A stretch of DNA of 64,000 nt from contig NZ_JNLX01000066.1 in NCBI RefSeq assembly GCF_000715495.1, forward strand, positions 1 to 64,000, in the 5' to 3' direction. Shown here piece by piece: positions 1 through 64,000 of this stretch. This stretch comes from Hymenobacter sp. IS2118. GTDB taxonomy: Bacteria > Bacteroidota > Bacteroidia > Cytophagales > Hymenobacteraceae. The notes under the pieces were generated by a model, which was not told the DNA's origin, did no database searches, and worked only from the letters and a program-made list of their open reading frames with translations. The translations under genes were made by a program, and so were the position numbers. Every line of letters begins with the position of its first letter. The first letter of the stretch is position 1.

Positions 1-35
1 TGAGGTGGTCTAGTTAAGCAGGAGAGAATTGGGTG
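1..35 (+). repeat. IS3-family terminal inverted repeat, orfB side
   Basis: This 35-bp end matches the reverse complement of 1217-1251 with four mismatches (positions 11, 12, 15 and 18). It abuts the 3' end of orfB. Confidence 0.92.
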
Positions 36-916
36 ATGTTGTTAAGGTGCTGTTGATGAAACTGGTACGGCTTCTGATAGCCAATGCTGGAGTGGCGACG
101 CTCATGGTTGTAGTAGTCAAAATAGTCGGCGACGCTGGCCTGGGCATCGGCTAGGTCGGCGAAGACAGGCCAGTCACGGGCTTCGAGCTCCTCGGTTTTG
201 AGGCGCGACCACAGGCTTTCCGCCTGGGCGTTGTCGTAGCACTCGCCGCGTCGGCTGTGGGAGAGCTGGGCCTGGGCGTCGCGCAGCACAGCCTTGTAAG
301 CGTTGCCCACGTATTGCCCGCCCCGGTCGGAATGGACGATGAGGCCGGGGGTGGGCCGCTGGGCCAGCAGCGCCCGCTGTAAGGCGCTGGTGACCAGCGC
401 TTCGGGCATGTCGGCGCGCACCTGCCAGCCCACCACGTGCTTGGTGCACACGTCCTGAAAGGCACACAGGTAAGCCCAGGTCCCGTTGGCTAGCGGCAGG
501 TAGGTGATGTCGCTCACCCACACCCGGTTGGCCTGGGTGGGACGCGGCTGGTCAAGCAGCAAATTGGGGGCACAGCGCTGCCCGTGGGTCGAATCGGTGG
601 TGCACGGAACGAAGGACTTGGGCTGCAAGGCCTTGCGCCCGTGGCGGCGCAGCCCCATGCGCAGGGCCTGGCGGCCTACCCGATGGCCCTTTTCCCGCAA
701 CTCAACCCGGAGCCGACGCGTGCCGTAGCGGCGTTTGTGGTAGTCAAAAACCGCCATCATTTCCGTTTCCCAGGCCGGTTCGGCCCTGCCCACGGCCCCG
801 GCCGCCTGCCGGTGCCGCCAGGCGTAGTAGCGGCTGGGTACCACGTCCAGCACCTGGCAAAGTTGCTGGATCGGGTAAAAAGGCCGCTGCTGGTCAATGA
901 ATTGCAGCGTACTCAC
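14..916 (-). CDS. IS3-family transposase OrfB (DDE integrase core)
   Basis: This 300-residue protein carries an N-terminal HTH_21-like segment (about 1-85) and an rve/DDE integrase core. Visible core landmarks are WVSDITYLPL (first D, about 133), HSDRGGQY (second D, about 195) and the AQAESLWSRLKTEE region with the catalytic E (about 230). It ends with the usual NHERRHSSIGYQKP tail. The frame starts at a GTG that overlaps the orfA stop in a GTGA. The frame is open upstream of this GTG as far as the A7 run at 949-955, so an OrfAB fusion made by -1 frameshifting is the likely active transposase. Confidence 0.93.
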   Translation of the reverse strand: MSTLQFIDQQRPFYPIQQLCQVLDVVPSRYYAWRHRQAAGAVGRAEPAWETEMMAVFDYHKRRYGTRRLRVELREKGHRVGRQALRMGLRRHGRKALQPKSFVPCTTDSTHGQRCAPNLLLDQPRPTQANRVWVSDITYLPLANGTWAYLCAFQDVCTKHVVGWQVRADMPEALVTSALQRALLAQRPTPGLIVHSDRGGQYVGNAYKAVLRDAQAQLSHSRRGECYDNAQAESLWSRLKTEELEARDWPVFADLADAQASVADYFDYYNHERRHSSIGYQKPYQFHQQHLNNITQFSPA

Positions 917-1200
917 TGGGTCGGGGGATGCGAGAAGATGGCGATGGCTTTTTTTAAAATATCGAGCTCCTGCGCCAGCCGTTTGTTGGCGACGCGCAGC
1001 GCCCGCACTTCGGTGGCCTCGGCCGGGTCGGCGGGCAAGGGCTGCTGGGCCGCTTTCTGCCAGGCATAAATCCGCTTGGCGTCGATATTCAGGGCGCGGG
1101 CGGCGGCCAGCGTGGAGCGGCTTTCGCTGGCCAGCCGCAGGGCTTCGGCGCGGAAGGCCGCATCATAACGCGGCCGTTTCGTAGGAGGAGCTTTTTCCAT
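913..1200 (-). CDS. IS3-family transposase OrfA (HTH_Tnp_1)
   Basis: This 95-residue basic protein has an N-terminal helix-turn-helix (RPRYDAAFRAEALRLASESR, about 9-28). A leucine-zipper-like C-terminal helix follows (VRALRVANKRLAQELDILKK). This is the usual IS3 OrfA architecture for end binding and multimerisation. It overlaps orfB by 4 bp. The ATG lies 51 bp inside the right terminal repeat. Confidence 0.92.
   Translation of the reverse strand: MEKAPPTKRPRYDAAFRAEALRLASESRSTLAAARALNIDAKRIYAWQKAAQQPLPADPAEATEVRALRVANKRLAQELDILKKAIAIFSHPPTQ
949..955 (-). other. A7 slippery site for orfA-orfB frameshifting
   Basis: Read on the minus strand, orfA runs TTA AAA AAA GCC, giving an A-AAA-AAA heptamer. 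A -1 slip here leaves the orfA frame and enters an open frame that continues without a stop into OrfB. This is the standard IS3 mechanism; that it operates here is inferred. Confidence 0.75.
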
Positions 1201-1216
1201 GGGTTCGGGAAGTTAG

Positions 1217-1251
1217 CACCCAATTCTCTCCTGTTTGACCCGACCACCTCA
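1217..1251 (-). repeat. IS3-family terminal inverted repeat, orfA side
   Basis: This is the partner of the repeat at 1-35. The element ends at ...CCTCA (1251) and unrelated sequence follows. Confidence 0.92.
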
Positions 1252-1303
1252 AACCGCCGACTCAATGTTCAGACCTTCTGGTCACTCGCCATTGGGTAAT
1301 AAG

Positions 1304-2596
1304 CTAAGTCAAGCGTCGATGCGCCGCGCTGATGGCCGTAGTCCGTTCCTCCGTCATTCCCGCCGCGGCGGCAAAATCCGGCCACCGCGCCACCTGCGCC
1401 AGCACATCGGCCACGAGGTCATCGGCCCTGCGGATGTTCATCTCCCGGGCCACGGCCTTGAGGTCGGCCCGGATGAAGCCGTCGCGCTTGCCGTTCAATG
1501 ACATCTGGTGCTGGCTGGTCCAGCGGTTGCCGGGCTGGTAGGCGTACGCCACGTCGTAGGCCGGTGCCAACCGCCACTGCCCGGCCGGGTCCATCAGGAA
1601 CGAGATGTTCTTGGTGTGGTCGTCTTGGTTGCGGGTCACCACGTTGAACACCATGCGCCGGAAGAACTGCTCGGCCGCGGTGTAGGGCAGGCGCAGGGTG
1701 CGCATCACCTGAAAGGCCTGCTCATAGGAGTAGGCCGCGGGCTGGTTATAGTCGTAATGCGCCAAGGCGCACAGCGTCTGGGCGTGCAGCTTGTGGCCCT
1801 CGGCCGTACGGTCAAAGCGCCGGGTCATGAAGTGGGCCCGGGGACCTTCCTGGTACAGCCGGCACTCGCTCATCTCCAGGCCGCTGGCCGTGGCCATCAG
1901 GTAGTAGGCGTACTCCAGCCGGCCGAAGTCCCGGGGGTCGGCCAGGGCCTGGTCGCGCACCCCGTCGAGCTTAAGCAGCCAGTAGCCGAAGCCAGGGGGC
2001 GCCGTTACCTGGCCCGAGCGCACTTCTTGGGTGGCCTCGTTGAAGGCAATGATGGCCTTGGGCCGCGCCCCACCCGCCGAGGTGCCCACCGCTAGCAGCG
2101 CCGCCAAACCGTCCGCAGCGTCCTCACGCAAGCTGGCCTGAAACCCCTCCCGCTGATTGAGCACGTCCTGGGCCAGGTGCACCAGGGCCGCCACTTCCAG
2201 GGACTGGCCCCCGGCTGCCGTACTGCCTACCTGGGGTTCGAATTCCAGCGCTCCCATGCCGCGGTTGGCGATGTAGCACAGGCGCTCCACGGGCGAGAAG
2301 TCGGCGGGGTTGCGGCCCTGGGTGGCCAGCCAAGCGTTGATGAGCTGGTTACCGAACCGGTCGGGCAGCGCGTCGGCCAGCAGGCCAGGCAACCCGTGGT
2401 AGGTTTCCGGGTTCAGCTGGGGAAAGGCGTACACCTGGTCGGCGCGGGTTGGCAGCGGCATCGTTAGCGGCGACACGTTCAGCCCAGACCGCACGAAGGC
2501 GGGGTCGTAGGCAAACGTGGCCAGGGCCCGGGTGGCGTCCCAGCGCACGGCGCCGACCAGCTGCCCCCACAAGCGAACTAAAGCGAGGTCTACCAT
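1304..2596 (-). CDS. hipA: HipA-family serine/threonine kinase toxin
   Basis: This 430-residue protein has a HipA N-terminal domain (about 1-110, with LPLPTRADQVYAFPQLNPE and LPGLLADALPDRFG). The kinase-like domain shows GTSAGGARPKAII (about 166-178, nucleotide-binding region), HFMTRRFDR, RNQDDHTKNISFL (catalytic loop, D about 321) and LAPAYDVAYAY (metal-binding D). Known HipA toxins phosphorylate targets such as GltX and slow growth. It overlaps the upstream antitoxin gene by 7 bp, so the two should be co-transcribed and translationally coupled. All key kinase residues appear present. Confidence 0.93.
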   Translation of the reverse strand: MVDLALVRLWGQLVGAVRWDATRALATFAYDPAFVRSGLNVSPLTMPLPTRADQVYAFPQLNPETYHGLPGLLADALPDRFGNQLINAWLATQGRNPADFSPVERLCYIANRGMGALEFEPQVGSTAAGGQSLEVAALVHLAQDVLNQREGFQASLREDAADGLAALLAVGTSAGGARPKAIIAFNEATQEVRSGQVTAPPGFGYWLLKLDGVRDQALADPRDFGRLEYAYYLMATASGLEMSECRLYQEGPRAHFMTRRFDRTAEGHKLHAQTLCALAHYDYNQPAAYSYEQAFQVMRTLRLPYTAAEQFFRRMVFNVVTRNQDDHTKNISFLMDPAGQWRLAPAYDVAYAYQPGNRWTSQHQMSLNGKRDGFIRADLKAVAREMNIRRADDLVADVLAQVARWPDFAAAAGMTEERTTAISAAHRRLT

Positions 2597-2928
2597 TCAG
2601 CGGGGGGCGGCGTAGGTGGCGTATCAGCTGTGGGAGGGTACGCGTTGCGACGCTGCTTTTTAGCCAGGCGGGCCAGGGTCAGCGGGCTAATTTCGGCTTT
2701 GGTCACCAAGGCATTCAGCAACTCCAGTTGCTCCAGCGTGCGCAGCAGCTGCACAAAGGTGAGCAGCGAGGTGGGCCGGCCGTGCTCAATCTGGCTCAGC
2801 GTGGCCCGGTCAATGCCGGCCGCGTCGGCTACGGCTTGCTGGGACTGATTGCGGTTGAGGCGCACCTGCCGCAGGCTGCTGCCCAGCTCGCGCAGGATGG
2901 CTAAATCAGAAAGAGTGTACCAGTCCAT
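2590..2928 (-). CDS. hipB: HipB-like Xre-family antitoxin
   Basis: This 112-residue protein contains a Cro/CI helix-turn-helix (about 20-70, with QSQQAVADAAGIDRATLSQI) and a basic, Pro-rich tail. HipB proteins bind and neutralise HipA and repress the operon. I start at the ATG at 2928; a TTG 18 bp upstream would place the start inside the operator. The 21-bp inverted-repeat arm abuts this ATG, and hipA follows with a 7-bp overlap. Confidence 0.88.
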   Translation of the reverse strand: MDWYTLSDLAILRELGSSLRQVRLNRNQSQQAVADAAGIDRATLSQIEHGRPTSLLTFVQLLRTLEQLELLNALVTKAEISPLTLARLAKKQRRNAYPPTADTPPTPPPAEW

Positions 2929-2985
2929 GTTGTACAGGCGCAACAAATATGACCAAATATACGGTATTTGTTGCGCCTGTACAAC
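2929..2985 (-). promoter_or_regulatory. hipBA promoter and 21-bp inverted-repeat operator
   Basis: Two perfectly complementary 21-bp arms (2929-2949 and 2965-2985) flank a 15-bp spacer. Each arm contains TTGT-N9-ACAA. On the minus strand TTG (2982-2984), 20 bp, then TATATTTG (2954-2961) matches the Bacteroidota promoter pattern, so the promoter lies between and within the arms. Autorepression by HipB, with or without HipA, is the natural reading. Confidence 0.8.
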
Positions 2986-3182
2986 AACCCGTATTGTTCA
3001 TTACCTGAGCTGGAGCAAGCGGAGCACAGTCATTGCACTAGCGCTTCAAAAAGTTGTTTTCTCATCAGGGCATCGGATTAAGTCCGATGAGTATCCAAGT
3101 CGAGGCAAATCTTGACAACTGTAAGGGCTTGAGTCGTTCAGGAACGTTCCAGGGGAAGCTTTAAATCGTAAGCGCACCCATT

Positions 3183-3635
3183 TTATTCTTCCTGTGCCCC
3201 CTTATTGATGAGGGGCAGCAGTCCATAAAGGCTTTGCCTTGGGAGTGGCGCCAGCCCTCTTTCGCTCGCGTAATTTTCTAAGAATAAGGCAAAAGGATGC
3301 GCCTGCTGCATAATAAGCTTCTCGGCCTCAGCGTCATTTTCCGCCACGCTGAGGTCGGGATGCAAATAGCTGTAGTATTCTTCCAGAACATCTTCGAAGA
3401 CAAGCTGCTGGTCCAGGGCTTGGGGTACGACGGCGACGCTGTCGAGGGCCACCGTTGGCAGGGGCGGCAGGGCTGGCGTCGGGTCTACCCGTTGCGCCCA
3501 GCCCGCCGGCGCGGCGAGGGCCAGCAGGAGCGCGCACAGCGCCCCCCGCCAGGACGAAAACCCGGGACTGCTAGGGGGCACAGCACACGGCCATTCAAGC
3601 GTCGTTTCATGGTAGAAAAAGGCATGGGCATCCAA
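3183..3635 (-). CDS. hypothetical exported protein
   Basis: The product is 150 residues. A hydrophobic stretch ending in an AWAQ-like cleavage site (ALCALLLALAAPAGWAQ, about 32-48) suggests export, with a Pro-rich linker and an acidic helical C-terminal part. No family is recognised. The 31 residues before the hydrophobic segment are unusually long for a signal peptide, so translation may start later at a non-ATG codon. It is a minus-strand neighbour of two other unannotated exported or small proteins. Confidence 0.5.
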   Translation of the reverse strand: MDAHAFFYHETTLEWPCAVPPSSPGFSSWRGALCALLLALAAPAGWAQRVDPTPALPPLPTVALDSVAVVPQALDQQLVFEDVLEEYYSYLHPDLSVAENDAEAEKLIMQQAHPFALFLENYASERGLAPLPRQSLYGLLPLINKGAQEE

Positions 3636-3712
3636 GCGTCAGAATCGTCCCCGCTGCTGCTCGCGTGGCGGATGGGTGGCAAGGCTCCGCCGGACCCCAG
3701 GAGCGGCGCAGG

Positions 3713-4270
3713 CTACTTCAGCAGCTTGGACTTCTGCGCGTCGTACTCGGCCTTGGTGAGCACTTTCTGGTCATAGAGTTTTTTAAGTTTGAGCAGCTCA
3801 TCCGCCGTGCTCAGGGGCGGGCTGGCGCTGGCCGGGCCCGCCGCAGCGGAAACGGCCGCACGCCGGGTGTTGGCGGTGATGATTTCGCCCGCGCTTTCGG
3901 CCGCGTCGAGGTCCACGCAGCCGTTGAGCGTGTTGGCCTTAACGACGGCTACGGGTTTGTTGCCGTAGTTTTTAGACTGCTGAAACCGCAGGTCCTTGAC
4001 CCGCACGGTCAGGTTGCTCATCTGGGAGCTGAAGTTGATTTGCTGGCTGCCCGTGAACACGTTGGCCGGCACATACACGTACTGAAACTCGCCCGTGGCC
4101 AGCGTGCCGCGGCCCAGGCGCAGCGTGTCGCCGATGTGCACCACGGTGCCGGCGGTGGTTTTGAATTCGGGGACGGACTTGCCCACAATCTGGGCTTGTA
4201 CGGGGCTGGTGAACAGGCTGCCGGTCAGCAGCAAAAGAGGGGCTGGCCGAAGGATGGAAAAGAAGGTCAT
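3713..4270 (-). CDS. exported protein with C-terminal SHOCT domain
   Basis: This 185-residue protein has a signal peptide (ILRPAPLLLLTGSLFTSPVQAQ, cleavage about residue 26), a beta-rich middle and an Ala/Pro linker. The C-terminus is a short two-helix SHOCT domain (about 155-185, DELLKLKKLYDQKVLTKAEY). SHOCT domains are short oligomerisation-like modules at protein ends; the role of the middle domain is unknown. The ATG at 4270 gives a well-formed signal peptide. Confidence 0.78.
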   Translation of the reverse strand: MTFFSILRPAPLLLLTGSLFTSPVQAQIVGKSVPEFKTTAGTVVHIGDTLRLGRGTLATGEFQYVYVPANVFTGSQQINFSSQMSNLTVRVKDLRFQQSKNYGNKPVAVVKANTLNGCVDLDAAESAGEIITANTRRAAVSAAAGPASASPPLSTADELLKLKKLYDQKVLTKAEYDAQKSKLLK

Positions 4271-4351
4271 CTGAGAAGAAGAGGCTGGTAAAGCAGCTGA
4301 AAGGGGGGCGAGGAAGGGGGGTAGGGTCCAGCCGGCTGACCACGCGGGTGA

Positions 4352-4906
4352 TTAGGCGACGCCCGGCACGCCGCGGGCACGGTCCAGCGCCTCCACCCGC
4401 GCGAGGAGGGCGGCGCGGGCCTGTGCCGGGTCCGTGCCGTCGGCCTCGCGCGGGTAGAGGACCTCCGCCGAGTAGAACGTTAGGACCTGGGCGTGGTGCC
4501 GGGCCGCCGCCGTGACCAGCTGGTAGACCGCGGGGCCGCCGGCCTGCGGGTTGGCTTCGAGTTCGGCCAGGGCGCGAAGGACTTCTTCCGGGCAGTTCAT
4601 CGGCCGCCGGGTAAAATAGTACTTGCGCGGCCTGTGCCCCGCCCGGGCGAGGGCGGCGTCTTGCTGGGAGTGCAGGTGTTGCGCCACGCGGGCCAGGTCT
4701 TGCGCGTCGAGCGAGACGGTTTCCGGCCCCACCCATAGGTCGGGTTGCAGCGTCCGCAACGCGTTGGCCCCTGTTCCGGGCGGGAACCTTCCCCCCACCT
4801 TATCCCGGACGGAGCGCTCGGCCTGGGCGAGCTGTGCGAATGTTGCTTGCGCGAAGGGAATACACTGGGCGGCGGGTGCTGACAGGGGTGGGGAGGTGGA
4901 TTTCAT
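4352..4906 (-). CDS. hypothetical protein
   Basis: A soluble protein of about 184 residues with no recognised family, signal peptide or membrane segment. Helical Ala/Gln-rich stretches dominate (AQATFAQLAQAERSVRDKVG; RAALLARVEALDRARG). I start at the ATG at 4906 because the frame upstream is Pro-rich and looks like non-coding GC-rich sequence. It lies 81 bp downstream of nothing obvious and on the same strand as the SHOCT protein. Confidence 0.5.
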   Translation of the reverse strand: MKSTSPPLSAPAAQCIPFAQATFAQLAQAERSVRDKVGGRFPPGTGANALRTLQPDLWVGPETVSLDAQDLARVAQHLHSQQDAALARAGHRPRKYYFTRRPMNCPEEVLRALAELEANPQAGGPAVYQLVTAAARHHAQVLTFYSAEVLYPREADGTDPAQARAALLARVEALDRARGVPGVA

Positions 4907-5155
4907 AGAGAAGGTAGATTTTTGACCTACATGCGCCAATAGGGGGACCGCTGGCCGGGGTGAAAGAGGAGGTGGTTTTGGAGGCGTTCGGCCAGCACCG
5001 GCGGCGGTTAGGCGGGGCGCGGGAGCCGACCGGCGCTGGTGGACTTCGCGTAAGTTCAATACCTTGCCGCCATAAGAAGGCCTGAAGGGGCGCTTTTTTC
5101 CTTCTCGCAGGCGGGTTTGGCCGGCTCTGGTTTTTTGAACTCCTGTAAAAAGACC

Positions 5156-5887
5156 TTATGGGGCGTTTTCTGTCTGGGGCTGCGCGAAGGAGGGCGAGGC
5201 CGTGTCCACCCGGGACCGGCAAGCCCCGCATTTGTCGCTGTCCGGTACATTCTCCAGAACCGGGTTAAAGGCCAGAAAGGGAACGTCCTCGCCGCACCGG
5301 GGGAGAAAATCGCCTGCTTCGACATAGCAGTAAGGCACGGTGAACAGACCCACGGCGTGCCACCCGGTCGATTGAGCAGGCACGGGGGGAAAGAACCGGT
5401 GGTACGCACGCAAGTCCGGTCCGGTCCGCACCAGCCGCCGGGAGGGCCGCAGGTGCTGGAGCGCGTGAAGGGCTCCCTGCTGGATTTGGGTCAGCAGCGA
5501 GCGCAGAGCTACGGGGGTAGGCGTCGGCCCGGCGTCAAGCTCGGCCACCAGCGGCTGCAGGAGCCGGCGCAGGTCCGCGAGCGGCTCCCGCTCCTGGGGC
5601 AGCTTTACGTCCTGGAAGATGTCGGGAAACCCACCCATGGGAATGTCGGCATTGTCGGGGGCCAGCACCCACGCCAAGTTGACGCCACCTTCCTGGTAGT
5701 AAGCGAGTACGGCCGCCAGGGTTGTGGCTTTGCCCGCGCCATTTTTTTCCAACTGGGCGAGCGTGTCGGGGGACACCCCGGTCATGTGGGCCACATGCGC
5801 CCGGGACTTTTCGGGTGAGAAAAGCGCTTTCTGCCCCAGCGCCAAGCGGAGTTGAGTGAGACGCTCACCAAGTAGAACGGATGACAT
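5156..5887 (-). CDS. Xre-like DNA-binding protein with unknown C-terminal domain
   Basis: This 243-residue protein has an N-terminal helix-turn-helix-like region (about 5-70, with RAHVAHMTGVSPDTLAQLEKNG). A C-terminal region of about 150 residues follows and ends in a Cys-containing stretch (CYVEAGDFLPRCGE...DKCGACRS) that could bind metal. The start at the ATG at 5887 puts the HTH at the N-terminus. It is divergent from another Xre gene at 6002 across 114 bp, suggesting shared regulatory DNA. Ligand and target are unknown. Confidence 0.65.
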   Translation of the reverse strand: MSSVLLGERLTQLRLALGQKALFSPEKSRAHVAHMTGVSPDTLAQLEKNGAGKATTLAAVLAYYQEGGVNLAWVLAPDNADIPMGGFPDIFQDVKLPQEREPLADLRRLLQPLVAELDAGPTPTPVALRSLLTQIQQGALHALQHLRPSRRLVRTGPDLRAYHRFFPPVPAQSTGWHAVGLFTVPYCYVEAGDFLPRCGEDVPFLAFNPVLENVPDSDKCGACRSRVDTASPSFAQPQTENAP

Positions 5888-6001
5888 AGAACAGGGTCGA
5901 GAAAAGCAGGCACGGATAAGGCACCCGCAAAGTACTAAATAATTCGCTTTGGATACGTATGTTATACCAATAGGTCGCGCGGCGGGAGTGAGTTTGCCGC
6001 C

Positions 6002-6235
6002 GTGAAAAATCCAGCCAGCGTCGAGGCTTTCGGCTTGCATTTAAGGACGTTGCGCGAAACGCGGGGGTGGAGCCAACAGGCGCTGGCGGACTACGCGGAC
6101 GTGGCCAAGCTCACCGTGCAGCGCATCGAGCATGCCAAGGGGGCCCCCACGCTCGACGTGCTGGTTTCGCTGGCGCGGGCGCTGCAGCTGCCGCTGCGGG
6201 AATTGGTGGACTTTGCCGAAGCGACCGTCGCGTAG
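6002..6235 (+). CDS. small Xre-family regulator
   Basis: This 77-residue protein is almost entirely a Cro/CI helix-turn-helix (LRTLRETRGWSQQALADYAD and VQRIEHAKGAPTLDVLVSLA). The likely start is the GTG at 6002. It is divergent from the Xre-like gene ending at 5156, with the palindromic core ATACGTAT (about 5954-5961) in the shared intergenic region. It may be an autoregulator or an antitoxin-like repressor; no partner toxin is visible. Confidence 0.75.
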   Translation: MKNPASVEAFGLHLRTLRETRGWSQQALADYADVAKLTVQRIEHAKGAPTLDVLVSLARALQLPLRELVDFAEATVA

Positions 6236-6394
6236 CCACAGGGCGCGCATCATCCTGAAGTTAGCCTGTTCGTAGGCCTGGCGCAACACCATGTGAGTAA
6301 AGAATGGAAGACGGCGGGGTAAGGAGTGATTGCCGCAGGCAGACAAATAGGTACTAGAAAGTGTAAGGAGTGCAGCGGTGCTGTCTATCCCCGA

Positions 6395-7021
6395 CTACGG
6401 TTTGCCCAGGGCGTTATCCGCTTGCAGTTGCGCGCGCTGTTTAGCCTGCTGCACCAGCAGCAGCGGCTTGCTGTACACTTCCAGCCAGCACTGGATTGGA
6501 GTAGTCAGCTTTTCGGAATACATCACCCGCACCCGTTCCCCTTCCCAGTCCAACCCGCTCATTTGGTCGTTGCGGTCTTTGCCGGGGCCGAACAGGAAGC
6601 GGGCTTCTTCGCGCATGGCCGTGCGGTTGGCCCCAAGGCCCGTGGTAACGGCCCGGAACATAGCAAACTGGCCGTCCTGGAACTGGTAGTAAGTGGCAAA
6701 ATCCTTGGCGTGCTTGCCAAACCAGCCGCGTTCCCGGCCCGCGGGCATCTGGTAGACCCGAATGCCCCGCTCATCTTCCTTGGTGATGAGGACGAGCCCG
6801 GGGAAATTGCTGAGCGGCTCGCCGAAGGTGTGGCCCTGCATCCCGTTAAGGGAATCGGCCGCGGTCCCCGTCGTGCGGCCGGTGGAGCCCGACGTGGACG
6901 TGGTCGCCACGGCATCGGCCGTACCGGTGTCAGAAGTGGACGGGGAACAGCCACCGAACAGCAACGTGCTGACGAGTACGGTGGCGGGAAGCAAGAACCG
7001 GTGATAGAGCAGACGGGGCAT
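6395..7021 (-). CDS. hypothetical lipoprotein
   Basis: The product has about 208 residues. From the ATG at 7021 it has a lipoprotein signal with lipobox LLFGGC (Cys about 25), then a Ser/Thr-rich linker and a globular domain of about 140 residues. No family is recognised. An ATG 51 bp upstream would weaken the signal peptide. Its -7 element overlaps the palindrome at 7071-7090 and it is divergent from an Xre gene, which probably represses it. Confidence 0.7.
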   Translation of the reverse strand: MPRLLYHRFLLPATVLVSTLLFGGCSPSTSDTGTADAVATTSTSGSTGRTTGTAADSLNGMQGHTFGEPLSNFPGLVLITKEDERGIRVYQMPAGRERGWFGKHAKDFATYYQFQDGQFAMFRAVTTGLGANRTAMREEARFLFGPGKDRNDQMSGLDWEGERVRVMYSEKLTTPIQCWLEVYSKPLLLVQQAKQRAQLQADNALGKP

Positions 7022-7069
7022 AAGGAGGGGCCGTAACAAGGATAGAAGAACCATCGGAAGTTGTGTCAG

Positions 7070-7090
7070 CAAACATACTATAGTATGTTT
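7070..7090. promoter_or_regulatory. 20-bp perfect palindrome overlapping a -7 promoter element
   Basis: AAACATACTATAGTATGTTT at 7071-7090 is its own reverse complement. Read leftwards, TATGTTTG (7070-7077) fits the Bacteroidota -7 motif TAnnTTTG for the lipoprotein gene. The palindrome sits between that gene and the divergent Xre regulator, so it is a likely operator for the regulator. Confidence 0.7.
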
Positions 7091-7168
7091 AAATAACAGT
7101 GTTTATTATGATAGGTAACTTATATTAAATCAGCACCGCACATTTCGGCTTTTCCGACCCGTGTGCTT

Positions 7169-7402
7169 ATGGTGGCTGACGCTGACCCGCGACTTAAACA
7201 GATTGCTCAAAAGCTCAAGCAGCTGCGGCTGGCCAAAGGCTACTCCTCCTACGAAGCCTTCGCGTTCGACCACGACCTGCCCCGCGTCGGCTACGGTCGC
7301 CACGAACAAGGCAGCAACCTCACGCTGAAAAGCCTGTTGCGGCTCTTGGACATCCACCAGGTCAGCCTGGCGGACTTTTTTGCCGAAGCGCCGGAGCGCT
7401 GA
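7169..7402 (+). CDS. small Xre-family regulator
   Basis: This 77-residue protein has a compact helix-turn-helix (LKQLRLAKGYSSYEAFAFDH then GRHEQGSNLTLKSLLRLLDI). Such short Xre proteins are common in the Bacteroidota. An alternative GTG start lies 6 bp upstream. It is divergent from the lipoprotein gene, with the palindrome at 7071-7090 between them. Confidence 0.75.
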   Translation: MVADADPRLKQIAQKLKQLRLAKGYSSYEAFAFDHDLPRVGYGRHEQGSNLTLKSLLRLLDIHQVSLADFFAEAPER

Positions 7403-7715
7403 GACGACGGGCCTGCTTTTCGCGAAGCAGCCGCACCGGCTTCGCAGGGATGTGGAACGAGGCGGGGGCAAACAGCCCGAAAACCCCTCGAAGCAACCAG
7501 TCGTAAGCCGGGCCACTTACAGCCGATAGTAATGCCCTGGTCGCCTTGCATTGCCGGCAGGGGAGTAGGCGCTGCGGAATGCTGTCCCGGCATCTCCGGG
7601 TAATCGTCCGGTCAACAAACTACCTGCGGGGTTTCGTGTTCAGGAACGGACACGGTCCAGCTGCTCCACCAAGCAGATACGCCTGCTTGGGGTGTTCCAG
7701 CGCCACCGGGCGGGT
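7403..7715. other. intergenic, no gene recognised
   Basis: The 313 bp after the Xre gene contain no convincing frame, RNA or repeat. They border the transposase remnant at 7716 and probably include decayed insertion-sequence DNA. Confidence 0.5.
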
Positions 7716-7943
7716 TTAGGCTGTGCTGGCAGGCGCGATGAGACGCGGTGCACGATACGGCGATAGTCGGCCTGCGAAGTGCGACCGGGCCCGCTGCCGC
7801 AGGGTGCCCTGCAAGGTATAGTGGCGGCGTTGGTGCTCGACCACGGCCGAAAAGACCGTGTGCAGGTGCTCAAAAGCCCTTCCGGACAATCCGGTCACGG
7901 CTTGCAGCTGGCCCTGGCGGGCGCGGATAGCAGCGTATTTCAT
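7716..7943 (-). pseudogene. N-terminal remnant of an IS5-type transposase
   Basis: From the ATG at 7943 the product begins MKYAAIRARQGQLQAVTG and continues LSGRAFEHLHTVFSAVVEHQ. This resembles the N-terminal HTH_Tnp_4 region of IS5-group transposases (family pattern: MKY...TG...F..L...). The similarity ends after TLQGTLRQRA and no DDE core follows, so only about the first 50 codons of the original gene survive. It directly follows the truncated gene at 7967-8284. Confidence 0.55.
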
Positions 7944-7966
7944 CAAGCAAAGGTCAGCGTAACCTA

Positions 7967-8284
7967 CTAGTCGGTATAAGCTCTGTTGAATACGCCTTCG
8001 TGCGACATTACTTTAGCTTGGAGCGCGTACCAATCGTAAGAGCCTGTCGCATCCTGCACGAATAAGTCAATATCGTTGCCGTAAGGCTTTTCGACCGGCC
8101 AAGATGTTTTGTACACTTCCACTTTGAATGGGGCCACCTCGTGGGAAAACCTTACTAAATCAAGTACGAAGAGGTCCGTCATCCCTAATTCAGAGAAACT
8201 CAACTCGTAATCAAATACTTCAGAGAGGTGATGGAAGGCGCGCTGGGAAAAATAGCTGGTGTAATCGCAGATGCTCATTGACAT
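7967..8284 (-). pseudogene. 3'-truncated nuclease-like gene (PD-(D/E)XK-like motif)
   Basis: The frame encodes 105 residues from the ATG at 8284. YGNDIDLFVQDATGSYDWY followed by ALQAK resembles a D...QxK nuclease-like motif of the type seen in DUF6615-like proteins, which are about twice as long. The frame stops just after the motif, next to a transposase remnant, so the 3' half appears lost. The Tn3-type unit is inserted 10 bp upstream of the start. Before insertion the gene lay directly downstream of the nuclease-like gene at 12358-13608, on the same strand. Confidence 0.5.
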
Positions 8285-8289
8285 TGGCC

Positions 8290-8294
8290 TGTTA
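8290..8294 (+). repeat. 5-bp target-site duplication, left copy
   Basis: TGTTA immediately precedes the left 38-bp inverted repeat and is repeated at 12312-12316. Confidence 0.88.
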
Positions 8295-8332
8295 GGGGTC
8301 CTCTCAGAAAACGGAAAATATAGCACGCTAAG
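8295..8332 (+). repeat. 38-bp Tn3-type terminal inverted repeat, left
   Basis: It begins GGGGTCCTCTCAGAAAACGG and ends GCACGCTAAG. It matches the reverse complement of 12274-12311 at 35 of 38 positions. Similarity continues several bases inward. Confidence 0.92.
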
Positions 8333-8421
8333 GAATCCGGCCGGACTATTGGCGTGGTTAAATGGGTGGTCCTTCTGTTACTTGGTTACAGAAGGGCCGG
8401 AACTAGCTGGCTAACGTCCGT

Positions 8422-8429
8422 TACCTTTG
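8422..8429 (+). promoter_or_regulatory. putative -7 promoter element
   Basis: TACCTTTG fits TAnnTTTG and lies 19 bp before the ATG at 8448; no TTG is at the expected upstream distance. An inverted repeat CCTTCTGT/ACAGAAGG (8371-8378 and 8388-8395) just upstream could be an operator. Confidence 0.45.
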
Positions 8430-8447
8430 GGGGACTATCCCGCTGCT

Positions 8448-8780
8448 ATGCTGCCGTTGCGCCTGCTATTTCGTTCGTTCGCCTTCCTGCTCGGGCTGCT
8501 CTACCTGGGCGGCGTGTGCGAGCTGGACGCGGCCGAGTGCCGGCAGAACTACGCTCAGGAAACCCATGAGCACGTCGTGGCCCGTACCAGCGTGGACGTA
8601 TCGGCCCCGGCCGCGCAACCCGACGAGGTACCGGATGCCCTGCCGGCGCGGTGGGTGGCGCCCACCTCCCGCCCGGCGTTTCGGCCCTTCGCCGGCTCGC
8701 CGGCCTCCTGGCCCTGGGTGGCCAACCCGCCGCCCCCGGTGCGCCGGCTCTACCTGCGCTACGCCGTGCTGCAAGTCTGA
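8448..8780 (+). CDS. small exported protein of unknown function
   Basis: This 110-residue protein has a hydrophobic signal segment (LLFRSFAFLLGLLYLGGVC) followed by CELDAAECRQ. The rest is a Pro-rich low-complexity body ending in a PPPPVRRLYLRY tail. The layout recalls the small Cys-containing exported proteins that precede metal transport genes elsewhere in this window, but no family is recognised. It lies 98 bp before the TonB receptor, probably in one transcript. Confidence 0.6.
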   Translation: MLPLRLLFRSFAFLLGLLYLGGVCELDAAECRQNYAQETHEHVVARTSVDVSAPAAQPDEVPDALPARWVAPTSRPAFRPFAGSPASWPWVANPPPPVRRLYLRYAVLQV

Positions 8781-8878
8781 TTTTCGGGTCTACACTCCGC
8801 CTTGGCGGCTCTTTTGTGAGGGCCGCCTGTCCGTGTTTGCCCGTTTTTCAGCCTTACCGGCGCGCTGCGCTCCCCTCC

Positions 8879-11059
8879 ATGAAAGTTTTGTTTTTACTAC
8901 TGGCACTGCTAATCAGTGCCGGCGCGGCCGTGGCCCAAAGCCCGCTGCGGGTGCTCGTGCGCGACGAGCGCACCAAAACCGCTTTGCCCGGCGTGACCGT
9001 GGCCATTCCTTCCCTGAGCCTCGGCGCGGCAACCGATGCCGACGGCCGGGCCACGCTGCCCGACGTGCCAGCGGGTACTTATCAGGTGCAGTTTTCCAGC
9101 ATCGGCTACGCGGCCCGCACCCTGCCCTTCACCCTGCCCCAAGCCGGCGACGCGCCCGCCCTGGTCGAGCTGGAGCCAAGCAGCTTGGAATTGCAGGGCG
9201 TGGTGGTCGAGGCCACCCGCACCGGCTCGCGCATCGAGGACGTGCCGGTACGCATCGAGGTGCTGGGGCCGGAAGAGCTGGCCGAAAAAGGCAGTATGAA
9301 GCCGGCCAACATCGCCATGCTGCTTACGGAGGCCTCGGGCATTCAGCCCCAATTCACCTCCGCCAATTCCGGCAGCGTGGCCTTCCGCATTCAGGGCCTG
9401 GACGGGCGCTACACGCAGCTGCTGCGCGACGGCTTCCCCCTCTACGGCGGCTTTTCGCAGGGCCTGAGCCTGGTGCAGATTCCGCCCCTGGACCTGCGGC
9501 AAGTGGAAATCATCAAGGGCGCGTCCTCGGCCCTCTACGGCGGGGATGCCATCGCGGGCCTGGTGAACCTGGTGAGCAAAACGCCCACCGAAACGCCCGA
9601 GCTGAACGTGTTGCTCAACCAAACCCACAAAGGGGGCCGCGACCTGACCGCCTTCTACACCGGCCGCACCGGCAAGCTGGGCCTCACGCTGCTGGCCACC
9701 CAAAACACGCAGCAGGCCCGCGACGTGAGCGGCGACCACTTTACCGACCTGCCGCAGGTGCAGGCCACGACGGTCAATCCGCGCCTGTTCTACTACGTCT
9801 CCGACTCCACCACCCTGTACGCCGGGCTGAACGCCACCGTGGAAACCCGCGCCGGGGGCTACCTGCCAGCCCTGGACAACCCGGCCACGGCCGGCTACAC
9901 CGAACGCAACCGCTCGGACCGCTACAGCACGCAGCTCCGGTTGGATACCCACTTGGGCGGGAAGCGGGTGCTGACCGTGAAAAACAGCGTCAGCAGCTTC
10001 ACCCGCCGCCTTGAGGCAGGCCGCAGCTACTTTGCCGGCCGGCAGCTCTCGACCTACTCCGAAGCCGCGCTGCTGGTGCCCCTCGGCGCGCACCGGGCCG
10101 TGTTCGGCGGCAACGTACTGACGGACGACTTCCGCGAAACGGCAGCCGTGGCCGCTTCGGGTGCCCGCGACTACCAGTACCAGACCTACGGGCTGTTCGC
10201 GCAGGACGATTGGCGGGTACTGGAAAACCTGACCTTGCAAGCGGGCCTGCGCACGGATTATCAGCGCCCGTATGGCCTGTTCGTGCTCCCCCGCTTCTCG
10301 GCCCTCTACAAAGTCGGCGAGCACGTCAGCCTGCGGGCCGGGGGCGGCTTCGGCTACAAAGCGCCCACCATCTTCAGCAGCACCACCGAACAGCAAGCCT
10401 ATGTGAACGTGTTGCCCCTCGACGGGACCAAGCTGCAAGCCGAAGCCTCGCGGGGGCTGAACGCCGACGTGACCGTGCGCGGCCGGGTGGATGAGTTGAA
10501 TATTTCGCTCAACCAGGCCGTTTTCTACACCCGCCTGGACCACACGTTGATACCCGACCCCGCGCAGCTCGCGCTCGGCGTGACCGATTTCCGCAACGCG
10601 GCCGCGCCCATCACGGCGCGGGGCTTTGAAACCAACCTGCGCCTGGGCGTGGAAGGGCTGCAATTCTTCACGGCCTATACCTTCACCGACACCAAACAGA
10701 CCTACGACCTCGGCCAGCCGGCCGAATTGCCGTTTGTCTCGCGGCACCGCCTGGTACTGACCACCGTGTACGAGGCCGAAAAGAGCTTCCGCCTGGGCCT
10801 GGAAGGCACTTACAACGGCCCGCAGTACCTGGGCGACGGGGCCCGGCAGGGGCGCGGGTTCTGGCTGCTGGGGGTGCTGGGCGAAAAAATCTTTGCCCCG
10901 CACTTTTCGGTGGTGCTCAACGTGGAAAACTTCCTCGACGTGCGCCAAACCCGGTTTGAACCGGTGGTTCTCGGCACCCCGGCCGCACCCGCGTTCCGAC
11001 CGCTGTACGCCCCGCTCGACGGCATCGTGGGCAACGTGGCGCTGAAAATCACGCTCTGA
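8879..11059 (+). CDS. TonB-dependent outer-membrane receptor
   Basis: This 726-residue receptor has a signal peptide ending in AAVAQ (about 20), a CarboxypepD_reg-like domain (about 24-105, with AATDADGRATLPDVPAGTY) and a plug domain (about 115-225). The plug shows IRIEVLGPEEL, FRIQGLDGRYTQLLRDGFPL and VEIIKGASSALYGGDAIAG. A 22-strand-type barrel ends in a C-terminal aromatic-rich strand. Family members import chelated metals, vitamin B12 or glycans. Its 1-bp overlap (TGATG) with an MFS gene suggests uptake and onward transport of one compound, perhaps a metallophore. Substrate is not determinable from sequence. Confidence 0.9.
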   Translation: MKVLFLLLALLISAGAAVAQSPLRVLVRDERTKTALPGVTVAIPSLSLGAATDADGRATLPDVPAGTYQVQFSSIGYAARTLPFTLPQAGDAPALVELEPSSLELQGVVVEATRTGSRIEDVPVRIEVLGPEELAEKGSMKPANIAMLLTEASGIQPQFTSANSGSVAFRIQGLDGRYTQLLRDGFPLYGGFSQGLSLVQIPPLDLRQVEIIKGASSALYGGDAIAGLVNLVSKTPTETPELNVLLNQTHKGGRDLTAFYTGRTGKLGLTLLATQNTQQARDVSGDHFTDLPQVQATTVNPRLFYYVSDSTTLYAGLNATVETRAGGYLPALDNPATAGYTERNRSDRYSTQLRLDTHLGGKRVLTVKNSVSSFTRRLEAGRSYFAGRQLSTYSEAALLVPLGAHRAVFGGNVLTDDFRETAAVAASGARDYQYQTYGLFAQDDWRVLENLTLQAGLRTDYQRPYGLFVLPRFSALYKVGEHVSLRAGGGFGYKAPTIFSSTTEQQAYVNVLPLDGTKLQAEASRGLNADVTVRGRVDELNISLNQAVFYTRLDHTLIPDPAQLALGVTDFRNAAAPITARGFETNLRLGVEGLQFFTAYTFTDTKQTYDLGQPAELPFVSRHRLVLTTVYEAEKSFRLGLEGTYNGPQYLGDGARQGRGFWLLGVLGEKIFAPHFSVVLNVENFLDVRQTRFEPVVLGTPAAPAFRPLYAPLDGIVGNVALKITL

Positions 11060-12258
11060 TGGGGCGGTTTTCCTACCTCACCCGCGCCGTGTGGCTGCTC
11101 TCGCTTATCAGCCTCTTTACCGACCTGGCCAGCGAGATGCTGTACCCCATCATGCCGCTCTACCTGCAAAGCATCGGCTTTTCGGTGGTGTTCATTGGGC
11201 TGCTCGAAGGCGTGGCCGAAGCCGTGGCCGGCCTGAGTAAAGGCTATTTTGGGCAGTGGAGCGACCGACTGGGGCAGCGGGTGCCCTTCGTGCGGTGGGG
11301 CTACGGCCTGAGTGCGCTTAGCAAGCCAATGCTGGCGGTACTGGCTACCCCGGTGTGGGTGCTGCTGGCCCGCACCGTGGACCGGCTGGGCAAAGGCCTA
11401 CGCACCGGGGCGCGGGACGCGCTGCTTTCGGACGAGACAACGCCGGCCAACAAAGGAAAGATGTTCGGCTTTCACCGCTCGGTGGACACGCTCGGGGCCG
11501 TGCTCGGCCCCACGGCCGCGCTGCTCTGGCTGGCGGCCCGTCCCGGCCAGTTCCGGCCCTTGTTCCTGTGGGCCTTCGTGCCGGGGGTGCTGGCCGTGGC
11601 CATTACCCTGCTGCTGCGGGAGCGGCCCGCCATGCCCTCGCCCCGGCCGGTGCGCCCGTTTTGGGCCTCCTTCGGCTACTGGCGCGTGGCTCCGCCCGCC
11701 TACCGGCGCGTGGTGGGGGCGCTGCTGGTCTTTGCCCTGTTCAACAGCTCCGATGCGTTCCTGCTGCTGCTGGCGCGGCAGCGGGGCGTATCCGATACGG
11801 GCGTTATCGGGCTCTACATTCTCTATAACGCGGTGTACGTGCTCAGCGCCTGGCCCCTGGGGCACCTGGCCGACCGGCTGGGGCCGCGCCGGCTGCTGGT
11901 GGGCGGGCTGCTGGCGTTCGCGGCCGTGTACGGCGGCGTGGCCCTGGCGCATTCCGGGTGGGCGTTTGCGGCCCTGTTCGCGCTCTACGGCCTGTACGCG
12001 GCCAGCACGGAAGGCGTGGCCAAAGCCTGGGTAAGCAACTTGTGTGCGAAGTCGGATGCCGGCGCGGCCCTGGGCACCTTCGGCGGGCTGGGGAGCCTGG
12101 CGGCGTTGGTGGCCAGCGTGAGCGCGGGTGCGCTGTGGCAAATGGCCGGGCCGGGCTGGGCATTCGCCCTGGCGGCCGGGGCCGCGCTGAGCGTGGCGGC
12201 ATACTTGGCGCTGGCCCGCCTGCCAGAACGGTCGTCTCGCAACGTGGTGACCAGATAA
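11059..12258 (+). CDS. MFS transporter
   Basis: This 399-residue, about 12-helix protein has MFS motif A (YFGQWSDRLGQR after helix 2) and a second copy in the C-terminal half (HLADRLGPRR). The LARTVDRLGKGLRTGARDAL segment is characteristic of a bacterial MFS subgroup that includes metal and drug exporters. It is translationally coupled to the TonB receptor by TGATG and ends 15 bp before the right transposon end. A shared role with the receptor is inferred. Confidence 0.88.
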   Translation: MGRFSYLTRAVWLLSLISLFTDLASEMLYPIMPLYLQSIGFSVVFIGLLEGVAEAVAGLSKGYFGQWSDRLGQRVPFVRWGYGLSALSKPMLAVLATPVWVLLARTVDRLGKGLRTGARDALLSDETTPANKGKMFGFHRSVDTLGAVLGPTAALLWLAARPGQFRPLFLWAFVPGVLAVAITLLLRERPAMPSPRPVRPFWASFGYWRVAPPAYRRVVGALLVFALFNSSDAFLLLLARQRGVSDTGVIGLYILYNAVYVLSAWPLGHLADRLGPRRLLVGGLLAFAAVYGGVALAHSGWAFAALFALYGLYAASTEGVAKAWVSNLCAKSDAGAALGTFGGLGSLAALVASVSAGALWQMAGPGWAFALAAGAALSVAAYLALARLPERSSRNVVTR

Positions 12259-12273
12259 CAGGAGGCCAGATTC

Positions 12274-12311
12274 CTTAACGTGCTATATCTTCCGTGTTCT
12301 GAGAGGACCCC
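12274..12311 (-). repeat. 38-bp Tn3-type terminal inverted repeat, right
   Basis: This is the inverted partner of 8295-8332 with three mismatches. It is followed directly by TGTTA. Confidence 0.92.
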
Positions 12312-12316
12312 TGTTA
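12312..12316 (+). repeat. 5-bp target-site duplication, right copy
   Basis: TGTTA is identical to 8290-8294. Confidence 0.88.
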
Positions 12317-12357
12317 CGCAAGAATCTCCACAGTATATCGGTTATCATAAACCAGCC

Positions 12358-13608
12358 TTAGGAAACCGAACGGGCAATCTTGCGCATAGCCGCCGGCGAA
12401 TCCCCAAACTTGCACAGGGCCTCGCAGTGCTGGCGCAGCTCCGAAAACAGGATGTAATGAATGGTCGCCCCGGCGGCCCGAATGGCCGGCCGCGACAGCT
12501 GCGCCTGTACCTCCTTTTCGCGGGCATCGGGCACCACCAGGTACAGCGCCGTCTCGTGCTCCGGCATGGAGAAAGCCAAATCCGTCAGGCGCAGAATGCC
12601 GCTGTAGATGCTGGTGCTTTTCTCCACTTCAAAGGCGGCCACCACCCGGCTGGTGCCGGGCGCGAACCACACGATGTCAATCAGGCGGATGGTGCTGGCC
12701 ACCTCGGCGGGCACGGGCAGCTCGGGGTGCTGGTCGAGGCAGAGAAAGGAGAGCTTCTGGCCCTGACAGAGGCGGTTGCGGTCGTTGATGGCCGTGGTTA
12801 CGTCGCAGCCCAGCGCCTTGCCCACGCGCAGCAGGTGGTACTGCATCTCGGTGTGCTGGTTTTCTTCCTGCGCTTCGCTCTGCACCTCTTTGTGGCGCTT
12901 TTGGGCCTGCTGCTGGTACTTGTCGCGGTCCTCGTTGGTGGCAAACTGCTGGTCGCCAGCAATCAACTTTTTCACCCCTACGTCGAAGAGCAGGCCGCTC
13001 AACGCCCCGTAGTCTAGGCTCAGGTGCTGGCGGTGTTCCTGGTTTAGGTCACGCAGCCGGGCGCGCATGCGCAGGTACTCGGACCAGGAACCGAGCTTTA
13101 TTTTCTCCCCAAACAGCGCGTTGAAGCCGTTGACGATGGCCGTGTTGCATGGCGGCATCAGCGTGGGGTGCAGGAAGTAGAGGATGCTGGCCACGGCCGG
13201 CCCCAGGCCCTTGATTTTGCGGCGGTCCAGGATGTCAATCTCGCGTAGCAGCTGCTGCTCGGTCGTAGCCGCCAGGCAGCTTTCCAGAAATTGACCGAAG
13301 GCGCGCTTGTTGTCCTCGTGCTCGTAGATATCCGGGATACGCAGCTTGGGCTTCCAGTAGAAGGGGTGGGCCGCGCCCTGAAACACCTGCTTCTGCTCGC
13401 TGATGACGCTGAGCACAAATTCGAGTGAGGTGCCCTTGAAATCATTGCCGAAGCTGCCCGCCTTGATGTCTTTAACCACCTGCTGCACCCCGCGTCGGAT
13501 GGAGCGAAAGGCCTTCAGCCGGTCCTCGTTGTTAATGAACCAGGTGTTGTAAACGGACTCGGAGTCGGCTTTGTAGGACTGGATGAGGGGTAGAAGCGCG
13601 GCAGACAT
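12358..13608 (-). CDS. restriction-endonuclease-like protein (HhH plus PD-(D/E)XK)
   Basis: This 416-residue protein has a helical N-terminal half with a helix-hairpin-helix-like segment (KGLGPAVASILYFLHP, about 160). After a charged coiled-coil-like linker rich in Q/E/K (about 235-260), the C-terminal domain reads RLIDIVWF then VVAAFEVEKSTSIYSGILRL. That has the IDxxW...FEVExS pattern of PD-(D/E)XK nucleases. I start at the ATG at 13608. The family resembles uncharacterised restriction nucleases; no methyltransferase is next to it. Before the Tn3-type insertion it preceded the truncated nuclease-like gene at 7967-8284 on the same strand. Confidence 0.68.
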   Translation of the reverse strand: MSAALLPLIQSYKADSESVYNTWFINNEDRLKAFRSIRRGVQQVVKDIKAGSFGNDFKGTSLEFVLSVISEQKQVFQGAAHPFYWKPKLRIPDIYEHEDNKRAFGQFLESCLAATTEQQLLREIDILDRRKIKGLGPAVASILYFLHPTLMPPCNTAIVNGFNALFGEKIKLGSWSEYLRMRARLRDLNQEHRQHLSLDYGALSGLLFDVGVKKLIAGDQQFATNEDRDKYQQQAQKRHKEVQSEAQEENQHTEMQYHLLRVGKALGCDVTTAINDRNRLCQGQKLSFLCLDQHPELPVPAEVASTIRLIDIVWFAPGTSRVVAAFEVEKSTSIYSGILRLTDLAFSMPEHETALYLVVPDAREKEVQAQLSRPAIRAAGATIHYILFSELRQHCEALCKFGDSPAAMRKIARSVS

Positions 13609-13707
13609 AAAAAGGCGTAGGACCAATAAAGCAGCTAAGTTGCACAGAACGCGCGCCCCAATCACTATGCCGCCGGCGGGGGTTGATGCCTTGCCCGCCC
13701 GGGCCGG

Positions 13708-14715
13708 CTACATCCGGTGGCCCGGCATCGGCATGCCGGGCATTTCGCCCATGGCTTCCCCCGGCCGCATGGACAAGTCGCCGTATCGGGCGGCCAGGTA
13801 ACACCCCGCGGCCAGCATGAGCAGCGTGAGGAGGGTAACGGTGGCCTTACGCAGCCCCGACACGTGGACTCCCCCGCTCATGTCCATGCCCGCCATCGGC
13901 ATGGCCGCCACAGCGTGACTCGCGGACGCAGATACCTGGATAGCAGCCGGCGCTGGGGACGGCATGCCCGCCATGCTGTGCCCGGCGTGCGCCGATGCGC
14001 TGCCCTCTTCCTGCGGGGCCCCGCCTTTGCCCAGGGCCCGCTCGGTGCCCATGCCGTGCTTGAGCTTGTTCTTCACCAGCCAGTAGTTCACGGGGTAGGC
14101 CACGGCCACGCCCACCAGCGTGGCGGCCGACATGGAGGCCCAGAACCAGGGCGAGGTCGCCTCCATGGCGCGCATGTCCCGCGTCATCAGAATCACCATA
14201 ACAGGCAGCATGCCGGCCATCATGGCGTTCATCGACATCCACTCCGGCAGAAATGAGTCGCGCACAGCCTGGCCGTAGCTCGTGCCCATCATGTCCTTCA
14301 TAAACAGGGCCTGAAAAATGAATAGCCCGAACGCAAAGCCGGCGGCGTACTCAATCCAGATGTCCACGCCCATGCTCAGGCCTAAGTAGGCCGTGATAAC
14401 CGCCGCTACGATGATGCCCGTCGCGTCGCCGGCCGCACAGTGAATGGTGGAGCCCACCGCCTGCTTCCACAGCGGGGCGATGAAGGCTTCGTGAGTCCCC
14501 GGGGAGGGCTCCCGGCAGGAAAACCAGTAGATGAGCAGGCCCACCGGGCCGGTGTAAAGCGTAACCAGCACCCAGCCCCACTTCATCACCTTCATTTCCG
14601 GGGTGCGGGTAAACAGGTCCCAGGCCACGTAGGCCACCGAAAGCGCGGTGAGGGCAAACCAGAGCCACAGCACGAAATCGGGCAGCAGCGGGGCAGGAGC
14701 AGGCATGTCATTCAT
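13708..14715 (-). CDS. DUF4396 membrane protein
   Basis: This 335-residue protein has about eight membrane helices. Conserved-looking segments are GPVGLLIYWFSCREP, STIHCAAGDATGIIVAA and PEWMSMNAMMAGMLPVM. A His/Met-rich cytosolic or periplasmic loop (HAGHSMAGMPSP...MPMAGMDMSG) and a Met/Pro tail (GEMPGMPMPGHRM) could bind copper or silver. DUF4396 proteins are frequently found in copper-resistance clusters. It is the last gene of the minus-strand metal block. Confidence 0.82.
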   Translation of the reverse strand: MNDMPAPAPLLPDFVLWLWFALTALSVAYVAWDLFTRTPEMKVMKWGWVLVTLYTGPVGLLIYWFSCREPSPGTHEAFIAPLWKQAVGSTIHCAAGDATGIIVAAVITAYLGLSMGVDIWIEYAAGFAFGLFIFQALFMKDMMGTSYGQAVRDSFLPEWMSMNAMMAGMLPVMVILMTRDMRAMEATSPWFWASMSAATLVGVAVAYPVNYWLVKNKLKHGMGTERALGKGGAPQEEGSASAHAGHSMAGMPSPAPAAIQVSASASHAVAAMPMAGMDMSGGVHVSGLRKATVTLLTLLMLAAGCYLAARYGDLSMRPGEAMGEMPGMPMPGHRM

Positions 14716-14767
14716 AGCAGGGCAGTATGGAGAAAAAAAGAGCAGGCCAGGGGTAAGGAAGTTTTTC

Positions 14768-15076
14768 TCAGACAGCCGGCAGGCGCAGCTTGGCTTCCAT
14801 TGCGGCCGTCACCGAATCGGCATACACCCCGTAGGCGTTGACTAATACCCCGCGCAGGTCGAGCCCCGTAGCGGTGATGGCATAGAGAATGGACTGGTCG
14901 GCTGGGTCGGTATCGCCCTCAAACCGGAAAAGGGAATCGACCTGGAACCCCTCCGGCGGCAGCTTCAGGTCATAGGCCGCGCAGTACAGGCAGTCAGGAC
15001 GCAGATTAAAATCTGCGGTGTAGCCTTGGCCACGCAGGGCTTGCAGGGCCTCGGTTAGGGTGTCGTAGGATTCCAT
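14768..15076 (-). CDS. small conserved protein (often mislabelled PRPP synthetase)
   Basis: This 102-residue soluble protein belongs to a Bacteroidota family whose databases carry the name phosphoribosylpyrophosphate synthetase. It has none of that enzyme's motifs and is a third of its length. Recognisable family features are the start YDTLTEALQALRGQGYTADF, two Cys (CLYCAAYDL) and VLVNAYGVYAD. Function is unknown. It often sits beside metal-homeostasis genes, as here. Confidence 0.75.
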   Translation of the reverse strand: MESYDTLTEALQALRGQGYTADFNLRPDCLYCAAYDLKLPPEGFQVDSLFRFEGDTDPADQSILYAITATGLDLRGVLVNAYGVYADSVTAAMEAKLRLPAV

Positions 15077-15121
15077 AAGCGGTAAGCAAGCGGGTGAATT
15101 GGAATGAACAGTTGCATTTCC

Positions 15122-15445
15122 TTAATAACGAACCCCGGGCAGCACCACGCCCAGTTGCAGGCACTCGGCGTAGTCCAGAACCATGTGCAGCAGGAAGCCC
15201 ACGGCCCACACCCGCGTCACGGCCGGAAACAGCAGGAAAGCGTAGATGCCCATGGCCCAGTAGGTGTGCAGCGGGTGGAAGTTGATGCTGCAGCGGGTGG
15301 CATCAAACATGGGCGTGGCCCACAAGTGGTCGAGGTCGAGCAGCAGCGCCGCCGCCAGGATGAGCCAGGCCCGGCGCCAATGCGGCCGGTAAAAAAGCAG
15401 GGCCACCACGCCGGGCACCAGCAGGTGGAGAAAAGCATGCACCAT
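15122..15445 (-). CDS. DUF6122 small membrane protein
   Basis: This 107-residue protein with about four membrane helices carries LLLDLDHLWATPMFDATRCS followed by INFHPLHTYWAMGIY. The Asp, Cys and His residues recur in the second family member at 50206-50985. DUF6122 has no established function. The terminator-like hairpin at 15471-15502 separates it from the upstream DUF305 gene. Confidence 0.8.
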   Translation of the reverse strand: MVHAFLHLLVPGVVALLFYRPHWRRAWLILAAALLLDLDHLWATPMFDATRCSINFHPLHTYWAMGIYAFLLFPAVTRVWAVGFLLHMVLDYAECLQLGVVLPGVRY

Positions 15446-15470
15446 AGGCAGGAGACGAGGGGAGTTAAAA

Positions 15471-15502
15471 TCAAAAGAGCGGCCCCAGGGGAGCCGCTCT
15501 TG
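15471..15502 (-). terminator. rho-independent terminator, leftward
   Basis: AAGAGCGGC (15475-15483) pairs with GCCGCTCTT (15493-15501) and is followed on the minus strand by a T-rich tract. It lies just downstream of the DUF305 gene. Confidence 0.75.
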
Positions 15503-15523
15503 TAATCGTAAGCGCAGAGTGGC

Positions 15524-16153
15524 CTAATATTTTTTATTGGCCAGCAGGAAATCCTGCAGCATCTTGATTTCCATTTTTTGGTCGGCAATAATTTGCTCAG
15601 CCAAGGCCTTGGTCGTGTTCTCCCGCCCGTATTTGAGCAAGGCATCGGAGTTTTCCACGGCCGCCTGGTGGTGGTCAATCATGAGCTGGGCAAAGTCAAA
15701 GTCCGGGTCGCCGGTCAGCGGGCGCAAGTCCACGGCCTTCATCATCTGCATCATGTTCATCATTTGCAGTGCGTTGAACGCCGGCACCGCCGGCGCATGA
15801 GCCGGGTGGGAAGTCAGGAAGGCATTGAACTGGGCGATTTCGGCCTGCTGCTTGGTGATAATGGACTGGGCCATGGCTTTCATCTCGGCACTTTTGCCGC
15901 TTTTCAGCTCCTCCTGGCTGTTTTTGATGGCTATCTGGTGGTGCATAATCATCATGGAGGAGTAGTCGTTGTCGGGGTCGCCGGTTTTGGGCATGGCCTC
16001 CATCATGGCCATGCCTTCGTGCATGTTGCGCATGTACACGCTCTCGTCGTGGGCGATGAGTTTGATGCCATCCGCTTCGTCTTTGTTACACGAAGTCAGG
16101 GCACCGAACGCGAGAAGGGAGGCGAGCAGGGGAAGGCGAAGGGAACGTAGCAT
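15524..16153 (-). CDS. DUF305 lipoprotein
   Basis: This 209-residue protein has a lipoprotein signal with FGALTSC lipobox (Cys about 22). Two DUF305/ferritin-like repeats follow, each with the signature M-x2-HHQ-A (MIMHHQIAIKNS about 69; LMIDHHQAAVENS about 158). DUF305 proteins are Met/His-rich periplasmic helical bundles linked to copper resistance. This is the first of three copies in the window (others at 21864 and 51109). The 15-bp repeat at 16252-16266 lies about 100 bp upstream. Confidence 0.88.
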   Translation of the reverse strand: MLRSLRLPLLASLLAFGALTSCNKDEADGIKLIAHDESVYMRNMHEGMAMMEAMPKTGDPDNDYSSMMIMHHQIAIKNSQEELKSGKSAEMKAMAQSIITKQQAEIAQFNAFLTSHPAHAPAVPAFNALQMMNMMQMMKAVDLRPLTGDPDFDFAQLMIDHHQAAVENSDALLKYGRENTTKALAEQIIADQKMEIKMLQDFLLANKKY

Positions 16154-16251
16154 ACTTCGGGGATGAGGTTAGTGAGGGAAGCAACAAAAAGTGTTACCCT
16201 GACTAAACGGCAGAAATACTCCCCGGTTTGTTCACGATTCGGCCTGAAACG

Positions 16252-16266
16252 TTGTAAGATTTCCAG
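16252..16266 (-). repeat. 15-bp intergenic repeat, copy 1 (candidate operator)
   Basis: TTGTAAGATTTCCAG is repeated exactly at 19825-19839. This copy lies about 100 bp upstream of the DUF305 gene. The 10-mer GTTGTAAGAT also occurs at 39868-39877, directly at the start of the Cys-rich protein gene. Confidence 0.45.
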
Positions 16267-16276
16267 CCTGGGACCT

Positions 16277-16903
16277 TTAGGAGATGTTTTCCAAACTCAG
16301 GCGCCCGGCGCTGCCCGGCCCCAGGGCCTGGAAGTCCGAGGGCGACATGCCCGTCACCTGCCGGAACTGGTTGGTCAGGTGGGCCGCGCTGCTGTAGCCC
16401 AGCAGGCGGGCTACTTCGGTCACCTTGGCGTCCTGGTAGCTGAGCAGCTCCTTGGCCCGCTCCACTTTCTGGCGGATGATGTATTTTTCCAGCGTCAGGC
16501 CCTCGCGCAGCGAGAACTGGTGCGAGAGGTAGGCGTAGGGACGGCCCAACTGCTCGCTGATAAAATGCGAGTAGGTCTGCACCGGCTGCTGCGTAGCCGG
16601 GGTGTAGTGAATGAGCTCTACCACCAGGGCCTTCACCTGCTCCACCAGCTGGTCGCGCGGGTCGTCGACGAGCGAGAAGCCGAACGTCAGCAGGGCGGCC
16701 TCCACCGCCGGCACGTCCACCGGGCTGCCGTCGGCCATGCGCACGTTGGCGGCGCCCAGGGCCACGTTGTCCACCACCAGCCCGGCCTTTTCCAGCTCGC
16801 GCTGCACCACCCGCAGGCAGCGGGGGCACACCATGTTGCGAATGGAGAGGCGGGTAGCGCCGGCCGCGGGGGCCGGCAAAACCGAGGTAGCGGACTGCAG
16901 CAT
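16277..16903 (-). CDS. AraC-family regulator with N-terminal HMA-like CxxC domain
   Basis: In this 208-residue protein, residues about 17-80 look like a heavy-metal-associated ferredoxin-like fold with the metal motif MVCPRC. A helical linker follows, and then an AraC-type double HTH (about 115-195: YLSHQFSLREGLTLEKYIIR, AKVTEVARLLGYSSAAHL). This architecture suggests direct Cu/Ag sensing by a transcription activator. It is 5 bp downstream of the cupredoxin gene and follows copA, so it may regulate its own operon. A second copy of the architecture is at 30172. The start is the ATG at 16903. Confidence 0.85.
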   Translation of the reverse strand: MLQSATSVLPAPAAGATRLSIRNMVCPRCLRVVQRELEKAGLVVDNVALGAANVRMADGSPVDVPAVEAALLTFGFSLVDDPRDQLVEQVKALVVELIHYTPATQQPVQTYSHFISEQLGRPYAYLSHQFSLREGLTLEKYIIRQKVERAKELLSYQDAKVTEVARLLGYSSAAHLTNQFRQVTGMSPSDFQALGPGSAGRLSLENIS

Positions 16904-16908
16904 CACTT

Positions 16909-17286
16909 TTATTTAACGACCAGGCTGCCCCGCAGCATGTGCATGCCGCAGGTGAACTCAAAGGTACCGGCTTGCTTGGGCAAAAACTCAATGGCCGTGG
17001 TTTTAAACGGGGCCAAATCGCGGCGGATGTTGAAATCGGGCAGCAGCAGCTCCTCCGAGCAGGTGCCTTCCTCATCGCGGTAGAAATTCAGCTGCACCGG
17101 CTTGCCGCGCTCCACCTCAATGACGTTGGGTGAGTAGCCGCCCTTGACCATGATGTCGACCTGCTGCACGCCGGCCGATGAGGAAACGGCGGCCGCCACC
17201 CGGTGCGGAGCCATGAAGAAAAACCAGCCGACAAAGGCCAGCAGGCCTACCCCCACCAGGGTCACAATTATCTGAGAAGTATCCAT
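16909..17286 (-). CDS. membrane-anchored cupredoxin
   Basis: This 125-residue protein has one N-terminal membrane helix (IIVTLVGVGLLAFVGWFFFM) and a cupredoxin_1 domain (about 40-125). C-terminal ligands are C-x2-E-x2-LP-x-F (about 80-88) and FTCGMHM (about 112-118), giving the Cys/His/Met set of a type 1 or CusF-like copper site. It is probably anchored in the inner membrane facing the periplasm. It lies 36 bp after copA and could accept Cu(I) exported by it. Confidence 0.85.
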   Translation of the reverse strand: MDTSQIIVTLVGVGLLAFVGWFFFMAPHRVAAAVSSSAGVQQVDIMVKGGYSPNVIEVERGKPVQLNFYRDEEGTCSEELLLPDFNIRRDLAPFKTTAIEFLPKQAGTFEFTCGMHMLRGSLVVK

Positions 17287-17322
17287 GAGAACAAGTACAA
17301 AAGGGGATGAACGAGCCCGGCC

Positions 17323-19656
17323 TTATGCCTTGCTCTTATAGCCGCGCAGGCGCAGCGAGTTGGTGAGCACCGACACCGAGCTCAGGGCCATGGCTCCGGC
17401 CGCCAGCATGGGCGAGAGCAGCCAGCCGGTGAACGGGTACAGCAGCCCGGCCGCAATGGGAATGCCGAGCGTGTTGTAAATGAAGGCAAAAAACAGGTTT
17501 TGCTTGATGGTGCGCATGGTCTGGCGCGAGAGGTCGATGGCTGTGACCACGCCCTGCAAATCCGAGCGCATGAGCGTGATGCCGGCCGCTTCCATGGCCA
17601 CGTCGGTGCCGCCGCCCATGGCCAAGCCGATGTCGGCCTGCGCCAGGGCCGGCGCGTCGTTGATGCCGTCGCCCACCATGGCCACCACGCGGCCCTCCGC
17701 CTGCAGCTCCTTCACCTTGCTGGCCTTATCGGCCGGTAGGACCTCGGCGAAGAAGCGTTTGATGCCCACCTGCTCGGCTACCTTGGCGGCCGTCTGCTGG
17801 TTGTCGCCGGTCATCATCACCACCTCAATGCCATCTGCCTGCAGGGCCTGAATGGCCGCCAGGCTGGACTCCCGCACCGTGTCGGCCACGCCAATCAGAG
17901 CGGCCACGTGCCCACCGATGGCGGCGTAGAGCACTGTTTTAGCCTGGCTTAGCAGCTGGGCCGCGGCCTGTTCGGTGTCGGTGGAGAGCACTACATTATT
18001 CTCGCTGAGCAGGCGGCGGTTGCCGAGTAGAATAAGTTGCCCGTCGACGGTAGCGCCGGCACCCCGGCCTTCGTAGGCCTGAAACGCGGTGGCCGTTAGC
18101 GACGCACTATTCTGCGCGTCGGCGTAGCGCACCACGGCCTCAGCCAAGGGGTGCTCGCTCTGCCGCTCCACAGCCGCCAGCAGGGGCAGTAGGTGCGCCG
18201 CGGTGTCGCCGTTGGTCGGCACGAAGTCTGTCACGGCGGGCTCGCCACGGGTAATGGTACCGGTTTTATCCAGCAGGACGGTGGTTACCTTCTCGGCTTT
18301 TTCCAGGGCCTCGGCATTGCGAATCAGCACGCCGTGCTCGGCCCCCTTGCCGGTGCCCACCATGATGGCCGTGGGCGTGGCCAGGCCCAACGCACAGGGG
18401 CAGGCAATGATGAGCACGGCCACGAAATTGACCAAGGCCAGCGGCACGCGGCTGGCCTCGGGCGCAAAGTCAAACCAGACCACGAACGTGGCAATGGCAA
18501 TCATGATGACCACGGGCACGAACACGGCGCTGACTTTATCAGCCAGCTGCTGAATGGGGGCGCGGCTGCCCTGCGCCTCCTCGACCAGCTTCACAATCTG
18601 GGCCAGCATGGTTTCGGCGCCGACTTTGCTCACGCGAAAGCGGAAGGAGCCCGTTTTATTAAGGGTAGCCCCAAACACGTTGTCGCCCTCTTTCTTTTCC
18701 ACCGGCAGGCTCTCGCCCGTGAGCATGCTCTCGTCCACGGCAGAGCTGCCGGTGAGAATCAGGCCGTCGGTGGCCACTTTCTCGCCGGGGCGCACCACCA
18801 CTTCATCGCCCACCAGCACCTGCTCGATGGGCACGTCAATCTCCTGGCCGTTGCGCACCACGCGGGCCGTTTTGGCCTGCAACCCCATCAGCGCCTTGAT
18901 AGCGGCCGAGGTCTTGGACTTGGCCCGGCTTTCCAGCACCTTGCCGAGCAGAATCAGGGCAATGATGGTGGCCGTGGTATCGTAATAGACTTCAGGCATT
19001 ATTCCGTGCCCCATAAACCAGTCAGGAATCAGCGTCGCGGCCAAGCTATAGAGGAAGGCGGCGCCGGTGCCCACGGCAATGAGCGTATCCATGCTGGCGG
19101 TGCGGTGCAAAAAGCCGTTCCAGGCCGACACGTAGAACTCGCGGCCGCTGTAGAGCAGCACGGGCAGCGTAAGGGCCAGCAGCACATAATTCAGCACAGG
19201 GGTGGAAATGCGGCTCATCATGGCGGGCCAGAGCATGAGCATGCTCAGCGGCATAATGACCACGGCCAGGACCACGGCCACCTGAAAGCGGCGCTTCAGG
19301 CTCTGGTAGGCGGCGGCTTTGCGGGCGTCGAGCTCCTCGTCGGAGGCCAGCACGTTGGCGGCCACGGCCGGGCTGGCCTCGTGCACACCGTAGCCGGCCT
19401 GCTCCACGGCAGCTTTCAGACCGGCGCGGTCAATCTGGCCCGGCAGGTATTCGATGGTGGCCTTCTCGCTGGCTAGGTTCACGGTGGCGCTTTTGACGCC
19501 GGGTGTGCGGCTCAGGGCTTTCTCCACGAAGTTGGAGCAGGAAGCGCAGGTCATGCCCTCGATATTCAGGGTCGCCGTTTCGGTGCCGGCGGCCGGCGTC
19601 GGGGGCGGCCCCACGGGCGCGGCAGGGGCCGGATGGTGATGCTGAGTGGTTTCCAT
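17323..19656 (-). CDS. copA: P1B-type Cu(I)/Ag(I)-exporting ATPase CopA
   Basis: In this 777-residue ATPase, an N-terminal His-rich leader precedes one HMA domain with GMTCASC (about 34-40). Further landmarks are the A-domain TGES (about 318), the transmembrane ion site CPC ([15 protein letters not shown], about 419), the phosphorylation motif DKTGT (about 463), an HP motif (SEHPLAEAV) and GDGINDAPA (about 665). The last two helices carry the YNTLGIP and [15 protein letters not shown] signatures of the Cu+ group. It moves Cu(I)/Ag(I) from cytosol to periplasm. It heads the operon copA-cupredoxin-HMA/AraC. Confidence 0.97.
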
Positions 19657-19824
19657 AACAAGTAAGGTACAGTGCGTGCTAGCGGAAAAACCGCTGACGT
19701 CTTAACAACACCTTTTAAACTCCTTTCCGTTGGCAATAGATGTGTAGAATTGAGCTTAGCCCTTGCAACATTCGCGGCCTTGGCCAACATTGTGCGGCAG
19801 TTGTATATGATTAGGCTGCTGGCC

Positions 19825-19839
19825 TTGTAAGATTTCCAG
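19825..19839 (-). repeat. 15-bp intergenic repeat, copy 2 (candidate operator)
   Basis: TTGTAAGATTTCCAG is identical to 16252-16266 and in the same orientation relative to the downstream minus-strand gene. It lies about 170 bp upstream of copA. Confidence 0.45.
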
Positions 19840-20003
19840 AGCGGAAGCGTGGCAATACAAAGGGGTAAGGGCCTGGTGGCCGAGCTACAAGACCGGTTAC
19901 TGTACTAAAACCTGCATATTCAGCTGCGTTAAGAATAGACAGCGCCAGGGGCCCGCCAGCACTGGATGGACAATTGCGCTGCGGACCTTTCAAACCTTTC
20001 GAA

Positions 20004-20011
20004 TAATTTTG
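20004..20011 (+). promoter_or_regulatory. putative -7 promoter element
   Basis: TAATTTTG fits TAnnTTTG and lies 17 bp before the ATG at 20028, implying a very short leader. No TTG is at the normal upstream spacing. Confidence 0.45.
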
Positions 20012-20027
20012 TCGTTGATTCGTATCA

Positions 20028-20528
20028 ATGTTCCGACTTAAGACCCATTCCCGACGCACGATGGCGGCCTCCTTACTGGTGGTCTTCCTCAATGTGTTCT
20101 TTGGGCAGGTCGTTTGCGCGCTGGCCATGCCGGTCGCGCCAGTCGCCGGACATCAGCACAAGCACCCGGCCGGTACGCCGGTGCACAAGCACGAGTACAA
20201 GGCGCCGCATCCCCACGGGAAAGAGCACGGCGCCACCGCCAAGCACCAGCATCACGAGAGCGAAACCCCGGGTTCGCACCAGCACGGCGCTAAAGGGGCC
20301 TGCTGCCAGGACGACGCCGCCGCTGTGTGGGCCTCGCTGGCCCATCCGCCGAAAGCCGGCATCGAGAAGATGGCGTTCATGCCAGTCACCTTGCCGCCCG
20401 CACCGCTGGCCCTGGTGGCTCGTTTTCAACAATGGGACCGCACGCGGCCCGTGCTGCTGGTGGCTCGCCGGCAGCTCAAACCCAAAATACCCGACATCCG
20501 CATTTTCATTCAGTCGCTGACTGTCTGA
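20028..20528 (+). CDS. His-rich exported protein
   Basis: The product is 166 residues. A signal-like hydrophobic segment (MAASLLVVFLNVFFGQVVCA, from about 12) precedes a His-rich stretch (about 40-95, with GHQHKH, HKHEYKAPHPHG and KHQHHE) that must bind metal ions. A C-terminal part has a Pro cluster (TLPPAPLALV). It is the first plus-strand gene of the metal block and has no recognised domain. The overall layout (signal, metal-binding cluster, Pro-containing tail) resembles the HYC_CC_PP protein at 30841. Confidence 0.7.
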   Translation: MFRLKTHSRRTMAASLLVVFLNVFFGQVVCALAMPVAPVAGHQHKHPAGTPVHKHEYKAPHPHGKEHGATAKHQHHESETPGSHQHGAKGACCQDDAAAVWASLAHPPKAGIEKMAFMPVTLPPAPLALVARFQQWDRTRPVLLVARRQLKPKIPDIRIFIQSLTV

Positions 20529-20543
20529 GTAATCCGACGCGCT

Positions 20544-20589
20544 AAGGCTCGCGCCGGCACAGCTATGCTGTGTCTGGGGCGGGCCTTTT
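20544..20589 (+). terminator. putative terminator
   Basis: A long imperfect hairpin centred on CACAGC-tat-GCTGTG, with outer pairing AAGGC/GCCTT, ends in CCTTTTCG. It lies 15 bp after the His-rich protein gene. Confidence 0.6.
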
Positions 20590-20659
20590 CGTTTGCTTGT
20601 CGCGCCGCCTAAGCCGGCTTATCCTCCCCCTCCATCTTCCGGGTTTACCCTGCTCCGCA

Positions 20660-20806
20660 ATGAAAAATTGTTGCGAACCGGCCGCCGGCCCGCCACCCCG
20701 CGGCCCGCCACCCCGCGGCCCGCTCCGCCGCCTGCTCACGGGCCTGCTCTACGCCGTGCTGGCTGCCGCCCTGGGCTTCGTGCTCTGGCAGCAGTGGCAG
20801 TCCTGA
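20660..20806 (+). CDS. 48-residue membrane protein with N-terminal Cys pair
   Basis: MKNCCEPAAG is followed by a tandem Pro/Arg repeat (GPPPRGPPPRGPLRR, encoded by a duplicated 15-bp unit) and one membrane helix (LLTGLLYAVLAAALGFVLW). It is too short for most gene finders. Similar tiny CC-plus-helix proteins occur in Bacteroidota copper loci as I recall; function is unknown. It lies 44 bp before the HMBD lipoprotein, probably in one operon. Confidence 0.6.
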   Translation: MKNCCEPAAGPPPRGPPPRGPLRRLLTGLLYAVLAAALGFVLWQQWQS

Positions 20807-20850
20807 GGCGGCCACGGGGCGCTCCCATTTTCTTACCCATACCCCATATT

Positions 20851-21810
20851 ATGTTCCGCTTACCCGTTTCGCTGCTGGCTGTGGCCAGTCTGCTTGCCGT
20901 GGCCAGCTGCTCATCCGACTCCGCATCGAGCAGCGCCACCAACACCGTGACCACGCCCACCACCGGCCCGGCCGAGGGCACCGCCGACCACGCCAGTGGC
21001 CACACCTACGCCTGCCCCATGCACCCCGAGGTGACCAGCACCAAGGAAGGGGAGAAGTGCCCCAAGTGCGGCATGAAGCTCGAACACAACGACCAGGTGG
21101 CCAACGGCAAGTCCTACGCCATGAAGTTTGAGCCCGCGCCCATGCAGCTCACCGCCGGCCAACCCTCACAGCTGGTCTTCACACCCCAGGAAGTGGGCAA
21201 CGAAGCCGCCCCGGTGCCGCTGGCCGTGGTGCACGAGAAGAAAATCCACCTCATCATCGTCAGCAAAGACCTGGGCCAGTTCTACCACGAGCACCCCGAG
21301 TACACCGCCCAGGGTAATTACAAGGCGAACTACACCTTCCCCAAGGGCGGCGACTACGTGCTGTTCCAGGACTACACGCCCACGGGCTCGGGCCACCAGC
21401 TGGGCCGGCAGCCAATTTCGGTGAAAGGCCCGGCCTACGCGCCCGTCAAGTTTAAGAACGACGACATGCAGTGGGAAAAGGATGGTTACGCGGCCACCCT
21501 GGCTCTTGACAAGCCGCTCACCACCGGCCAGCTGCTGGGCATGAAAATCACCATCAGCAAGGACGGGCAGCCGGTAACGGACCTCGACAATTACCTCGGG
21601 GCGCTGGGCCACGTGGTGGTCATCAGCGAGGACACGGAGCGCTACCTGCACGTGCATCCTAACGACCAGGCCGACAAGGGGCCCAACATCGGGTTCAACA
21701 CCAACTTCGAAAAGCCCGGCCTCTACCGGGTATTTCTGCAGTTCAACCACGCCGGCAAGATTCACACCGGCGACTTTACCATCAACGTGAAGGGCCCGGC
21801 CGCCAGCTAA
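20851..21810 (+). CDS. lipoprotein with heavy-metal-binding domain (HMBD)
   Basis: In this 319-residue protein, a lipobox LLAVASC (Cys about 19) and a Ser/Thr linker precede an HMBD domain (about 52-78). The domain has the YACPMHPEV and CPKCGM motifs seen at the N-termini of CusB-type adaptors. The rest is beta-rich with His (VVHEKKIHLIIVSKDLGQFY; HVVVISEDTERYLHVHPN), giving a second possible metal site. It is probably a periplasmic metal-binding lipoprotein. The ATG at 20851 is chosen because it gives the lipobox. Confidence 0.83.
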   Translation: MFRLPVSLLAVASLLAVASCSSDSASSSATNTVTTPTTGPAEGTADHASGHTYACPMHPEVTSTKEGEKCPKCGMKLEHNDQVANGKSYAMKFEPAPMQLTAGQPSQLVFTPQEVGNEAAPVPLAVVHEKKIHLIIVSKDLGQFYHEHPEYTAQGNYKANYTFPKGGDYVLFQDYTPTGSGHQLGRQPISVKGPAYAPVKFKNDDMQWEKDGYAATLALDKPLTTGQLLGMKITISKDGQPVTDLDNYLGALGHVVVISEDTERYLHVHPNDQADKGPNIGFNTNFEKPGLYRVFLQFNHAGKIHTGDFTINVKGPAAS

Positions 21811-21863
21811 GCCTCAGGCAGTTTATCCATTCCTTTTTCCAACTCTCAACCAACCCCAAACCC

Positions 21864-22586
21864 ATGAAAAAGTCCGCTTTTTTCCTCGCCGCCCTCTGCT
21901 CGGGCACCCTGCTGCTTGGCAGCTGCAGCAGCGACAAAACCGCTGATACCACGGCCACCACCACCGAAACGACCGCGCCCGATGCCACGACTTCGGGCGA
22001 CATGGCCGGCATGGACGACTCTAAAATGGCCGAGGGCGGCATGGCCGGCGCCTCGCCCCTGATGGCGTCGATGAACGACATGATGGGCAAGATGGAGGCC
22101 ATGAAGATGAAGGGCAACACCGACCACGACTTTGCTCACATGATGATGGAGCACCACCAGGGGGCCGTGGCCATGGCCGACATCGAGCTGCGCGACGGCA
22201 AGGATGCCACCATGAAGCAGATGGCCGAGAAAATCAAGGCCGACCAGCAGAAGGAGTTGGGCGAACTGGCCCCCATTGCCGAACGCCTGGATTCGGCCCC
22301 CAGCAATTACAAGCCCATGGACCCGGCCGACCCCTTCACCAGCAAAATGAAGATGTCGATGGACGGGATGATGCAGAACATGCCCAAGATGGTGGCCGAC
22401 CCGGACATGAACTTCAACATGATGATGACGGTCCACCACCAGAGCGCCGTGGATATGGCCAAGGCCGAGCTGGCCCACGGCAAGGATACCAAGCTCAAGG
22501 CAATAGCCCAGATGATGGTGGACGCCCAGCAGAAGGAAATCGCCGAATTCAAGGCCTGGCACGACAAGAATGCCGACAAAATGTAA
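21864..22586 (+). CDS. DUF305 lipoprotein, Met-rich
   Basis: In this 240-residue protein, a lipobox LLLGSC (Cys about 20) and a Thr/Met-rich linker precede two DUF305 repeats (MMEHHQGAVAMADIE about 92; MTVHHQSAVDMAKAE about 191). Met and His are abundant throughout (MAGMDDSKM, MMGKMEAMKM). It is a periplasmic copper or silver binding protein by family association. Of the three DUF305 proteins in the window this is the longest and the most Met-rich. Confidence 0.87.
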   Translation: MKKSAFFLAALCSGTLLLGSCSSDKTADTTATTTETTAPDATTSGDMAGMDDSKMAEGGMAGASPLMASMNDMMGKMEAMKMKGNTDHDFAHMMMEHHQGAVAMADIELRDGKDATMKQMAEKIKADQQKELGELAPIAERLDSAPSNYKPMDPADPFTSKMKMSMDGMMQNMPKMVADPDMNFNMMMTVHHQSAVDMAKAELAHGKDTKLKAIAQMMVDAQQKEIAEFKAWHDKNADKM

Positions 22587-22673
22587 CCCCGGGAGCCGGC
22601 AGCGACACCCGAAAGAGGCCGTTGCCGGCCCCATTATTCCACCCCTCACAGTACCCACAATAACCCTTTTCCC

Positions 22674-23231
22674 ATGAAGCTTTTTGGAATTTCCCTGGCC
22701 ACTGCGGCCTTCTTCGCCCTCGCCCCCCTGGCCTCGCAGGCCCAGCATTCTCACGCCGATGGCAAGCAGGATGCGCACATGGCCCCCGGCGAAACCCATG
22801 CCCACGTGGCGCCGCACGGCGGCGTGGTGCGCTCGGCCAGCCCTTACCACATGGAGCTGGTCCAGAAAGCCGGTGAGCTGCACATTTACCTGCTGGCGGC
22901 TAAAATGGTCCCGGTGCCCAATAAGTCCCTCTCGGGCACGGTAATGCTGCAAACCGCTGACAACAAAACCACCACCGTAACCCTGGCAGCCGGTGGCGAC
23001 GACCACCTGGTGGCCAAGCTGCCGGCCGGCGCGAAAGTGCGCACGGCCATTGTCAGCCTGATGGCGGACGGCAAAGCCATCAATACCCGCTTTGACAAAC
23101 TGGACGCGGCCTCCCCGGGCAGCAAGGCCGTGGGCGCCGCCTACGAGTGCCCCATGAAGTGCGAAGGCAGCGCCAGCGACAAGCCGGGCGCGTGCCCGAA
23201 GTGCGGCATGGCCCTCGTGAAAAAGTCGTAG
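22674..23231 (+). CDS. exported protein with C-terminal HMBD
   Basis: This 185-residue protein has a signal peptide ending ASQAQ (about 24), a His-rich segment (HSHADGKQDAHMAPGETHAH), a beta-rich middle and a C-terminal variant heavy-metal-binding domain (YECPMKCEGS...CPKCGM). It would bind metal in the periplasm. It stands immediately upstream of the first TolC-adaptor-RND set and may deliver metal to it. Confidence 0.8.
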   Translation: MKLFGISLATAAFFALAPLASQAQHSHADGKQDAHMAPGETHAHVAPHGGVVRSASPYHMELVQKAGELHIYLLAAKMVPVPNKSLSGTVMLQTADNKTTTVTLAAGGDDHLVAKLPAGAKVRTAIVSLMADGKAINTRFDKLDAASPGSKAVGAAYECPMKCEGSASDKPGACPKCGMALVKKS

Positions 23232-23334
23232 GCGGAGCCTGTTTTCCGGGCGCAGTGCGTCCGGGCCCTCTCCGTCTCGGGCCGTCCGCCGCTGCAACGA
23301 TGGGCGGCCCCTTGGCGGGCTCTAACCTGACAAT

Positions 23335-24582
23335 ATGAAGTATCTGAAAATAACAAGCGGCGCGCGTTTCCTGCTGGTGCTGGCCCTGGTGCTCCTGGGG
23401 TTAAGCCCCGAAGCCGCGCGCGCCCAAACCACCATCAGCCTGGACAGCGCCGAAGCCCTGACCCTGCGCCGCCACCCGCGGCTGCGGCAGTCGGACCGCG
23501 AAATCGAGGAGCAGCGGGCCCTGAAGCGGGGCTCGTTTGCACCGGCCAACCCGGACTTTCTGTTCTTTGCGCCAACGGGCGAAATGTGGGCACCGGGCGT
23601 AGCGCAAACCATCGACCTGCCCAACGTGTACCGCCGGCAGCGCCAGGTGGCGCAGGCCGGCATCACGCTGGCCGAGCGCAACCGCGAGGTGAACCGGGCC
23701 GGCGTGCTGCGCGACACTCGTTTGGCCTACTTAAGCCTGCAGTTTGCCGAAGCCCAGGTGCGCCAGCTCACCTACCAGGATAGCCTGTTTCAGGCGTTGC
23801 GGGTGGCCACGGAGCGGCTGTTCGCGGCCGGCGAAGTGACCTCCCTGCAGCGCATCAGCACCGATGCCGAAGCCCGGCAGGTGACGGTGCAGCTGCAACA
23901 GGCCACCGAAGACCGGCGCGCCGCCCAGCACCGGCTGGGCTTGCTGCTGGGCCAGCCCATGGCTATTCTCACCACCAGCACCGACCTGCGCCGCAGCGGC
24001 CCCGAGCTGGCCCAGACGGGCAGCGCGCTGCTGGGCAGCTTGCCCGCCGAAGACAGCAGCGCCCTCGTGCGCAGCCCCACGCTGGCCGCCGCCACTCAGA
24101 ACGTGGCCCTGAGCCAGTCGGGCATCAGCCTGGTGCGGGCCCGGCGCACGCCGGCCGTCACGGTGGGCTACCAGAACCAGGCTTTTGAGAATTCGGCCAT
24201 TCGGTACCGCTTTCAGTTCGGCGTGTCGGTGCCCATCTGGTTCTGGACCTACCGCGCCCAGCTGCAGGCGGCCACGGCCCGCAGCCAGGCGGCCGGCTAC
24301 CAGTTGCAGACCCAGCGGCTGGAGCTGAACACGCAGTACCAGCAGGTGCTGGCCGATACGCGCAAGTTTTCAACTTCGCTCGGCTACTACGAGCAGACCG
24401 GCGTGGCGCAGTCGCGGGCCATTATCAGCCAGTCGCAGCGCCTGTTCCGGGCCGGCGAAATCAGCTATTTGGTGTTGATTCAGAGCCTCGACCAGGCCTT
24501 TACCATTCAGAATACCTACCTGACCACCATCCGCGACTACCGTCAGGCCCTCATCGAACTTAACTACCTGCGGGGTGCATAA
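23335..24582 (+). CDS. TolC-family outer-membrane efflux protein
   Basis: This 415-residue protein has a signal peptide ending ARAQ (about 30) and two OEP repeats of long coiled-coil helices (about 38-210 and 235-410). The start is TISLDSAEALTLRRHPRLRQ and the end FTIQNTYLTTIRDYRQALIEL. It forms the outer-membrane exit duct of the first HME-RND system. The next gene begins 1 bp after its stop. Confidence 0.9.
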   Translation: MKYLKITSGARFLLVLALVLLGLSPEAARAQTTISLDSAEALTLRRHPRLRQSDREIEEQRALKRGSFAPANPDFLFFAPTGEMWAPGVAQTIDLPNVYRRQRQVAQAGITLAERNREVNRAGVLRDTRLAYLSLQFAEAQVRQLTYQDSLFQALRVATERLFAAGEVTSLQRISTDAEARQVTVQLQQATEDRRAAQHRLGLLLGQPMAILTTSTDLRRSGPELAQTGSALLGSLPAEDSSALVRSPTLAAATQNVALSQSGISLVRARRTPAVTVGYQNQAFENSAIRYRFQFGVSVPIWFWTYRAQLQAATARSQAAGYQLQTQRLELNTQYQQVLADTRKFSTSLGYYEQTGVAQSRAIISQSQRLFRAGEISYLVLIQSLDQAFTIQNTYLTTIRDYRQALIELNYLRGA

Positions 24583-24583
24583 C

Positions 24584-25195
24584 ATGAAACAACTCCTGAT
24601 TTTGCTGCTCGGCCTGCTGCTGAGCGGCCCGGCCTACGCCCACGGGGGCGAGGACCACGGCGACGGCGCCAAAGCGGGCACGGCGGCCGGCGCGACGTCG
24701 TTTTCGGTGGCGGCCCTCTCCGAGCAGTTCGAGGTGCTGCTGCGCTACGAGCCGCTGGAAGGCGGCCAACCCGCCGACCTGCGCCTGTTCCTGTCCGATT
24801 ACGCCACCAACGCCCCCATCAAGGGCGCCAAGCTGACGCTGACTAACCCCGAGGATGCGAATCTGAAGTGGGCGGTGACCGAACAGGAGCCCGGCGTGTA
24901 CCTGGTGGAAGGACAATTTCCGGCCAACAAAACTTATAGCTTCACGGCCAACATCGTGGCCGGCGAGCAGGCCGATTTGCTCCTGCTCGAAGGCATCAAA
25001 GTAGGGGAGAAGCTGCCCGTGGCCGCGACGGCGCCGGCGGTTAGCACTTCGTTTTTCTCCTCTTGGAAAACCATTCTGGCCCTGGTCGGCGCCTTCGCGC
25101 TGGGCATTGGTCTCGCGGCATTGCTGATGCGCCGCCGGCGCACTACCGCTCCTGTTTCCACCTCCAGTCCCGCAGTCTATGAAAACCACGCATAA
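24584..25195 (+). CDS. exported HGGEDHG-motif protein with C-terminal membrane anchor
   Basis: This 203-residue protein has a signal peptide ending AYA followed by HGGEDHGDG, the same motif found after the signal peptide of the next gene. A beta-sandwich-like domain of about 110 residues follows. A C-terminal helix (TILALVGAFALGIGLAALLM) with a basic stop-transfer RRRR anchors it. It overlaps the adaptor gene by 17 bp, so it is probably an accessory subunit of the RND complex. No named family is assigned. Confidence 0.75.
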   Translation: MKQLLILLLGLLLSGPAYAHGGEDHGDGAKAGTAAGATSFSVAALSEQFEVLLRYEPLEGGQPADLRLFLSDYATNAPIKGAKLTLTNPEDANLKWAVTEQEPGVYLVEGQFPANKTYSFTANIVAGEQADLLLLEGIKVGEKLPVAATAPAVSTSFFSSWKTILALVGAFALGIGLAALLMRRRRTTAPVSTSSPAVYENHA

Positions 25196-26324
25196 ATTCC
25201 TCGCGGTGACGGCTGCGGCCGGTTTGGTCCTGACCGTACTGCTGCCGCCCCCGGCCCTGGTGCAAGCCCACGGCGGCGAAGACCACGGTGGCGAGGCCAA
25301 AGCCAGCACTGGCGTGGCCCTGACCGATGAGGTGCTGCTGCCTAAGGAAAGCCAGTTCCTCTTTAAGGTGCAGACTAACCTGGCCGCCTTTTCCACTACC
25401 TACAGCCGCGCTACGCTCTACGGTACCGTATCGGCCGCGGCCGGCGGCGAGGGCCGCATCGTGGTGCCGCAAAGTGGGCGCATCGTGAGCCTCGCTGCGC
25501 AAGTGGGCCAACCGGTGCGCGCCGGCCAGACGCTGGCCGTCATCGAGCAAACCCTTGACGCCACTCAGCAAATCGGCCTCAGCACCGAGCGGGCCAACGC
25601 CCAGGCCGAGCTGCGCGCCGCCCAGCAGGACTACGCCCGCCTGCAAAGCATCGCCGACATCGCCGCCCGCAAGGACGTGGTGGCCGCCGAGCTGCGCCTG
25701 CGCCAGGCCCGCCAGAACGCCGGCATCCAGAATGGCCAGGCCGGCCAGCGCCGCGTCAGCATCACCTCGCCCGTGAGCGGCACGGTGGACGTGTTTAACC
25801 TCGCCGTGGGCCAGCAGGTAAGCCAGGGCGACGAGCTGTTCCGGGTCATCAACCCCGGCAAGCTGCGCGTGGAAGCTCAGGTGTTTGCCCAGGATTTGGC
25901 CAAGGTCACGCCCGGCGCCGTTTTCCGCGTGGAGGGCCTGCAGGGCCAGGCCGGCGTGCCGGCCCGACTGGTAGTATTCTCGAACATCGTCAACCCCGTG
26001 AACCAGGCCCGGCAGCTGGTGCTGGAGCTGGACGCCCCCGCCGGCAGCGCCTACCGCGCCGGCCAGGCCGTGAACGTGCAGGTGGTGGGCCAGACCGGCG
26101 GCGGCACCCCGCAGCTGGTGGTGCCCACCTCGGCCATCACCGACCTCAACGGCAAGCCCGTGGTGTTCGTGCACACGGAGCCCGAGCGGTTCAAGATTCG
26201 CTACGTGCAGCCCGGCGCCGTGAACGGCCAGCAGACCGTGCTGGTGCAGGGCCAGGTCAACGAAAACGACCGGGTCGTCACGGCCGGCACCTACCAACTC
26301 AAATCCATTTACCTCAACCAATAA
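25179..26324 (+). CDS. RND efflux periplasmic adaptor (HlyD/CusB family)
   Basis: This 381-residue protein has an N-terminal signal and HGGEDHGGEAK, then a barrel-sandwich lipoyl half (RIVVPQSGRIVSLAAQVGQP), an alpha-hairpin (about 125-185), the second lipoyl half (SPVSGTVDVFNLAVGQQV), a beta-barrel and a membrane-proximal domain. It links the inner-membrane pump at 26944 to the TolC protein at 23335. It lacks the HMBD found in the two adaptors of the second set. Confidence 0.9.
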   Translation: MKTTHKFLAVTAAAGLVLTVLLPPPALVQAHGGEDHGGEAKASTGVALTDEVLLPKESQFLFKVQTNLAAFSTTYSRATLYGTVSAAAGGEGRIVVPQSGRIVSLAAQVGQPVRAGQTLAVIEQTLDATQQIGLSTERANAQAELRAAQQDYARLQSIADIAARKDVVAAELRLRQARQNAGIQNGQAGQRRVSITSPVSGTVDVFNLAVGQQVSQGDELFRVINPGKLRVEAQVFAQDLAKVTPGAVFRVEGLQGQAGVPARLVVFSNIVNPVNQARQLVLELDAPAGSAYRAGQAVNVQVVGQTGGGTPQLVVPTSAITDLNGKPVVFVHTEPERFKIRYVQPGAVNGQQTVLVQGQVNENDRVVTAGTYQLKSIYLNQ

Positions 26325-26345
26325 TTCCCTCAAATGCTACCTCCC

Positions 26346-26852
26346 ATGAAGAATTTTGCTGCTTTTGCCGTCCTGGCCACCGTGCTGGGCCTGACATCGA
26401 CCACTGCCCGGGCCCAGACCGCCACCGCGTCGTCGGCTGAGGAGACGGCTGTGAAAAACGTGCTGCGCCAGTATCAGCAGGCCATCGAGAAGCTGGACAC
26501 CACCGGCACCAGCCGCTTGTTTCTGGCCAACTCGCAGGTGTTTGAGTCGGGTGGGGTGGAGGGCACCTACAAACACTACGCGGCCCACCACCTCGGCCCC
26601 GAATTGAGCGAGTTTAGCGCCTTCACCTTCAGCGACTACAAGGCCGCGGTGCAGGTGGACGGCCCCTACGCCTTTGCCACCGAAACCTACACCTACACCA
26701 TTGGGCTGAAGAAAGACCCCAAGGACAAGGAGGCCAAGGCGCCCATCGTGCGCCGCGGGGTAGCCACGTCGGTGCTGCGCAAAAACGCCGCCGGCCAGTG
26801 GCAGTTTTTGAGCACGCACTCCTCGGCCCGCGCCCCCCGGCCCAAAAAATAA
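26346..26852 (+). CDS. exported NTF2/SnoaL-like (DUF4440-type) protein
   Basis: This 168-residue protein has a signal peptide ending ARAQ (about 24) and then one cone-shaped NTF2-like domain (ETAVKNVLRQYQQAIEKLDT; GVEGTYKHYAAHHLGPELSE; WQFLSTHSSAR). Such exported domains are small-ligand binding or enzyme-like; the ligand here is unknown. Conserved-looking His residues could bind metal. It lies between adaptor and pump genes of the first RND operon. An ATG 12 bp upstream is possible. Confidence 0.78.
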   Translation: MKNFAAFAVLATVLGLTSTTARAQTATASSAEETAVKNVLRQYQQAIEKLDTTGTSRLFLANSQVFESGGVEGTYKHYAAHHLGPELSEFSAFTFSDYKAAVQVDGPYAFATETYTYTIGLKKDPKDKEAKAPIVRRGVATSVLRKNAAGQWQFLSTHSSARAPRPKK

Positions 26853-26943
26853 AGAAGCGCCCCCCGCTGGCGGGCGGAAAACCGGGCACCGTCCCTACTG
26901 CCGAGCCGCCGATTCGGTGGCTACCATCCTCTGTTGTTGACCG

Positions 26944-29900
26944 ATGCTTGATAAAATCATTCGCTTTGCCCTGCAAAACCGCCTGCTGATGTTGGCCTTT
27001 GCCGTGGGCCTCATCATTGCCGGCACCTACACCGCGGGCCAACTGCCGGTGGACGTGCTGCCCGACCTGGACCGCCCCCGCGTGACCGTGTTTCTGGAAG
27101 CGCCCGGCATGGCCCCCGAGGAAGTGGAGGCCCTGGTGACGCTGCCCGTGGAAACGGCCCTGAACGGGGCCACCGGCGTGTCGGCGGTGCGTTCTAACTC
27201 GGCCATTGGCCTGGGCATGGTGTTCGTGGAGTTCGACTACGGCACCGACATTTTCACGGCCCGCCAGATTGTGAGCGAGAAGCTGCAGACGACGGGTGAG
27301 CAGCTGCCGCAAGGGGTGACGCCGGTGCTGGGGCCCATTTCGTCGGTCATGGGCCAAATTATGCTCGTCGGGCTGTCGGGCGGGAAAGAGACGAACGCCG
27401 CCGACCTGCGCACGCTGGCCAACTACACCGTGCGCCAACGCCTGCTCAGCATTCCCGGCGTGGCCCAGGTCATCCCCATTGGCGGCGACAACCTGCAATA
27501 CCAGGTGCTGCTCGATATGCCCCGCCTGAACGCCACTGGCCTGACCGTGAACCAGGTGGAAGAGGCTCTGCGGAAATCCAACCTGAACACCACCGGTAAC
27601 TTCTTCGACCGCAACGGCTCGGAAGTCCTCATCCGCAACCTGGGCCGTCTGCGTTCGGTTGACGACATTGAGAACATCATTGTCGGTTACCGCGAGCAGT
27701 CGCCCATCCGCGTGGCCGACGTGGCTAAGGTGGAGTTCGGGGCCCGCTTCAAGCGCGGCGACGGCAGCGTGAACGGCCAGCCCGCCGTGATTCTGAGCAT
27801 CGAGAAGCAGCCCGGCGCGGCCACCGTGGGCTTGACCGAAGCGGTGGAAAAGGCGCTGGTAGAGTTGAAGCCTTCGCTGCCCAAGGACGTGCGGGTGAAC
27901 ACGCGCTTGTTCAAGCAGTCCGAGTTTATCGAATCCTCGATTTCCAATGTGGAAGAGGCCCTGCGCGACGGGGCTATTCTGGTGGTCATCGTGCTGTTTG
28001 CCTTCCTGCTGAACGTGCGCACTACGTTCATTTCGCTGGTCGCCATTCCGCTGTCGTTGCTGGTTACGGCGCTGGTGTTCCGCGCGGCCGGCATCAGCAT
28101 CAACACCATGACGTTGGGCGGGCTGGCCATTGCCATTGGCGAGTTGGTTGACGACGCCATCGTGGACGTGGAAAACGTGTACCGCCGCCTGCGCGAAAAC
28201 AAGCAGCGGCCCGACCCGCAGCCGGTGCTGCGCGTCATTTACGCGGCTTCGTCGGAAGTGCGCAACTCCATCGTGTATGCCACCATCATCGTGGTGCTGG
28301 TGTTCCTGCCGCTGTTTGCCCTGGAAGGCATGGAAGGCCGCATTTTCGCGCCGCTGGGCATTGCTTACATCACCAGTATCGTGGCCTCGCTGTTCGTGTC
28401 GCTGACGGTCACGCCGGTGCTCTGCTACTACCTGCTGCCCAACATGAAGCAGATGGACCACCCCGAAACCGACGGCGGGCTGGTGCGCTGGCTCAAGAAA
28501 AAGGACACCCGCCTGCTGGGCTGGGGCCTGCGGCACCCGAAGCTGGTGCTCACGTCCGCTGCTTTGCTGTTTGTGATGGCCGCGGCCCTGGTGCCCTTCT
28601 TCGGCACCGAGTTCCTGCCGCCCTTCAACGAAGGCTCGCTCACGGTCAACTTCTCGGCCCCGGCCGGCACCTCGCTCACCGAGTCGAACCGCCTGGGCAC
28701 GCTGGGCGAGCAGCAGATGCTCAAGATTCCCGAAGTGGCCTACACCGCCCGCCGCACCGGCCGCGCCGAGCTGGACGAGCACGCCGAGTCGGTGAACAAC
28801 TCGGAAATCGAGGTGGCCTTCAAGACCGAAGCCGAGCTGGAAAAAGAGGGCAAAACCATGCGCAGCCGGGACGAAATTCTGGCCGACATGCGCGAAAAGC
28901 TCAGCCTGATTACGGGCGTGAACGTGAACATCGGCCAGCCCATTTCCCACCGCCTCGACCACCTGCTGAGCGGGGTGCGGGCGCAGGTGGCCATCAAGGT
29001 TTTTGGCAACGACCTGCTGGAGCTGCGCCGCTACGCCAACGAAATCCGCGCTGCCGCCGGCTCCGTGCCCGGCGTGGTGGACCTGCAGGTGGAGAAGCAA
29101 GTGCAGATTCCGCAGTTGCTCATTCGGCCCAAAGACGAAGCCCTGCGCGCCTACGGCATGGCGCGCGGCGAAGTGGTGCGCGACCTGGAAACGCTGTTTC
29201 AGGGCGCGGTAGTCTCGCAGATGCTCGACGGCCAGAAGCGCTTTGACCTGGTGGTGAAGCTGCCGGAAGCCCAGCGCAACGACCTCGCCGCCATCGGCCA
29301 GACGCGCATCGAAACGCCCAGCGGCGCCATGATTCCGGTGAGCCAGGTGGCCGAAATCCTCTACGAGCCCGGCCCCAACACCGTCAACCACGAAAACACC
29401 CAGCGCCGCATCACCATCTCGCTCAACGTGGCCGAGCGGGATTTAGGCTCTACCGTGAAGGAGATTCAGGCCAAAGTCAGTCAGCAGGTGAAGCTGCCGC
29501 CGGGCTACTACCTCACCTACGGCGGGCAGTTCGAGAGCCAGCAGTCGGCCTCGCAGAAGATTCTGTGGCTGAGCCTGTTTTCGCTGGCCGGCATCTTCCT
29601 AGTGCTGTTCTCGCACTTCAAGTCCTCGCTGATGGTGGGCCAGATTATGCTCAACATTCCGCTGGCGCTCATCGGCTCGGTGGTGGCCGTGCTGCTCACC
29701 GGCGGCACGTTCAGCATTGCCTCGCTGGTGGGCTTCATCACCCTCACCGGCATTGCCTCGCGCAACGGCATCATGATGATTTCGCACTATATCCACCTCG
29801 TGGAGCACGAAGGGGAGAAGTTCGGAATGCCCATGATTATCCGCGGCTCGCTGGAGCGGCTGGTGCCGGTGCTGATGACGGCCTTGGTGGCCGCCCTGGC

Positions 29901-30162
29901 GCTGGTTCCGCTCACGCTGGCCAAGGACGCGCCGGGCAAAGAAATCCTCTACCCCGTGGCCACCGTCATCCTCGGCGGCCTGCTCAGCTCCACCTTCCTC
30001 GACATCATCGTGACGCCGGTGGTGTTCTGGCTGGTGGGGGAGAAGGCCCTGGCGCAATACTTCGCCTCGCATCGGGAAGTGGGACTTGACGCACATCCGC
30101 AGGAACTGGACGCCCAGCCGCTCACGCCGCTGGCTGACCAGGACTTATTTCCTGCCCGCTAA
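26944..30162 (+). CDS. HME-type RND efflux pump (CusA/CzcA family)
   Basis: The product is 1,072 residues, the normal length for the family. Helix 1 is followed by LPVDVLPDLDRPRVTV, helix 4 carries GGLAIAIGELVDDAIVDVEN with the proton-relay Asp pair, and porter and docking domains are complete. At the position where CusA has NRIDMLSTG this protein has HRLDHLLSG, so one methionine of the copper relay is replaced and the substrate may differ. It is driven by proton motive force and expels metal through the adaptor and TolC encoded just upstream. Confidence 0.93.
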   Translation: MLDKIIRFALQNRLLMLAFAVGLIIAGTYTAGQLPVDVLPDLDRPRVTVFLEAPGMAPEEVEALVTLPVETALNGATGVSAVRSNSAIGLGMVFVEFDYGTDIFTARQIVSEKLQTTGEQLPQGVTPVLGPISSVMGQIMLVGLSGGKETNAADLRTLANYTVRQRLLSIPGVAQVIPIGGDNLQYQVLLDMPRLNATGLTVNQVEEALRKSNLNTTGNFFDRNGSEVLIRNLGRLRSVDDIENIIVGYREQSPIRVADVAKVEFGARFKRGDGSVNGQPAVILSIEKQPGAATVGLTEAVEKALVELKPSLPKDVRVNTRLFKQSEFIESSISNVEEALRDGAILVVIVLFAFLLNVRTTFISLVAIPLSLLVTALVFRAAGISINTMTLGGLAIAIGELVDDAIVDVENVYRRLRENKQRPDPQPVLRVIYAASSEVRNSIVYATIIVVLVFLPLFALEGMEGRIFAPLGIAYITSIVASLFVSLTVTPVLCYYLLPNMKQMDHPETDGGLVRWLKKKDTRLLGWGLRHPKLVLTSAALLFVMAAALVPFFGTEFLPPFNEGSLTVNFSAPAGTSLTESNRLGTLGEQQMLKIPEVAYTARRTGRAELDEHAESVNNSEIEVAFKTEAELEKEGKTMRSRDEILADMREKLSLITGVNVNIGQPISHRLDHLLSGVRAQVAIKVFGNDLLELRRYANEIRAAAGSVPGVVDLQVEKQVQIPQLLIRPKDEALRAYGMARGEVVRDLETLFQGAVVSQMLDGQKRFDLVVKLPEAQRNDLAAIGQTRIETPSGAMIPVSQVAEILYEPGPNTVNHENTQRRITISLNVAERDLGSTVKEIQAKVSQQVKLPPGYYLTYGGQFESQQSASQKILWLSLFSLAGIFLVLFSHFKSSLMVGQIMLNIPLALIGSVVAVLLTGGTFSIASLVGFITLTGIASRNGIMMISHYIHLVEHEGEKFGMPMIIRGSLERLVPVLMTALVAALALVPLTLAKDAPGKEILYPVATVILGGLLSSTFLDIIVTPVVFWLVGEKALAQYFASHREVGLDAHPQELDAQPLTPLADQDLFPAR

Positions 30163-30171
30163 TCCGCGCTC

Positions 30172-30756
30172 ATGGCCTCCACCCTCCTTTACATCCGGCA
30201 CATGGTCTGCTCGAAGTGCATCCTGGTGGTGCGCGAGCAGCTCGTGGAGCTGGGCCTGGTGCCGCTGCGCGTGGAGCTGGGGGAAGTTGAGCTGCGGGAC
30301 GATTCCGCGACCATTGACTGGCCCCGCCTGCAGCAGTGCCTGGAAGCGGAAGGCTTTGAAATTATGGACCAGCTTTCCCCGCAGCAGCGCTTGGTCGTCC
30401 AAATCAAGGAAATTATCGCCCACCTGCTGGCCACCGAGCCGGGGGCACTGCGCAGCGGCTACTTCTCGCGGCAGCTCAGCGAGCGGCTGCAGCGGCGCTT
30501 TGCGTACCTGAGCGACGTGTTTTCCGCGACGGAGGGCCTGAGTCTGGAGCACTACGTCATTCGGCAGCGCCTGACGGCGGCCCGCTGCCTGCTCCGCGAC
30601 GGCACCCTGCCGGTGGGGAGAATTGCCAACCTGCTTGGCTACAGCAATCTGGGACACTTGTCCAGGCAGTTCCAGCAGGAAACCGGCTGTTCACCCAGTG
30701 ACTACCGACGCCAGTGCACCAGCACCGCCCAACTAATTGAAAAAAACCTGCCGTGA
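30172..30756 (+). CDS. AraC-family regulator with N-terminal HMA-like CxxC domain
   Basis: In this 194-residue protein an HMA-like N-terminus with MVCSKC (about 10-15) is followed by a short linker and an AraC-type DNA-binding domain (about 105-180: FAYLSDVFSATEGLSLEHYV; VGRIANLLGYSNLGHLSRQF). The architecture is the same as in the protein encoded at 16277, although the sequences have diverged. It starts 9 bp after the RND pump gene and is probably the metal-responsive regulator of that operon. Confidence 0.85.
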   Translation: MASTLLYIRHMVCSKCILVVREQLVELGLVPLRVELGEVELRDDSATIDWPRLQQCLEAEGFEIMDQLSPQQRLVVQIKEIIAHLLATEPGALRSGYFSRQLSERLQRRFAYLSDVFSATEGLSLEHYVIRQRLTAARCLLRDGTLPVGRIANLLGYSNLGHLSRQFQQETGCSPSDYRRQCTSTAQLIEKNLP

Positions 30757-30840
30757 GTCATCCCGCCAACGGCCCTACCCTAAAACCCCCTGTTTGCCAA
30801 GTGCGTATTGCTTAAACATCCGCCCTGTTCCAGCCCATCC

Positions 30841-31236
30841 GTGAAACGCTACGTTAGCCTGTTTCTGCTCTTTAGCTACCTGCTGTCCAGCCCCGGGCTG
30901 GTGTACAGCATGCACTTCTGTGGGCAGGCGCTAACGGCCGTTACCGTGGCCGCCGACGCTGACAAACACTGCTGCTGCCAAGACACCGGCAAGCCCGCCT
31001 GCGGCTGCTGCCACGACCAGAAAGTAGTCAGTGCTGCCAAAGACCTCAAGCTCACGGCCACTCACTTCCTGCTGCAGGCGCCAGATGTGGCCCCGGCGCC
31101 GGCGGTACTGCAGCTGGTGTGGCAACTCACCCAGCTGGCTTACCCCACGGACGAGCCCGCCAGCAAACTCGTAGCGCACGCGGCCCCGCCGCCCGAGTGC
31201 CCCGCCTACGTGCGCGGGCACGCCTTTCTGATTTAG
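30841..31236 (+). CDS. HYC_CC_PP-family small exported protein
   Basis: The product is 131 residues from a GTG start. A signal-like segment (FLLFSYLLSSPGLVYS) is followed by MHFCGQ, a Cys cluster (HCCCQDTGKPACGCCHDQ) and a late Pro pair (AAPPPECPAY), which together give the HYC...CC...PP pattern of this Bacteroidota family. Known members sit next to copper transport genes; metal binding by the Cys cluster is likely. It is the first gene before the second RND system. Confidence 0.82.
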   Translation: MKRYVSLFLLFSYLLSSPGLVYSMHFCGQALTAVTVAADADKHCCCQDTGKPACGCCHDQKVVSAAKDLKLTATHFLLQAPDVAPAPAVLQLVWQLTQLAYPTDEPASKLVAHAAPPPECPAYVRGHAFLI

Positions 31237-31257
31237 TTGGTGGAATGATGCCCGTTT

Positions 31258-31283
31258 CCCCCGGCCAGTCGGCTGGGGCTTTT
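31258..31283 (+). terminator. possible terminator
   Basis: CCCCGGCC (31259-31266) pairs with GGCTGGGG (31271-31278) with one G-T pair and is followed by CTTTT. It lies between the HYC_CC_PP gene and the second RND set; the T-tract is short. Confidence 0.5.
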
Positions 31284-31396
31284 GTGCGTGCTGCTTCCAG
31301 CGGGGCGCACCCGCGTCAAGCCAAAAGGTCCGCCGATGTCCCCGCCTGGGGTTTCCGGCGCCGTGACGCTTCCCATCTTCTTGCTGCTAATCAGCT

Positions 31397-32764
31397 ATGA
31401 TTGAGCGACTCATTTCTCTTTCCCTGCGGAACCGCTACTTCGTGCTGCTGCTCGCCGCCGGCTTGTTTGCCTGGGGCGCGTACTCGGTGCGCGAAAGTAA
31501 AATCGATGCCATCCCCGACCTGTCCGAAAACCAGGTCATCGTCTTCACCGAGTGGATGGGCCGCAGCCCCCAAATCATGGAGGACCAGGTTACCTACCCG
31601 CTGGTGACCAACATGCAGGGCCTGCCCAAGGTGAAGTCCGTGCGCGGCACGTCCATGTTCGGCATGAGCTTCGTGTTCCTGATTTTTGAGGACGACGCCG
31701 ACATTTACTGGGCCCGCGAGCGGGTGCTGGAGCGCCTCAATTACGCCCAGCGCCTGCTGCCATCTGGAGTAACCCCCACCCTGGGCCCCGACGGCACGGG
31801 CGTGGGCCACGTGCTCTGGTACACGCTCAAGGCGCCCGGCCTGGACCTGGGCGAGCAGCGGGCCCTGCAGGACTGGTACGTGAAGTTCGGCCTGCAAAAC
31901 GTGCCCGGCGTGAGCGAGGTGGCCAGCTTCGGCGGCTTCCAGAAGCAGTACCAGGTGACGGTGGACCCCACCAGGATGACCTACTACGGCATCACGCTGC
32001 CGCAGGTGCTGGCGGCGGTACGCAGCAACAACAACGAGGCCGGCGGGCGCAAGTTCGAGCAGTCGGGCGTAGGCTACATCATCAAAACGACGGGCTATAT
32101 CCAGGATATGGCCACGCTGGAAAACGTGCCGGTCATCACTAAGGGCACCACGCCGGTGCGCATCCGCGACGTGGCCACGGTGCAGATGACGGGCGAAAGC
32201 CGCCTGGGCATCATGGACCTCAACGGCGAGGGCGAGGCCGTGGGCGGCATCGTGGTGATGCGCTACGGCGAAAACGCCGACGCCATGATAACGCGGGTGA
32301 AGGCCAAGATGGAGCAAATCCGCGCCGGGCTGCCCCCGGGCGTCTCGTTTCAACTGGTGTACGACCGCAGCGGGCTGATTCAGGATTCGGTGGATTCCAT
32401 CAAGCACACGCTCATTGAGGAAATGGTGGTGGTGTCGCTGGTGGTGCTGCTGTTCCTCTTTCACTGGCGCAGCGCGCTGAGCATCCTGATTCAGATTCCC
32501 ATCACCATCGCCACGAGCTTCATCCTGCTCAATGCCTTCGACATTTCCTCCAACATCATGTCGCTCACCGGCATTGCCCTGGCCATCGGCGTCATCGTCG
32601 ACAACGGCATCGTAATGACCGAAAACGCCTACCGCAACCTGGCCGAGTACCAGGCCCAGGAGAACCCGGGCGGCCCACCGGACACCGGCCCCTCGCCGCC
32701 AAGCGCCCTGCCCACCGCATCCGCTCCGGCTCCTTCTACCTCAACCCCCGTTTCTCATGGATAA
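31397..32764 (+). CDS. cusA: CusA-type RND pump, N-terminal half of a split gene
   Basis: These 455 residues cover helix 1 (SLRNRYFVLLLAAGLFAWGA), the PN/DN porter and docking parts and helices 2-4, ending shortly after IALAIGVIVDNGIVMTENAY. A Pro/Ser/Thr-rich tail follows (GPSPPSALPTASAPAPSTST) and the frame closes at TGGATAA. Intact CusA is about 1,040-1,090 residues, so this is half a pump. The continuation is the next gene in the +1 frame, with an 8-bp overlap. The break falls in the cytoplasmic loop between helices 4 and 5. Confidence 0.88.
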   Translation: MIERLISLSLRNRYFVLLLAAGLFAWGAYSVRESKIDAIPDLSENQVIVFTEWMGRSPQIMEDQVTYPLVTNMQGLPKVKSVRGTSMFGMSFVFLIFEDDADIYWARERVLERLNYAQRLLPSGVTPTLGPDGTGVGHVLWYTLKAPGLDLGEQRALQDWYVKFGLQNVPGVSEVASFGGFQKQYQVTVDPTRMTYYGITLPQVLAAVRSNNNEAGGRKFEQSGVGYIIKTTGYIQDMATLENVPVITKGTTPVRIRDVATVQMTGESRLGIMDLNGEGEAVGGIVVMRYGENADAMITRVKAKMEQIRAGLPPGVSFQLVYDRSGLIQDSVDSIKHTLIEEMVVVSLVVLLFLFHWRSALSILIQIPITIATSFILLNAFDISSNIMSLTGIALAIGVIVDNGIVMTENAYRNLAEYQAQENPGGPPDTGPSPPSALPTASAPAPSTSTPVSHG

Positions 32765-34649
32765 CCAAAAGCGGCTCGAAATCATCGAGTCCTCCAGCAA
32801 GCAGGTGTCGCGGGGAATCTTCTTCTCGACCATCATCATCGTCACTTCCTTTTTGCCGGTGTTTCTGCTCACCGGGCAGGAGGGCAAGCTCTTCCACCCG
32901 CTGGCCTACACCAAGAGCTTTATTCTGATTATCGACGCCATTCTGGCCGTGACGCTGGCCCCGGTGCTGATTTCCTTTTTTCTGAAGGGCAAGTTTAAAA
33001 CCGAGGACCAGAACCCGCTCAACCGCTTCCTGGAGCGCGTGTACTCGCCGATGCTGCACTGGGTGATGCGCTGGCGCAAAACCACCCTGGCCATCAACGT
33101 GCTGGCCCTGCTGGTGAGCATCCCCTTAGTCATGAGCCTGGGCACCGAGTTCATGCCACCGCTCAACGAGGGCTCCATCCTGTTCATGCCCGTGGCCCAG
33201 CCCGACGTGTCAAACACGGAGATGAAGCGCATCCTGCAGGTGCAGGACAAGATTATCAAGCAGGTGCCCGAGGTGCTCAGCGTGCTGGGCAAGGCCGGCC
33301 GGGCCAGCTCGGCCACCGACAACTCGCCCATCAACATGATTGAAACCATCATCCTGCTCAAGCCCCGCGACCAGTGGCGCGCGGGCATGACCAAGGCCCA
33401 GCTGATTGAGGAGATGAACGGCAAGCTCCAGATTCCGGGCGTGGTCAACGGCTGGACCCAGCCCATCATCAACCGCATCAACATGCTGAGCACCGGCATC
33501 CGCACCGACGTGGGCGTGAAGGTGTACGGCCAGAACCTGAACACCATCAACGACGTGGCCAATCAGGTGAACGCCGCCCTCAAAGGCGTGCCCGGCGTGG
33601 AAGACCTGTACGTGGAGCCCGTGACGGGCGGCAAGTACCTGGAAATCGACATGAATCGCCCCGAGCTGGCCCGCTACGGCCTCACCGTGGACCAGGTAAA
33701 CGAAGTCGTGGAGTCGGCCATCGGCGGGGCCCCCATCGCCAGCACGGTGGAAGGCCGGCGCCGCTTTGCCATCAACGTGCGCCTGGCCCAGGACTACCGC
33801 AACAGCCTGGCCGATATCAAGCGCATTCCCATCCAGACGGCCAGCTACGGCCCGGTGCCGCTGTCGGCGGTCACCACCATCCGCTACGCCGAGGGCCCGC
33901 CCATGATAAGCTCGGAAAACGCCCAGCTGCGCGGCGCGGTGCTCTTCAACGTGCGGGGCCGCGACCTGGGCAGCACCGTGGACGCCGCCATGCAAAAGCT
34001 ACAGAGCCTGGAAAGCAAGCTCCCCCAGGGCTACTACCTGGAGTGGAGCGGGCAGTACGAAAACCTGATTAGCGCGCAGCGCACCCTTAAGCTGATTCTG
34101 CCGCTGGTACTGGTGGTGATTTTTGGGGCCCTGTACTTCGCGTTTCACTCCGTGCGGGAGGCATTTATGAGCCTCATCACCATTCCCTTCGCCCTGATTG
34201 GCGGGGCCTACATGGTGTATTTCTACGGCGTGAACCTGTCGGTGGCGGTGGCCGTGGGCTTCATCGCCCTGTTCGGGCTGGCCGTGGAAACGGGCGTCAT
34301 CATGGTCATCTACTTGAATGACGCCATGCAGAAGCTGGTGGCGCTGAAGGGCAACTCCCGGGAAACCATCACCAAGGAAGACCTGCAGGAAGCCGTATTT
34401 CACGGCGCGGCCAAGCGCCTGCGGCCCAAGCTGATGACCGTCTCGGTCTCGCTGTTCGGCCTGGTGCCGGTGCTCTGGGCCACGGGTACGGGCTCGGACG
34501 TGATGCTGCCCATCGTGCTGCCCATGATAGGCGGGGTGTTCACCTCGGCCACCCACATATTGCTCGTCACGCCGCTCATCTTCCTGTATACCAAGGAGTA
34601 TGAGCTGCGCAAATTCGGAAAAATCGATGTCCTTGAAGTCTCGCACTAA
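32757..34649 (+). CDS. cusA: CusA-type RND pump, C-terminal half of a split gene
   Basis: These 630 residues resume at QKRLEIIESSSKQVSRGIFF (start of helix 5) and run to the normal CusA end. They include the copper-relay-type segments PINMIETIILLKP and PIINRINMLSTGIRTDVGVK; the third relay methionine position reads ARYGLTV, that is, Leu. It begins at the ATG inside the overlap ATGGATAA. Either two subunits assemble or a frameshift restores one chain; a base error near the C5 run at about 32746 is also possible. Confidence 0.88.
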   Translation: MDNQKRLEIIESSSKQVSRGIFFSTIIIVTSFLPVFLLTGQEGKLFHPLAYTKSFILIIDAILAVTLAPVLISFFLKGKFKTEDQNPLNRFLERVYSPMLHWVMRWRKTTLAINVLALLVSIPLVMSLGTEFMPPLNEGSILFMPVAQPDVSNTEMKRILQVQDKIIKQVPEVLSVLGKAGRASSATDNSPINMIETIILLKPRDQWRAGMTKAQLIEEMNGKLQIPGVVNGWTQPIINRINMLSTGIRTDVGVKVYGQNLNTINDVANQVNAALKGVPGVEDLYVEPVTGGKYLEIDMNRPELARYGLTVDQVNEVVESAIGGAPIASTVEGRRRFAINVRLAQDYRNSLADIKRIPIQTASYGPVPLSAVTTIRYAEGPPMISSENAQLRGAVLFNVRGRDLGSTVDAAMQKLQSLESKLPQGYYLEWSGQYENLISAQRTLKLILPLVLVVIFGALYFAFHSVREAFMSLITIPFALIGGAYMVYFYGVNLSVAVAVGFIALFGLAVETGVIMVIYLNDAMQKLVALKGNSRETITKEDLQEAVFHGAAKRLRPKLMTVSVSLFGLVPVLWATGTGSDVMLPIVLPMIGGVFTSATHILLVTPLIFLYTKEYELRKFGKIDVLEVSH

Positions 34650-34686
34650 TCGCCGGACGGGGCCTAGTCTCCGTCCCATTCGCTTC

Positions 34687-35991
34687 ATGAAAAACTGGCT
34701 TAGTATCTCCCTGTCCTCCCTGGTTTTGCTCGTTGCCGGCGGGCCGGCCGCCCACGGCCAGACGATGAGCAAGGAAATGCACATGGCGGCTCCCGACGGC
34801 CCCGTGCTACCGCTCGATTCGGTCCTGCAACTCGTGGAGCGCCGCAACCCGGCCGTGCAGCGGTACACTTACCAGGCGCGGGCCAAGGAAGCGGCCGTGG
34901 CCGGCTACAACAGCTGGGAAGCGCCCAAAGTCAGCGCCGGGTACTGGATGACGCCCTACAACCAACGCCCCATCAGGGAGATGAACAACGGGCAGGGCGA
35001 AGGCATGCAGATGGTGTCGGTGGAGCAGATGCTGCCCAACCCGGCCAAGCAGCGCGCCCGCCGGGAGTACCTCAGCAGCCAGGCGGCCGTGGTGCAGGCC
35101 GACCAGCAAAACACCGTGGTGCAGCTGCGGGCGCAAGCCAAAACCCTGTACGTGGAGCAGGCCGTGCTCACCAAAAAGCTGGCCGTGCTGGACGAGAACG
35201 AGGAGCTGCTGCGCTTCCTCATCAAGCTGGCCGAGGCGCGCTACCCCTACAACCTGGCCACGCTGCCCAACATCTACGACGCCAAGGCCCGGCTGGAAAT
35301 GCACCTCAACGACCACCGGCAGGCCGCGGCCCGGGCTGCGCAAAACCTGATTGCGCTCAACACCCTCATGAACCGGCCGCGCGGCCAAGCCTTTGCCGTG
35401 GACACTGCCGTGCTCACTTCTCCAACCCCCGCCCTGGCGCCGTTGGACACGGCCGCGCTGGCCGGCCGCCGCAGCGACATCCGCAGCCTGGACCGGGCCC
35501 TGACCGCCGTGCGCCTGAGCCAGAACCTGGAAGCGAGCCGCCGCCGGCCCGACTTCGGGGTTCGCTACGACCACATGCGCGGGCTGGGCCGGACCCCCAA
35601 CCAGTTTACCGTGATGGGCATGGTTTCCATTCCGCTGGCCCCGTGGGCCGCCCGCGAATACAAAGCCAACACGGCGGCGTTGGGCTTCGAGGCCCAGGCC
35701 CTGCGCAAGCAGCGCGAGGACGTGCTCAACGAAGCCAGCGGCCGGCTGGCGGGCTTGCAAACCGACCTGACGCTGCGGCGCGAGCAAACCCGGGCCTTCG
35801 AGCGGCGCATTCTGCCGGCCCTGCGCCGCAGCTACCAGGCCACCATGCTGGCCTACGAGCAGAACACCGGCCAGCTTTTCCAGGTACTCGAAGCCTGGAC
35901 CACTCTCAAGCGGACCCGGCTGGAATACCTGGACAACCTCCAACAGCAACTCACTCAGCAAATAGCGTATGAAAAAGAGCTGGAACAATAG
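34687..35991 (+). CDS. TolC-family outer-membrane efflux protein
   Basis: This 434-residue protein has a signal peptide ending AAHGQ, a short Met-rich linker (TMSKEMHMAAP) and two OEP repeats (PLDSVLQLVERRNPAVQRYT; FTVMGMVSIPLAPW and onward). The Met and His residues near the N-terminus are typical of CusC-like members. The ATG at 34687 is chosen for the signal peptide. It overlaps the adaptor gene by 23 bp. It is the exit duct for the second, split RND pump. Confidence 0.88.
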   Translation: MKNWLSISLSSLVLLVAGGPAAHGQTMSKEMHMAAPDGPVLPLDSVLQLVERRNPAVQRYTYQARAKEAAVAGYNSWEAPKVSAGYWMTPYNQRPIREMNNGQGEGMQMVSVEQMLPNPAKQRARREYLSSQAAVVQADQQNTVVQLRAQAKTLYVEQAVLTKKLAVLDENEELLRFLIKLAEARYPYNLATLPNIYDAKARLEMHLNDHRQAAARAAQNLIALNTLMNRPRGQAFAVDTAVLTSPTPALAPLDTAALAGRRSDIRSLDRALTAVRLSQNLEASRRRPDFGVRYDHMRGLGRTPNQFTVMGMVSIPLAPWAAREYKANTAALGFEAQALRKQREDVLNEASGRLAGLQTDLTLRREQTRAFERRILPALRRSYQATMLAYEQNTGQLFQVLEAWTTLKRTRLEYLDNLQQQLTQQIAYEKELEQ

Positions 35992-37423
35992 CCCGTTGCG
36001 GGCCCGGCTCGCGCTGGCTGCTTTGCCGCTGGTCCTGCTGCTGAGCGCCTGCCAATCGGACAAAAAGCCGGCGGACGCCACCGGCAACACAGAGGTCCTG
36101 GCCGCCGACGCGCACAACCACGAAACGGCCGGCGACCTCTATACCTGCCCCATGCACCCGCAAATCATTCGGGACCAGGCCGGTGACTGCCCCATCTGCG
36201 GCATGGACCTCGTGAAAAAGCCCAAAGCGGGCGGCACGCCGGCCCCGGCCAGCAGCGGCTTGCAGAACCTGCTCCGCTCCCCCGATGCCACGGTGGTTTC
36301 CACCCAGGCCACCGTGTACCCCACCACCGGCGCGCCCGACCTCACGCTGACGCTGACCGGCCGGGTGGAGTACGACCCGCGCCGCGCCGAGGTCATTGCC
36401 GCCCGCTTCGGGGGCCGCATCGAAAAGCTGCTCATCCGCTACAACTACCAGCCTGTGACCAAGGGCCAGAAGCTGCTGGAGCTCTACAGCCCCGAGCTGG
36501 TGACGGCCCAGCAGGAGCTTATTTTTATTCTCACCCACGACGCCCAAAACCAGACCCTGCTGCGGGGTGCCCGCCAAAAGCTGCGCCTGCTGGGCCTGAC
36601 CGACGCGCAAATAACCCGCACCAGCGCCACCCGCAAGCCCGCGTATTCGGTGGCCATCTACAGCCCATACACCGGCTACGTGGTGGAGCAGCCCGCCCAA
36701 CCCGGGGCGTCCCTGCCGCCGCCCCCCGCTCCGGCCGGGGGCGGCATGAGTAGCGGCGGCGGTGACGCTATGGGCGGCGGCGCTCCCGCGGCGAGTAGTA
36801 TGCCCGCCGCCACTCCAGCCATGCCAGTCGAAGCCGGACTCACCCTGACCGAAGGCGCTTACGTGACGGCGGGCCAGACCCTGTTTCGGGTGGTGAATAC
36901 CCAGCAGGTGTGGGGCGTGTTCGAGCCCCGGCCCGATGAGCTGGCCGCCCTGCGGGTGGGCCAAACCATCCGGGTGCTGCCCGAAAACAACCCGACCCGC
37001 GCCCGGACCGCCCGCATCGACCTGATAGAGCCCTTCTTCCGCGAAGGCGCCCGCACCGGGGCCGTGCGGGTGCACCTCAGTAACCCTGGCGGTCAACTGC
37101 GCAGCGGCGCGATGCTCACTGGCACCGTCAGCGTGCCGGCCGCGGGCGGGCTGTGGCTGCCCCGGGCCGCGGTGGTGGACTTGGGCAGCCGCGAGGTGGC
37201 CTTCGTGCGCCGCAGCGGTGCCTTCCAGGCCGTGCCGGTGCAAACCGGCCGGCGCAGCGCCGACCGGGTGCAAATCCTGCAAGGGCTGAGCGAGCAGGAC
37301 GCCGTGGCCACCAACGCCCAATTTCTGGTCGACAGCGAAGGATTTGTGCAAACCGCCCGAGCCCCAGCCTCCACCCAGCCCCAAACACCGACTCTTTCCA
37401 AGACCGATTACCGCGATGAATAA
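35969..37423 (+). CDS. cusB: CusB-type adaptor with one heavy-metal-binding domain
   Basis: This 484-residue lipoprotein (lipobox LLLSAC, Cys about 29) has an HMBD (about 60-86: YTCPMHPQI, CPICGM). After it come a barrel-sandwich hybrid, a hairpin, a His/Met/Gly-rich insertion (GGGMSSGGGDAMGGGA; MPAATPAMPVE) inside the second lipoyl region, a beta-barrel and a membrane-proximal domain. It is the periplasmic bridge of the second RND set. It overlaps the next adaptor gene by 8 bp, and the pair may form mixed hexamers. Confidence 0.9.
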   Translation: MKKSWNNSPLRARLALAALPLVLLLSACQSDKKPADATGNTEVLAADAHNHETAGDLYTCPMHPQIIRDQAGDCPICGMDLVKKPKAGGTPAPASSGLQNLLRSPDATVVSTQATVYPTTGAPDLTLTLTGRVEYDPRRAEVIAARFGGRIEKLLIRYNYQPVTKGQKLLELYSPELVTAQQELIFILTHDAQNQTLLRGARQKLRLLGLTDAQITRTSATRKPAYSVAIYSPYTGYVVEQPAQPGASLPPPPAPAGGGMSSGGGDAMGGGAPAASSMPAATPAMPVEAGLTLTEGAYVTAGQTLFRVVNTQQVWGVFEPRPDELAALRVGQTIRVLPENNPTRARTARIDLIEPFFREGARTGAVRVHLSNPGGQLRSGAMLTGTVSVPAAGGLWLPRAAVVDLGSREVAFVRRSGAFQAVPVQTGRRSADRVQILQGLSEQDAVATNAQFLVDSEGFVQTARAPASTQPQTPTLSKTDYRDE

Positions 37424-38933
37424 GCTTCATAATCTGCTCCTCCGCTGCGCTCCGGGCCGCTTGCTGGCCGTGGCCCTGCTGGCGGGCCTGCTCGCCTTCG
37501 GGGCCGGCGCGTGCCAGAAATCTGCGCCCGAGGAAGCTCACGCCCACGACGGCGCCAGCACCTCCAGCACCTACTATACCTGCCCCATGCACCCGCAAAT
37601 TGTACGCGACGAGCCGGGCAAATGCCCCATCTGCACAATGGATTTGGTGAAAGCGACCAAGCAGGTGGCCCCCGCCAAGCCTACTGCCGGCACGGTAGCG
37701 CTCACGCATTACACCTGTCCCATGCACCCGCAAATCAGCCGCGAAGAGCCCGGCAAATGCCCGATTTGCAGCATGGACCTGGTAAAAGCAACCAAGGCCG
37801 CGCCGGCAGCGGCAACCCCGGCCGGGGGAGCCGCCGCCGTCCCGGAAGTAACGCTGAGCGCGCAGCAGCGGCAGCTGGCCAATATCCGCGTGGCTGCCCT
37901 CGGCGCCGGTAGTAGCGGCTCTGGCAGCAGCACCGTGCTCACGGGCACCATCACCGCCAACGCTAACCAGACCCGCACGGTCAGCAGCCGGGTGGCCGGG
38001 CGCATCGAGCGGCTGTTTGTGCGCCAGACGGGCGAGTCCATCCGCGCGGGAGCCCCGCTGGTATCCATTTACAGCGAGCAGTTGCAGGCCTTGCAGCACG
38101 AATACCTGCTCAGCCTGGCCCAGCTACGGGCCGTGGGTACGAGCGTGAACCAGTACGGCCGCCTGGTGGCCAGCGCCCGCCAGAAGCTGCGCCTGCTCGG
38201 CATGACCGAAGGCCAGCTCCGCACCCTGGCCGCCACGGGCCGCCCCACGTCGTCGCTGACGTTTTACAGTTCCCGGGCGGGGCTGGTGCAAGCCGTGGGC
38301 GTGACGGAAGGCCAGTACGTGGGCGAGGGTGTGCTGCTCGTGTCGCTTACCAACCTCGCCTCGGTGTGGGTGGAAGCCCAGCTTTACCCCGAGGAAGTAG
38401 CCGGTATCCAGACGGGCCAGACGGTGCAGGTGCAGGTAGCCGGTCTCCCCGATACCTACGCGGGCAAGGTGGTCTTTCTCAGCCCGGAGCTGCAAGCTAA
38501 CAGCAAGGTGACGCTGCTGCGCGTGCAGCTGGCCAACCCCGGCGGGCGCCTGCAGCCCGGCATGCAGGCCAATGTGCGCCTGGCTGCTAGCCGGGGTACA
38601 ACGGCCGGGGCGCTGACCCTCCCTCAGGATGCGGTGCTGCGCGACAGCCGCGGCAGCTACGTCTGGCAGCAAGTGGATGCCGCCGGCCGCTTCCGCCGGC
38701 TCAAAGTCACCACGGGCGCCGAAACCGACGAAACCGTCGCCATCACCGGGGGCGTGGCCGCAGGGGCGCAGGTGGTGGTCAGCGGGGCTTACCTGCTGGA
38801 AAGCGAATACGCCCTTTACCAGGGCACCGCCCCCATGGCTGGCATGGACCCCAACATGCCGGGCATGGACATGCAGAAAGCCCCGGTTTCGGCCCCGAAA
38901 GCCCCGGCCATGGACCCTAACATGAAAATGTAA
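37416..38933 (+). CDS. cusB: CusB-type adaptor with two tandem heavy-metal-binding domains
   Basis: This 505-residue protein has a lipobox-like GAGAC (Cys about 34). Two HMBD modules follow (about 54-82 and 101-128: YTCPMHPQIVRDEPGKCPIC and YTCPMHPQISREEPGKCPIC), evidently an internal duplication. The rest is a full CusB-type adaptor. The C-terminus is Met-rich (MAGMDPNMPGMDM...MDPNMKM), a CusF-like metal-binding tail. It is the second of two adaptor genes in a row, overlapping the first by 8 bp. Confidence 0.9.
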   Translation: MNKLHNLLLRCAPGRLLAVALLAGLLAFGAGACQKSAPEEAHAHDGASTSSTYYTCPMHPQIVRDEPGKCPICTMDLVKATKQVAPAKPTAGTVALTHYTCPMHPQISREEPGKCPICSMDLVKATKAAPAAATPAGGAAAVPEVTLSAQQRQLANIRVAALGAGSSGSGSSTVLTGTITANANQTRTVSSRVAGRIERLFVRQTGESIRAGAPLVSIYSEQLQALQHEYLLSLAQLRAVGTSVNQYGRLVASARQKLRLLGMTEGQLRTLAATGRPTSSLTFYSSRAGLVQAVGVTEGQYVGEGVLLVSLTNLASVWVEAQLYPEEVAGIQTGQTVQVQVAGLPDTYAGKVVFLSPELQANSKVTLLRVQLANPGGRLQPGMQANVRLAASRGTTAGALTLPQDAVLRDSRGSYVWQQVDAAGRFRRLKVTTGAETDETVAITGGVAAGAQVVVSGAYLLESEYALYQGTAPMAGMDPNMPGMDMQKAPVSAPKAPAMDPNMKM

Positions 38934-39057
38934 TCCCTCGCAGGAGTAACACTTCTTCGTCTTGGGGTAGCCATTTACCAAAAGCTAACGTGAATTTACG
39001 CCTCCACCTTGACAGACACCCCCGGCCCGCTGTTGCTTGGCTTAATTATTTCGTGCT

Positions 39058-39453
39058 ATGCTCCCCAAAGACCTCACCCGCAACCTGAAAAGCCGCCTCA
39101 ACATACTGGCGGGCCAGCTGCACGGCATCGTCAAAATGCTAGACGCTGAGACCACCGCGCCGGAACAGATTCTGGTGCAGTTCAAGGCGGTGACCAACGG
39201 GCTCAGCACTGCTGAGCATCTACTGCTCGATGAGGTATTCCGCAAAAGCCTGGCCCTACAAATCGTGGACGTGGTGGGTGCCTGCCCCGGCGACTGCCAG
39301 GATGCCGGGCGCATTGAGGAGCTGCGCCGGGAGTTCCCCACCCTGACGGAGGCGGAGCTGACGAAGAAAATGAGGGAGCTACGCGAGATTGGCGGACGGC
39401 TGGAACAGCACAATGCAGTAGCGGCCGCGAAAGAATCACCCAAAAAAGCTTGA
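39058..39453 (+). CDS. CsoR/RcnR-family metal-sensing repressor
   Basis: This 131-residue protein has the DUF156 helical bundle (about 8-90), RLNILAGQLHGIVKMLDAE through AEHLLLDEVFRKSLA. The His of the CsoR Cys-His-Cys site appears to be present, but the first Cys position is AP and the last is not Cys, so the metal site must differ from classic CsoR. A Cys pair (CPGDC) and a charged C-terminal extension are additional. It probably represses neighbouring metal genes. Confidence 0.78.
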   Translation: MLPKDLTRNLKSRLNILAGQLHGIVKMLDAETTAPEQILVQFKAVTNGLSTAEHLLLDEVFRKSLALQIVDVVGACPGDCQDAGRIEELRREFPTLTEAELTKKMRELREIGGRLEQHNAVAAAKESPKKA

Positions 39454-39517
39454 CTGCCCCCCGGGGCCGGGCCGCACCCTTGGGCTGTTCATTTAATCAA
39501 CTACCTAACTCCCCCCT

Positions 39518-39790
39518 ATGACACGCATTGTAGAAGTTTTTACCGCCGGCTGCCCGTTGTGCAATCCCGTCGTGGAGTTGGTGAAGAGCACCGCTGGCAA
39601 CAGTTGCGACATCATTACGCATAACCTGACCGAAACCGAAGCGGGCAATCCGGCCATGCGTCGGGCCCGCCTGTTGGGTGTACAGACGCTGCCGGCCGTG
39701 GCCGTCAACGGCGCGCTGCTGGCGTGCTGCCAAGGTAGCGGCATCACCAAAGAGGCGCTCGAAGCGGCGGGCATCGGCCAGGCAGCTTAA
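39518..39790 (+). CDS. thioredoxin-like protein (CPLC)
   Basis: This 90-residue thioredoxin-fold protein has an active-site-like GCPLC (11-15) and a cis-Pro region TLPAVAVNG. A further Cys pair (ACC, about 69-70) may bind metal. It resembles the thioredoxin_3 type found in mercury and copper clusters. Cytosolic, with no signal peptide. It lies 64 bp after the CsoR-like gene. Confidence 0.75.
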   Translation: MTRIVEVFTAGCPLCNPVVELVKSTAGNSCDIITHNLTETEAGNPAMRRARLLGVQTLPAVAVNGALLACCQGSGITKEALEAAGIGQAA

Positions 39791-39875
39791 ATTAACTTGC
39801 TACCGCAGGGCACGGCTTGCGTTTTCCCATTTGCCCGACTGCCGTACCAGTGGGCTCTCCTTAACCCGTTGTAAG

Positions 39876-40073
39876 ATGAAACAGAAAGTGTTGATGTTGA
39901 GTACCGCCATCCTGCTGGCCGGTGGTGCACTGTTCGGCTTCGCGAACCCCGCGAAACCGGCGGACTGTCCCTTGAAAGGCACCCCGGATTGCCCCTTGGT
40001 GAAGAACTGCCCGGACAAGGGCACCGCTGCCTGCACGCTGGCCGGTGTACCGGCCTGTTGCGCCAAAAAGTAA
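39876..40073 (+). CDS. Cys-rich small exported protein
   Basis: The product is 65 residues from the ATG at 39876. A signal peptide (VLMLSTAILLAGGALFGFAN) is followed by six Cys in about 35 residues (ADCPL, PDCPL, KNCPD, AACTL, PACC). It looks like a periplasmic metallothionein-like binder; no family is recognised. A terminator follows 15 bp downstream, and GTTGTAAGAT of the shared candidate operator touches its start. Confidence 0.7.
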   Translation: MKQKVLMLSTAILLAGGALFGFANPAKPADCPLKGTPDCPLVKNCPDKGTAACTLAGVPACCAKK

Positions 40074-40087
40074 CGCTACAGCTGTAT

Positions 40088-40140
40088 AAAGCAAAGGCCT
40101 GGGTGAAAGCGACTCCGCTTCCTCCCAGGCTTTTGCTTTG
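40088..40140 (+). terminator. rho-independent terminator
   Basis: AAGCAAAGGCCTGGG pairs with CCCAGGCTTTTGCTT with one mismatch across a 20-nt loop. It lies just after the Cys-rich protein gene. Confidence 0.8.
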
Positions 40141-40273
40141 CCCGGCGCGGCTCAGCCCTAAAAAATGGGCAGCCTGTGCGAATTATGCAGCAAGGGCTGC
40201 CAATCGTACACAACAAGACCGGCCGTGGGGAGTAAAGCCTAAGACACCATCATTCACCTAACTTCCTGTTCCC

Positions 40274-40615
40274 ATGCACGCTCAAAACCAAAGCCTCCTC
40301 GACGCCCTCAACGCCTGCATCGCTGCTTGCGAACATTGCGCCACCGCCTGCCTTAGTGAGCAGGACGTGAAAATGATGGCCCGCTGTATTCAGTTGGACC
40401 GCGACTGCGCCGACATCTGCGCTATCACGGCCCGTTTCGTGGCCCGCGGTTCCGAGCACGCCCAGCACCTGCTGCAAACGTGCGCCGAAATCTGCAAAGC
40501 CTGCGGCGACGAGTGCGAAAAGCATGGTGCCCACATGGCGCACTGCAAGGAGTGCGCCGAGGCGTGCCGCCGCTGCGAGCAGGCCTGCCGCCAGGGCATG
40601 AGCTCGGCCGCTTAA
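40274..40615 (+). CDS. four-helix-bundle copper-storage protein (DUF326/Csp)
   Basis: This 113-residue protein has 16 Cys spaced along helices as C-x3-C and C-x2-C (ACIAACEHCATAC; CADIC; CAEICKACGDEC; CKECAEACRRCEQAC). This is the signature of Csp copper-storage proteins, which fill the bundle core with Cu(I). There is no signal peptide, so it is a cytosolic Csp3-like store. Isolated between two terminators, so it has its own promoter. An inverted repeat GGCAGCC/GGCTGCC (40168-40174, 40195-40201) lies in its leader. Confidence 0.9.
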   Translation: MHAQNQSLLDALNACIAACEHCATACLSEQDVKMMARCIQLDRDCADICAITARFVARGSEHAQHLLQTCAEICKACGDECEKHGAHMAHCKECAEACRRCEQACRQGMSSAA

Positions 40616-40630
40616 ATAAACCCAGCATCG

Positions 40631-40665
40631 AAAAAGCCAGCCCACCGTAGGTCGGCTGGCTTTTT
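40631..40665 (+). terminator. rho-independent terminator
   Basis: AAAAAGCCAGCC (40631-40642) and GGCTGGCTTTTT (40654-40665) are perfectly complementary across an 11-nt loop, 16 bp after the Csp gene. Confidence 0.9.
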
Positions 40666-40735
40666 GGCTTTCAGGGGCAGGGAAATTATGTAAGCCCACG
40701 GCGCAATTCTGTATCCCTGCCGGCGCACGGGCCGC

Positions 40736-40743
40736 TACTTTTG
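40736..40743 (+). promoter_or_regulatory. putative -7 promoter element
   Basis: TACTTTTG fits TAnnTTTG and lies 53 bp before the CopZ-like start, downstream of the Csp terminator. A clear TTG at -33 is missing. Confidence 0.5.
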
Positions 40744-40795
40744 GATGTTACCCATCTGAAACCGACCCGCTCGGCTTACCCTACCTCCTGCTCTC

Positions 40796-41005
40796 ATGAA
40801 AACCCTTCAGTTCAAGACGAATATCAATTGCGGTGGCTGCGTCAAGGCCGTTACCCCCACCCTCAACCAGGAAGCCGGCGCCGGCAACTGGCAGGTGGAC
40901 ACGGCCAACCCCGACAAGATTCTCACCGTCACCTCCGACAAGCTCACGGCCGAGCAAGTGGTGCAGGCCATCGAAAACGCCGGCTTCCAGATTCAGGCGG
41001 CCTAA
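40796..41005 (+). CDS. CopZ-like metallochaperone (single HMA domain)
   Basis: The 69 residues form one HMA domain (beta-alpha-beta-beta-alpha-beta) with CGGC (12-15) as the Cu(I) site and GF near the end. It is the cytosolic partner expected for CopA at 17323. It is flanked by its own promoter and terminator, a single-gene unit. Confidence 0.88.
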   Translation: MKTLQFKTNINCGGCVKAVTPTLNQEAGAGNWQVDTANPDKILTVTSDKLTAEQVVQAIENAGFQIQAA

Positions 41006-41027
41006 GCGCTTTCGCGACAACCTGCGT

Positions 41028-41055
41028 AAAACGCCCGGCAAGGCCGGGCGTTTTT
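41028..41055 (+). terminator. rho-independent terminator
   Basis: AAAACGCCCGGC-AAG-GCCGGGCGTTTTT is a perfect stem with a 3-nt loop and T5, 22 bp after the CopZ-like gene. Confidence 0.92.
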
Positions 41056-41380
41056 GTTTTCGGCCCGTCAGAAGAATGCAGTCCGAACAACGGCCCGGGC
41101 TAGGCCGCGTGGAGCCAGCGGTGGCCGCGCCGTCCTTACCCGATTTCAAACCTTCTGGTAATTCAATAAGCACGCAGGTCTAATCGTGCAAATAGGTGCC
41201 CAGGCAGTGCGCATCAGCTGATTAAAGTCATTGCCTGAGCCCGTTATTGTCATGACAAAGGGGGGCGGTACGGACGAATTTTGCATTACTCTTTCGCCTC
41301 CTCTTGACCCGCCTGGTTGAAACACCTGTGGGGAGGCGGCGGGCGTTAGAGCTTACTTAACCACTTTTTCCTTTTCAACC
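41056..41380 (+). other. intergenic with small palindrome
   Basis: No gene is seen in these 325 bp. They contain the perfect palindrome TTGTCATGACAA (41247-41258), which may be an operator for the Met-rich protein gene downstream. Confidence 0.45.
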
Positions 41381-41758
41381 ATGAACAAGTTCGCTTATCT
41401 CCTTTCCGCATTGCTCGTCACCGGGCTCACCACCGTCGCCACTGCCCAAACGGCACCCAAGGCGAAGGCCAAAACCGCCAAGTCCATGGGCAAGATGTCC
41501 CACGACTGTTGTATGATGAAGGACGGCAAGATGATGATGATGAAGGGCGGCAAAATGATGCCCATGACCGAGAATATGACCATGAGCGACGGCAGCATGT
41601 GCATGACCGACGGCACCTGCACGATGAAGGACGGCACCACCATGAAGATGAAGAACGGCCAGTGCATGATGATGGACGGCAAAATGACCATGCACCCCGG
41701 CTCGACGAAGCGCCCCATGATGAAGGGCGACGAGAAAATGGGCAACATGAAGATGTAA
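41381..41758 (+). CDS. Met-rich exported DUF6799 protein
   Basis: This 125-residue protein has a signal peptide ending ATAQ (about 23) and Met-rich repeats of the form MxxG/DGKMMxM. They include DCCMMKDGKMMMMKGGKMM, NMTMSDGSMCMTDG and TTMKMKNGQCMMMDGKMTM, matching the DUF6799 pattern. Over 30 Met plus several Cys make it a strong Cu(I)/Ag(I) binder in the periplasm. No neighbouring gene is coupled. Confidence 0.85.
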   Translation: MNKFAYLLSALLVTGLTTVATAQTAPKAKAKTAKSMGKMSHDCCMMKDGKMMMMKGGKMMPMTENMTMSDGSMCMTDGTCTMKDGTTMKMKNGQCMMMDGKMTMHPGSTKRPMMKGDEKMGNMKM

Positions 41759-41903
41759 GCCTCTGCCGGCCGCCGGGTGCTGCATCCGTCCTCGTTGGAT
41801 TGGTGCGGCACCCGGCCTTTTCCGGCTGGCTACCTCCCCCTACGCCCCCACGTATTGCTTTTTGTCATCTGGACAGGGAACTGCCCTTTTTCAGCCCTGG
41901 CCC

Positions 41904-42578
41904 GTGTCCTCGCTCACGAAAACACCGCCGGCACCGCCGGCCCGCCGTCTATATACCCACCGCACGGGCCTGTACGAGGCCATGATTGGGCTGCTGCGCT
42001 ACCCGCAGGGGCTGGCGCGGTTTTTTGCCCACGCGGCTTTTTTGCGGCCCGACCTGAAAGTCCTCGACGCGGGCTGCGGTACCGGGGCCGTCACGCTCGC
42101 CCTGCACACGGCCCTGGCCGGGCGCGGCTGGCAGCCCACCCACGTCGATGCGTTCGATTTAACCCCCAGCATGTTGAGCCGGTTCCGGCACGCCTTGCAC
42201 CGCGCAGCCATTGCCGGGGTCGAGCTTGCGGTGGCGGATGTCCGGCATCTGGACACCTTACCGGTGGCGTGGCAGGACTACGATCTGATTGTTTCCTCGG
42301 CCATGCTCGAATACCTCCCCAAAGCCGCCCTGCCCGCGGCGCTGCAGGGGCTGCGCCAGCGCCTGCGCCCGGACGGCACGCTGGTCGTCTTCATTTCCCG
42401 CCGGAGCGCCTTCATGGTGCCCTTCATTACGAAATGGTGGCACGCCCGTTTGTATGGGAAAACGGAGTTGCGCGCCGCTTTCCAACAAGCCGGGTACCGG
42501 AACGTCGCCTTTGAGCGCTTTCCCTTCCCGTACAGCTACCTCAATGTGTGGGGCCACGTGGTCGTGGCCCGGCCCTGA
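41904..42578 (+). CDS. class I SAM-dependent methyltransferase
   Basis: About 224 residues from a GTG; a TTG 42 bp upstream is an alternative. The Rossmann-fold motif I is KVLDAGCGTGAVTLAL, with an acidic post-I (VDAFDLTPSML), a motif II region (VELAVADVRHLD) and YDLIVSSAMLEYLP. Methyltransferase_11/25-type; the substrate is unknown. Its presence between metal-binding proteins is unexplained; a small molecule or metal species could be the target. Confidence 0.8.
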   Translation: MSSLTKTPPAPPARRLYTHRTGLYEAMIGLLRYPQGLARFFAHAAFLRPDLKVLDAGCGTGAVTLALHTALAGRGWQPTHVDAFDLTPSMLSRFRHALHRAAIAGVELAVADVRHLDTLPVAWQDYDLIVSSAMLEYLPKAALPAALQGLRQRLRPDGTLVVFISRRSAFMVPFITKWWHARLYGKTELRAAFQQAGYRNVAFERFPFPYSYLNVWGHVVVARP

Positions 42579-42678
42579 AGGACGCCTTTCCCTTCCTCAT
42601 CCGCTTAACAGCGCATAGTCCCGCACCGCTTCGCGGCTCTTCCATCTACGGCTGATTTCAGCCGCTCACCCCCCCCGA

Positions 42679-45084
42679 ATGACGTTACCAACTGCCCTCT
42701 TCTCGTTGCTGGTCTTGCTGCCGGCAGCGTTACCGGCCGTGGCGCAAACCATGCCCGGCATGCAGATGCCCGCCCGTGCGGAACCCAAGGCACCCCGGCC
42801 AGCCCCCGTGCCCAAAGCGGCCCCGGGCGGCGCGACGACCGTTGCCCGGCCGGCTTCCGTCGGCAAGCGGGTGGAATATGATTTGTACGTGGCCGATACG
42901 CTGGTCAATTTCACCGGCAAAGTCCGCACGGCCGTGGCCATCAACGGCCGGCTGCCGGGCCCGACGCTCCGCTTCATCGAAGGCGACACGGCCGTGGTGC
43001 GGGTCCACAACCGGATGAAAGGCACCACCTCGATGCACTGGCACGGCTTGGTGCTGCCCAATAAGGAGGACGGCGTGCCGTACCTGAACACCGCCCCCAT
43101 TCTGCCCGGCACCACGCACACGTTCACGTTTCCACTCCGGCAGCACGGCACCTACTGGTACCACGCCCACGGCCTGGAAGAGCAATTGGGCATGTACGGC
43201 TCGTTCGTCATTCAGCCCCGGGAAACGAAGCCTGTGCTCCGGGAATACGTGCTGCTGCTCTCCGACTGGACAGACCAAAAGCCCGCGGAAGTGCTGCGCT
43301 ACCTGAAGCGGGCCGGCGAGTGGTACGCCGTGCAAAAAGGCGCGACGCAGAGCTATGGCGAGGCCCTGGCGGCCGGCTATTTCAAAGACAAGGTCCGGCA
43401 GGAATGGGGGCGCATGCCGGCCATGGACGTGTCGGATGTTTTCTACAACAAATTCCTGGTCAACGGCCAGGAACAGGCCTATTTTAAGGATGCGCAGCCG
43501 GGCGAAGTCGTCCGCTTGCGCATCATCAACGGCGGCACGTCCTCCTACTTTCACCTCCAGTACGCAGGCGGCCCCCTGCAAGTCATCGCGGCCGATGGCA
43601 GCGACGTGGTGCCTTTTGCGGTCACCAAGCTGGAAATCGCCACCGCCGAAACCTACGACGTGCTCATCACCGTGCCGGCCACGGGCGCGGCCGAATTTCG
43701 GGCCACGTCCTCGGATGTGACTGGCTACACCTCGGCCTATTTCGGCCGCGGCGAGGCCATGCACGCCCCCGACCTGCCCAAGCTCGACTACTTCCAGCTA
43801 ACGCGGGAGATGAACAGCATGGGCCGCATGACCGGCATGAATACGAGCGGGGCCGGCCAGATGAGCCCCCAGCCCGCCGCTGCGGGCCCCAAGGGCCAGG
43901 CCCCGCCGAAAGGCGGCGACATGAACGGCATGAACGGCATGAACATGCAAAACGGCACCATGCCGGCCACCCCCGTGCCGACGCCCCGGGACCGGCCGCT
44001 GAACCGGCAGGAAAAGAACGGCCCGGGTATGGGCAGCCTGCAGGACCAGGGCCCCGGCATGGACATGGGCGGCATGGCGGGCGAGTTTAACTACAACCGG
44101 CTCCGCGCGTTGCGGCCGACCACGCTGGACTCGACCAAGAAATGGCGGGAAATCAAGCTCACGCTCACCGGCAATATGCTGCGCTACATCTGGTCGTTCG
44201 ACCACAAAACCTTGTCCGTGGCCGATGCCATTCCCATTCGCAAGGGCGAGAACGTGCGCATGGTGCTGCAAAACCTGACCATGATGCGCCACCCCCTGCA
44301 CCTGCACGGGCACGTGTTTCGCCTGGTGAATGCGCAGGGCGCGTACTCCCCGCTGAAAAACACCTTCGACGTCCCGTCGATGAGCACCGTGACCATCGAG
44401 TTCGACGCCAACGCCGAGCAGGACTGGTTTTTTCACTGCCACACGCTCTACCACATGGCCGCCGGCATGAGCCGGGTCATCGCCTACGAGGGCAGCGTGC
44501 CTAATGAGTTTGCCAAAACCGGGTACAAAGTGGCGAAGGCGGGCGACAATGCCCGCTACCCGTGGGCCGACCTCTCGGTGCACTCGCAGGCCACGTTTCT
44601 CGAAGCCAACATTTCCAACAACAAGCACGCCCTGGAATTTGAGGGCCGGTTTAATTACCGGGGCAACTACGAAACCGAAACCCACCTGCTGCGCTACCTC
44701 GACAAGCGGCAGTTCCTGGCCGGCTTCATCGGCTACGACTTCCGGGACAACAAAACGCTGCGGTCGGCCGCCGATGCCGAAGGTGGCAACCAACGCACCG
44801 CGAAAAACAACCGCAACTTCCGCCGGCAGGCCGAAGTCGGCGTGTACTACCTGCTGCCCATGCTGGTGCGCGCCGAGCTGCGCACCGACCTGACCGGCCA
44901 GCTGCGCCTGCGCCTCGAGCGCCGCGACCTGCCCCTGAGCAACAACGTGTTCCTGGACATCAGCGGCAACACCGACCGCGAATTCAGCCTCGGAGTCCGC
45001 TACATGGTCAGCAAGAACGCCTCCCTGAGCACCAACTACGACAACCAGTACGGCTGGGGCGCGGGTCTCACGTTCCACTATTAA
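42679..45084 (+). CDS. multicopper oxidase fused to a C-terminal outer-membrane-barrel-like domain
   Basis: This 801-residue protein has a signal peptide ending VAQ and three cupredoxin domains with all four copper motifs: HWHG (about 120), WYHAHG (about 158), HPLHLHGH (about 537) and FFHCHTLYHMAAGM (about 584-597). A Met-rich insert (MGRMTGMNTSG...MNGMNGMNMQNGTM) lies before the last domain. Usual oxidases end near residue 620. Here about 180 further residues of alternating strands (FEGRFNYRGNYETETHLLRY...FSLGVRYMVSK) ending in Tyr look like a CopB-type beta-barrel. It likely oxidises Cu(I) in the periplasm. Confidence 0.88.
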   Translation: MTLPTALFSLLVLLPAALPAVAQTMPGMQMPARAEPKAPRPAPVPKAAPGGATTVARPASVGKRVEYDLYVADTLVNFTGKVRTAVAINGRLPGPTLRFIEGDTAVVRVHNRMKGTTSMHWHGLVLPNKEDGVPYLNTAPILPGTTHTFTFPLRQHGTYWYHAHGLEEQLGMYGSFVIQPRETKPVLREYVLLLSDWTDQKPAEVLRYLKRAGEWYAVQKGATQSYGEALAAGYFKDKVRQEWGRMPAMDVSDVFYNKFLVNGQEQAYFKDAQPGEVVRLRIINGGTSSYFHLQYAGGPLQVIAADGSDVVPFAVTKLEIATAETYDVLITVPATGAAEFRATSSDVTGYTSAYFGRGEAMHAPDLPKLDYFQLTREMNSMGRMTGMNTSGAGQMSPQPAAAGPKGQAPPKGGDMNGMNGMNMQNGTMPATPVPTPRDRPLNRQEKNGPGMGSLQDQGPGMDMGGMAGEFNYNRLRALRPTTLDSTKKWREIKLTLTGNMLRYIWSFDHKTLSVADAIPIRKGENVRMVLQNLTMMRHPLHLHGHVFRLVNAQGAYSPLKNTFDVPSMSTVTIEFDANAEQDWFFHCHTLYHMAAGMSRVIAYEGSVPNEFAKTGYKVAKAGDNARYPWADLSVHSQATFLEANISNNKHALEFEGRFNYRGNYETETHLLRYLDKRQFLAGFIGYDFRDNKTLRSAADAEGGNQRTAKNNRNFRRQAEVGVYYLLPMLVRAELRTDLTGQLRLRLERRDLPLSNNVFLDISGNTDREFSLGVRYMVSKNASLSTNYDNQYGWGAGLTFHY

Positions 45085-45126
45085 GCCTGGCTTCCCGCCC
45101 CTGGCCGCTTCCTAATAGCTGGTCGC

Positions 45127-45148
45127 TGCCTACCCGGCCGGGTAGGCA
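45127..45148. promoter_or_regulatory. 22-bp perfect palindrome
   Basis: TGCCTACCCG and its mirror CGGGTAGGCA around a central GC form a perfect 22-bp palindrome between the oxidase and the bestrophin gene. There is no T-tract, so an operator is as likely as a terminator. Confidence 0.5.
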
Positions 45149-45303
45149 CCGCCTGATTAAGAGAAGCGGGCGGGAGGCCCGGCGTTGCCCGGCGGCGCGG
45201 CTCTGCCTGGGGCCAGGCCGGACCCTTCCACCCTTACGTTCATTGCATGTACGTTCGCAAGCATATTCATTGGCGCGTTATCTGAAATTACTCTTGGAAA
45301 GAC

Positions 45304-46185
45304 GTGCTCATTTTCCTGGTTTACGATACCCTGGTGGCGGTGCTCTACGGCCCGCTGCACGTACACTGGCTGGACGTGCCGTGGCAGCTGGTCAGCATCG
45401 TGGGCGTAGCGGTCTCGTTTTACGTCGGCTTTAAAAACAACGGCTCCTACAGTCGCTTCAACGAGGCCCGGCAGCTGTGGGGCGGCATCGTGAACCGGAG
45501 CCGGAGTTGGAGCATGCTGGTGCTGGGCCACACCCTACCGGCCCACCCCGCGGCTCTGACGAGCGAGCAAGTGGCCTGCCAGCGCGGGCTCGTGTACCGC
45601 CAGATGGCCTGGGTGAATGCCCTGCGCCTGCACCTGCGCCGCCAGCCCGAATTATGGGAAACGGACGTGGCCCCGCTGCTTGCCCGAGCCGAAGCTGCCC
45701 GGCTCCGGGGACTGGCCAACCCTCCGGCGCAATTGCTGCTGGTGCAAACCCAAGCCCTGCGCGCGGCAGGCAACCTATTCAATGACCTGCAGCACCGCAC
45801 CCTGGTCGAAGACCTGCGCGAGCTCACCAACCTGCAGGGGGGCTGTGAGCGGATTAAAAACACGCCGTTCCCGCGCCAGTATGCCTTTTCCAGTTTGGTC
45901 TTTGTGTGGCTGTTCATTGCCATCCTGCCGCTGGGCCTGCTGGGCGAGTTCGAGAAGCTGGGCCACGGCCACTATTGGCTGACCGTGCCGTTCTCAGTGC
46001 TCGTATCCTGGGTCTTCGCCACCATCGAACTCGTGGGCCACATCAGCGAAGACCCGTTTGAAAACCAGATGAACGACGTGCCCATGACGGCGCTGTGCCG
46101 CACCATTGAAATTGACTTGCGGCAGATGCTAGGCGAGGCAGAAGTGCCGCCGAAGCTGGAGTCCGTGCGGGGCGTGCTCAATTAG
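45304..46185 (+). CDS. bestrophin-family channel, 5' end interrupted by TGA
   Basis: The product is 293 residues from a GTG. Helices LIFLVYDTLVAVLY and VSIVGVAVSFYVGFKNNGSYSRFNEARQLWG are bestrophin hallmarks, as is the late EDPFENQMNDVPMTALCRTIEID. Bestrophins are anion (or Na+) channels of the inner membrane. The natural start is probably the ATG at 45247 (MYVRKHIHWRVI), which is in frame but cut by TGA at 45283-45285. Translation from the GTG loses only about 19 residues, so the gene may still work or be a fresh pseudogene. Confidence 0.82.
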   Translation: MLIFLVYDTLVAVLYGPLHVHWLDVPWQLVSIVGVAVSFYVGFKNNGSYSRFNEARQLWGGIVNRSRSWSMLVLGHTLPAHPAALTSEQVACQRGLVYRQMAWVNALRLHLRRQPELWETDVAPLLARAEAARLRGLANPPAQLLLVQTQALRAAGNLFNDLQHRTLVEDLRELTNLQGGCERIKNTPFPRQYAFSSLVFVWLFIAILPLGLLGEFEKLGHGHYWLTVPFSVLVSWVFATIELVGHISEDPFENQMNDVPMTALCRTIEIDLRQMLGEAEVPPKLESVRGVLN

Positions 46186-46258
46186 GGATGTAGGGGCAAG
46201 CCGAACAGGGCAGCCCGCATTCACTCACTCAGCATCCGCTCAATATGGGTAGAGGCTT

Positions 46259-46306
46259 GAAAAAACCACCCTGGTGCCTACCTACAGGTTTGCACCAGGG
46301 CGGTTA
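46259..46306 (-). terminator. rho-independent terminator, leftward
   Basis: On the minus strand AACCgCCCTGGTGC pairs with GCACCAGGGtGGTT, followed by T6. The stop codon of the YwqK-like gene lies in the hairpin. It may also stop transcripts from the bestrophin side. Confidence 0.8.
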
Positions 46307-47204
46307 CACTCAGCGTAGCCGTGGCATCGGTGGTGTAGTTGTCGTTGTTAACGCACACGTAAAGGCGCCTGGTGCCCGCCGGCAGGGCAATGGGCCGGGT
46401 TTCCTGGGGCGTGTTTTCTGCCGCCCGGAAACATACCTTATCCCGGGAAATGGTGCCCTTGGTAGCGAGAAACTGTTGGGCTGCGCTTTCATCGGGCGTG
46501 ATGTACCAGTGGCACTTGGTGCTCACCGTGGGCGGGGCGTTGTTGCCCTGTTTGGTAAGAGCCGTGGCCGCGGTGCCCAGCAGTGCCGGGGCGGCGGCTC
46601 CGCCACTGCCAGCCACGGCGGCCATGGCCAGCGCCGTCGACCATGATATGGGGGGCTGGCCTTCGTCGCGCACGTCGAGCTTGTAAACGATGCCCACCGT
46701 GCCGTCGGGAATATCAACGGTAAACACCTTCCGGCTGGTGTGCATGCAGTTGCTGCAATGAATGGTGGCGTTGCTCAGCGGCAGCGCGTCCTGCATGAGC
46801 GAAGTACACTTGATTTCTCGGCCGTCGTCGTGCCAACTACGGAAATCAGCTTGCTGCACGCCGTTGACGTACGTCCCGCGGAAGCTCACCTGGCCGTTCT
46901 CGTGCCAGCTGCAGCACAGCCCGGTAGGCTTGTCGGGCGCTTCGGCGGCCATTTTGCCTTCCCATTGCTTTTTCCATGAGGGGTAGTAATAGTCGCGCAC
47001 GGTGCCCATGGTTTTGCCTGCGGCGTCGTGGCGGGCAATGCGAGCGTAGGCGACTTCTTCTTGGGTCTCGGTGCGCTCCCAGTCGCGGTCGAAATACACG
47101 GTGTCAGCCGGTGGGAGACTGACGGCCGCGGGCCTGGGCCGCTGGGCCAGCGCGGGCCAACCAATCAGGAGAAAGAGGACGTGCAACAAGTAACGTTTTC
47201 CCAT
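46278..47204 (-). CDS. exported protein with MORN-variant (YwqK-like) repeats
   Basis: This 308-residue protein has a signal peptide ending PALAQ. Repeats of the form DYYYPSWKKQWEGKMAAEAP, GLCCSWHENGQVSFRGTYVN and ADFRSWHDDGREI match the YwqK/MORN_2 pattern. A second half has Cys-containing strands (HCSNCMHTSRKV; CVNNDNYTTDATAT). Many such exported proteins are unannotated despite the toxin-antitoxin label attached to YwqK. The ATG at 47204 gives the signal peptide. It is a single gene between two terminators. Confidence 0.72.
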   Translation of the reverse strand: MGKRYLLHVLFLLIGWPALAQRPRPAAVSLPPADTVYFDRDWERTETQEEVAYARIARHDAAGKTMGTVRDYYYPSWKKQWEGKMAAEAPDKPTGLCCSWHENGQVSFRGTYVNGVQQADFRSWHDDGREIKCTSLMQDALPLSNATIHCSNCMHTSRKVFTVDIPDGTVGIVYKLDVRDEGQPPISWSTALAMAAVAGSGGAAAPALLGTAATALTKQGNNAPPTVSTKCHWYITPDESAAQQFLATKGTISRDKVCFRAAENTPQETRPIALPAGTRRLYVCVNNDNYTTDATATLSVTALVQTCR

Positions 47205-47284
47205 GAAAGGAATAAGTGGTAGAAAAAGACGGAATGCGGTGGGTAAATATACCAGGCTGCTGCCCATTCCCAGACCTAGCCCAC

Positions 47285-47322
47285 GCAAAAAGGGGCCGCT
47301 CCATGGAGCGGCCCCTTTTTGC
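47285..47322. terminator. 38-bp perfect palindrome, bidirectional terminator
   Basis: AAAAAGGGGCCGCTCCA is mirrored exactly by TGGAGCGGCCCCTTTTT, flanked by GC on each side. It lies 18 bp after the end of the TonB receptor gene and upstream of the YwqK-like gene. Confidence 0.92.
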
Positions 47323-47340
47323 AACTGCCCATGATGGTGT

Positions 47341-49620
47341 TTAGAGCGTCAGGCCCAGGCCGGCAAACCAGGTACGGCCCTCGGCGGGCAAAATGCCGGG
47401 GCCGGGGTAGCCGCCAGCCCGGCGGGTGAAGTAGCGCGCGTCGAACACGTTGTTGACGCCGCCGCTGAGTCGGTAGCGGCTGTCGCGGCCCAGTTTCCAG
47501 GTGGCCGAGAAGTCGGCGACCTGGTAGGCCGGCACGGCCCCGGTTTGCGCGTTGGCGGTGGGCTGCTCCGTGTTGTTGGCGTCGGCGTAGGCCTTGCCCA
47601 CGTGGCTGAACTGCCCGGTTACCGACAGCCCTTTGTGCGCAAAGGTGAGGCCGGTGCGCAGGGTCTGACGCGGGGCGTTTTCCACGTACTTGCCTTCCAG
47701 GTTGCTTTCCACAATCTGCGTGGTAGTCCCCGTGCCGGTGAGCGTGGTCACGGGCAGGTCGCCGTAGCGGGCATCGAGCAAACTCAGGGCCGCGAACAGG
47801 TCAAGGTGAGGCAGGTTGGAGTTGCCGGTAATCGAGTGAATCAGGTCCAGCTCGGCGTAGGCTTCCAGACCGTGGGTCTGGGTGCGGCCCAGGTTGGTGC
47901 GGAACTGCTGGGTCTGGCCGGCGGTGCCGCCGGGCACGGACCGGCGCACGGTGCCGATGCGGTCCTCGTAGTTCATAAAGAAGTAGCCCACGTCGAAGCG
48001 CAGCCAGTTTTTGAAATTGCCGCGGTAGCCCACTTCGGTGGTGTAGCCGCGGGCGTCCTTCAGGTTGGGGTCGATGACGTCGGCGGTGGCCGGCGGCACT
48101 AAGTCGCCGAAGAGCACGGGCCGGAAAGCGCGGGAATAGTTGGCGTAGAGGTTGGTCGTGGCCGACACCTGAAATTCGGTGCCGAGGCCGTAGAGCAGCA
48201 CGTTGCGCTGGCTGGACTGGTCCGGAATGCGGTTTTCGCTGCCGTTGGCGGCCCGGCCCAGGTAGCCCGTGCCGGTGTTGCGCAGGTACTCGTAGCGCAG
48301 GCCCGGCGTGAAGCTCAGCCGCGGGCCGGCGCGCAGCAGCAGCTCGGCAAACGCCGCGGCGTTGGTGGTGGTGAAGTCAAACTCGTTAATGAAGCGGCCG
48401 TCGCCGGTCAGCGTCAGGTCAAAATCCGAGCCCGTGGTGCCGGTGCCGCGCTGCCGGCGCGAGGTGGTGGCCCGGTAGGCCCGCAGGCCGGTGGCCAGCG
48501 TGTGGGTGCGGCCCAGCAGGTCCACGTCCTGGGTCAGGCGCAGCTCGGCGCCGAGGTTGCGGTAGTCGTCGCGGTCTACCTGGCGGGCGGCAAACTGCCG
48601 GGTGCGGCGGTTCACGGTGTCGGGCGCCGGCAGGCCGACCACGAAGCCCACGCTGTTGCGGGCGGCCACCAGTCCAAAGGTTTTCAGGCTCAGGCGGGTG
48701 CGTTCGCCGGCGCGGTATTCCAGCGTGAGGGCCGGCACCAGCCACGGCGTGCCGAGCCAGTTGCGCGCCCGGGTGCTCTGGCGGCTGTCCTGCGCGAACT
48801 GCGCGTCGGTCAGGCCACCGGGCTGTTGCAGCTGGTTGGTCATGTAGGTCAGCTCCGCGTTCAGGGTCAGGCGCTCGGTCAGGGCCACGTGCACGTTGCC
48901 GTGCAGGTCGTCCACGCTGAACTGATTGGAAGGGCGCCAGCCGTTGCCCTGGCGGTGGCGGTAGTAGGCGTAGTAGTTCACCTTGCCCACGGTGCCGCCC
49001 ACGGCGTTGTAGGAATTGAGCAGGCCGTTGGAGCCGGCCGTGTTGCTGGTTTCAATTTCGACTTTCTTGTCGCGGGACCCGCGCTTGAGCTCGTAGTTGA
49101 GCAGGCCCCCGAACTGCGGCCCGAACTGCAGGCCGGCCCCTCCGCGCAGCAGTTGGATGCGCTCCACTGCTTCCAGCGGCGGGTTGTAGTACGCTTCGGG
49201 GTAGCCAAAGGCGTCGGCGCTCACGTCGTAGCCGTTCTGGCGCACGTTGAACTCCCAGCTGCGGTTGGGGCTCAGGCCGCGGGTGGCCACGTTAATCTGC
49301 TGGCCCGAGCCGTCGTTTTCCCACACCACCAGGCCAGGGATGCGAGCCATCACCTGGCGCATGCTGTTCTGGGCCAGGTTGGCGTTCACCTCCCGGGGCT
49401 TGATGAGCTCGTTGCGGCGGCCGGCGGTAATCGTGGTGCCATCGACGGGGGCGGCAAAGTGCGTGGCCGCGCCGGTCACGGTGACTTCGCTCAGGGCCTG
49501 GCGGCGGATGGAATCGGGCGCGGCGGGCGCCTGTTGCGCCAGCACCGGGTGCCAGGAAGCGGTAGAAAAGGCAGCAGCGACCAGAAGGCCGGCAACGGAA
49601 CGGTAAGAAAAATAGCTCAT
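47341..49620 (-). CDS. FecA-like TonB-dependent siderophore/iron receptor
   Basis: This 759-residue protein has a signal peptide ending VLAQ and a TonB-box-like LSEVTVTG (about 43). The plug (about 60-170) carries VMARIPGLVVWENDG, INVATRGLSPNRSWEFNVRQ and VERIQLLRGGAGLQFGPQFG; a 22-strand barrel ends in TWFAGLGLTL. The plug resembles Fe(III)-dicitrate receptors. A Fur-box-like site overlaps its promoter, supporting iron-repressed ferric-chelate uptake. It lacks the N-terminal CarboxypepD_reg domain of the receptor at 8879. Confidence 0.9.
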   Translation of the reverse strand: MSYFSYRSVAGLLVAAAFSTASWHPVLAQQAPAAPDSIRRQALSEVTVTGAATHFAAPVDGTTITAGRRNELIKPREVNANLAQNSMRQVMARIPGLVVWENDGSGQQINVATRGLSPNRSWEFNVRQNGYDVSADAFGYPEAYYNPPLEAVERIQLLRGGAGLQFGPQFGGLLNYELKRGSRDKKVEIETSNTAGSNGLLNSYNAVGGTVGKVNYYAYYRHRQGNGWRPSNQFSVDDLHGNVHVALTERLTLNAELTYMTNQLQQPGGLTDAQFAQDSRQSTRARNWLGTPWLVPALTLEYRAGERTRLSLKTFGLVAARNSVGFVVGLPAPDTVNRRTRQFAARQVDRDDYRNLGAELRLTQDVDLLGRTHTLATGLRAYRATTSRRQRGTGTTGSDFDLTLTGDGRFINEFDFTTTNAAAFAELLLRAGPRLSFTPGLRYEYLRNTGTGYLGRAANGSENRIPDQSSQRNVLLYGLGTEFQVSATTNLYANYSRAFRPVLFGDLVPPATADVIDPNLKDARGYTTEVGYRGNFKNWLRFDVGYFFMNYEDRIGTVRRSVPGGTAGQTQQFRTNLGRTQTHGLEAYAELDLIHSITGNSNLPHLDLFAALSLLDARYGDLPVTTLTGTGTTTQIVESNLEGKYVENAPRQTLRTGLTFAHKGLSVTGQFSHVGKAYADANNTEQPTANAQTGAVPAYQVADFSATWKLGRDSRYRLSGGVNNVFDARYFTRRAGGYPGPGILPAEGRTWFAGLGLTL

Positions 49621-49933
49621 TAGTGGGCCTTGGGTGAATTAACGGCACAAAGATACCCTTATTTAGAATGATTACAAATAACATCAATCCTCTTTATTGC
49701 TTACATAGTTCCCCATTTTGCCAGTTGGCCTCAAGCAATCGGAGGCATCGAGCGCCGCAATGTCCGTTGCAGCGCGCGGTTGAACAGGTAGTACAAGCCA
49801 TACAGCGAAGCGCGGAAAGCAGCACCTTGCCGGCGGTGTCGGTATCGGGGTTACGGAGCAGGGCGGCCGCTTCCTGCGCCTCGGAGCCCAGCCAACAGAA
49901 GAAGAAGAAGCTATGCGGCAAGATGCCCAGCGC
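49621..49933. other. upstream region of the TonB receptor, no gene
   Basis: Apart from the Fur-box/promoter at 49648-49680, nothing coding is convincing here. The stretch lies between the receptor and an adaptor remnant. Confidence 0.5.
49648..49680 (-). promoter_or_regulatory. Fur-box-like operator over a Bacteroidota promoter
   Basis: On the minus strand TTG (49675-49677), 19 bp, then TATCTTTG (49648-49655) form a near-ideal promoter for the receptor gene. The overlapping site TTTAGAATGATTACAAA (inside 49660-49680) differs at two positions from the symmetrical Fur consensus TTTAGAATNATTCTAAA. Iron-dependent repression is inferred. Confidence 0.72.
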
Positions 49934-50131
49934 TCAAACGGACAGAAACCGGCGGCGCTCCACCCGAAGCACGGCCAGTTCCACCCGCACCGAGCGCAGT
50001 CGCTGGTCGACGGCGCTGGCTTGCCGCTTGATGCGGCCGGTGAAGGTTGCCTGGGGCAAGGAGCGCACGGTGAAGCTGACGGTGCCGGATGCGTTCAGGT
50101 AGGGCCTGTGGGCTTTGGGAACAGCTACCAC
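49934..50131 (-). pseudogene. remnant of an RND/HlyD-type periplasmic adaptor
   Basis: About 60 codons read VAVPKAHRPYLNASGTVSFT...LPQATFTGRIKRQASAVDQR...LRSVRVELAVLR. This matches the beta-barrel region of RND adaptors (pattern VPE...L..G..V.F.V...P...F.G.I.R.A.A.D..LR...VE). No signal peptide, lipoyl or hairpin parts remain, so it is a fragment of a deleted efflux operon. Confidence 0.65.
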
Positions 50132-50205
50132 CAGCCGGAGCGCAGCCGAGGAAAGGAATGTGTGTCCAATCCGAATGTGTTACCAGTACACTCTTTTTGC
50201 CCGGT

Positions 50206-50985
50206 TTACCCGACCTCCTCACGCCCCAGTAGCTTGCGCACCCAGTCGAGCAATCCATGAATACGGGAGTTGAGATAACACTCGTGACAGTGGCGGAAGG
50301 ACCACAAGCAATCCACCGTATCCGTGAACAGGTGGAAAAGCAGGCCCACGGCGACAATTTGCGTCGCCGGCAGCAGTAGCAACAGCGCATACACCGGGAT
50401 GGCATAAAAAGAGTGCAGCGGATGATACCCCACGCTACAGCGCAGCGGGTCGAAGACGGGGGTGGCCAGCAGGTGGTCCAAGTCCATGAGCATCGTGGCC
50501 AACATAATAAGGTATGCGGTTTGCCACATTAAGGGGAAAAACACCAGCGCCAATGCGGCTGGAAACACAAAGTGCAGGCTATAATGCACCAGCGTTTGGG
50601 CGCTTAATAATTTGGGTGCGGAGGGCTGGCGTAGCCCGCGCGGAGTCATCGGCCGGGTTGAGCTGTTCGCGGTATCCTTACTCGTTGCTTTTGGATACCT
50701 TCCACCCGATTGATTCGCCTGCTCCTTTTTCTCCAAGGACCTGTAGTTCAGCGTGTCTGCGGCCCGGAGTCGCACTTTCGCCTTTACCCGCCTCTGCGAG
50801 GTGGTGGGGAATTCATGGGCGGTGACGGCCGTTGCCGTATCGAAGCGCTGTACCGGCCGCGGAGGGCGAGACTCGGCGGCAACTGCAAACTTGTAGACTA
50901 TAGCGGATGACTGGCAACCGGCCAGTAGCAGAACCAGGCCGGCGGCGATATATCTGATGAGGCGGAAAACAGGTAAAGGAAGCAT
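50206..50985 (-). CDS. lipoprotein-DUF6122 fusion membrane protein
   Basis: In this 259-residue protein, a lipobox LLLAGC (Cys about 24) and a basic, disordered segment (about 40-120) precede a DUF6122 membrane domain. That domain has MLMDLDHLLATPVFDPLRCS and VGYHPLHSFYAIPVY, the same motifs as the free-standing protein at 15122. Residues CLWSFRHCHECYL near the end add possible metal ligands. Fusion of a lipoprotein-type N-terminus to this domain is unusual. The ATG at 50985 fits the signal. Confidence 0.75.
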   Translation of the reverse strand: MLPLPVFRLIRYIAAGLVLLLAGCQSSAIVYKFAVAAESRPPRPVQRFDTATAVTAHEFPTTSQRRVKAKVRLRAADTLNYRSLEKKEQANQSGGRYPKATSKDTANSSTRPMTPRGLRQPSAPKLLSAQTLVHYSLHFVFPAALALVFFPLMWQTAYLIMLATMLMDLDHLLATPVFDPLRCSVGYHPLHSFYAIPVYALLLLLPATQIVAVGLLFHLFTDTVDCLWSFRHCHECYLNSRIHGLLDWVRKLLGREEVG

Positions 50986-51058
50986 GCGGTCTCATTACAA
51001 CGGGCCGAAAGATTACGCTTAGCCCGGGCGGCCCAACCAATGGTACGCACTGCAAAGC

Positions 51059-51091
51059 AAAAAGGCAGCTCCATAGGAGCTGCCTTTTTTT
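51059..51091. terminator. rho-independent terminator
   Basis: AAAAAGGCAGCTCC-ATA-GGAGCTGCCTTTTT is a perfect stem with A- and T-tracts on both sides, so it can work in either direction. It lies 17 bp after the DUF305 gene end (leftward). Confidence 0.92.
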
Positions 51092-51108
51092 CGGGTTGTC
51101 GCGTCCGT

Positions 51109-51723
51109 TTAGCGGTTGCGCGTGAGCCAGTTCTGCAGCGCGGCAATCTCTTGGCGCTGGTCGGTGATGATGGCCTGGGCCAGGGCGCGGGTGGTGGCGT
51201 TGCGGCCGTATTGCAGCAGGGCTTCCGAGTTGTCGATGGCCGCCTGGTGGTGGTCGACCATGAGCTGCGCAAAGTCGTAATCCGGCCGGGCCGTGAGGGT
51301 GCGCGCGTTGCTGGCGGCCATCATCTTGTCCATGTTGGTTTTCTGCACGGTGTTGAACTGCGGCACCAGGGGCTGCATGGGCTGGTGGCCGCTGGTGAAG
51401 GCGTTGAACTGCCCGATTTCGGCCCGCTGCTTGGTGATGATGTCCTGCGCCGTGGTCTTCATTTCCTGGTTGCTACCCGTGCGCAGCTCCTCTTCGGCCA
51501 TCTTGATGGCGGCCTCGTGGTGCAGCACCATCTGGGTGGCGTAGTCGTGGTCGGGGTCTTGGGTTTTCGCCTGCGCGTCCATCTTGGTCATCATGTCGTC
51601 CATGATTTTCATGTAGGGACTGTCGTGGGCCATGTCGTCCATATTGTGGTCCTTTTTACAGGCCGTAAACAGGACGGTGAAGAGCAGTAGGGCTAAAAAG
51701 GGCAAACGCGAAAGACGGTTCAT
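51109..51723 (-). CDS. DUF305 lipoprotein
   Basis: This 204-residue protein has a lipobox VLFTAC (Cys about 22) and two DUF305 repeats (MVLHHEAAIKMAEEE about 66; LMVDHHQAAIDNSEALLQYG about 150). It is closest in length and motif order to the copy at 15524 and may be a duplicate of it. It is a periplasmic helical metal binder by family association and the last gene of the metal region before the integrase. Confidence 0.87.
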   Translation of the reverse strand: MNRLSRLPFLALLLFTVLFTACKKDHNMDDMAHDSPYMKIMDDMMTKMDAQAKTQDPDHDYATQMVLHHEAAIKMAEEELRTGSNQEMKTTAQDIITKQRAEIGQFNAFTSGHQPMQPLVPQFNTVQKTNMDKMMAASNARTLTARPDYDFAQLMVDHHQAAIDNSEALLQYGRNATTRALAQAIITDQRQEIAALQNWLTRNR

Positions 51724-51889
51724 GGTCAGCGGAGCTTAATTACTGATGGTGAACCATAACAACGACGGGCTTACCGCATTGTTTCTACACCTTTCGGCCG
51801 ATTTCCTTGCATAATTTCCCGCTGCCGCAACCCCTTGTCCGTGTATCAAAGCGCTATTTTGCAGCGGGCTTGTGCTCGCTATACTGTTT

Positions 51890-51924
51890 ATAAGGTATGA
51901 TAAGTCTTAGTTATCATACCTTAT
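51890..51924. repeat. loxP-like inverted repeat (14-bp arms, 7-bp spacer)
   Basis: ATAAGGTATGATAA (51890-51903), spacer GTCTTAG, and TTATCATACCTTAT (51911-51924) are perfectly complementary. It lies 60 bp upstream of the tyrosine recombinase start and just before its -7 element. Arm and spacer lengths resemble the core sites of simple tyrosine recombinases, but it could equally be an operator. Confidence 0.75.
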
Positions 51925-51928
51925 CCAC

Positions 51929-51936
51929 TACTTTTG
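51929..51936 (+). promoter_or_regulatory. putative -7 promoter element of the recombinase gene
   Basis: TACTTTTG fits TAnnTTTG, lies 5 bp after the inverted repeat and 48 bp before the GTG start. A protein bound to the inverted repeat would block it. Confidence 0.55.
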
Positions 51937-51983
51937 GGAATCGCCCGATTTCCGTGTTTTCACTCCTTATTATATAGGCTGCC

Positions 51984-52943
51984 GTGAGTTCCGTACCTGT
52001 CGCTCCCGCCTCACCCAGCTCCGTGGGCCTCGCGCACCTGACCGAGCATACGACGCGCTATGTCGAAGCCGGCTTGCAAGGCGCCCCCAATACCGCCCGG
52101 GCTTACGCCGGCGATTGGCGCCGCTTCACCACCTGGTGCACCGCGCACGGACAGGTAGCGCTGCCGGCCTCGGTGGAAACGCTCGCGGGGTTTGTGACCC
52201 ACCTGGCCGAAGCCGGGAAAAAGGTATCGACCATTCAGCGCAGCTGCGCGGCCATCAGCAAAGCCCACGCGCTACGCGACCTGGCCTCGCCCACGGACGA
52301 CAAGAAATTCAAGGTGCTCATGGACGGCATCAGCCGGCTGAAGGGCGTGCGGCAAAAGCAGGCCCCGGCCTTTTCGCTGGCCAGCTTCAAGCGCACCATC
52401 AAGCACATCGATGCCACAACGCCAGCAGGATTGCGAGACCGGGTAATTCTGCTGCTGGGCTTTACCGGCGCTTTTCGCCGTTCCGAATTGTCGGCCTTAG
52501 ACCTGGACGACTTGACCTTTTCTGAGGATGGGCTTACTATCAATCTGAAGCGCAGTAAGACCAACCAGCTGGGGGAAGCCGAAGAGAAGGCCATTTTCTA
52601 CTCCCCAGACCCTACGCTTTGCACCATTCGTACGCTGCAGGCCTGGCTACGGCTACTGGAGCGTACTTCGGGGCCAATTCTGGTATCATTCCGCAAAGGC
52701 GGGCGCCTCACCGACCGCCGACTTACGGATGTCCACCTCAATAAAATCGTGCAGCGGCACCTGGGACCTAAGTTTACGGCCCACTCCCTGCGTGCCTCCT
52801 TCGTGACAGTAGCTAAACTTAACGGCGCTGATGACAGCGAGGTCATGAACCAGACTAAGCACAAGACCTCGGAGATGATTCGGCGCTATACCCGACTTGA
52901 CAACGTGCGTCAGCATAACGCCGCCCAAAAATTAGGCTTATAA
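51984..52943 (+). CDS. tyrosine recombinase/integrase
   Basis: The product is 319 residues from a GTG. It has an N-terminal SAM-like DNA-binding domain (about 18-105, NTARAYAGDWRRFTTWC) and a phage-integrase catalytic domain. Arg is at GAFRRSEL (about 165), Lys at LKRSKTNQ (about 195), HxxR at TAHSLRASF (about 266) and Tyr at MIRRYTR (about 301), so the active set is complete. It resembles short recombinases of integrative elements. It marks the edge of the defence island that follows; matching attachment sites were not found. Confidence 0.9.
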   Translation: MSSVPVAPASPSSVGLAHLTEHTTRYVEAGLQGAPNTARAYAGDWRRFTTWCTAHGQVALPASVETLAGFVTHLAEAGKKVSTIQRSCAAISKAHALRDLASPTDDKKFKVLMDGISRLKGVRQKQAPAFSLASFKRTIKHIDATTPAGLRDRVILLLGFTGAFRRSELSALDLDDLTFSEDGLTINLKRSKTNQLGEAEEKAIFYSPDPTLCTIRTLQAWLRLLERTSGPILVSFRKGGRLTDRRLTDVHLNKIVQRHLGPKFTAHSLRASFVTVAKLNGADDSEVMNQTKHKTSEMIRRYTRLDNVRQHNAAQKLGL

Positions 52944-52949
52944 TATTAT

Positions 52950-55900
52950 TTAATGGCTACCAATCACTCGCAGAGATACGCCAGCCAGGTCTCGAACAAA
53001 GTTTTGTGTAACGCCCAGAAGCTTTAGGATTTCATCTCCCACTTTTGATTTAGTAAGCGAAGGCTGTACGATTATCATTTCAAACTCCAGTGGCAACCGG
53101 CGCTTAGCCAGCTTTTTCAGGGCTTCCAATTCTATTGCGGTGCCCTTCTCAAATCGGCTGCGTGACACCCCCTTTTTGTTCTTAGGTTCCCGACGCAACA
53201 AGTGCATCATCAATGCATCGCCCGGCTTGTGCTTCCAGTGCATCGAACGTTGGGCCTGCCCGCACACTTCATATAGATTGCCAACGGAGTTGCCGACTTT
53301 ACCTTTTTTGGCATACTTCAAATGATAGAGCTCGACTCTGATTTTGTCGGTGAGCACTTTTATAGCAACTACGTCCGCGGCCTCGCCGCTTCCATCATCA
53401 TCGAAAATGATGTCGTAGTCCCGCTTGTTCAACTCCTTAATTACATGGTACTGGATGGAATCTGTTACCGGTAACACCCCCTGTGATTCTGCGTTTAAGT
53501 CAACACCCGTCCAATCCCAGACCTCAATGTCGGCTTGTGGAAATAGACCAATGTTTTGTTTCAGGGGTACGTAGTCATTACCGCTGACCGAAGAGCCGTC
53601 CACAAACCAAATGGCCGGTGGGAAGGCTTGAAAAAAAGCAGCTCCAGCAAGGTTGCGTCGACCATACAATACACTAACCGTTGGCCCAGCGACTTGAGAT
53701 ATTTCATAATCAGGATACTCTTCGCCGGCTTCTCCGGCTTCTATAATCTTGAGCTCAAATTCTGCTTGTTGGGTGTCGCTGGACACGGCGAATTTGATGG
53801 ATGTCGCATTAAAAATGCCCGTTAAATCAATTGAGAGACAGGACAAATCCGCCTTCTCGGTGCCAAGTTCAAATTTGAAATGCAGTTCCCCTTCATTGTA
53901 TAAGTCTTCGTGCCAGTCAATCCATACCGGGTCAAGGGCTGGAAACCGTTCAATGAGGATAGGCACTAGGGTTTCTTTTAGAAACTGGTTGGGGTCGATA
54001 CTGGGGTCCAGAAGCTTTTTGCCAATTTTTTCGCACCATTTCTTAAACACGCTCAGGTCGTTCTCGCGTTTGGTCCAGATACGGCCTTTGTAGGAGGCCC
54101 CCAAATTGACTTTTTTACCCACTTCGTAGCCCGCTCCCATCACAAAAGCCTTTTCGCCCTTCTGTTTTTCGATGATGCTGATGGCCTCTTCCAAGTCGCG
54201 ACCTACCATCATGCGGAACCTGATGTCCTTGCCCAGACGGTTCCGCAGCCCCACGTTTTGAAGCGTGATGCGGTGCATTCCATCGAAGGTTTTGAACACA
54301 TCAACCCCTTTTATCAATTGAGCAGCATCACCGATAATGGCCTTAGCCAAGTCTTCATACAAGGAGGAATTATCGGAACTGTGAATGAAAAGCAGATTTT
54401 TTTTGGTTTCCCAGTAGACCACAATTATCCGCCAGGTAAGTTGATAGACCTCCTTGGAATCCAGCCAATCTACCCCTTCCTGGGTAGCCGTGATGACAAT
54501 AAGCATATTATCTTCCCGGTTCAAGTCATCGAACTTGTAAAAGGCTTTCTCATAGCCGGGCAGCCCTTTCTTAAAATTGCCAGGGCTCCATGTATCGGTT
54601 TTGTTTTTATAGACGACCGTGCTCAGCTTGACCTTGATGTTGTTGAGTGGCAACTTCGACTCGGCCAGTTTTGGAAAGCCTGCCAGGAGTTTTTTAAAGT
54701 CAACTTCTTCGGCCACTTTGCCCTCGCTCATGTTGGCCAACAGCAGGCTCCAGTTGGCATCCCGCGCGTAGAGCTCATCCAGTTCGTCGCCTACTTCCGG
54801 GTCCGCTATGTTGGCAATGAAACACGCATCACCCAACTGCTCGTCGTACTTGGTGCGCGTGAAGCGCCCGGCCAGCTGGAGGGTAATAGACAAGCTTTTC
54901 CGGATATCGTGAAAAGCGGCAATTTTAAGTTCGGGCAAATCAAAACCCTCCCCAAGCATATCAACGCAGACAATAATTCGGGTCTGTTTAGCCACTATCT
55001 TCCGATAGTTTTCTTTGCCTTTTGGCATGCCGGAGTAGAGAATAACCGGTTGCAAATCGGTTTCCTGGGCATACAGCTGAAATACTTTCTCGGCGCGCTC
55101 TTTTGTCGCACACCGCGCCATCAGGATGTGATTGTGCGGGATTGCTAAATCCTTCCGAAGGCGGGCAATGGCGGTTTCGGCAATGACTTTATCAGCTTCT
55201 TCGGGCTTGGCCACGCTGACGGGAAGAAACTCGATGTTTTTATAGTACCCTTGCTTTTGGGCTTCGCTCAGCGGGAAATTGAAAAGGATACTGCCTTCCA
55301 AACGCTGGCCATCGTTGCGGAATGGGGTAGCGGTGAACTGAATTATTTTCTTGGCATCGAAACGCTCCTTCACGTAGTTCCAGGACTTGGCTCTAACGTG
55401 GTGCGCTTCATCGATGAAGACGTGTGAGCATTCGGCCGACAGGTGCTCCAGTTCTTCTTTGGCCAGCGTTTGAAGAATAGCCATTGTGGCCACAACTACA
55501 TTGCTTTGCGCAACGAATTGGTGAAAGTCCGAGGTTTCGGTAAATGACTGCCGAAATGTGCCTACGGATGGGTAAAGGGCACTTTCGTCCAGAATTCGAA
55601 ATTCCTTCAACAGGCCAAGCGTGATAAATTTTTCCGCAATCTGGGTGCGCAGCGCATCCGACGGAACCACCACCAAAACTTTGCGGCACTGATTAGCCAC
55701 CAAAGTTGCCAGCATGGTTTCAGTCTTGCCCGTACCCGTAGGCAACACCACAATGCCCGCGCCCGTCGGGAGCTTCAAATGCCCCAGTATCGAGTAGATG
55801 GCGCCAAGCTGTGGTTGGCGCAAGCCATTAATCTTGGCGTCCTGGTCCTCTTCTATGAAATGGAATTTACCGCGCCAGGATGCCGTGATTTCTTCAGGGC

Positions 55901-56201
55901 TGGCAGCAATAGGCTGTTCTGCCTTGAGCCACTTTTTAAACACCAGCTCTTGCTGCGTGAAGGCAGCGAGTGTGGGCTTTTTCCGGCTTTGTAATACGTT
56001 GGGCTCGTCGCCTGGAATGTCAGTTTCGGTAGCCGTCAAATAAGCATTAATTTCTGCGGAAGTCACACGCAGACCCGTGAGATGGACGGTAGCCGTCACG
56101 TCCGTCAACGTCCTGCCTTTTACTACGAGCTGCGTAATCATATTCTTGCTTTTGGGTATTACAAACCAGTTGTTACGCCAATCGGGTAAAGTCAGCTTCA
56201 T
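52950..56201 (-). CDS. SF2 DEAD/DEAH helicase with nuclease-like C-terminal domain
   Basis: This 1,083-residue protein has an N-terminal domain of about 130 residues and a SF2 helicase core: PTGTGKTET (about 153), DEAHHV (about 262), TATPFR (about 287) and QLAGRFTR (about 444). A long uncharacterised middle follows. Near 930-965, DDDGSGEAADVVAI...VELYHLKYAKKG has the D-x-n-(hydrophobic)LxHxK layout of a PD-(D/E)XK-like nuclease and leads into YEVCGQAQRS. It resembles helicases of restriction and anti-phage loci. It is tail-to-tail with the recombinase (6 bp apart) and divergent from the CoiA-like gene. DNA here is visibly less GC-rich than in the metal region. Confidence 0.78.
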   Translation of the reverse strand: MKLTLPDWRNNWFVIPKSKNMITQLVVKGRTLTDVTATVHLTGLRVTSAEINAYLTATETDIPGDEPNVLQSRKKPTLAAFTQQELVFKKWLKAEQPIAASPEEITASWRGKFHFIEEDQDAKINGLRQPQLGAIYSILGHLKLPTGAGIVVLPTGTGKTETMLATLVANQCRKVLVVVPSDALRTQIAEKFITLGLLKEFRILDESALYPSVGTFRQSFTETSDFHQFVAQSNVVVATMAILQTLAKEELEHLSAECSHVFIDEAHHVRAKSWNYVKERFDAKKIIQFTATPFRNDGQRLEGSILFNFPLSEAQKQGYYKNIEFLPVSVAKPEEADKVIAETAIARLRKDLAIPHNHILMARCATKERAEKVFQLYAQETDLQPVILYSGMPKGKENYRKIVAKQTRIIVCVDMLGEGFDLPELKIAAFHDIRKSLSITLQLAGRFTRTKYDEQLGDACFIANIADPEVGDELDELYARDANWSLLLANMSEGKVAEEVDFKKLLAGFPKLAESKLPLNNIKVKLSTVVYKNKTDTWSPGNFKKGLPGYEKAFYKFDDLNREDNMLIVITATQEGVDWLDSKEVYQLTWRIIVVYWETKKNLLFIHSSDNSSLYEDLAKAIIGDAAQLIKGVDVFKTFDGMHRITLQNVGLRNRLGKDIRFRMMVGRDLEEAISIIEKQKGEKAFVMGAGYEVGKKVNLGASYKGRIWTKRENDLSVFKKWCEKIGKKLLDPSIDPNQFLKETLVPILIERFPALDPVWIDWHEDLYNEGELHFKFELGTEKADLSCLSIDLTGIFNATSIKFAVSSDTQQAEFELKIIEAGEAGEEYPDYEISQVAGPTVSVLYGRRNLAGAAFFQAFPPAIWFVDGSSVSGNDYVPLKQNIGLFPQADIEVWDWTGVDLNAESQGVLPVTDSIQYHVIKELNKRDYDIIFDDDGSGEAADVVAIKVLTDKIRVELYHLKYAKKGKVGNSVGNLYEVCGQAQRSMHWKHKPGDALMMHLLRREPKNKKGVSRSRFEKGTAIELEALKKLAKRRLPLEFEMIIVQPSLTKSKVGDEILKLLGVTQNFVRDLAGVSLRVIGSH

Positions 56202-56362
56202 CGGTAGATAATTAATGGAAAGTCAGGCAGGTGAAGCAGTAGATTTACGCTTCGTAAGGAAGGCATAAACATACGCTTTGGCTACTTATTTCCTGTTCTA
56301 GCCCGGTACGCTTGCTGCCTTATGCCCACGGGGCCGAATCTGAAATAGCCAACTCATATAAG

Positions 56363-57472
56363 GTGTCTGTCAAGCTCAAACTACCGTATGGCCTGCACGA
56401 CGGGCAATTGATTCACATAAATGCCGCTGCTAATGGCCTGGCCTGTGGCTGCGAGTGTCCGGGCTGTGGGGCGCAGCTGGTGGCCAAAAACGGAGCCGCC
56501 AATCAGAAAGCAGCCCATTTTGCCCACCACAAATCGGCAGAGTGCAGCACCGGGCTTCAAACGGCCCTGCACATGGCAGCGAAGGACATTATTGCCCGAC
56601 ACGGCCAATTGTGCCTGCCCGGTGCAGCCGGTGACTTTTCCTTTACTCCTGGTTTCTGGGCAAACTTCGACTTTGACGCAAAGCCCTATACATATGAGCT
56701 GGAGCACACTGATGGCTTTAACCACGCAACCTCCGAGTACAACGAAACGGAGCTGGGAATGCTTTCGCGCTACTATTTTGCCCCGTACCTAGCTCCTATC
56801 GAAGCTGTCATACTAGAGAAAAAGACCGGCGACATCATCCCCGATGTGGTTGTTACCATTGGGGGACGACAAGTGCTGGTGGAGGTGGCCGTAACGCATT
56901 TTGTGGATGCGGAAAAGCTGGAAAAGATTCGAACCCTGGGCCTGCCCGCGCTGGAAATTGACTTAAGCAAAATCAAGCGCGACCTGTCCCTACCCGAGTT
57001 GGAAGAGTTAATTATTCAGCAGGCAGACTATAAGAAATGGCTGTTCAATCCGGCCTTGCGTGCAAAGCTCCGGGACCGGCGGCAGCGCTATTTTGAAGCT
57101 TGCCGGCTTGAAATTGAACGGCTACGTGCCGAAGACCTCCGGGAGGAAGCCCGCCAGGCTACCCGACAAAAGTGGCAGGCCGAGCTAGCCGTTCGCTCGC
57201 CTCAGGAAAGGGCCCGAATAGCGCAAAGCAAACCAGCTTTCTACCGCAATCATTATTGGCCGCTCAGCAAGTGCTTGGTAAATGGTATGGAGCCGGTGTG
57301 GCACGTCGACGGCTGCCCGAAGGCTGTCCGCCGGTACCACGGGGTACCGTATGCGAATGTGGCCGTGGATTGCTTTGAATGTGACGCCTTTCAGGGCTTC
57401 GGCCCCGACCGGACCCAGATTGTGTGTTTGTTCGAATACCTTAAAAATAAGGAAGCCAATGCGGGCACCTGA
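56363..57472 (+). CDS. CoiA-like nuclease-domain protein
   Basis: About 369 residues from a GTG; a TTG at 56312 is an alternative. The N-terminus has a Zn-binding-like CECPGCGAQLVAKNG and HFAHHKSAEC followed by LHMAAKDII, as in competence CoiA. A PD-(D/E)XK-type nuclease core follows: IIPDVVVTIGGRQVLVEVAV then THFVDAEKLEKIR (about 160-205). A charged coiled coil and a C-terminal Cys/His segment (CLVNGMEPVWHVDGC, VDCFECDAF) complete it. It may process DNA during uptake or in defence. It is divergent from the helicase gene. Confidence 0.75.
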   Translation: MSVKLKLPYGLHDGQLIHINAAANGLACGCECPGCGAQLVAKNGAANQKAAHFAHHKSAECSTGLQTALHMAAKDIIARHGQLCLPGAAGDFSFTPGFWANFDFDAKPYTYELEHTDGFNHATSEYNETELGMLSRYYFAPYLAPIEAVILEKKTGDIIPDVVVTIGGRQVLVEVAVTHFVDAEKLEKIRTLGLPALEIDLSKIKRDLSLPELEELIIQQADYKKWLFNPALRAKLRDRRQRYFEACRLEIERLRAEDLREEARQATRQKWQAELAVRSPQERARIAQSKPAFYRNHYWPLSKCLVNGMEPVWHVDGCPKAVRRYHGVPYANVAVDCFECDAFQGFGPDRTQIVCLFEYLKNKEANAGT

Positions 57473-57621
57473 CTTTGCGCAGGTTATCCGGCGGAAGGCC
57501 TGTAGATGGCAATACCAATTGCCGCGTGTAGGATTAGTGAGCAGCTTAAGAGGTGCCAATTGGATTAGCTTCGGGTTTGCCGCTACCGTACCTTCGTCGG
57601 CTCCCTTACGCTACGCTTTTT

Positions 57622-59211
57622 ATGCCCACCCTCCACTGGATTGGTAAAGACAAAGTCATCAACCACCACCAGGACGTTCCTTTCCGCCTCCTCGACCACC
57701 AGTACGGCGCCCTGGCCGACGGCACCCAAACCGCCGAACCCACCGGCAGCGGCAACCAGATTATCCACGGCGACAACCTCGAAGCCCTGAAAGCCCTGCT
57801 GCCCCAGTACGAGGGCCGGGTGAAGTGCATCTACATCGACCCGCCCTACAACACCGGCAACGAGGGCTGGGTGTACAACGACAACGTCAACGACCCCAAA
57901 ATCAAGAAGTGGCTCAGCCAGGTAGTGGGCAAGGAAGGCGAAGACCTTTCCCGCCACGATAAATGGCTGTGCATGATGTACCCGCGCCTCAAGCTGCTGC
58001 ACAAGCTGCTGGCGGAGGATGGAATGATTTTTATTTCTATTGACGATGTGGAAGTCGCCAATTTGCGGCTTGTGGTAGACGAAATTTTCGGAATTAATAA
58101 TTTCCTAGCCAATATTGCTTGGGAAAAACGATTCACTAGAAGCAATAATGCAAAGCTGTTTTACTCTTTGAAAGACAGTATTTTAGTGTACAGAAAAAGT
58201 CAGCTAGTAAGCTATTTAAGGGAATCACGCACCGAAAAAGCAGATTCGCTTTACACTAACCCTGATAATGATTCTCGCGGCGTTTGGATTAGCTCATCAT
58301 ATGTGAATCCTGCCACCAAGGAGAAGAGGAAAAACTTGGTTTATCCTATCAAAAACCCCAATACTGGGCAAGAAATAAATCATCCAACCCATGCTTGGAA
58401 ATACGGCTATTCGCAGTACGAAGAACATGTGAAAGACAATAGGCTTTATTGGGGTACTGAAGGCAAAAATCCACTGCCTCGTTTAAAGAGCTTTTTGACT
58501 GACGCTCAGGGCATGGTTCCAGTCGATATTTGGTATCACAAGGACACTGGGACAACCGATGATGGCGGCAAAACACTAACGGAAATATTTGAAGGTAAAG
58601 GCTTATTTGATACGCCAAAACCGGTTGGGCTTATTGAGAAAATCCTCCAACTTGCCACCGACCAAGATTCCATCGTCCTCGACAGCTTCGCCGGCAGCGG
58701 CACCACGGCCCACGCCGTGCTCAAGCTCAACCAGCAGGACGGCGGCAACCGCAAATTCATCCTCACGGAGATGGAAGACTACGCCGAGCACATCACGGCG
58801 GAGCGGGTGAAGCGCGTGATGCAGGGCTACGCCGGCCAGCCCGGCACCGGCGGCAGCTTCGACTACCTCACGCTGGGCGAGCCGGTGTTTACCGAGAGCG
58901 GCGAGCTGAACGAGCAAGCCGGCCTGCCCGGCCTGCGTCAGTACCTCTACTACGCCGAAACCAAGCAGCCGCTCCCCACCGAAACGGCGGACGACAACGC
59001 AGCCTTCCTCGGCCAGCACGACGGCGCGGCCTACTACTTCCACTACGCGCCTGAGGAGGTCACGACGCTCGACCACGAGTTTCTGAGCACCATCTGCACC
59101 AAAGCGGGCCAGTACATCATCTACGCCGATAACTGCCTGCTCACGCCCGAATTCATGACGCAGCACGGTCTCATTTTCAAGAAAATCCCGCGCGACATTT
59201 CGCGTCTCTAG
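57622..59211 (+). CDS. mod: type III restriction-modification methyltransferase (Mod)
   Basis: This 529-residue N6-adenine methyltransferase of the beta class has DPPYNTGN (motif IV, about 73) before the target region and FAGSGTT (motif I, about 356) after it. The Mod N-terminus reads QIIHGDNLEALKALL. Residues about 133-340 (58020-58640) form the target-recognition region and are encoded by AT-rich DNA, unlike the GC-rich flanks. It starts at the ATG at 57622 and ends 9 bp before res. It protects host DNA and sets specificity. Confidence 0.93.
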   Translation: MPTLHWIGKDKVINHHQDVPFRLLDHQYGALADGTQTAEPTGSGNQIIHGDNLEALKALLPQYEGRVKCIYIDPPYNTGNEGWVYNDNVNDPKIKKWLSQVVGKEGEDLSRHDKWLCMMYPRLKLLHKLLAEDGMIFISIDDVEVANLRLVVDEIFGINNFLANIAWEKRFTRSNNAKLFYSLKDSILVYRKSQLVSYLRESRTEKADSLYTNPDNDSRGVWISSSYVNPATKEKRKNLVYPIKNPNTGQEINHPTHAWKYGYSQYEEHVKDNRLYWGTEGKNPLPRLKSFLTDAQGMVPVDIWYHKDTGTTDDGGKTLTEIFEGKGLFDTPKPVGLIEKILQLATDQDSIVLDSFAGSGTTAHAVLKLNQQDGGNRKFILTEMEDYAEHITAERVKRVMQGYAGQPGTGGSFDYLTLGEPVFTESGELNEQAGLPGLRQYLYYAETKQPLPTETADDNAAFLGQHDGAAYYFHYAPEEVTTLDHEFLSTICTKAGQYIIYADNCLLTPEFMTQHGLIFKKIPRDISRL

Positions 59212-59220
59212 ACCACCCGC

Positions 59221-61878
59221 ATGGAGCTGAAACCCTACCAGCAGGAGGTCATTACGGACCTCGCCCGCTTTCTGGACTGCGTGCAGGCCACCAAAAACCT
59301 ACCCGACGCTTTCCACGATTTCTGGGCCGCGCACCCGCGCACCCCGTTGCAGCCGTTTCCAGGCACGGCCATTGAGCCGTATAAGAACACCGTGCCGGGC
59401 GTGCCGCACGTCACCATCAAGGTGCCCACGGCCGGCGGCAAAACCTTCATTGCCAGCAACGCCCTGCGCACCATTTTCGCGGCCTTCCCCGCCAACCGGC
59501 CCAAGGCCGTGGTATGGCTGGTGCCATCCATTACGATTCTGGACCAGACGCTGCGCAGCCTGCGCGACCCGCTGCACCCCTACCGCCAGAAAATCAGCAC
59601 GCACTTTGCCGGCCGCGTGGAGGTGTACGACAAAGCTGCCCTGCTACAAGGCAGCGGCTTTTCGGCCAGCAGCGTACAGGAGCAGCTGAGCCTGGTGGTG
59701 CTCAGCTTCGACAGCCTGCGGGCCCGCAACAAGGAAGACCGCAAGGTCTATCAGGAAAACGGCAACCTGCAGTCCTTCGGCACCCTGCTGGGCGATGACG
59801 AGGACATCACGCTCATGCGCGTGATTCAGGCCCTGAACCCGGTGGTGGTAGTGGACGAGAGCCACAACGCGGAAAGTGACCTGAGCGTGGACATGCTCAA
59901 GAACCTGAACCCCGCCTTCATTCTCGACCTGACGGCCACGCCCCGCAAAAACAGCAACATCATCAGCTTCGTGGACGCGCTGGCGCTCAAAAAAGAGCAC
60001 ATGGTGAAGCTGCCCGTCATCGTCTACAACCACAACGACCTGGCCGAAGTCATCAACTCGGCCCTGCAGCTGCAACGCAACCTGGAACTGCAAGCCAAGC
60101 AGGAGCAGAAAGCCGGCGGGCGCTACATCCGGCCCATCGTGCTGTTTCAGGCCCAACCCAAAACGGCCGACGACAACACCACCTTCGAGCTGCTCAAGCA
60201 AAAGCTCATCGAGCGTAAGATTCCCGCCAGCCACATCCGCATTAAGACGGCCGGGCTCAACGAGCTGAAAAACGAGGACCTCTCCTCCCCCAAGTGCGAG
60301 GTACGCTACATCATCACGGTGAATGCCCTGAAAGAGGGCTGGGACGCGCCCTTTGCCTACATTCTGGCTTCGCTGGCCAACAAGTCGTCGGCCGTGGACG
60401 TGGAGCAGATTCTGGGCCGGGTGCTGCGCCAGCCCTACGTGGTGCCCCACGCCGCGCCCATGCTCAACATGAGCTACGTGCTGACGGCCTCCACCAAGTT
60501 CATCGAAACGCTGGATAAAATTGTGCAGGGCCTCAACAAGGCCGGCTTCAGCTCCCGCGACTATAAAGTAGCCGACGCCGCCACGCTGGCCCCGAAACCG
60601 GAGCCAACGGGCACCTTTACGCAGGCTCCGTTTGACTTCGACCAGAAGCCGGCGAACGGTACGGGCACGGACGACCTGGCGGCGGTTGATTTCTCCCGCG
60701 TCGCGCCCGTGGCCCCCGTTACTGAGGAGGCCGTAGCGGCAGCCGCGCTGCAGCCGGCGGCTACCGGGCCCGCTACCAGCACCGTGGAAGCCATTGCTAA
60801 AGCGGCGCTGGAACAAGACGCCGCCTTTAAAAAAGTCGTGGACGAAAGCAATGCTGGCGGCGTGACCGTGCTGCCCACCGAACTTCAATCGCTCGTGAAA
60901 ACCTACCCCATCAAGGACATTTTCCGCGAGCAGGCGGCCGCGCTGGTACTTCCCCAATTCTACTGGAAGAAGCCGGCGGCCAGCCTGTTCGACAGCGGCG
61001 ACGGCGGTACGACCGTGCTGCTGGAAAAGGAATACCTGCTGCAGGGCTTCCAGCTGGGCAAAGCCGACACCGATATCAAGTTCAACGGCATCTCCTCGGA
61101 GCTGTACCGCGTGGACCTGGACGAAACCAAGAAGGAGGCCACGCCCACCTTCACCCGCATCGATGGCGACGCCAAGGAGCGCATCATGGCTTTTATCCTT
61201 GACCCGGCCCGCAAGGACAGCCGGGTGAAGAACTTCACGCGCCGCATCCTGGACCTCATCGGCAACCTCTACCCCATTGCCGACAAGGAGATTGAGAAGT
61301 ACATCCGCCGAATCCTGGAAGACTTCACCGACGAGCAGTTCACTGACTTCGCCAACCACGAATACACCTACACGCAGAAAATCAAGGACAAAATCCGCAG
61401 CCTCTCTGAAGAATACGCCCAAAAGCAGTTCAGTAATTTCCTCGACCAGGACAAGGCCATCATGAAGCCGGCCTACACGTTCCCGGTGCAAATAGCGCCT
61501 GGCGACACCAGCAAGGCCATTACCAAGTCCTTGTATGAGAAGGAAGGCAAAATCAACGGCTTCGAGGAACGGGTCATCAACGAAATAGCCAACCTGCCCA
61601 ACATTGCCTTCTGGACGCGCAACCCCGAGCGCAAAGGCTTCCGCATCAACGGCTTCATCAACCACTATCCGGACTTCATCATCCAGACCAAAAGCGGCAA
61701 GACGCTGGTGGTTGAAACCAAGGGCGACCACCTAGACGCCGAGACCAAAATCAGCTTAGGCGCGACCTGGGCGCATAAGGCTGGCAACGACTTCCGCTAC
61801 TACATGGTGTATGAGCGGCGGGCGGTAGATGGCGCACATACGCTGGACAACTTTCTCAATATTTTGCGGGATATATAG
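59221..61878 (+). CDS. res: type III restriction enzyme, helicase-endonuclease subunit (Res)
   Basis: In this 885-residue protein, the SF2 helicase core has VPTAGGKTFIA (about 70), DESHNAESD (about 212), LTATPRK (about 237) and QILGRVLRQ (about 394). A linker rich in Ala/Pro (about 455-545) follows. The C-terminal PD-(D/E)XK nuclease reads PDFIIQTKSGKTLVVETKGD (about 818-837). It forms a complex with Mod and cuts DNA after translocation or sliding. All key motifs are intact, so the system is likely functional. Confidence 0.93.
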   Translation: MELKPYQQEVITDLARFLDCVQATKNLPDAFHDFWAAHPRTPLQPFPGTAIEPYKNTVPGVPHVTIKVPTAGGKTFIASNALRTIFAAFPANRPKAVVWLVPSITILDQTLRSLRDPLHPYRQKISTHFAGRVEVYDKAALLQGSGFSASSVQEQLSLVVLSFDSLRARNKEDRKVYQENGNLQSFGTLLGDDEDITLMRVIQALNPVVVVDESHNAESDLSVDMLKNLNPAFILDLTATPRKNSNIISFVDALALKKEHMVKLPVIVYNHNDLAEVINSALQLQRNLELQAKQEQKAGGRYIRPIVLFQAQPKTADDNTTFELLKQKLIERKIPASHIRIKTAGLNELKNEDLSSPKCEVRYIITVNALKEGWDAPFAYILASLANKSSAVDVEQILGRVLRQPYVVPHAAPMLNMSYVLTASTKFIETLDKIVQGLNKAGFSSRDYKVADAATLAPKPEPTGTFTQAPFDFDQKPANGTGTDDLAAVDFSRVAPVAPVTEEAVAAAALQPAATGPATSTVEAIAKAALEQDAAFKKVVDESNAGGVTVLPTELQSLVKTYPIKDIFREQAAALVLPQFYWKKPAASLFDSGDGGTTVLLEKEYLLQGFQLGKADTDIKFNGISSELYRVDLDETKKEATPTFTRIDGDAKERIMAFILDPARKDSRVKNFTRRILDLIGNLYPIADKEIEKYIRRILEDFTDEQFTDFANHEYTYTQKIKDKIRSLSEEYAQKQFSNFLDQDKAIMKPAYTFPVQIAPGDTSKAITKSLYEKEGKINGFEERVINEIANLPNIAFWTRNPERKGFRINGFINHYPDFIIQTKSGKTLVVETKGDHLDAETKISLGATWAHKAGNDFRYYMVYERRAVDGAHTLDNFLNILRDI

Positions 61879-61932
61879 GGGCTCCAGGGCCTTCCAGTGG
61901 ACTTTTTGCCGCGTTATTGGTGTTTACTACCT

Positions 61933-62097
61933 ATGCTCCCATCCCCTCCCGCCGACGTTTTGCGCGTTAATCTTGCTTCCACCATGGAGGTCAATTATTG
62001 GTGCCAGGCACTGAACTGCACGGAAACCCGGCTGCGCAATGCGGTCCTTGCGGTGGGTCTGCTGGCAGCCGATGTGCGCGCCTATTTGCAACGGTAA
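61933..62097 (+). CDS. small DUF3606 protein
   Basis: These 54 residues read VLRVNLASTMEVNYWCQALN then TETRLRNAVLAVGLLAADVR, matching the DUF3606 pattern (I-N...E..YW...........L..AV..VG..A..V). This is a short helical domain of unknown function common near mobile elements. The start is the ATG at 61933, 55 bp after res. Confidence 0.72.
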   Translation: MLPSPPADVLRVNLASTMEVNYWCQALNCTETRLRNAVLAVGLLAADVRAYLQR

Positions 62098-62153
62098 GCA
62101 CGGCTTCTTGGTAATACCTGACGTCTATACGTTGGGCTTCCTAAACGCTGGGA

Positions 62154-62184
62154 TTGCCTTTTCTTTCTAAAAGCCGCATCTTTG
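62154..62184 (+). promoter_or_regulatory. putative promoter for the RNA upstream of abi
   Basis: TTG (62154-62156), 20 bp, then CATCTTTG (62177-62184) is one base from the TTG-N20-TAnnTTTG pattern. A transcript would begin near 62190 and meet the T9 terminator at about 62315. Confidence 0.55.
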
Positions 62185-62189
62185 CCTTA

Positions 62190-62315
62190 CAAAAAAAGTA
62201 TCCGCCACATCGGCTTTGCCGGTGCTGTTTGGTTGGTACCGTAAAATTCTTCGGTCACAAGCTTCGGCTTGCTGTTTGACCGGAAGCCCATCCCGCTGAG
62301 GGTGGGTTTTTTTTT
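62190..62315 (+). ncRNA. putative structured small RNA upstream of the Abi_2 gene
   Basis: Between the promoter-like element and a terminator lie about 125 nt with no frame. CAAGC-TTCG-GCTTG (around 62255-62275) is a UUCG-capped hairpin enclosed by GGTCA/TGACC, and segments resembling GGCTTTGCCGGTGCTGTTTG and GGCTTGCTGTTTGACCGG recur. It ends 12 bp before the abi start. Such RNAs have been described as partners of Abi_2/AbiF HEPN proteins; this one is inferred. Confidence 0.5.
62286..62315 (+). terminator. terminator or attenuator before abi
   Basis: CCCATCCC pairs approximately with GGGTGGG across GCTGA and is followed by nine T. It lies 12 bp before the abi ATG, so it either ends a small RNA or attenuates abi. 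Confidence 0.7.
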
Positions 62316-62326
62316 GCCTATCCCCT

Positions 62327-63277
62327 ATGCCGCCCCGCCCGATTCGCCACTTCACCAAGCCGGCCATTGACTTCACCCAGCAGCTGCAGAAGCTGCAGGC
62401 CCGGGACCTGGTGGTGACGGACGAGCCGCGGGCCCTGCGCTATCTGGCCAACATCAGCTACTACCGGCTCAGCGGCTATTGGGGCAGCTTCCTGACACCC
62501 GGCACCAGCCACTTTCAGCCCGGCACCACCTTCGACGACATCCTGCACCGCTACCAATTCGACAGGCAGCTGCGCCTGTTGTGCCTGGAAGCCATTGAGC
62601 GGCTGGAAATATCGTTTCGGACGCAAATCATCTACCACATCACCCGCTATACCGGCGACAACAACTGGTACGAGCAGGCCCGTTTTTTCAAGCGAGGTAC
62701 GCCCGCTGAGCAAGCCGCGTCGGCCCGACTCCTGGCCACCATTCGCGGTGAGCTGGACCGGGCCAAAAGCAAAACGTTCATCGCCGACTACTACCGCTTC
62801 TACGACCAGCCCCGCAACCCGCCCGCCTGGATGGTGCTGGAACTGCTCTCCTTCGGCACGCTCTACAACCTGTTCACGCAGTTCGTGGATACCGCCCCCA
62901 AGCTGGCCATTGCCAACCACTTTAACCTGGCGTTGCGTGTATTTGATTCCTGAATGCAGAGCATCAACGGCGTCCGCAACAAGTGCGCCCACCACGACCG
63001 GCTCTGGGACATTGCCATGAAGCCGATGCTCTCCAACCAGCGGGGCCACGCCGGCTACTGGCTCACCGAGCCCAACGTGACGGCCATCAACACCAGAATC
63101 TACTACACGCTTTCCATCTTTAACTTCCTGATGGTACAGGTCAGCCAGACTTCCAGCTTTGGGCGGCGCGTGGTAGCCCTGCTCCGCGAATACGACATCA
63201 TTGCCCTGGGCCTGCACCAGCAGCATATGGGTTTTCCGGCGGGATGGGACCAGGAAATCATGTGGCTGGAGCCGTAA
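62327..63277 (+). pseudogene. Abi_2 (AbiD/F-type HEPN) gene interrupted by in-frame TGA
   Basis: The first part (208 residues) has the Abi_2 features ALRYLANISYYRLSGYW and LRLLCLEAIERLEISFRTQI. It stops at TGA (62951-62953). The same frame continues MQSINGVRNKCAHHDRLWDI to 63277. Family members read through here with Trp (SWL.SLNYVRN.CAHH.RLWN), so TGG to TGA is the likely change. The HEPN motif R-x4-H (RNKCAH) lies after the stop, so the short product lacks the RNase site. Unless the TGA is read through it is inactive. Confidence 0.83.
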
Positions 63278-63344
63278 GCACCGGCAAAATCAGCGTTATT
63301 CTGCCTTCTATCTTTGCCATTATTTTAGCATAGTCCTGAACTGT

Positions 63345-63731
63345 ATGATGTTTGATGATGATTCCGCCGAACGATTTGAAGCCGATTTCCCCTCGCTCGA
63401 TGCCTCGTTTGCCGTACCATATGAAGACGCGTTACGCCTGGTGCGGGGGTATCTGCGCTCCTACGAGCCGGCAGAGCTGCTGGACTGTTGCGCGGACCTG
63501 AACCTGGCCGTCGATGTGGAGCAGCTGCGCCGGGTGTACTATGGTCCCCTGGTCAAGCAGGAGCCCAAATTGATTCAGAACCTATTGGGCGTATTCGGCT
63601 ACCAGGCCCTGCTGCTGGGCTTCGATGTCGGGCCGATACGAGGCAAGACGCGCTACATGCTCTTCCTGAAGACGAAGGGCCGTCTGGAACGCTTTCAACA
63701 GGAGCTGGCCGCCTTCGACGCGGAAGTGTAG
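63345..63731 (+). CDS. hypothetical protein
   Basis: A 128-residue soluble, acidic, Leu-rich helical protein (YEDALRLVRGYLRSYEPAEL; LIQNLLGVFGYQALLLGFDV). No family is recognised. TATCTTTG at 63309-63316 fits a -7 element. The start is one of two consecutive ATG codons. Its position just after abi suggests an accessory gene. Confidence 0.65.
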   Translation: MMFDDDSAERFEADFPSLDASFAVPYEDALRLVRGYLRSYEPAELLDCCADLNLAVDVEQLRRVYYGPLVKQEPKLIQNLLGVFGYQALLLGFDVGPIRGKTRYMLFLKTKGRLERFQQELAAFDAEV

Positions 63732-63864
63732 CGACAATTCATCTGGTAAGTCTGCCCATCTTCCAAACGGGCGGATGTACACGGTAAGCATAGCCACGGC
63801 CACCTACCGGCCGCTAGAGTTGGAACAGAATTTCCCGCTACGGATGAGGTGTTCCGCTTCTCTC

Positions 63865-63872
63865 TACTTTTG
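63865..63872 (+). promoter_or_regulatory. putative -7 promoter element
   Basis: TACTTTTG fits TAnnTTTG and lies 29 bp before the ATG at 63901; a TTG at the normal distance is not visible. Confidence 0.45.
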
Positions 63873-63900
63873 GGTTCACTCCCTCCTATCGGCCCTACGC

Positions 63901-64000
63901 ATGGACCAACTTCGCATGATAGAGTACCAGCCGCGCCACTGGCGCGTGGTGTACCCGGCAGTCGTGTTGCAGCACGAGGCGCTGTTTCAGCAAGGCAAAG
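63901..64000 (+). CDS. 5' end of an unidentified gene, cut by the window edge
   Basis: An open frame from the ATG at 63901 encodes 33 residues (MDQLRMIEYQPRHWRVVYPA then VVLQHEALFQQGK) and runs off the window. It is preceded by a -7-like element. Too short to assign. Confidence 0.55.
   Translation, partial: MDQLRMIEYQPRHWRVVYPAVVLQHEALFQQGK

Follow-up and report, generated by a model that had tools for sequence, protein, structure and literature searches.

Transposons of the Tn21 type are best known for their role in the spread of mercury and tetracycline resistance among Pseudomonadota. Two of them, which we take to belong to the Tn21/Tn1721 subgroup, are those on pRWC72a, carrying tet(A)-tnpR-tnpA, and on pMOL28, carrying mer genes with a recombinase and tnpA. 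Derivatives that depend on a transposase supplied from elsewhere include the mobile insertion cassettes of Xanthomonas (TnXax1-type, Tn3 family), for which Ferreira et al. 2015 is cited; according to PMC6304161, passenger genes lie between Tn3-family inverted repeats, transposition enzymes are absent, and movement is said to need the cognate transposase of a related transposon. The Pseudomonas TIMEs and TIME-COMP are likewise non-autonomous and Tn3-derived; according to PMC4133298, a TIME is 262 bp long and gene-free, TIME-RES is listed with a 5-bp duplication, and the DNA of TIME-COMP is carried between two TIMEs. A report on Cardinium (PMC9769881) concerns a MITE. Among the papers listed in literature searches, none was found that treats such cassettes in Hymenobacter or elsewhere in the Bacteroidota; an earlier remark had called Tn3-type cassettes that mobilise a metal or metallophore transport module little described in this phylum. 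The kind itself is known from Xanthomonas.

The window analysed here is a stretch of 64,000 nucleotides from Hymenobacter sp. IS2118. A unit of 4,017 bp with inverted ends spans window positions 8295-12311. The left and right terminal inverted repeats (IRL, 8295..8332, + strand; IRR, 12274..12311, - strand), located by pattern searches, are identical at 35 of 38 positions and at 44 of 48 with inward extension, the similarity of IRL to IRR running on to about 8342. The unit is bordered by unstranded copies of TGTTA at 8290..8294 and 12312..12316, a 5-bp target duplication; random 5-mer pairs in the examined loci agree by chance in 0.14% of cases. With up to 3 mismatches, the cassette-end pattern occurs in the own genome at IRL and IRR only (one forward and one reverse site), and 0 sites were found when it was read backwards. 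IRL is identical at 35/38 positions to the TnpA-side end on pRWC72a and at 33/38 to both ends of an element on contig C135 of the same genome. Judged by the agreement of the cassette ends with the TnpA-side ends on pRWC72a and pBVIE02 (32-35 of 38), they are Tn3-family ends of the Tn21 subgroup.

Three genes, all on the + strand, lie between the ends: a small exported-looking protein of 110 aa (8448-8780) with no match in Pfam or NCBIfam, a TonB-dependent receptor of 726 aa (8879-11059; CarboxypepD_reg_2, Plug, beta-barrel), and an MFS transporter of 399 aa (11059-12258) whose ATG overlaps the receptor stop by one base. The operon reaches to 15 bp from the right end of the cassette. Upstream of the small gene, TACCTTTG (8422..8429, + strand) is a candidate -7 promoter, as it fits the Bacteroidota motif TAnnTTTG; a match to TAnnTTTG is also found upstream of the homologous small gene in G048, G096, and G051. 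A tblastn search of the cassette interior with the C135 TnpA and the TnpR of an element in G118 gave no match, and the cassette did not match the tnpR-tnpA spacer of G118, the one spacer compared for a res site.

Comparisons of the cargo proteins gave no specific name. Against NCBIfam, nothing above cut-off was obtained for the receptor among 25 of 28 families listed or for the transporter among all 17 families; the receptor reached 93.5 bits with TIGR01783 (TonB-dependent siderophore receptor), below the curated cut-off of 223.5. Searches of solved structures returned only distant relatives, the Colicin I receptor and, over part of the MFS, NorA. The transporter has no meaningful similarity to the MFS adjoining chromate genes on pMOL28, and its relatives in plasmid records carry no specific name among the matches listed (40 of 164). 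From the genes neighbouring the operon in relatives, the cargo is likely to act on a metal or metal complex at the cell envelope.

The unit thus combines inverted Tn3-family repeats at both borders, a 5-bp target duplication (TGTTA/TGTTA), and passenger genes with no transposase or resolvase, all of them features of a mobile insertion cassette. It is very probably such a cassette, of the Tn3 family and Tn21 subgroup, in which two transposon ends surround a self-contained operon and tnpA and tnpR are absent. Compared with the accounts cited above, it differs from the Xanthomonas cassettes in its Bacteroidota host, its Tn21/Tn1721-type ends, and its cargo, a transport operon in place of effector genes; from TIME-COMP in that its borders are single ends and not complete TIMEs (PMC4133298); and from the gene-free TIME of 262 bp in its length of 4,017 bp and its three genes. 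The cassette shares its 38-bp ends with the Tn21/Tn1721-type transposons, whose TnpA is 71-73% identical to one encoded in the cassette's own genome, but it has neither the tnpA and tnpR of an autonomous transposon of that subgroup nor a match to the G118 tnpR-tnpA spacer. The initial annotation had described a 4,017-bp unit with 38-bp Tn3 ends matching at 35/38, identical TGTTA flanks, no transposase, and a cargo of a small exported protein, an outer-membrane receptor, and an MFS transporter, all of which was reproduced. Its functional wording stands less firmly: the coupling of the MFS transporter to the receptor is suggested by the overlapping start and by a recurring receptor-MFS pair rather than by functional support, and transport of a metal or metallophore is suggested by neighbouring genes in relatives. 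No movement was seen, and the cassette is present as a single copy in its own genome; both points count against the mobile-cassette model.

A diverged copy of the cassette is present at another site in G048 (79.4% identity over 3,949 bp, right inverted repeat included), which is indirect evidence that transposition in trans has taken place. It sits between two convergent genes resembling thiF and thiE, and in G112 the matches to the thiF-like and thiE-like genes end 6 bp apart. The thiE-like gene was found in 4 of 19 genomes, G048 included; at the three other loci, thiF adjoins it in G112 but not in G110 or G121 within the locus. Erosion of the left end prevents a check of the duplication in the G048 copy.

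Beyond base 38, the two cassette ends match the C135 element better at its left end (8/12 and 8/12 positions) than at its TnpA-side end (4/12 and 2/12), and by this measure each is a copy of one and the same transposon end, the left one. End types were classified against C135 for 11 of 22 pairs, chosen post hoc, and some pairs, but not all, follow the same-end pattern; L111 is a left-left unit that keeps a TnpR remnant, its duplication being absent. The cassette may have been born when the operon became enclosed by two copies of the left transposon end. It might instead be a decayed autonomous Tn21-type transposon with the operon as passenger, tnpA and tnpR having been lost by internal deletion, and elements that combine tnpA with passengers (C135, L053) or retain tnpA or tnpR remnants (L057, L168, L111) do exist in the genus. 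This origin is nevertheless improbable. The cassette contains no tnpA or tnpR match, and its operon extends to 15 bp from the right border. The TnpA-side type is represented by neither end, on which ground a simple deletion derivative was rejected, and in G048 a copy at a different site is just as compact on its right; the last two points imply that the form lacking TnpA is old or has itself moved.

An autonomous element with a Tn3 transposase and similar ends, a check proposed in the initial annotation, was found in the same genome at C135:20081-32854 (12.8 kb, TACGT on both sides). Its TnpA is intact (986 aa, with full-length matches to DDE_Tnp_Tn3 and DUF4158) and is 73% identical to the TnpA adjoining tet(A)/tnpR on pRWC72a and 71% identical to that adjoining the mer genes on pMOL28. 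For the mobile insertion cassette, a Tn21-type TnpA acting in trans would recognise both ends, and replicative transposition would join donor and target and duplicate 5 bp. The intact C135 TnpA of this genome is the obvious candidate for the trans supplier, although its recognition of the cassette ends falls short of proof because the ends of the two elements differ at 5-6 positions (32-33 of 38 identical). The cointegrate was probably resolved by homologous recombination, given the lack of a match to the one tnpR-tnpA spacer compared. Another transposase of the own genome could also have been the mover, such as a 1,020-aa TnpA found at four places, one of them on the contig of the cassette; this multicopy element is a very improbable source, since its ends (GGGGTAGCACAAGAG...) are unlike those of the cassette and in L012 and L013 agree with the consensus end at below 20 of 38 positions.

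The target locus is made up of a DUF6615-like fragment on the left (7967..8278, - strand; Pfam score just under the cut-off) and a hypothetical protein gene on the right (12358..13608, - strand), both outside the cassette. The left-flank DNA was matched in 12 of 120 genomes, and loci were obtained for 8, the own genome being included in both counts. At five of the seven other loci (G063, G046, G104, G086, and G071) the two flanking genes are adjacent and the cassette is absent, with aa identities of 71-84% over 98 residues for the left neighbour and 91-97% for the right; of the remaining two, L129 has the left gene only and L131 matches only farther left. The gap between the neighbours in G063 is 57 bp, as predicted after removal of the cassette and one TGTTA. 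The five relatives argue that the cassette is a real insertion. They supply the empty sites that the initial annotation had proposed looking for, and none has the operon at this locus, where the same genes without the repeats would have spoken against mobility. Its other refuting outcome, repeats unrelated to Tn3 ends, did not arise either, as the ends are of the Tn3 type. Its reading that the whole unit moved by a Tn3-type mechanism is supported by the ends, the TGTTA copies, and these cassette-free sites. A plain block transferred horizontally by plasmid or recombination, its repeats coincidental or derived from two separate short elements, can point to the same operon elsewhere without such ends, for instance at 92-93% identity on an H. 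perfusus contig that also encodes a Rep3 initiator and a MobB-like relaxase, but it deserves almost no credence in view of the identical 5-bp flanks, the inverted arrangement, the precise cassette-free sites with their strongly contrary spacing, and the right boundary shared by the second copy.

A receptor at least 75% identical was found at 11 non-own loci. Only the one in G048 has a cassette boundary, and a restriction of the operon to cassettes was rejected. In G082 an end lies upstream but the small gene and the MFS gene are absent, and no end of at least 24/38 (25/38 for the whole G051 contig) was found at the other nine loci in the stretches examined. By its alignments, the operon looks mosaic. 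Its core is 92-93% identical to the H. perfusus operon, to which the BLAST alignment ends at 12159; the right rim, comprising the end of the MFS gene and the spacer (12160..12273, + strand), aligns with the G048 cassette to its end, and the left rim, comprising the leader and the start of the small gene (8395..8505, + strand), resembles the H. perfusus operon less than it does the G048 cassette and the G096 operon. Later homologous recombination with a related copy may have replaced part of the operon. As G096, with no recognisable ends, has much of the left rim, the mosaic may also reflect operon lineages and not the cassette shell.

Of 120 genomes from the genus, 35 have ends of this type; at the E-value used, a TnpA sharing 84% identity or more with the C135 protein was found in only 6 of the 35. 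Among 23 convergent end pairs scanned, the own pair included, perfect 5-bp repeats flank 9 (0.14% by chance), and TnpA is absent from 8 of these 9, the own cassette among them. A perfect duplication is missing in the other 14, four of which match at 4 of 5 positions. The list uses right end L108 twice, includes those single ends that were traced to a partner, and lacks the C135 element because this spans two separately examined loci. Outside the count, G113:C12 (AAGTA) and G078:C3 (TATTT) appear to have perfect duplications if a one-base indel in one end is allowed.

The cassette is one of several passenger cassettes in Hymenobacter, of a kind known from other bacteria, and relatives of the Tn21-type transposons are here associated with several transposase-free cassettes that carry whole operons. 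A receptor and its partner transporter that can move as a unit would allow an uptake or resistance ability to be gained in one step, and cassettes without a transposase escape notice when only transposase genes are looked for. Should the same-end borders and the exchange of cargo hold up, they would hint at how cassettes are born and re-loaded. A genus-wide system is conceivable, though only tentatively proposed, in which one trans-acting Tn21-type transposase family mobilises many different operons, including those for receptor-transporter pairs, arsenic resistance, and immunity-gene arrays. Many of these operons would lie between two copies of the same end, with the shell reused and the cargo swapped by homologous recombination, so that transport and resistance functions are shuffled as modules. 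The G118 element, which encodes both TnpA and TnpR, has unmatched flanks (TGTTT, AGAGG), and its tnpR-tnpA spacer matches TnpA/TnpR elements and part of L059, a miniature element of 319 bp. TIME-like elements of 314-319 bp with cassette-type ends are present in 4 Hymenobacter genomes.

The cassette occupies 4,017 bp of the window (8295-12311), with inverted ends identical at 35/38 positions (44/48 on extension) and TGTTA immediately outside both. It carries three genes on the forward strand, coding for a small exported-looking protein without family (110 aa), a TonB-dependent receptor (726 aa), and an MFS protein (399 aa) with a one-base overlap with the receptor. No match to the queries for the Tn3-family transposase (TnpA) or resolvase (TnpR) was found inside, and the transposase-less Tn3-type unit described in the initial annotation is confirmed. 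The cassette is an insertion. DNA to its left was matched in 12/120 genomes of the genus Hymenobacter (own genome included), and in 5 of the 7 further loci obtained, the right neighbour comes directly after the left one (DUF6615-like), without a cassette; empty sites, which had been suggested as a check, do exist in relatives. In these cassette-free loci, the left neighbour is 71-84% identical (aa, over 98 residues) and the right neighbour 91-97% (aa), while the intergenic gap itself has low nucleotide similarity to the window. In G063, the two neighbours are 57 bp apart, the same distance as in the window once the cassette and one TGTTA are taken out. The left DUF6615-like gene is truncated by another change near 7985 (region 7788-7985), at the start of a segment similar to DNA of G035 and G110; the target site may have been rearranged at an earlier time.

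The same three genes were found in G048 with 79.4% identity over 3,949 bp and, like those of the window, extend to an inverted end on the right. In G048, the left end lacks its outer part, and the MFS gene has a stop near its end relative to the window's frame. This copy lies between two convergent genes, which we take by eye to be thiF-like and thiE-like; matches to both end 6 bp apart in G112, and no thiF match was found beside the thiE-like gene in G110 and G121. One cassette design has therefore entered two sites, so long ago that the copies now differ by a fifth. The cassette-free sites, the second copy, and the Tn21-type ends described below support, at the sequence level, movement by a Tn3-type mechanism as initially proposed.

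A pattern search for the cassette end (≤3 mismatches) returned no further site in the 5.26-Mb own assembly. Eight Tn3-transposase matches were obtained in this genome, the best being a full-length 986-aa TnpA on contig C135 with DUF4158 and DDE matches, both full-length. Its element (C135:20081-32854) measures 12,774 bp, is flanked on either side by TACGT, and has ends 32-33/38 identical to those of the cassette; the search for related ends on an autonomous element, recommended in the initial annotation, was productive. This TnpA is 73% identical to the TnpA beside tet(A) and tnpR on pRWC72a and 71% identical to that beside mer genes on pMOL28. By these comparisons, the candidate transposase and the cassette ends are assigned to the Tn21 (Tn1721/Tn501) subgroup. 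Another frequent transposase of the genome, a 1,020-aa TnpA, was rejected as the source of movement because its ends differ from those of the cassette. Its element, a second Tn3-type one, lies just past the window on the same contig (C66 66343-74577), with more copies on C135, C141, and C169; the copies sit at contig ends, the element ends read GGGGTAGCACAAGAG..., and 8,235 bp separate them in three copies.

A strict pattern detected Tn21-type ends in 29/120 genomes of the genus and a looser one in 35/120, and a reversed-pattern control gave none in the 120 genomes. Of 390 genomes drawn evenly from the order, 14 had such ends, 13 of them in Hymenobacter. TnpA matches with E of 1e-150 or better were present in 13/120 genus genomes, with identity of at least 84% in 6 of those 13, so most end-bearing genomes have no close, long TnpA in their assembly. 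A relative with TnpA and TnpR between such ends is present in G118, where the contig ends were taken as circular and the flanks do not match. The fetched loci contain 23 convergent end pairs (cassette included), of which 9/23 have identical 5-bp flanks, against a chance agreement of 0.14% for random 5-mers; four more match at 4/5 flank bases, and the remainder are unmatched. A TnpA match is absent in 8/9 pairs with identical flanks. One of the cassettes, in G020 (L046 2393-9635, 7.2 kb, flanked by AGCTA on each side and without a TnpA match), carries an arsenic gene set including an SBF-family permease and an LMWPc-family protein (Pfam); by eye, the genes are presumably ArsR-like, ACR3-like, and arsenate-reductase-like. 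Others carry an erythromycin-esterase-family gene (G030) or a sigma factor (G034). On pHsw1 of H. swuensis, a 26.9-kb unit (L165 21879-48771, pHsw1 93878-120770) has such ends with TAGAT on both sides, four annotated immunity-type genes (Imm9, immunity 8, and two SMI1/KNR4), and mostly hypothetical genes otherwise; the gene table, which is incomplete, lists no transposase, and TnpA has no match there.

Non-autonomous Tn3-derived elements named TIMEs, and composites of them, have been described (PMC4133298). Four miniature elements of 314-319 bp (L055 2122-2435 in G048, L059 2186-2504 in G072, L060 2394-2710 in G078, and L108 8353-8671 in G064) share Tn21-type ends, are mutually alignable, and are TIME-like; a perfect duplication was found in 0/4. 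Part of L059 is similar to the spacer between tnpR and tnpA in the G118 element. One study (PMC9769881) reportedly concerns a MITE in Cardinium.

Two end types of the C135 element, left and TnpA-side, were told apart by the bases inward of the 38-bp end, in a classification made post hoc, after the data were seen, and covering 11/22 pairs. One end of each type is present in the C135 element and in L053, L057, and L168, which keep TnpA or pieces of it, as well as in the 146-bp L062. At both cassette ends, the inward bases resemble those of the C135 left end (8/12 each, versus 4/12 and 2/12 for the TnpA-side end). In the G020 arsenic cassette, both ends are of the TnpA-side type (10/12 and 9/12), with a weaker lean the same way in L172 and L047; L111 has two left-type ends, a TnpR remnant, and no duplication, and L061 has two ends alike that fit neither type. 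At positions 39-50, a unit's own two ends match at 9/12 or more in 5/23 units, and ends of different elements match at 3.9 on average, with 8 or more in 7%. These end types count against simple loss of tnpA and argue for capture of DNA between two inverted copies of one end. The cassette probably arose by such a capture, in which two inverted copies of the same transposon end would have flanked the DNA taken up.

The cargo appears to have been exchanged. Window ~8487-12159 shares 92-93% identity with an operon of H. perfusus, located on a 14.9-kb contig that has no such ends, and no BLAST alignment to this operon extends beyond that interval on either side. Outside this interval, the rims can be aligned with the cassette of G048, and the small gene begins with codons nearly the same as in G048 but unlike those in H. 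perfusus. Replacement of the core of a G048-like cassette by homologous recombination would explain this most simply. G096 counts against this reading: it lacks recognisable ends, yet it too has the left rim from ~8409 and the right side to ~12223, which leaves just the extreme borders as cassette-specific, and the mosaic may instead reflect operon lineages. The H. perfusus operon itself may derive from a cassette. Its contig (NZ_RWIU01000013.1, L096) has overlapping ends and is apparently circular, with a Rep3 initiator gene and a MobB-like relaxase gene, the latter below the NCBIfam cut-off.

In Xanthomonas, genes between Tn3-family inverted repeats, without transposition enzymes and in need of a cognate transposase, are called mobile insertion cassettes (PMC6304161); related terms are defined in PMC3281130. 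The window cassette has those structural features of a mobile insertion cassette that were tested. The kind of element is already known, and the cassette is a further example. In a literature search that left most subscription papers out of reach, none of the papers listed dealt with cassettes of this sort in Hymenobacter or elsewhere in the Bacteroidota. What is added is that several such cassettes occur in the genus, that the own genome has an intact candidate transposase, that both borders are of one end type, and that the cargo seems to have been exchanged.

Matches of the receptor to siderophore, haem, and B12 receptor models were all far below cut-offs. Neighbour genes in relatives point to a link of the cargo with metals. 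On pHsw1, the gene of an MFS relative (85% over 83% of length) overlaps with that of a heavy-metal P-type ATPase and lies near a CusA/CzcA pump; on a BRD67 plasmid, a related receptor is followed by a cation-efflux-family gene; in H. latericoloratus, receptor and MFS are separated by a protein that matches metal-sensing repressors below threshold; and in G094, a fragment of a CusA/CzcA-like pump lies ahead of the operon. The window also has a copper island with CopM and CopA, which comes after the cassette and is not part of it. This large copper and metal-efflux island (13708-51705) includes DUF4396, CopM, cupredoxin, and CopA by family search, together with genes that we take by eye to be RND pumps and a CsoR-like protein (39058-39453). 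A presumably CusA-like pump gene at 31397-34649 is split into two open frames that overlap (455 and 630 aa), which may reflect a frameshift or an error in the assembly.
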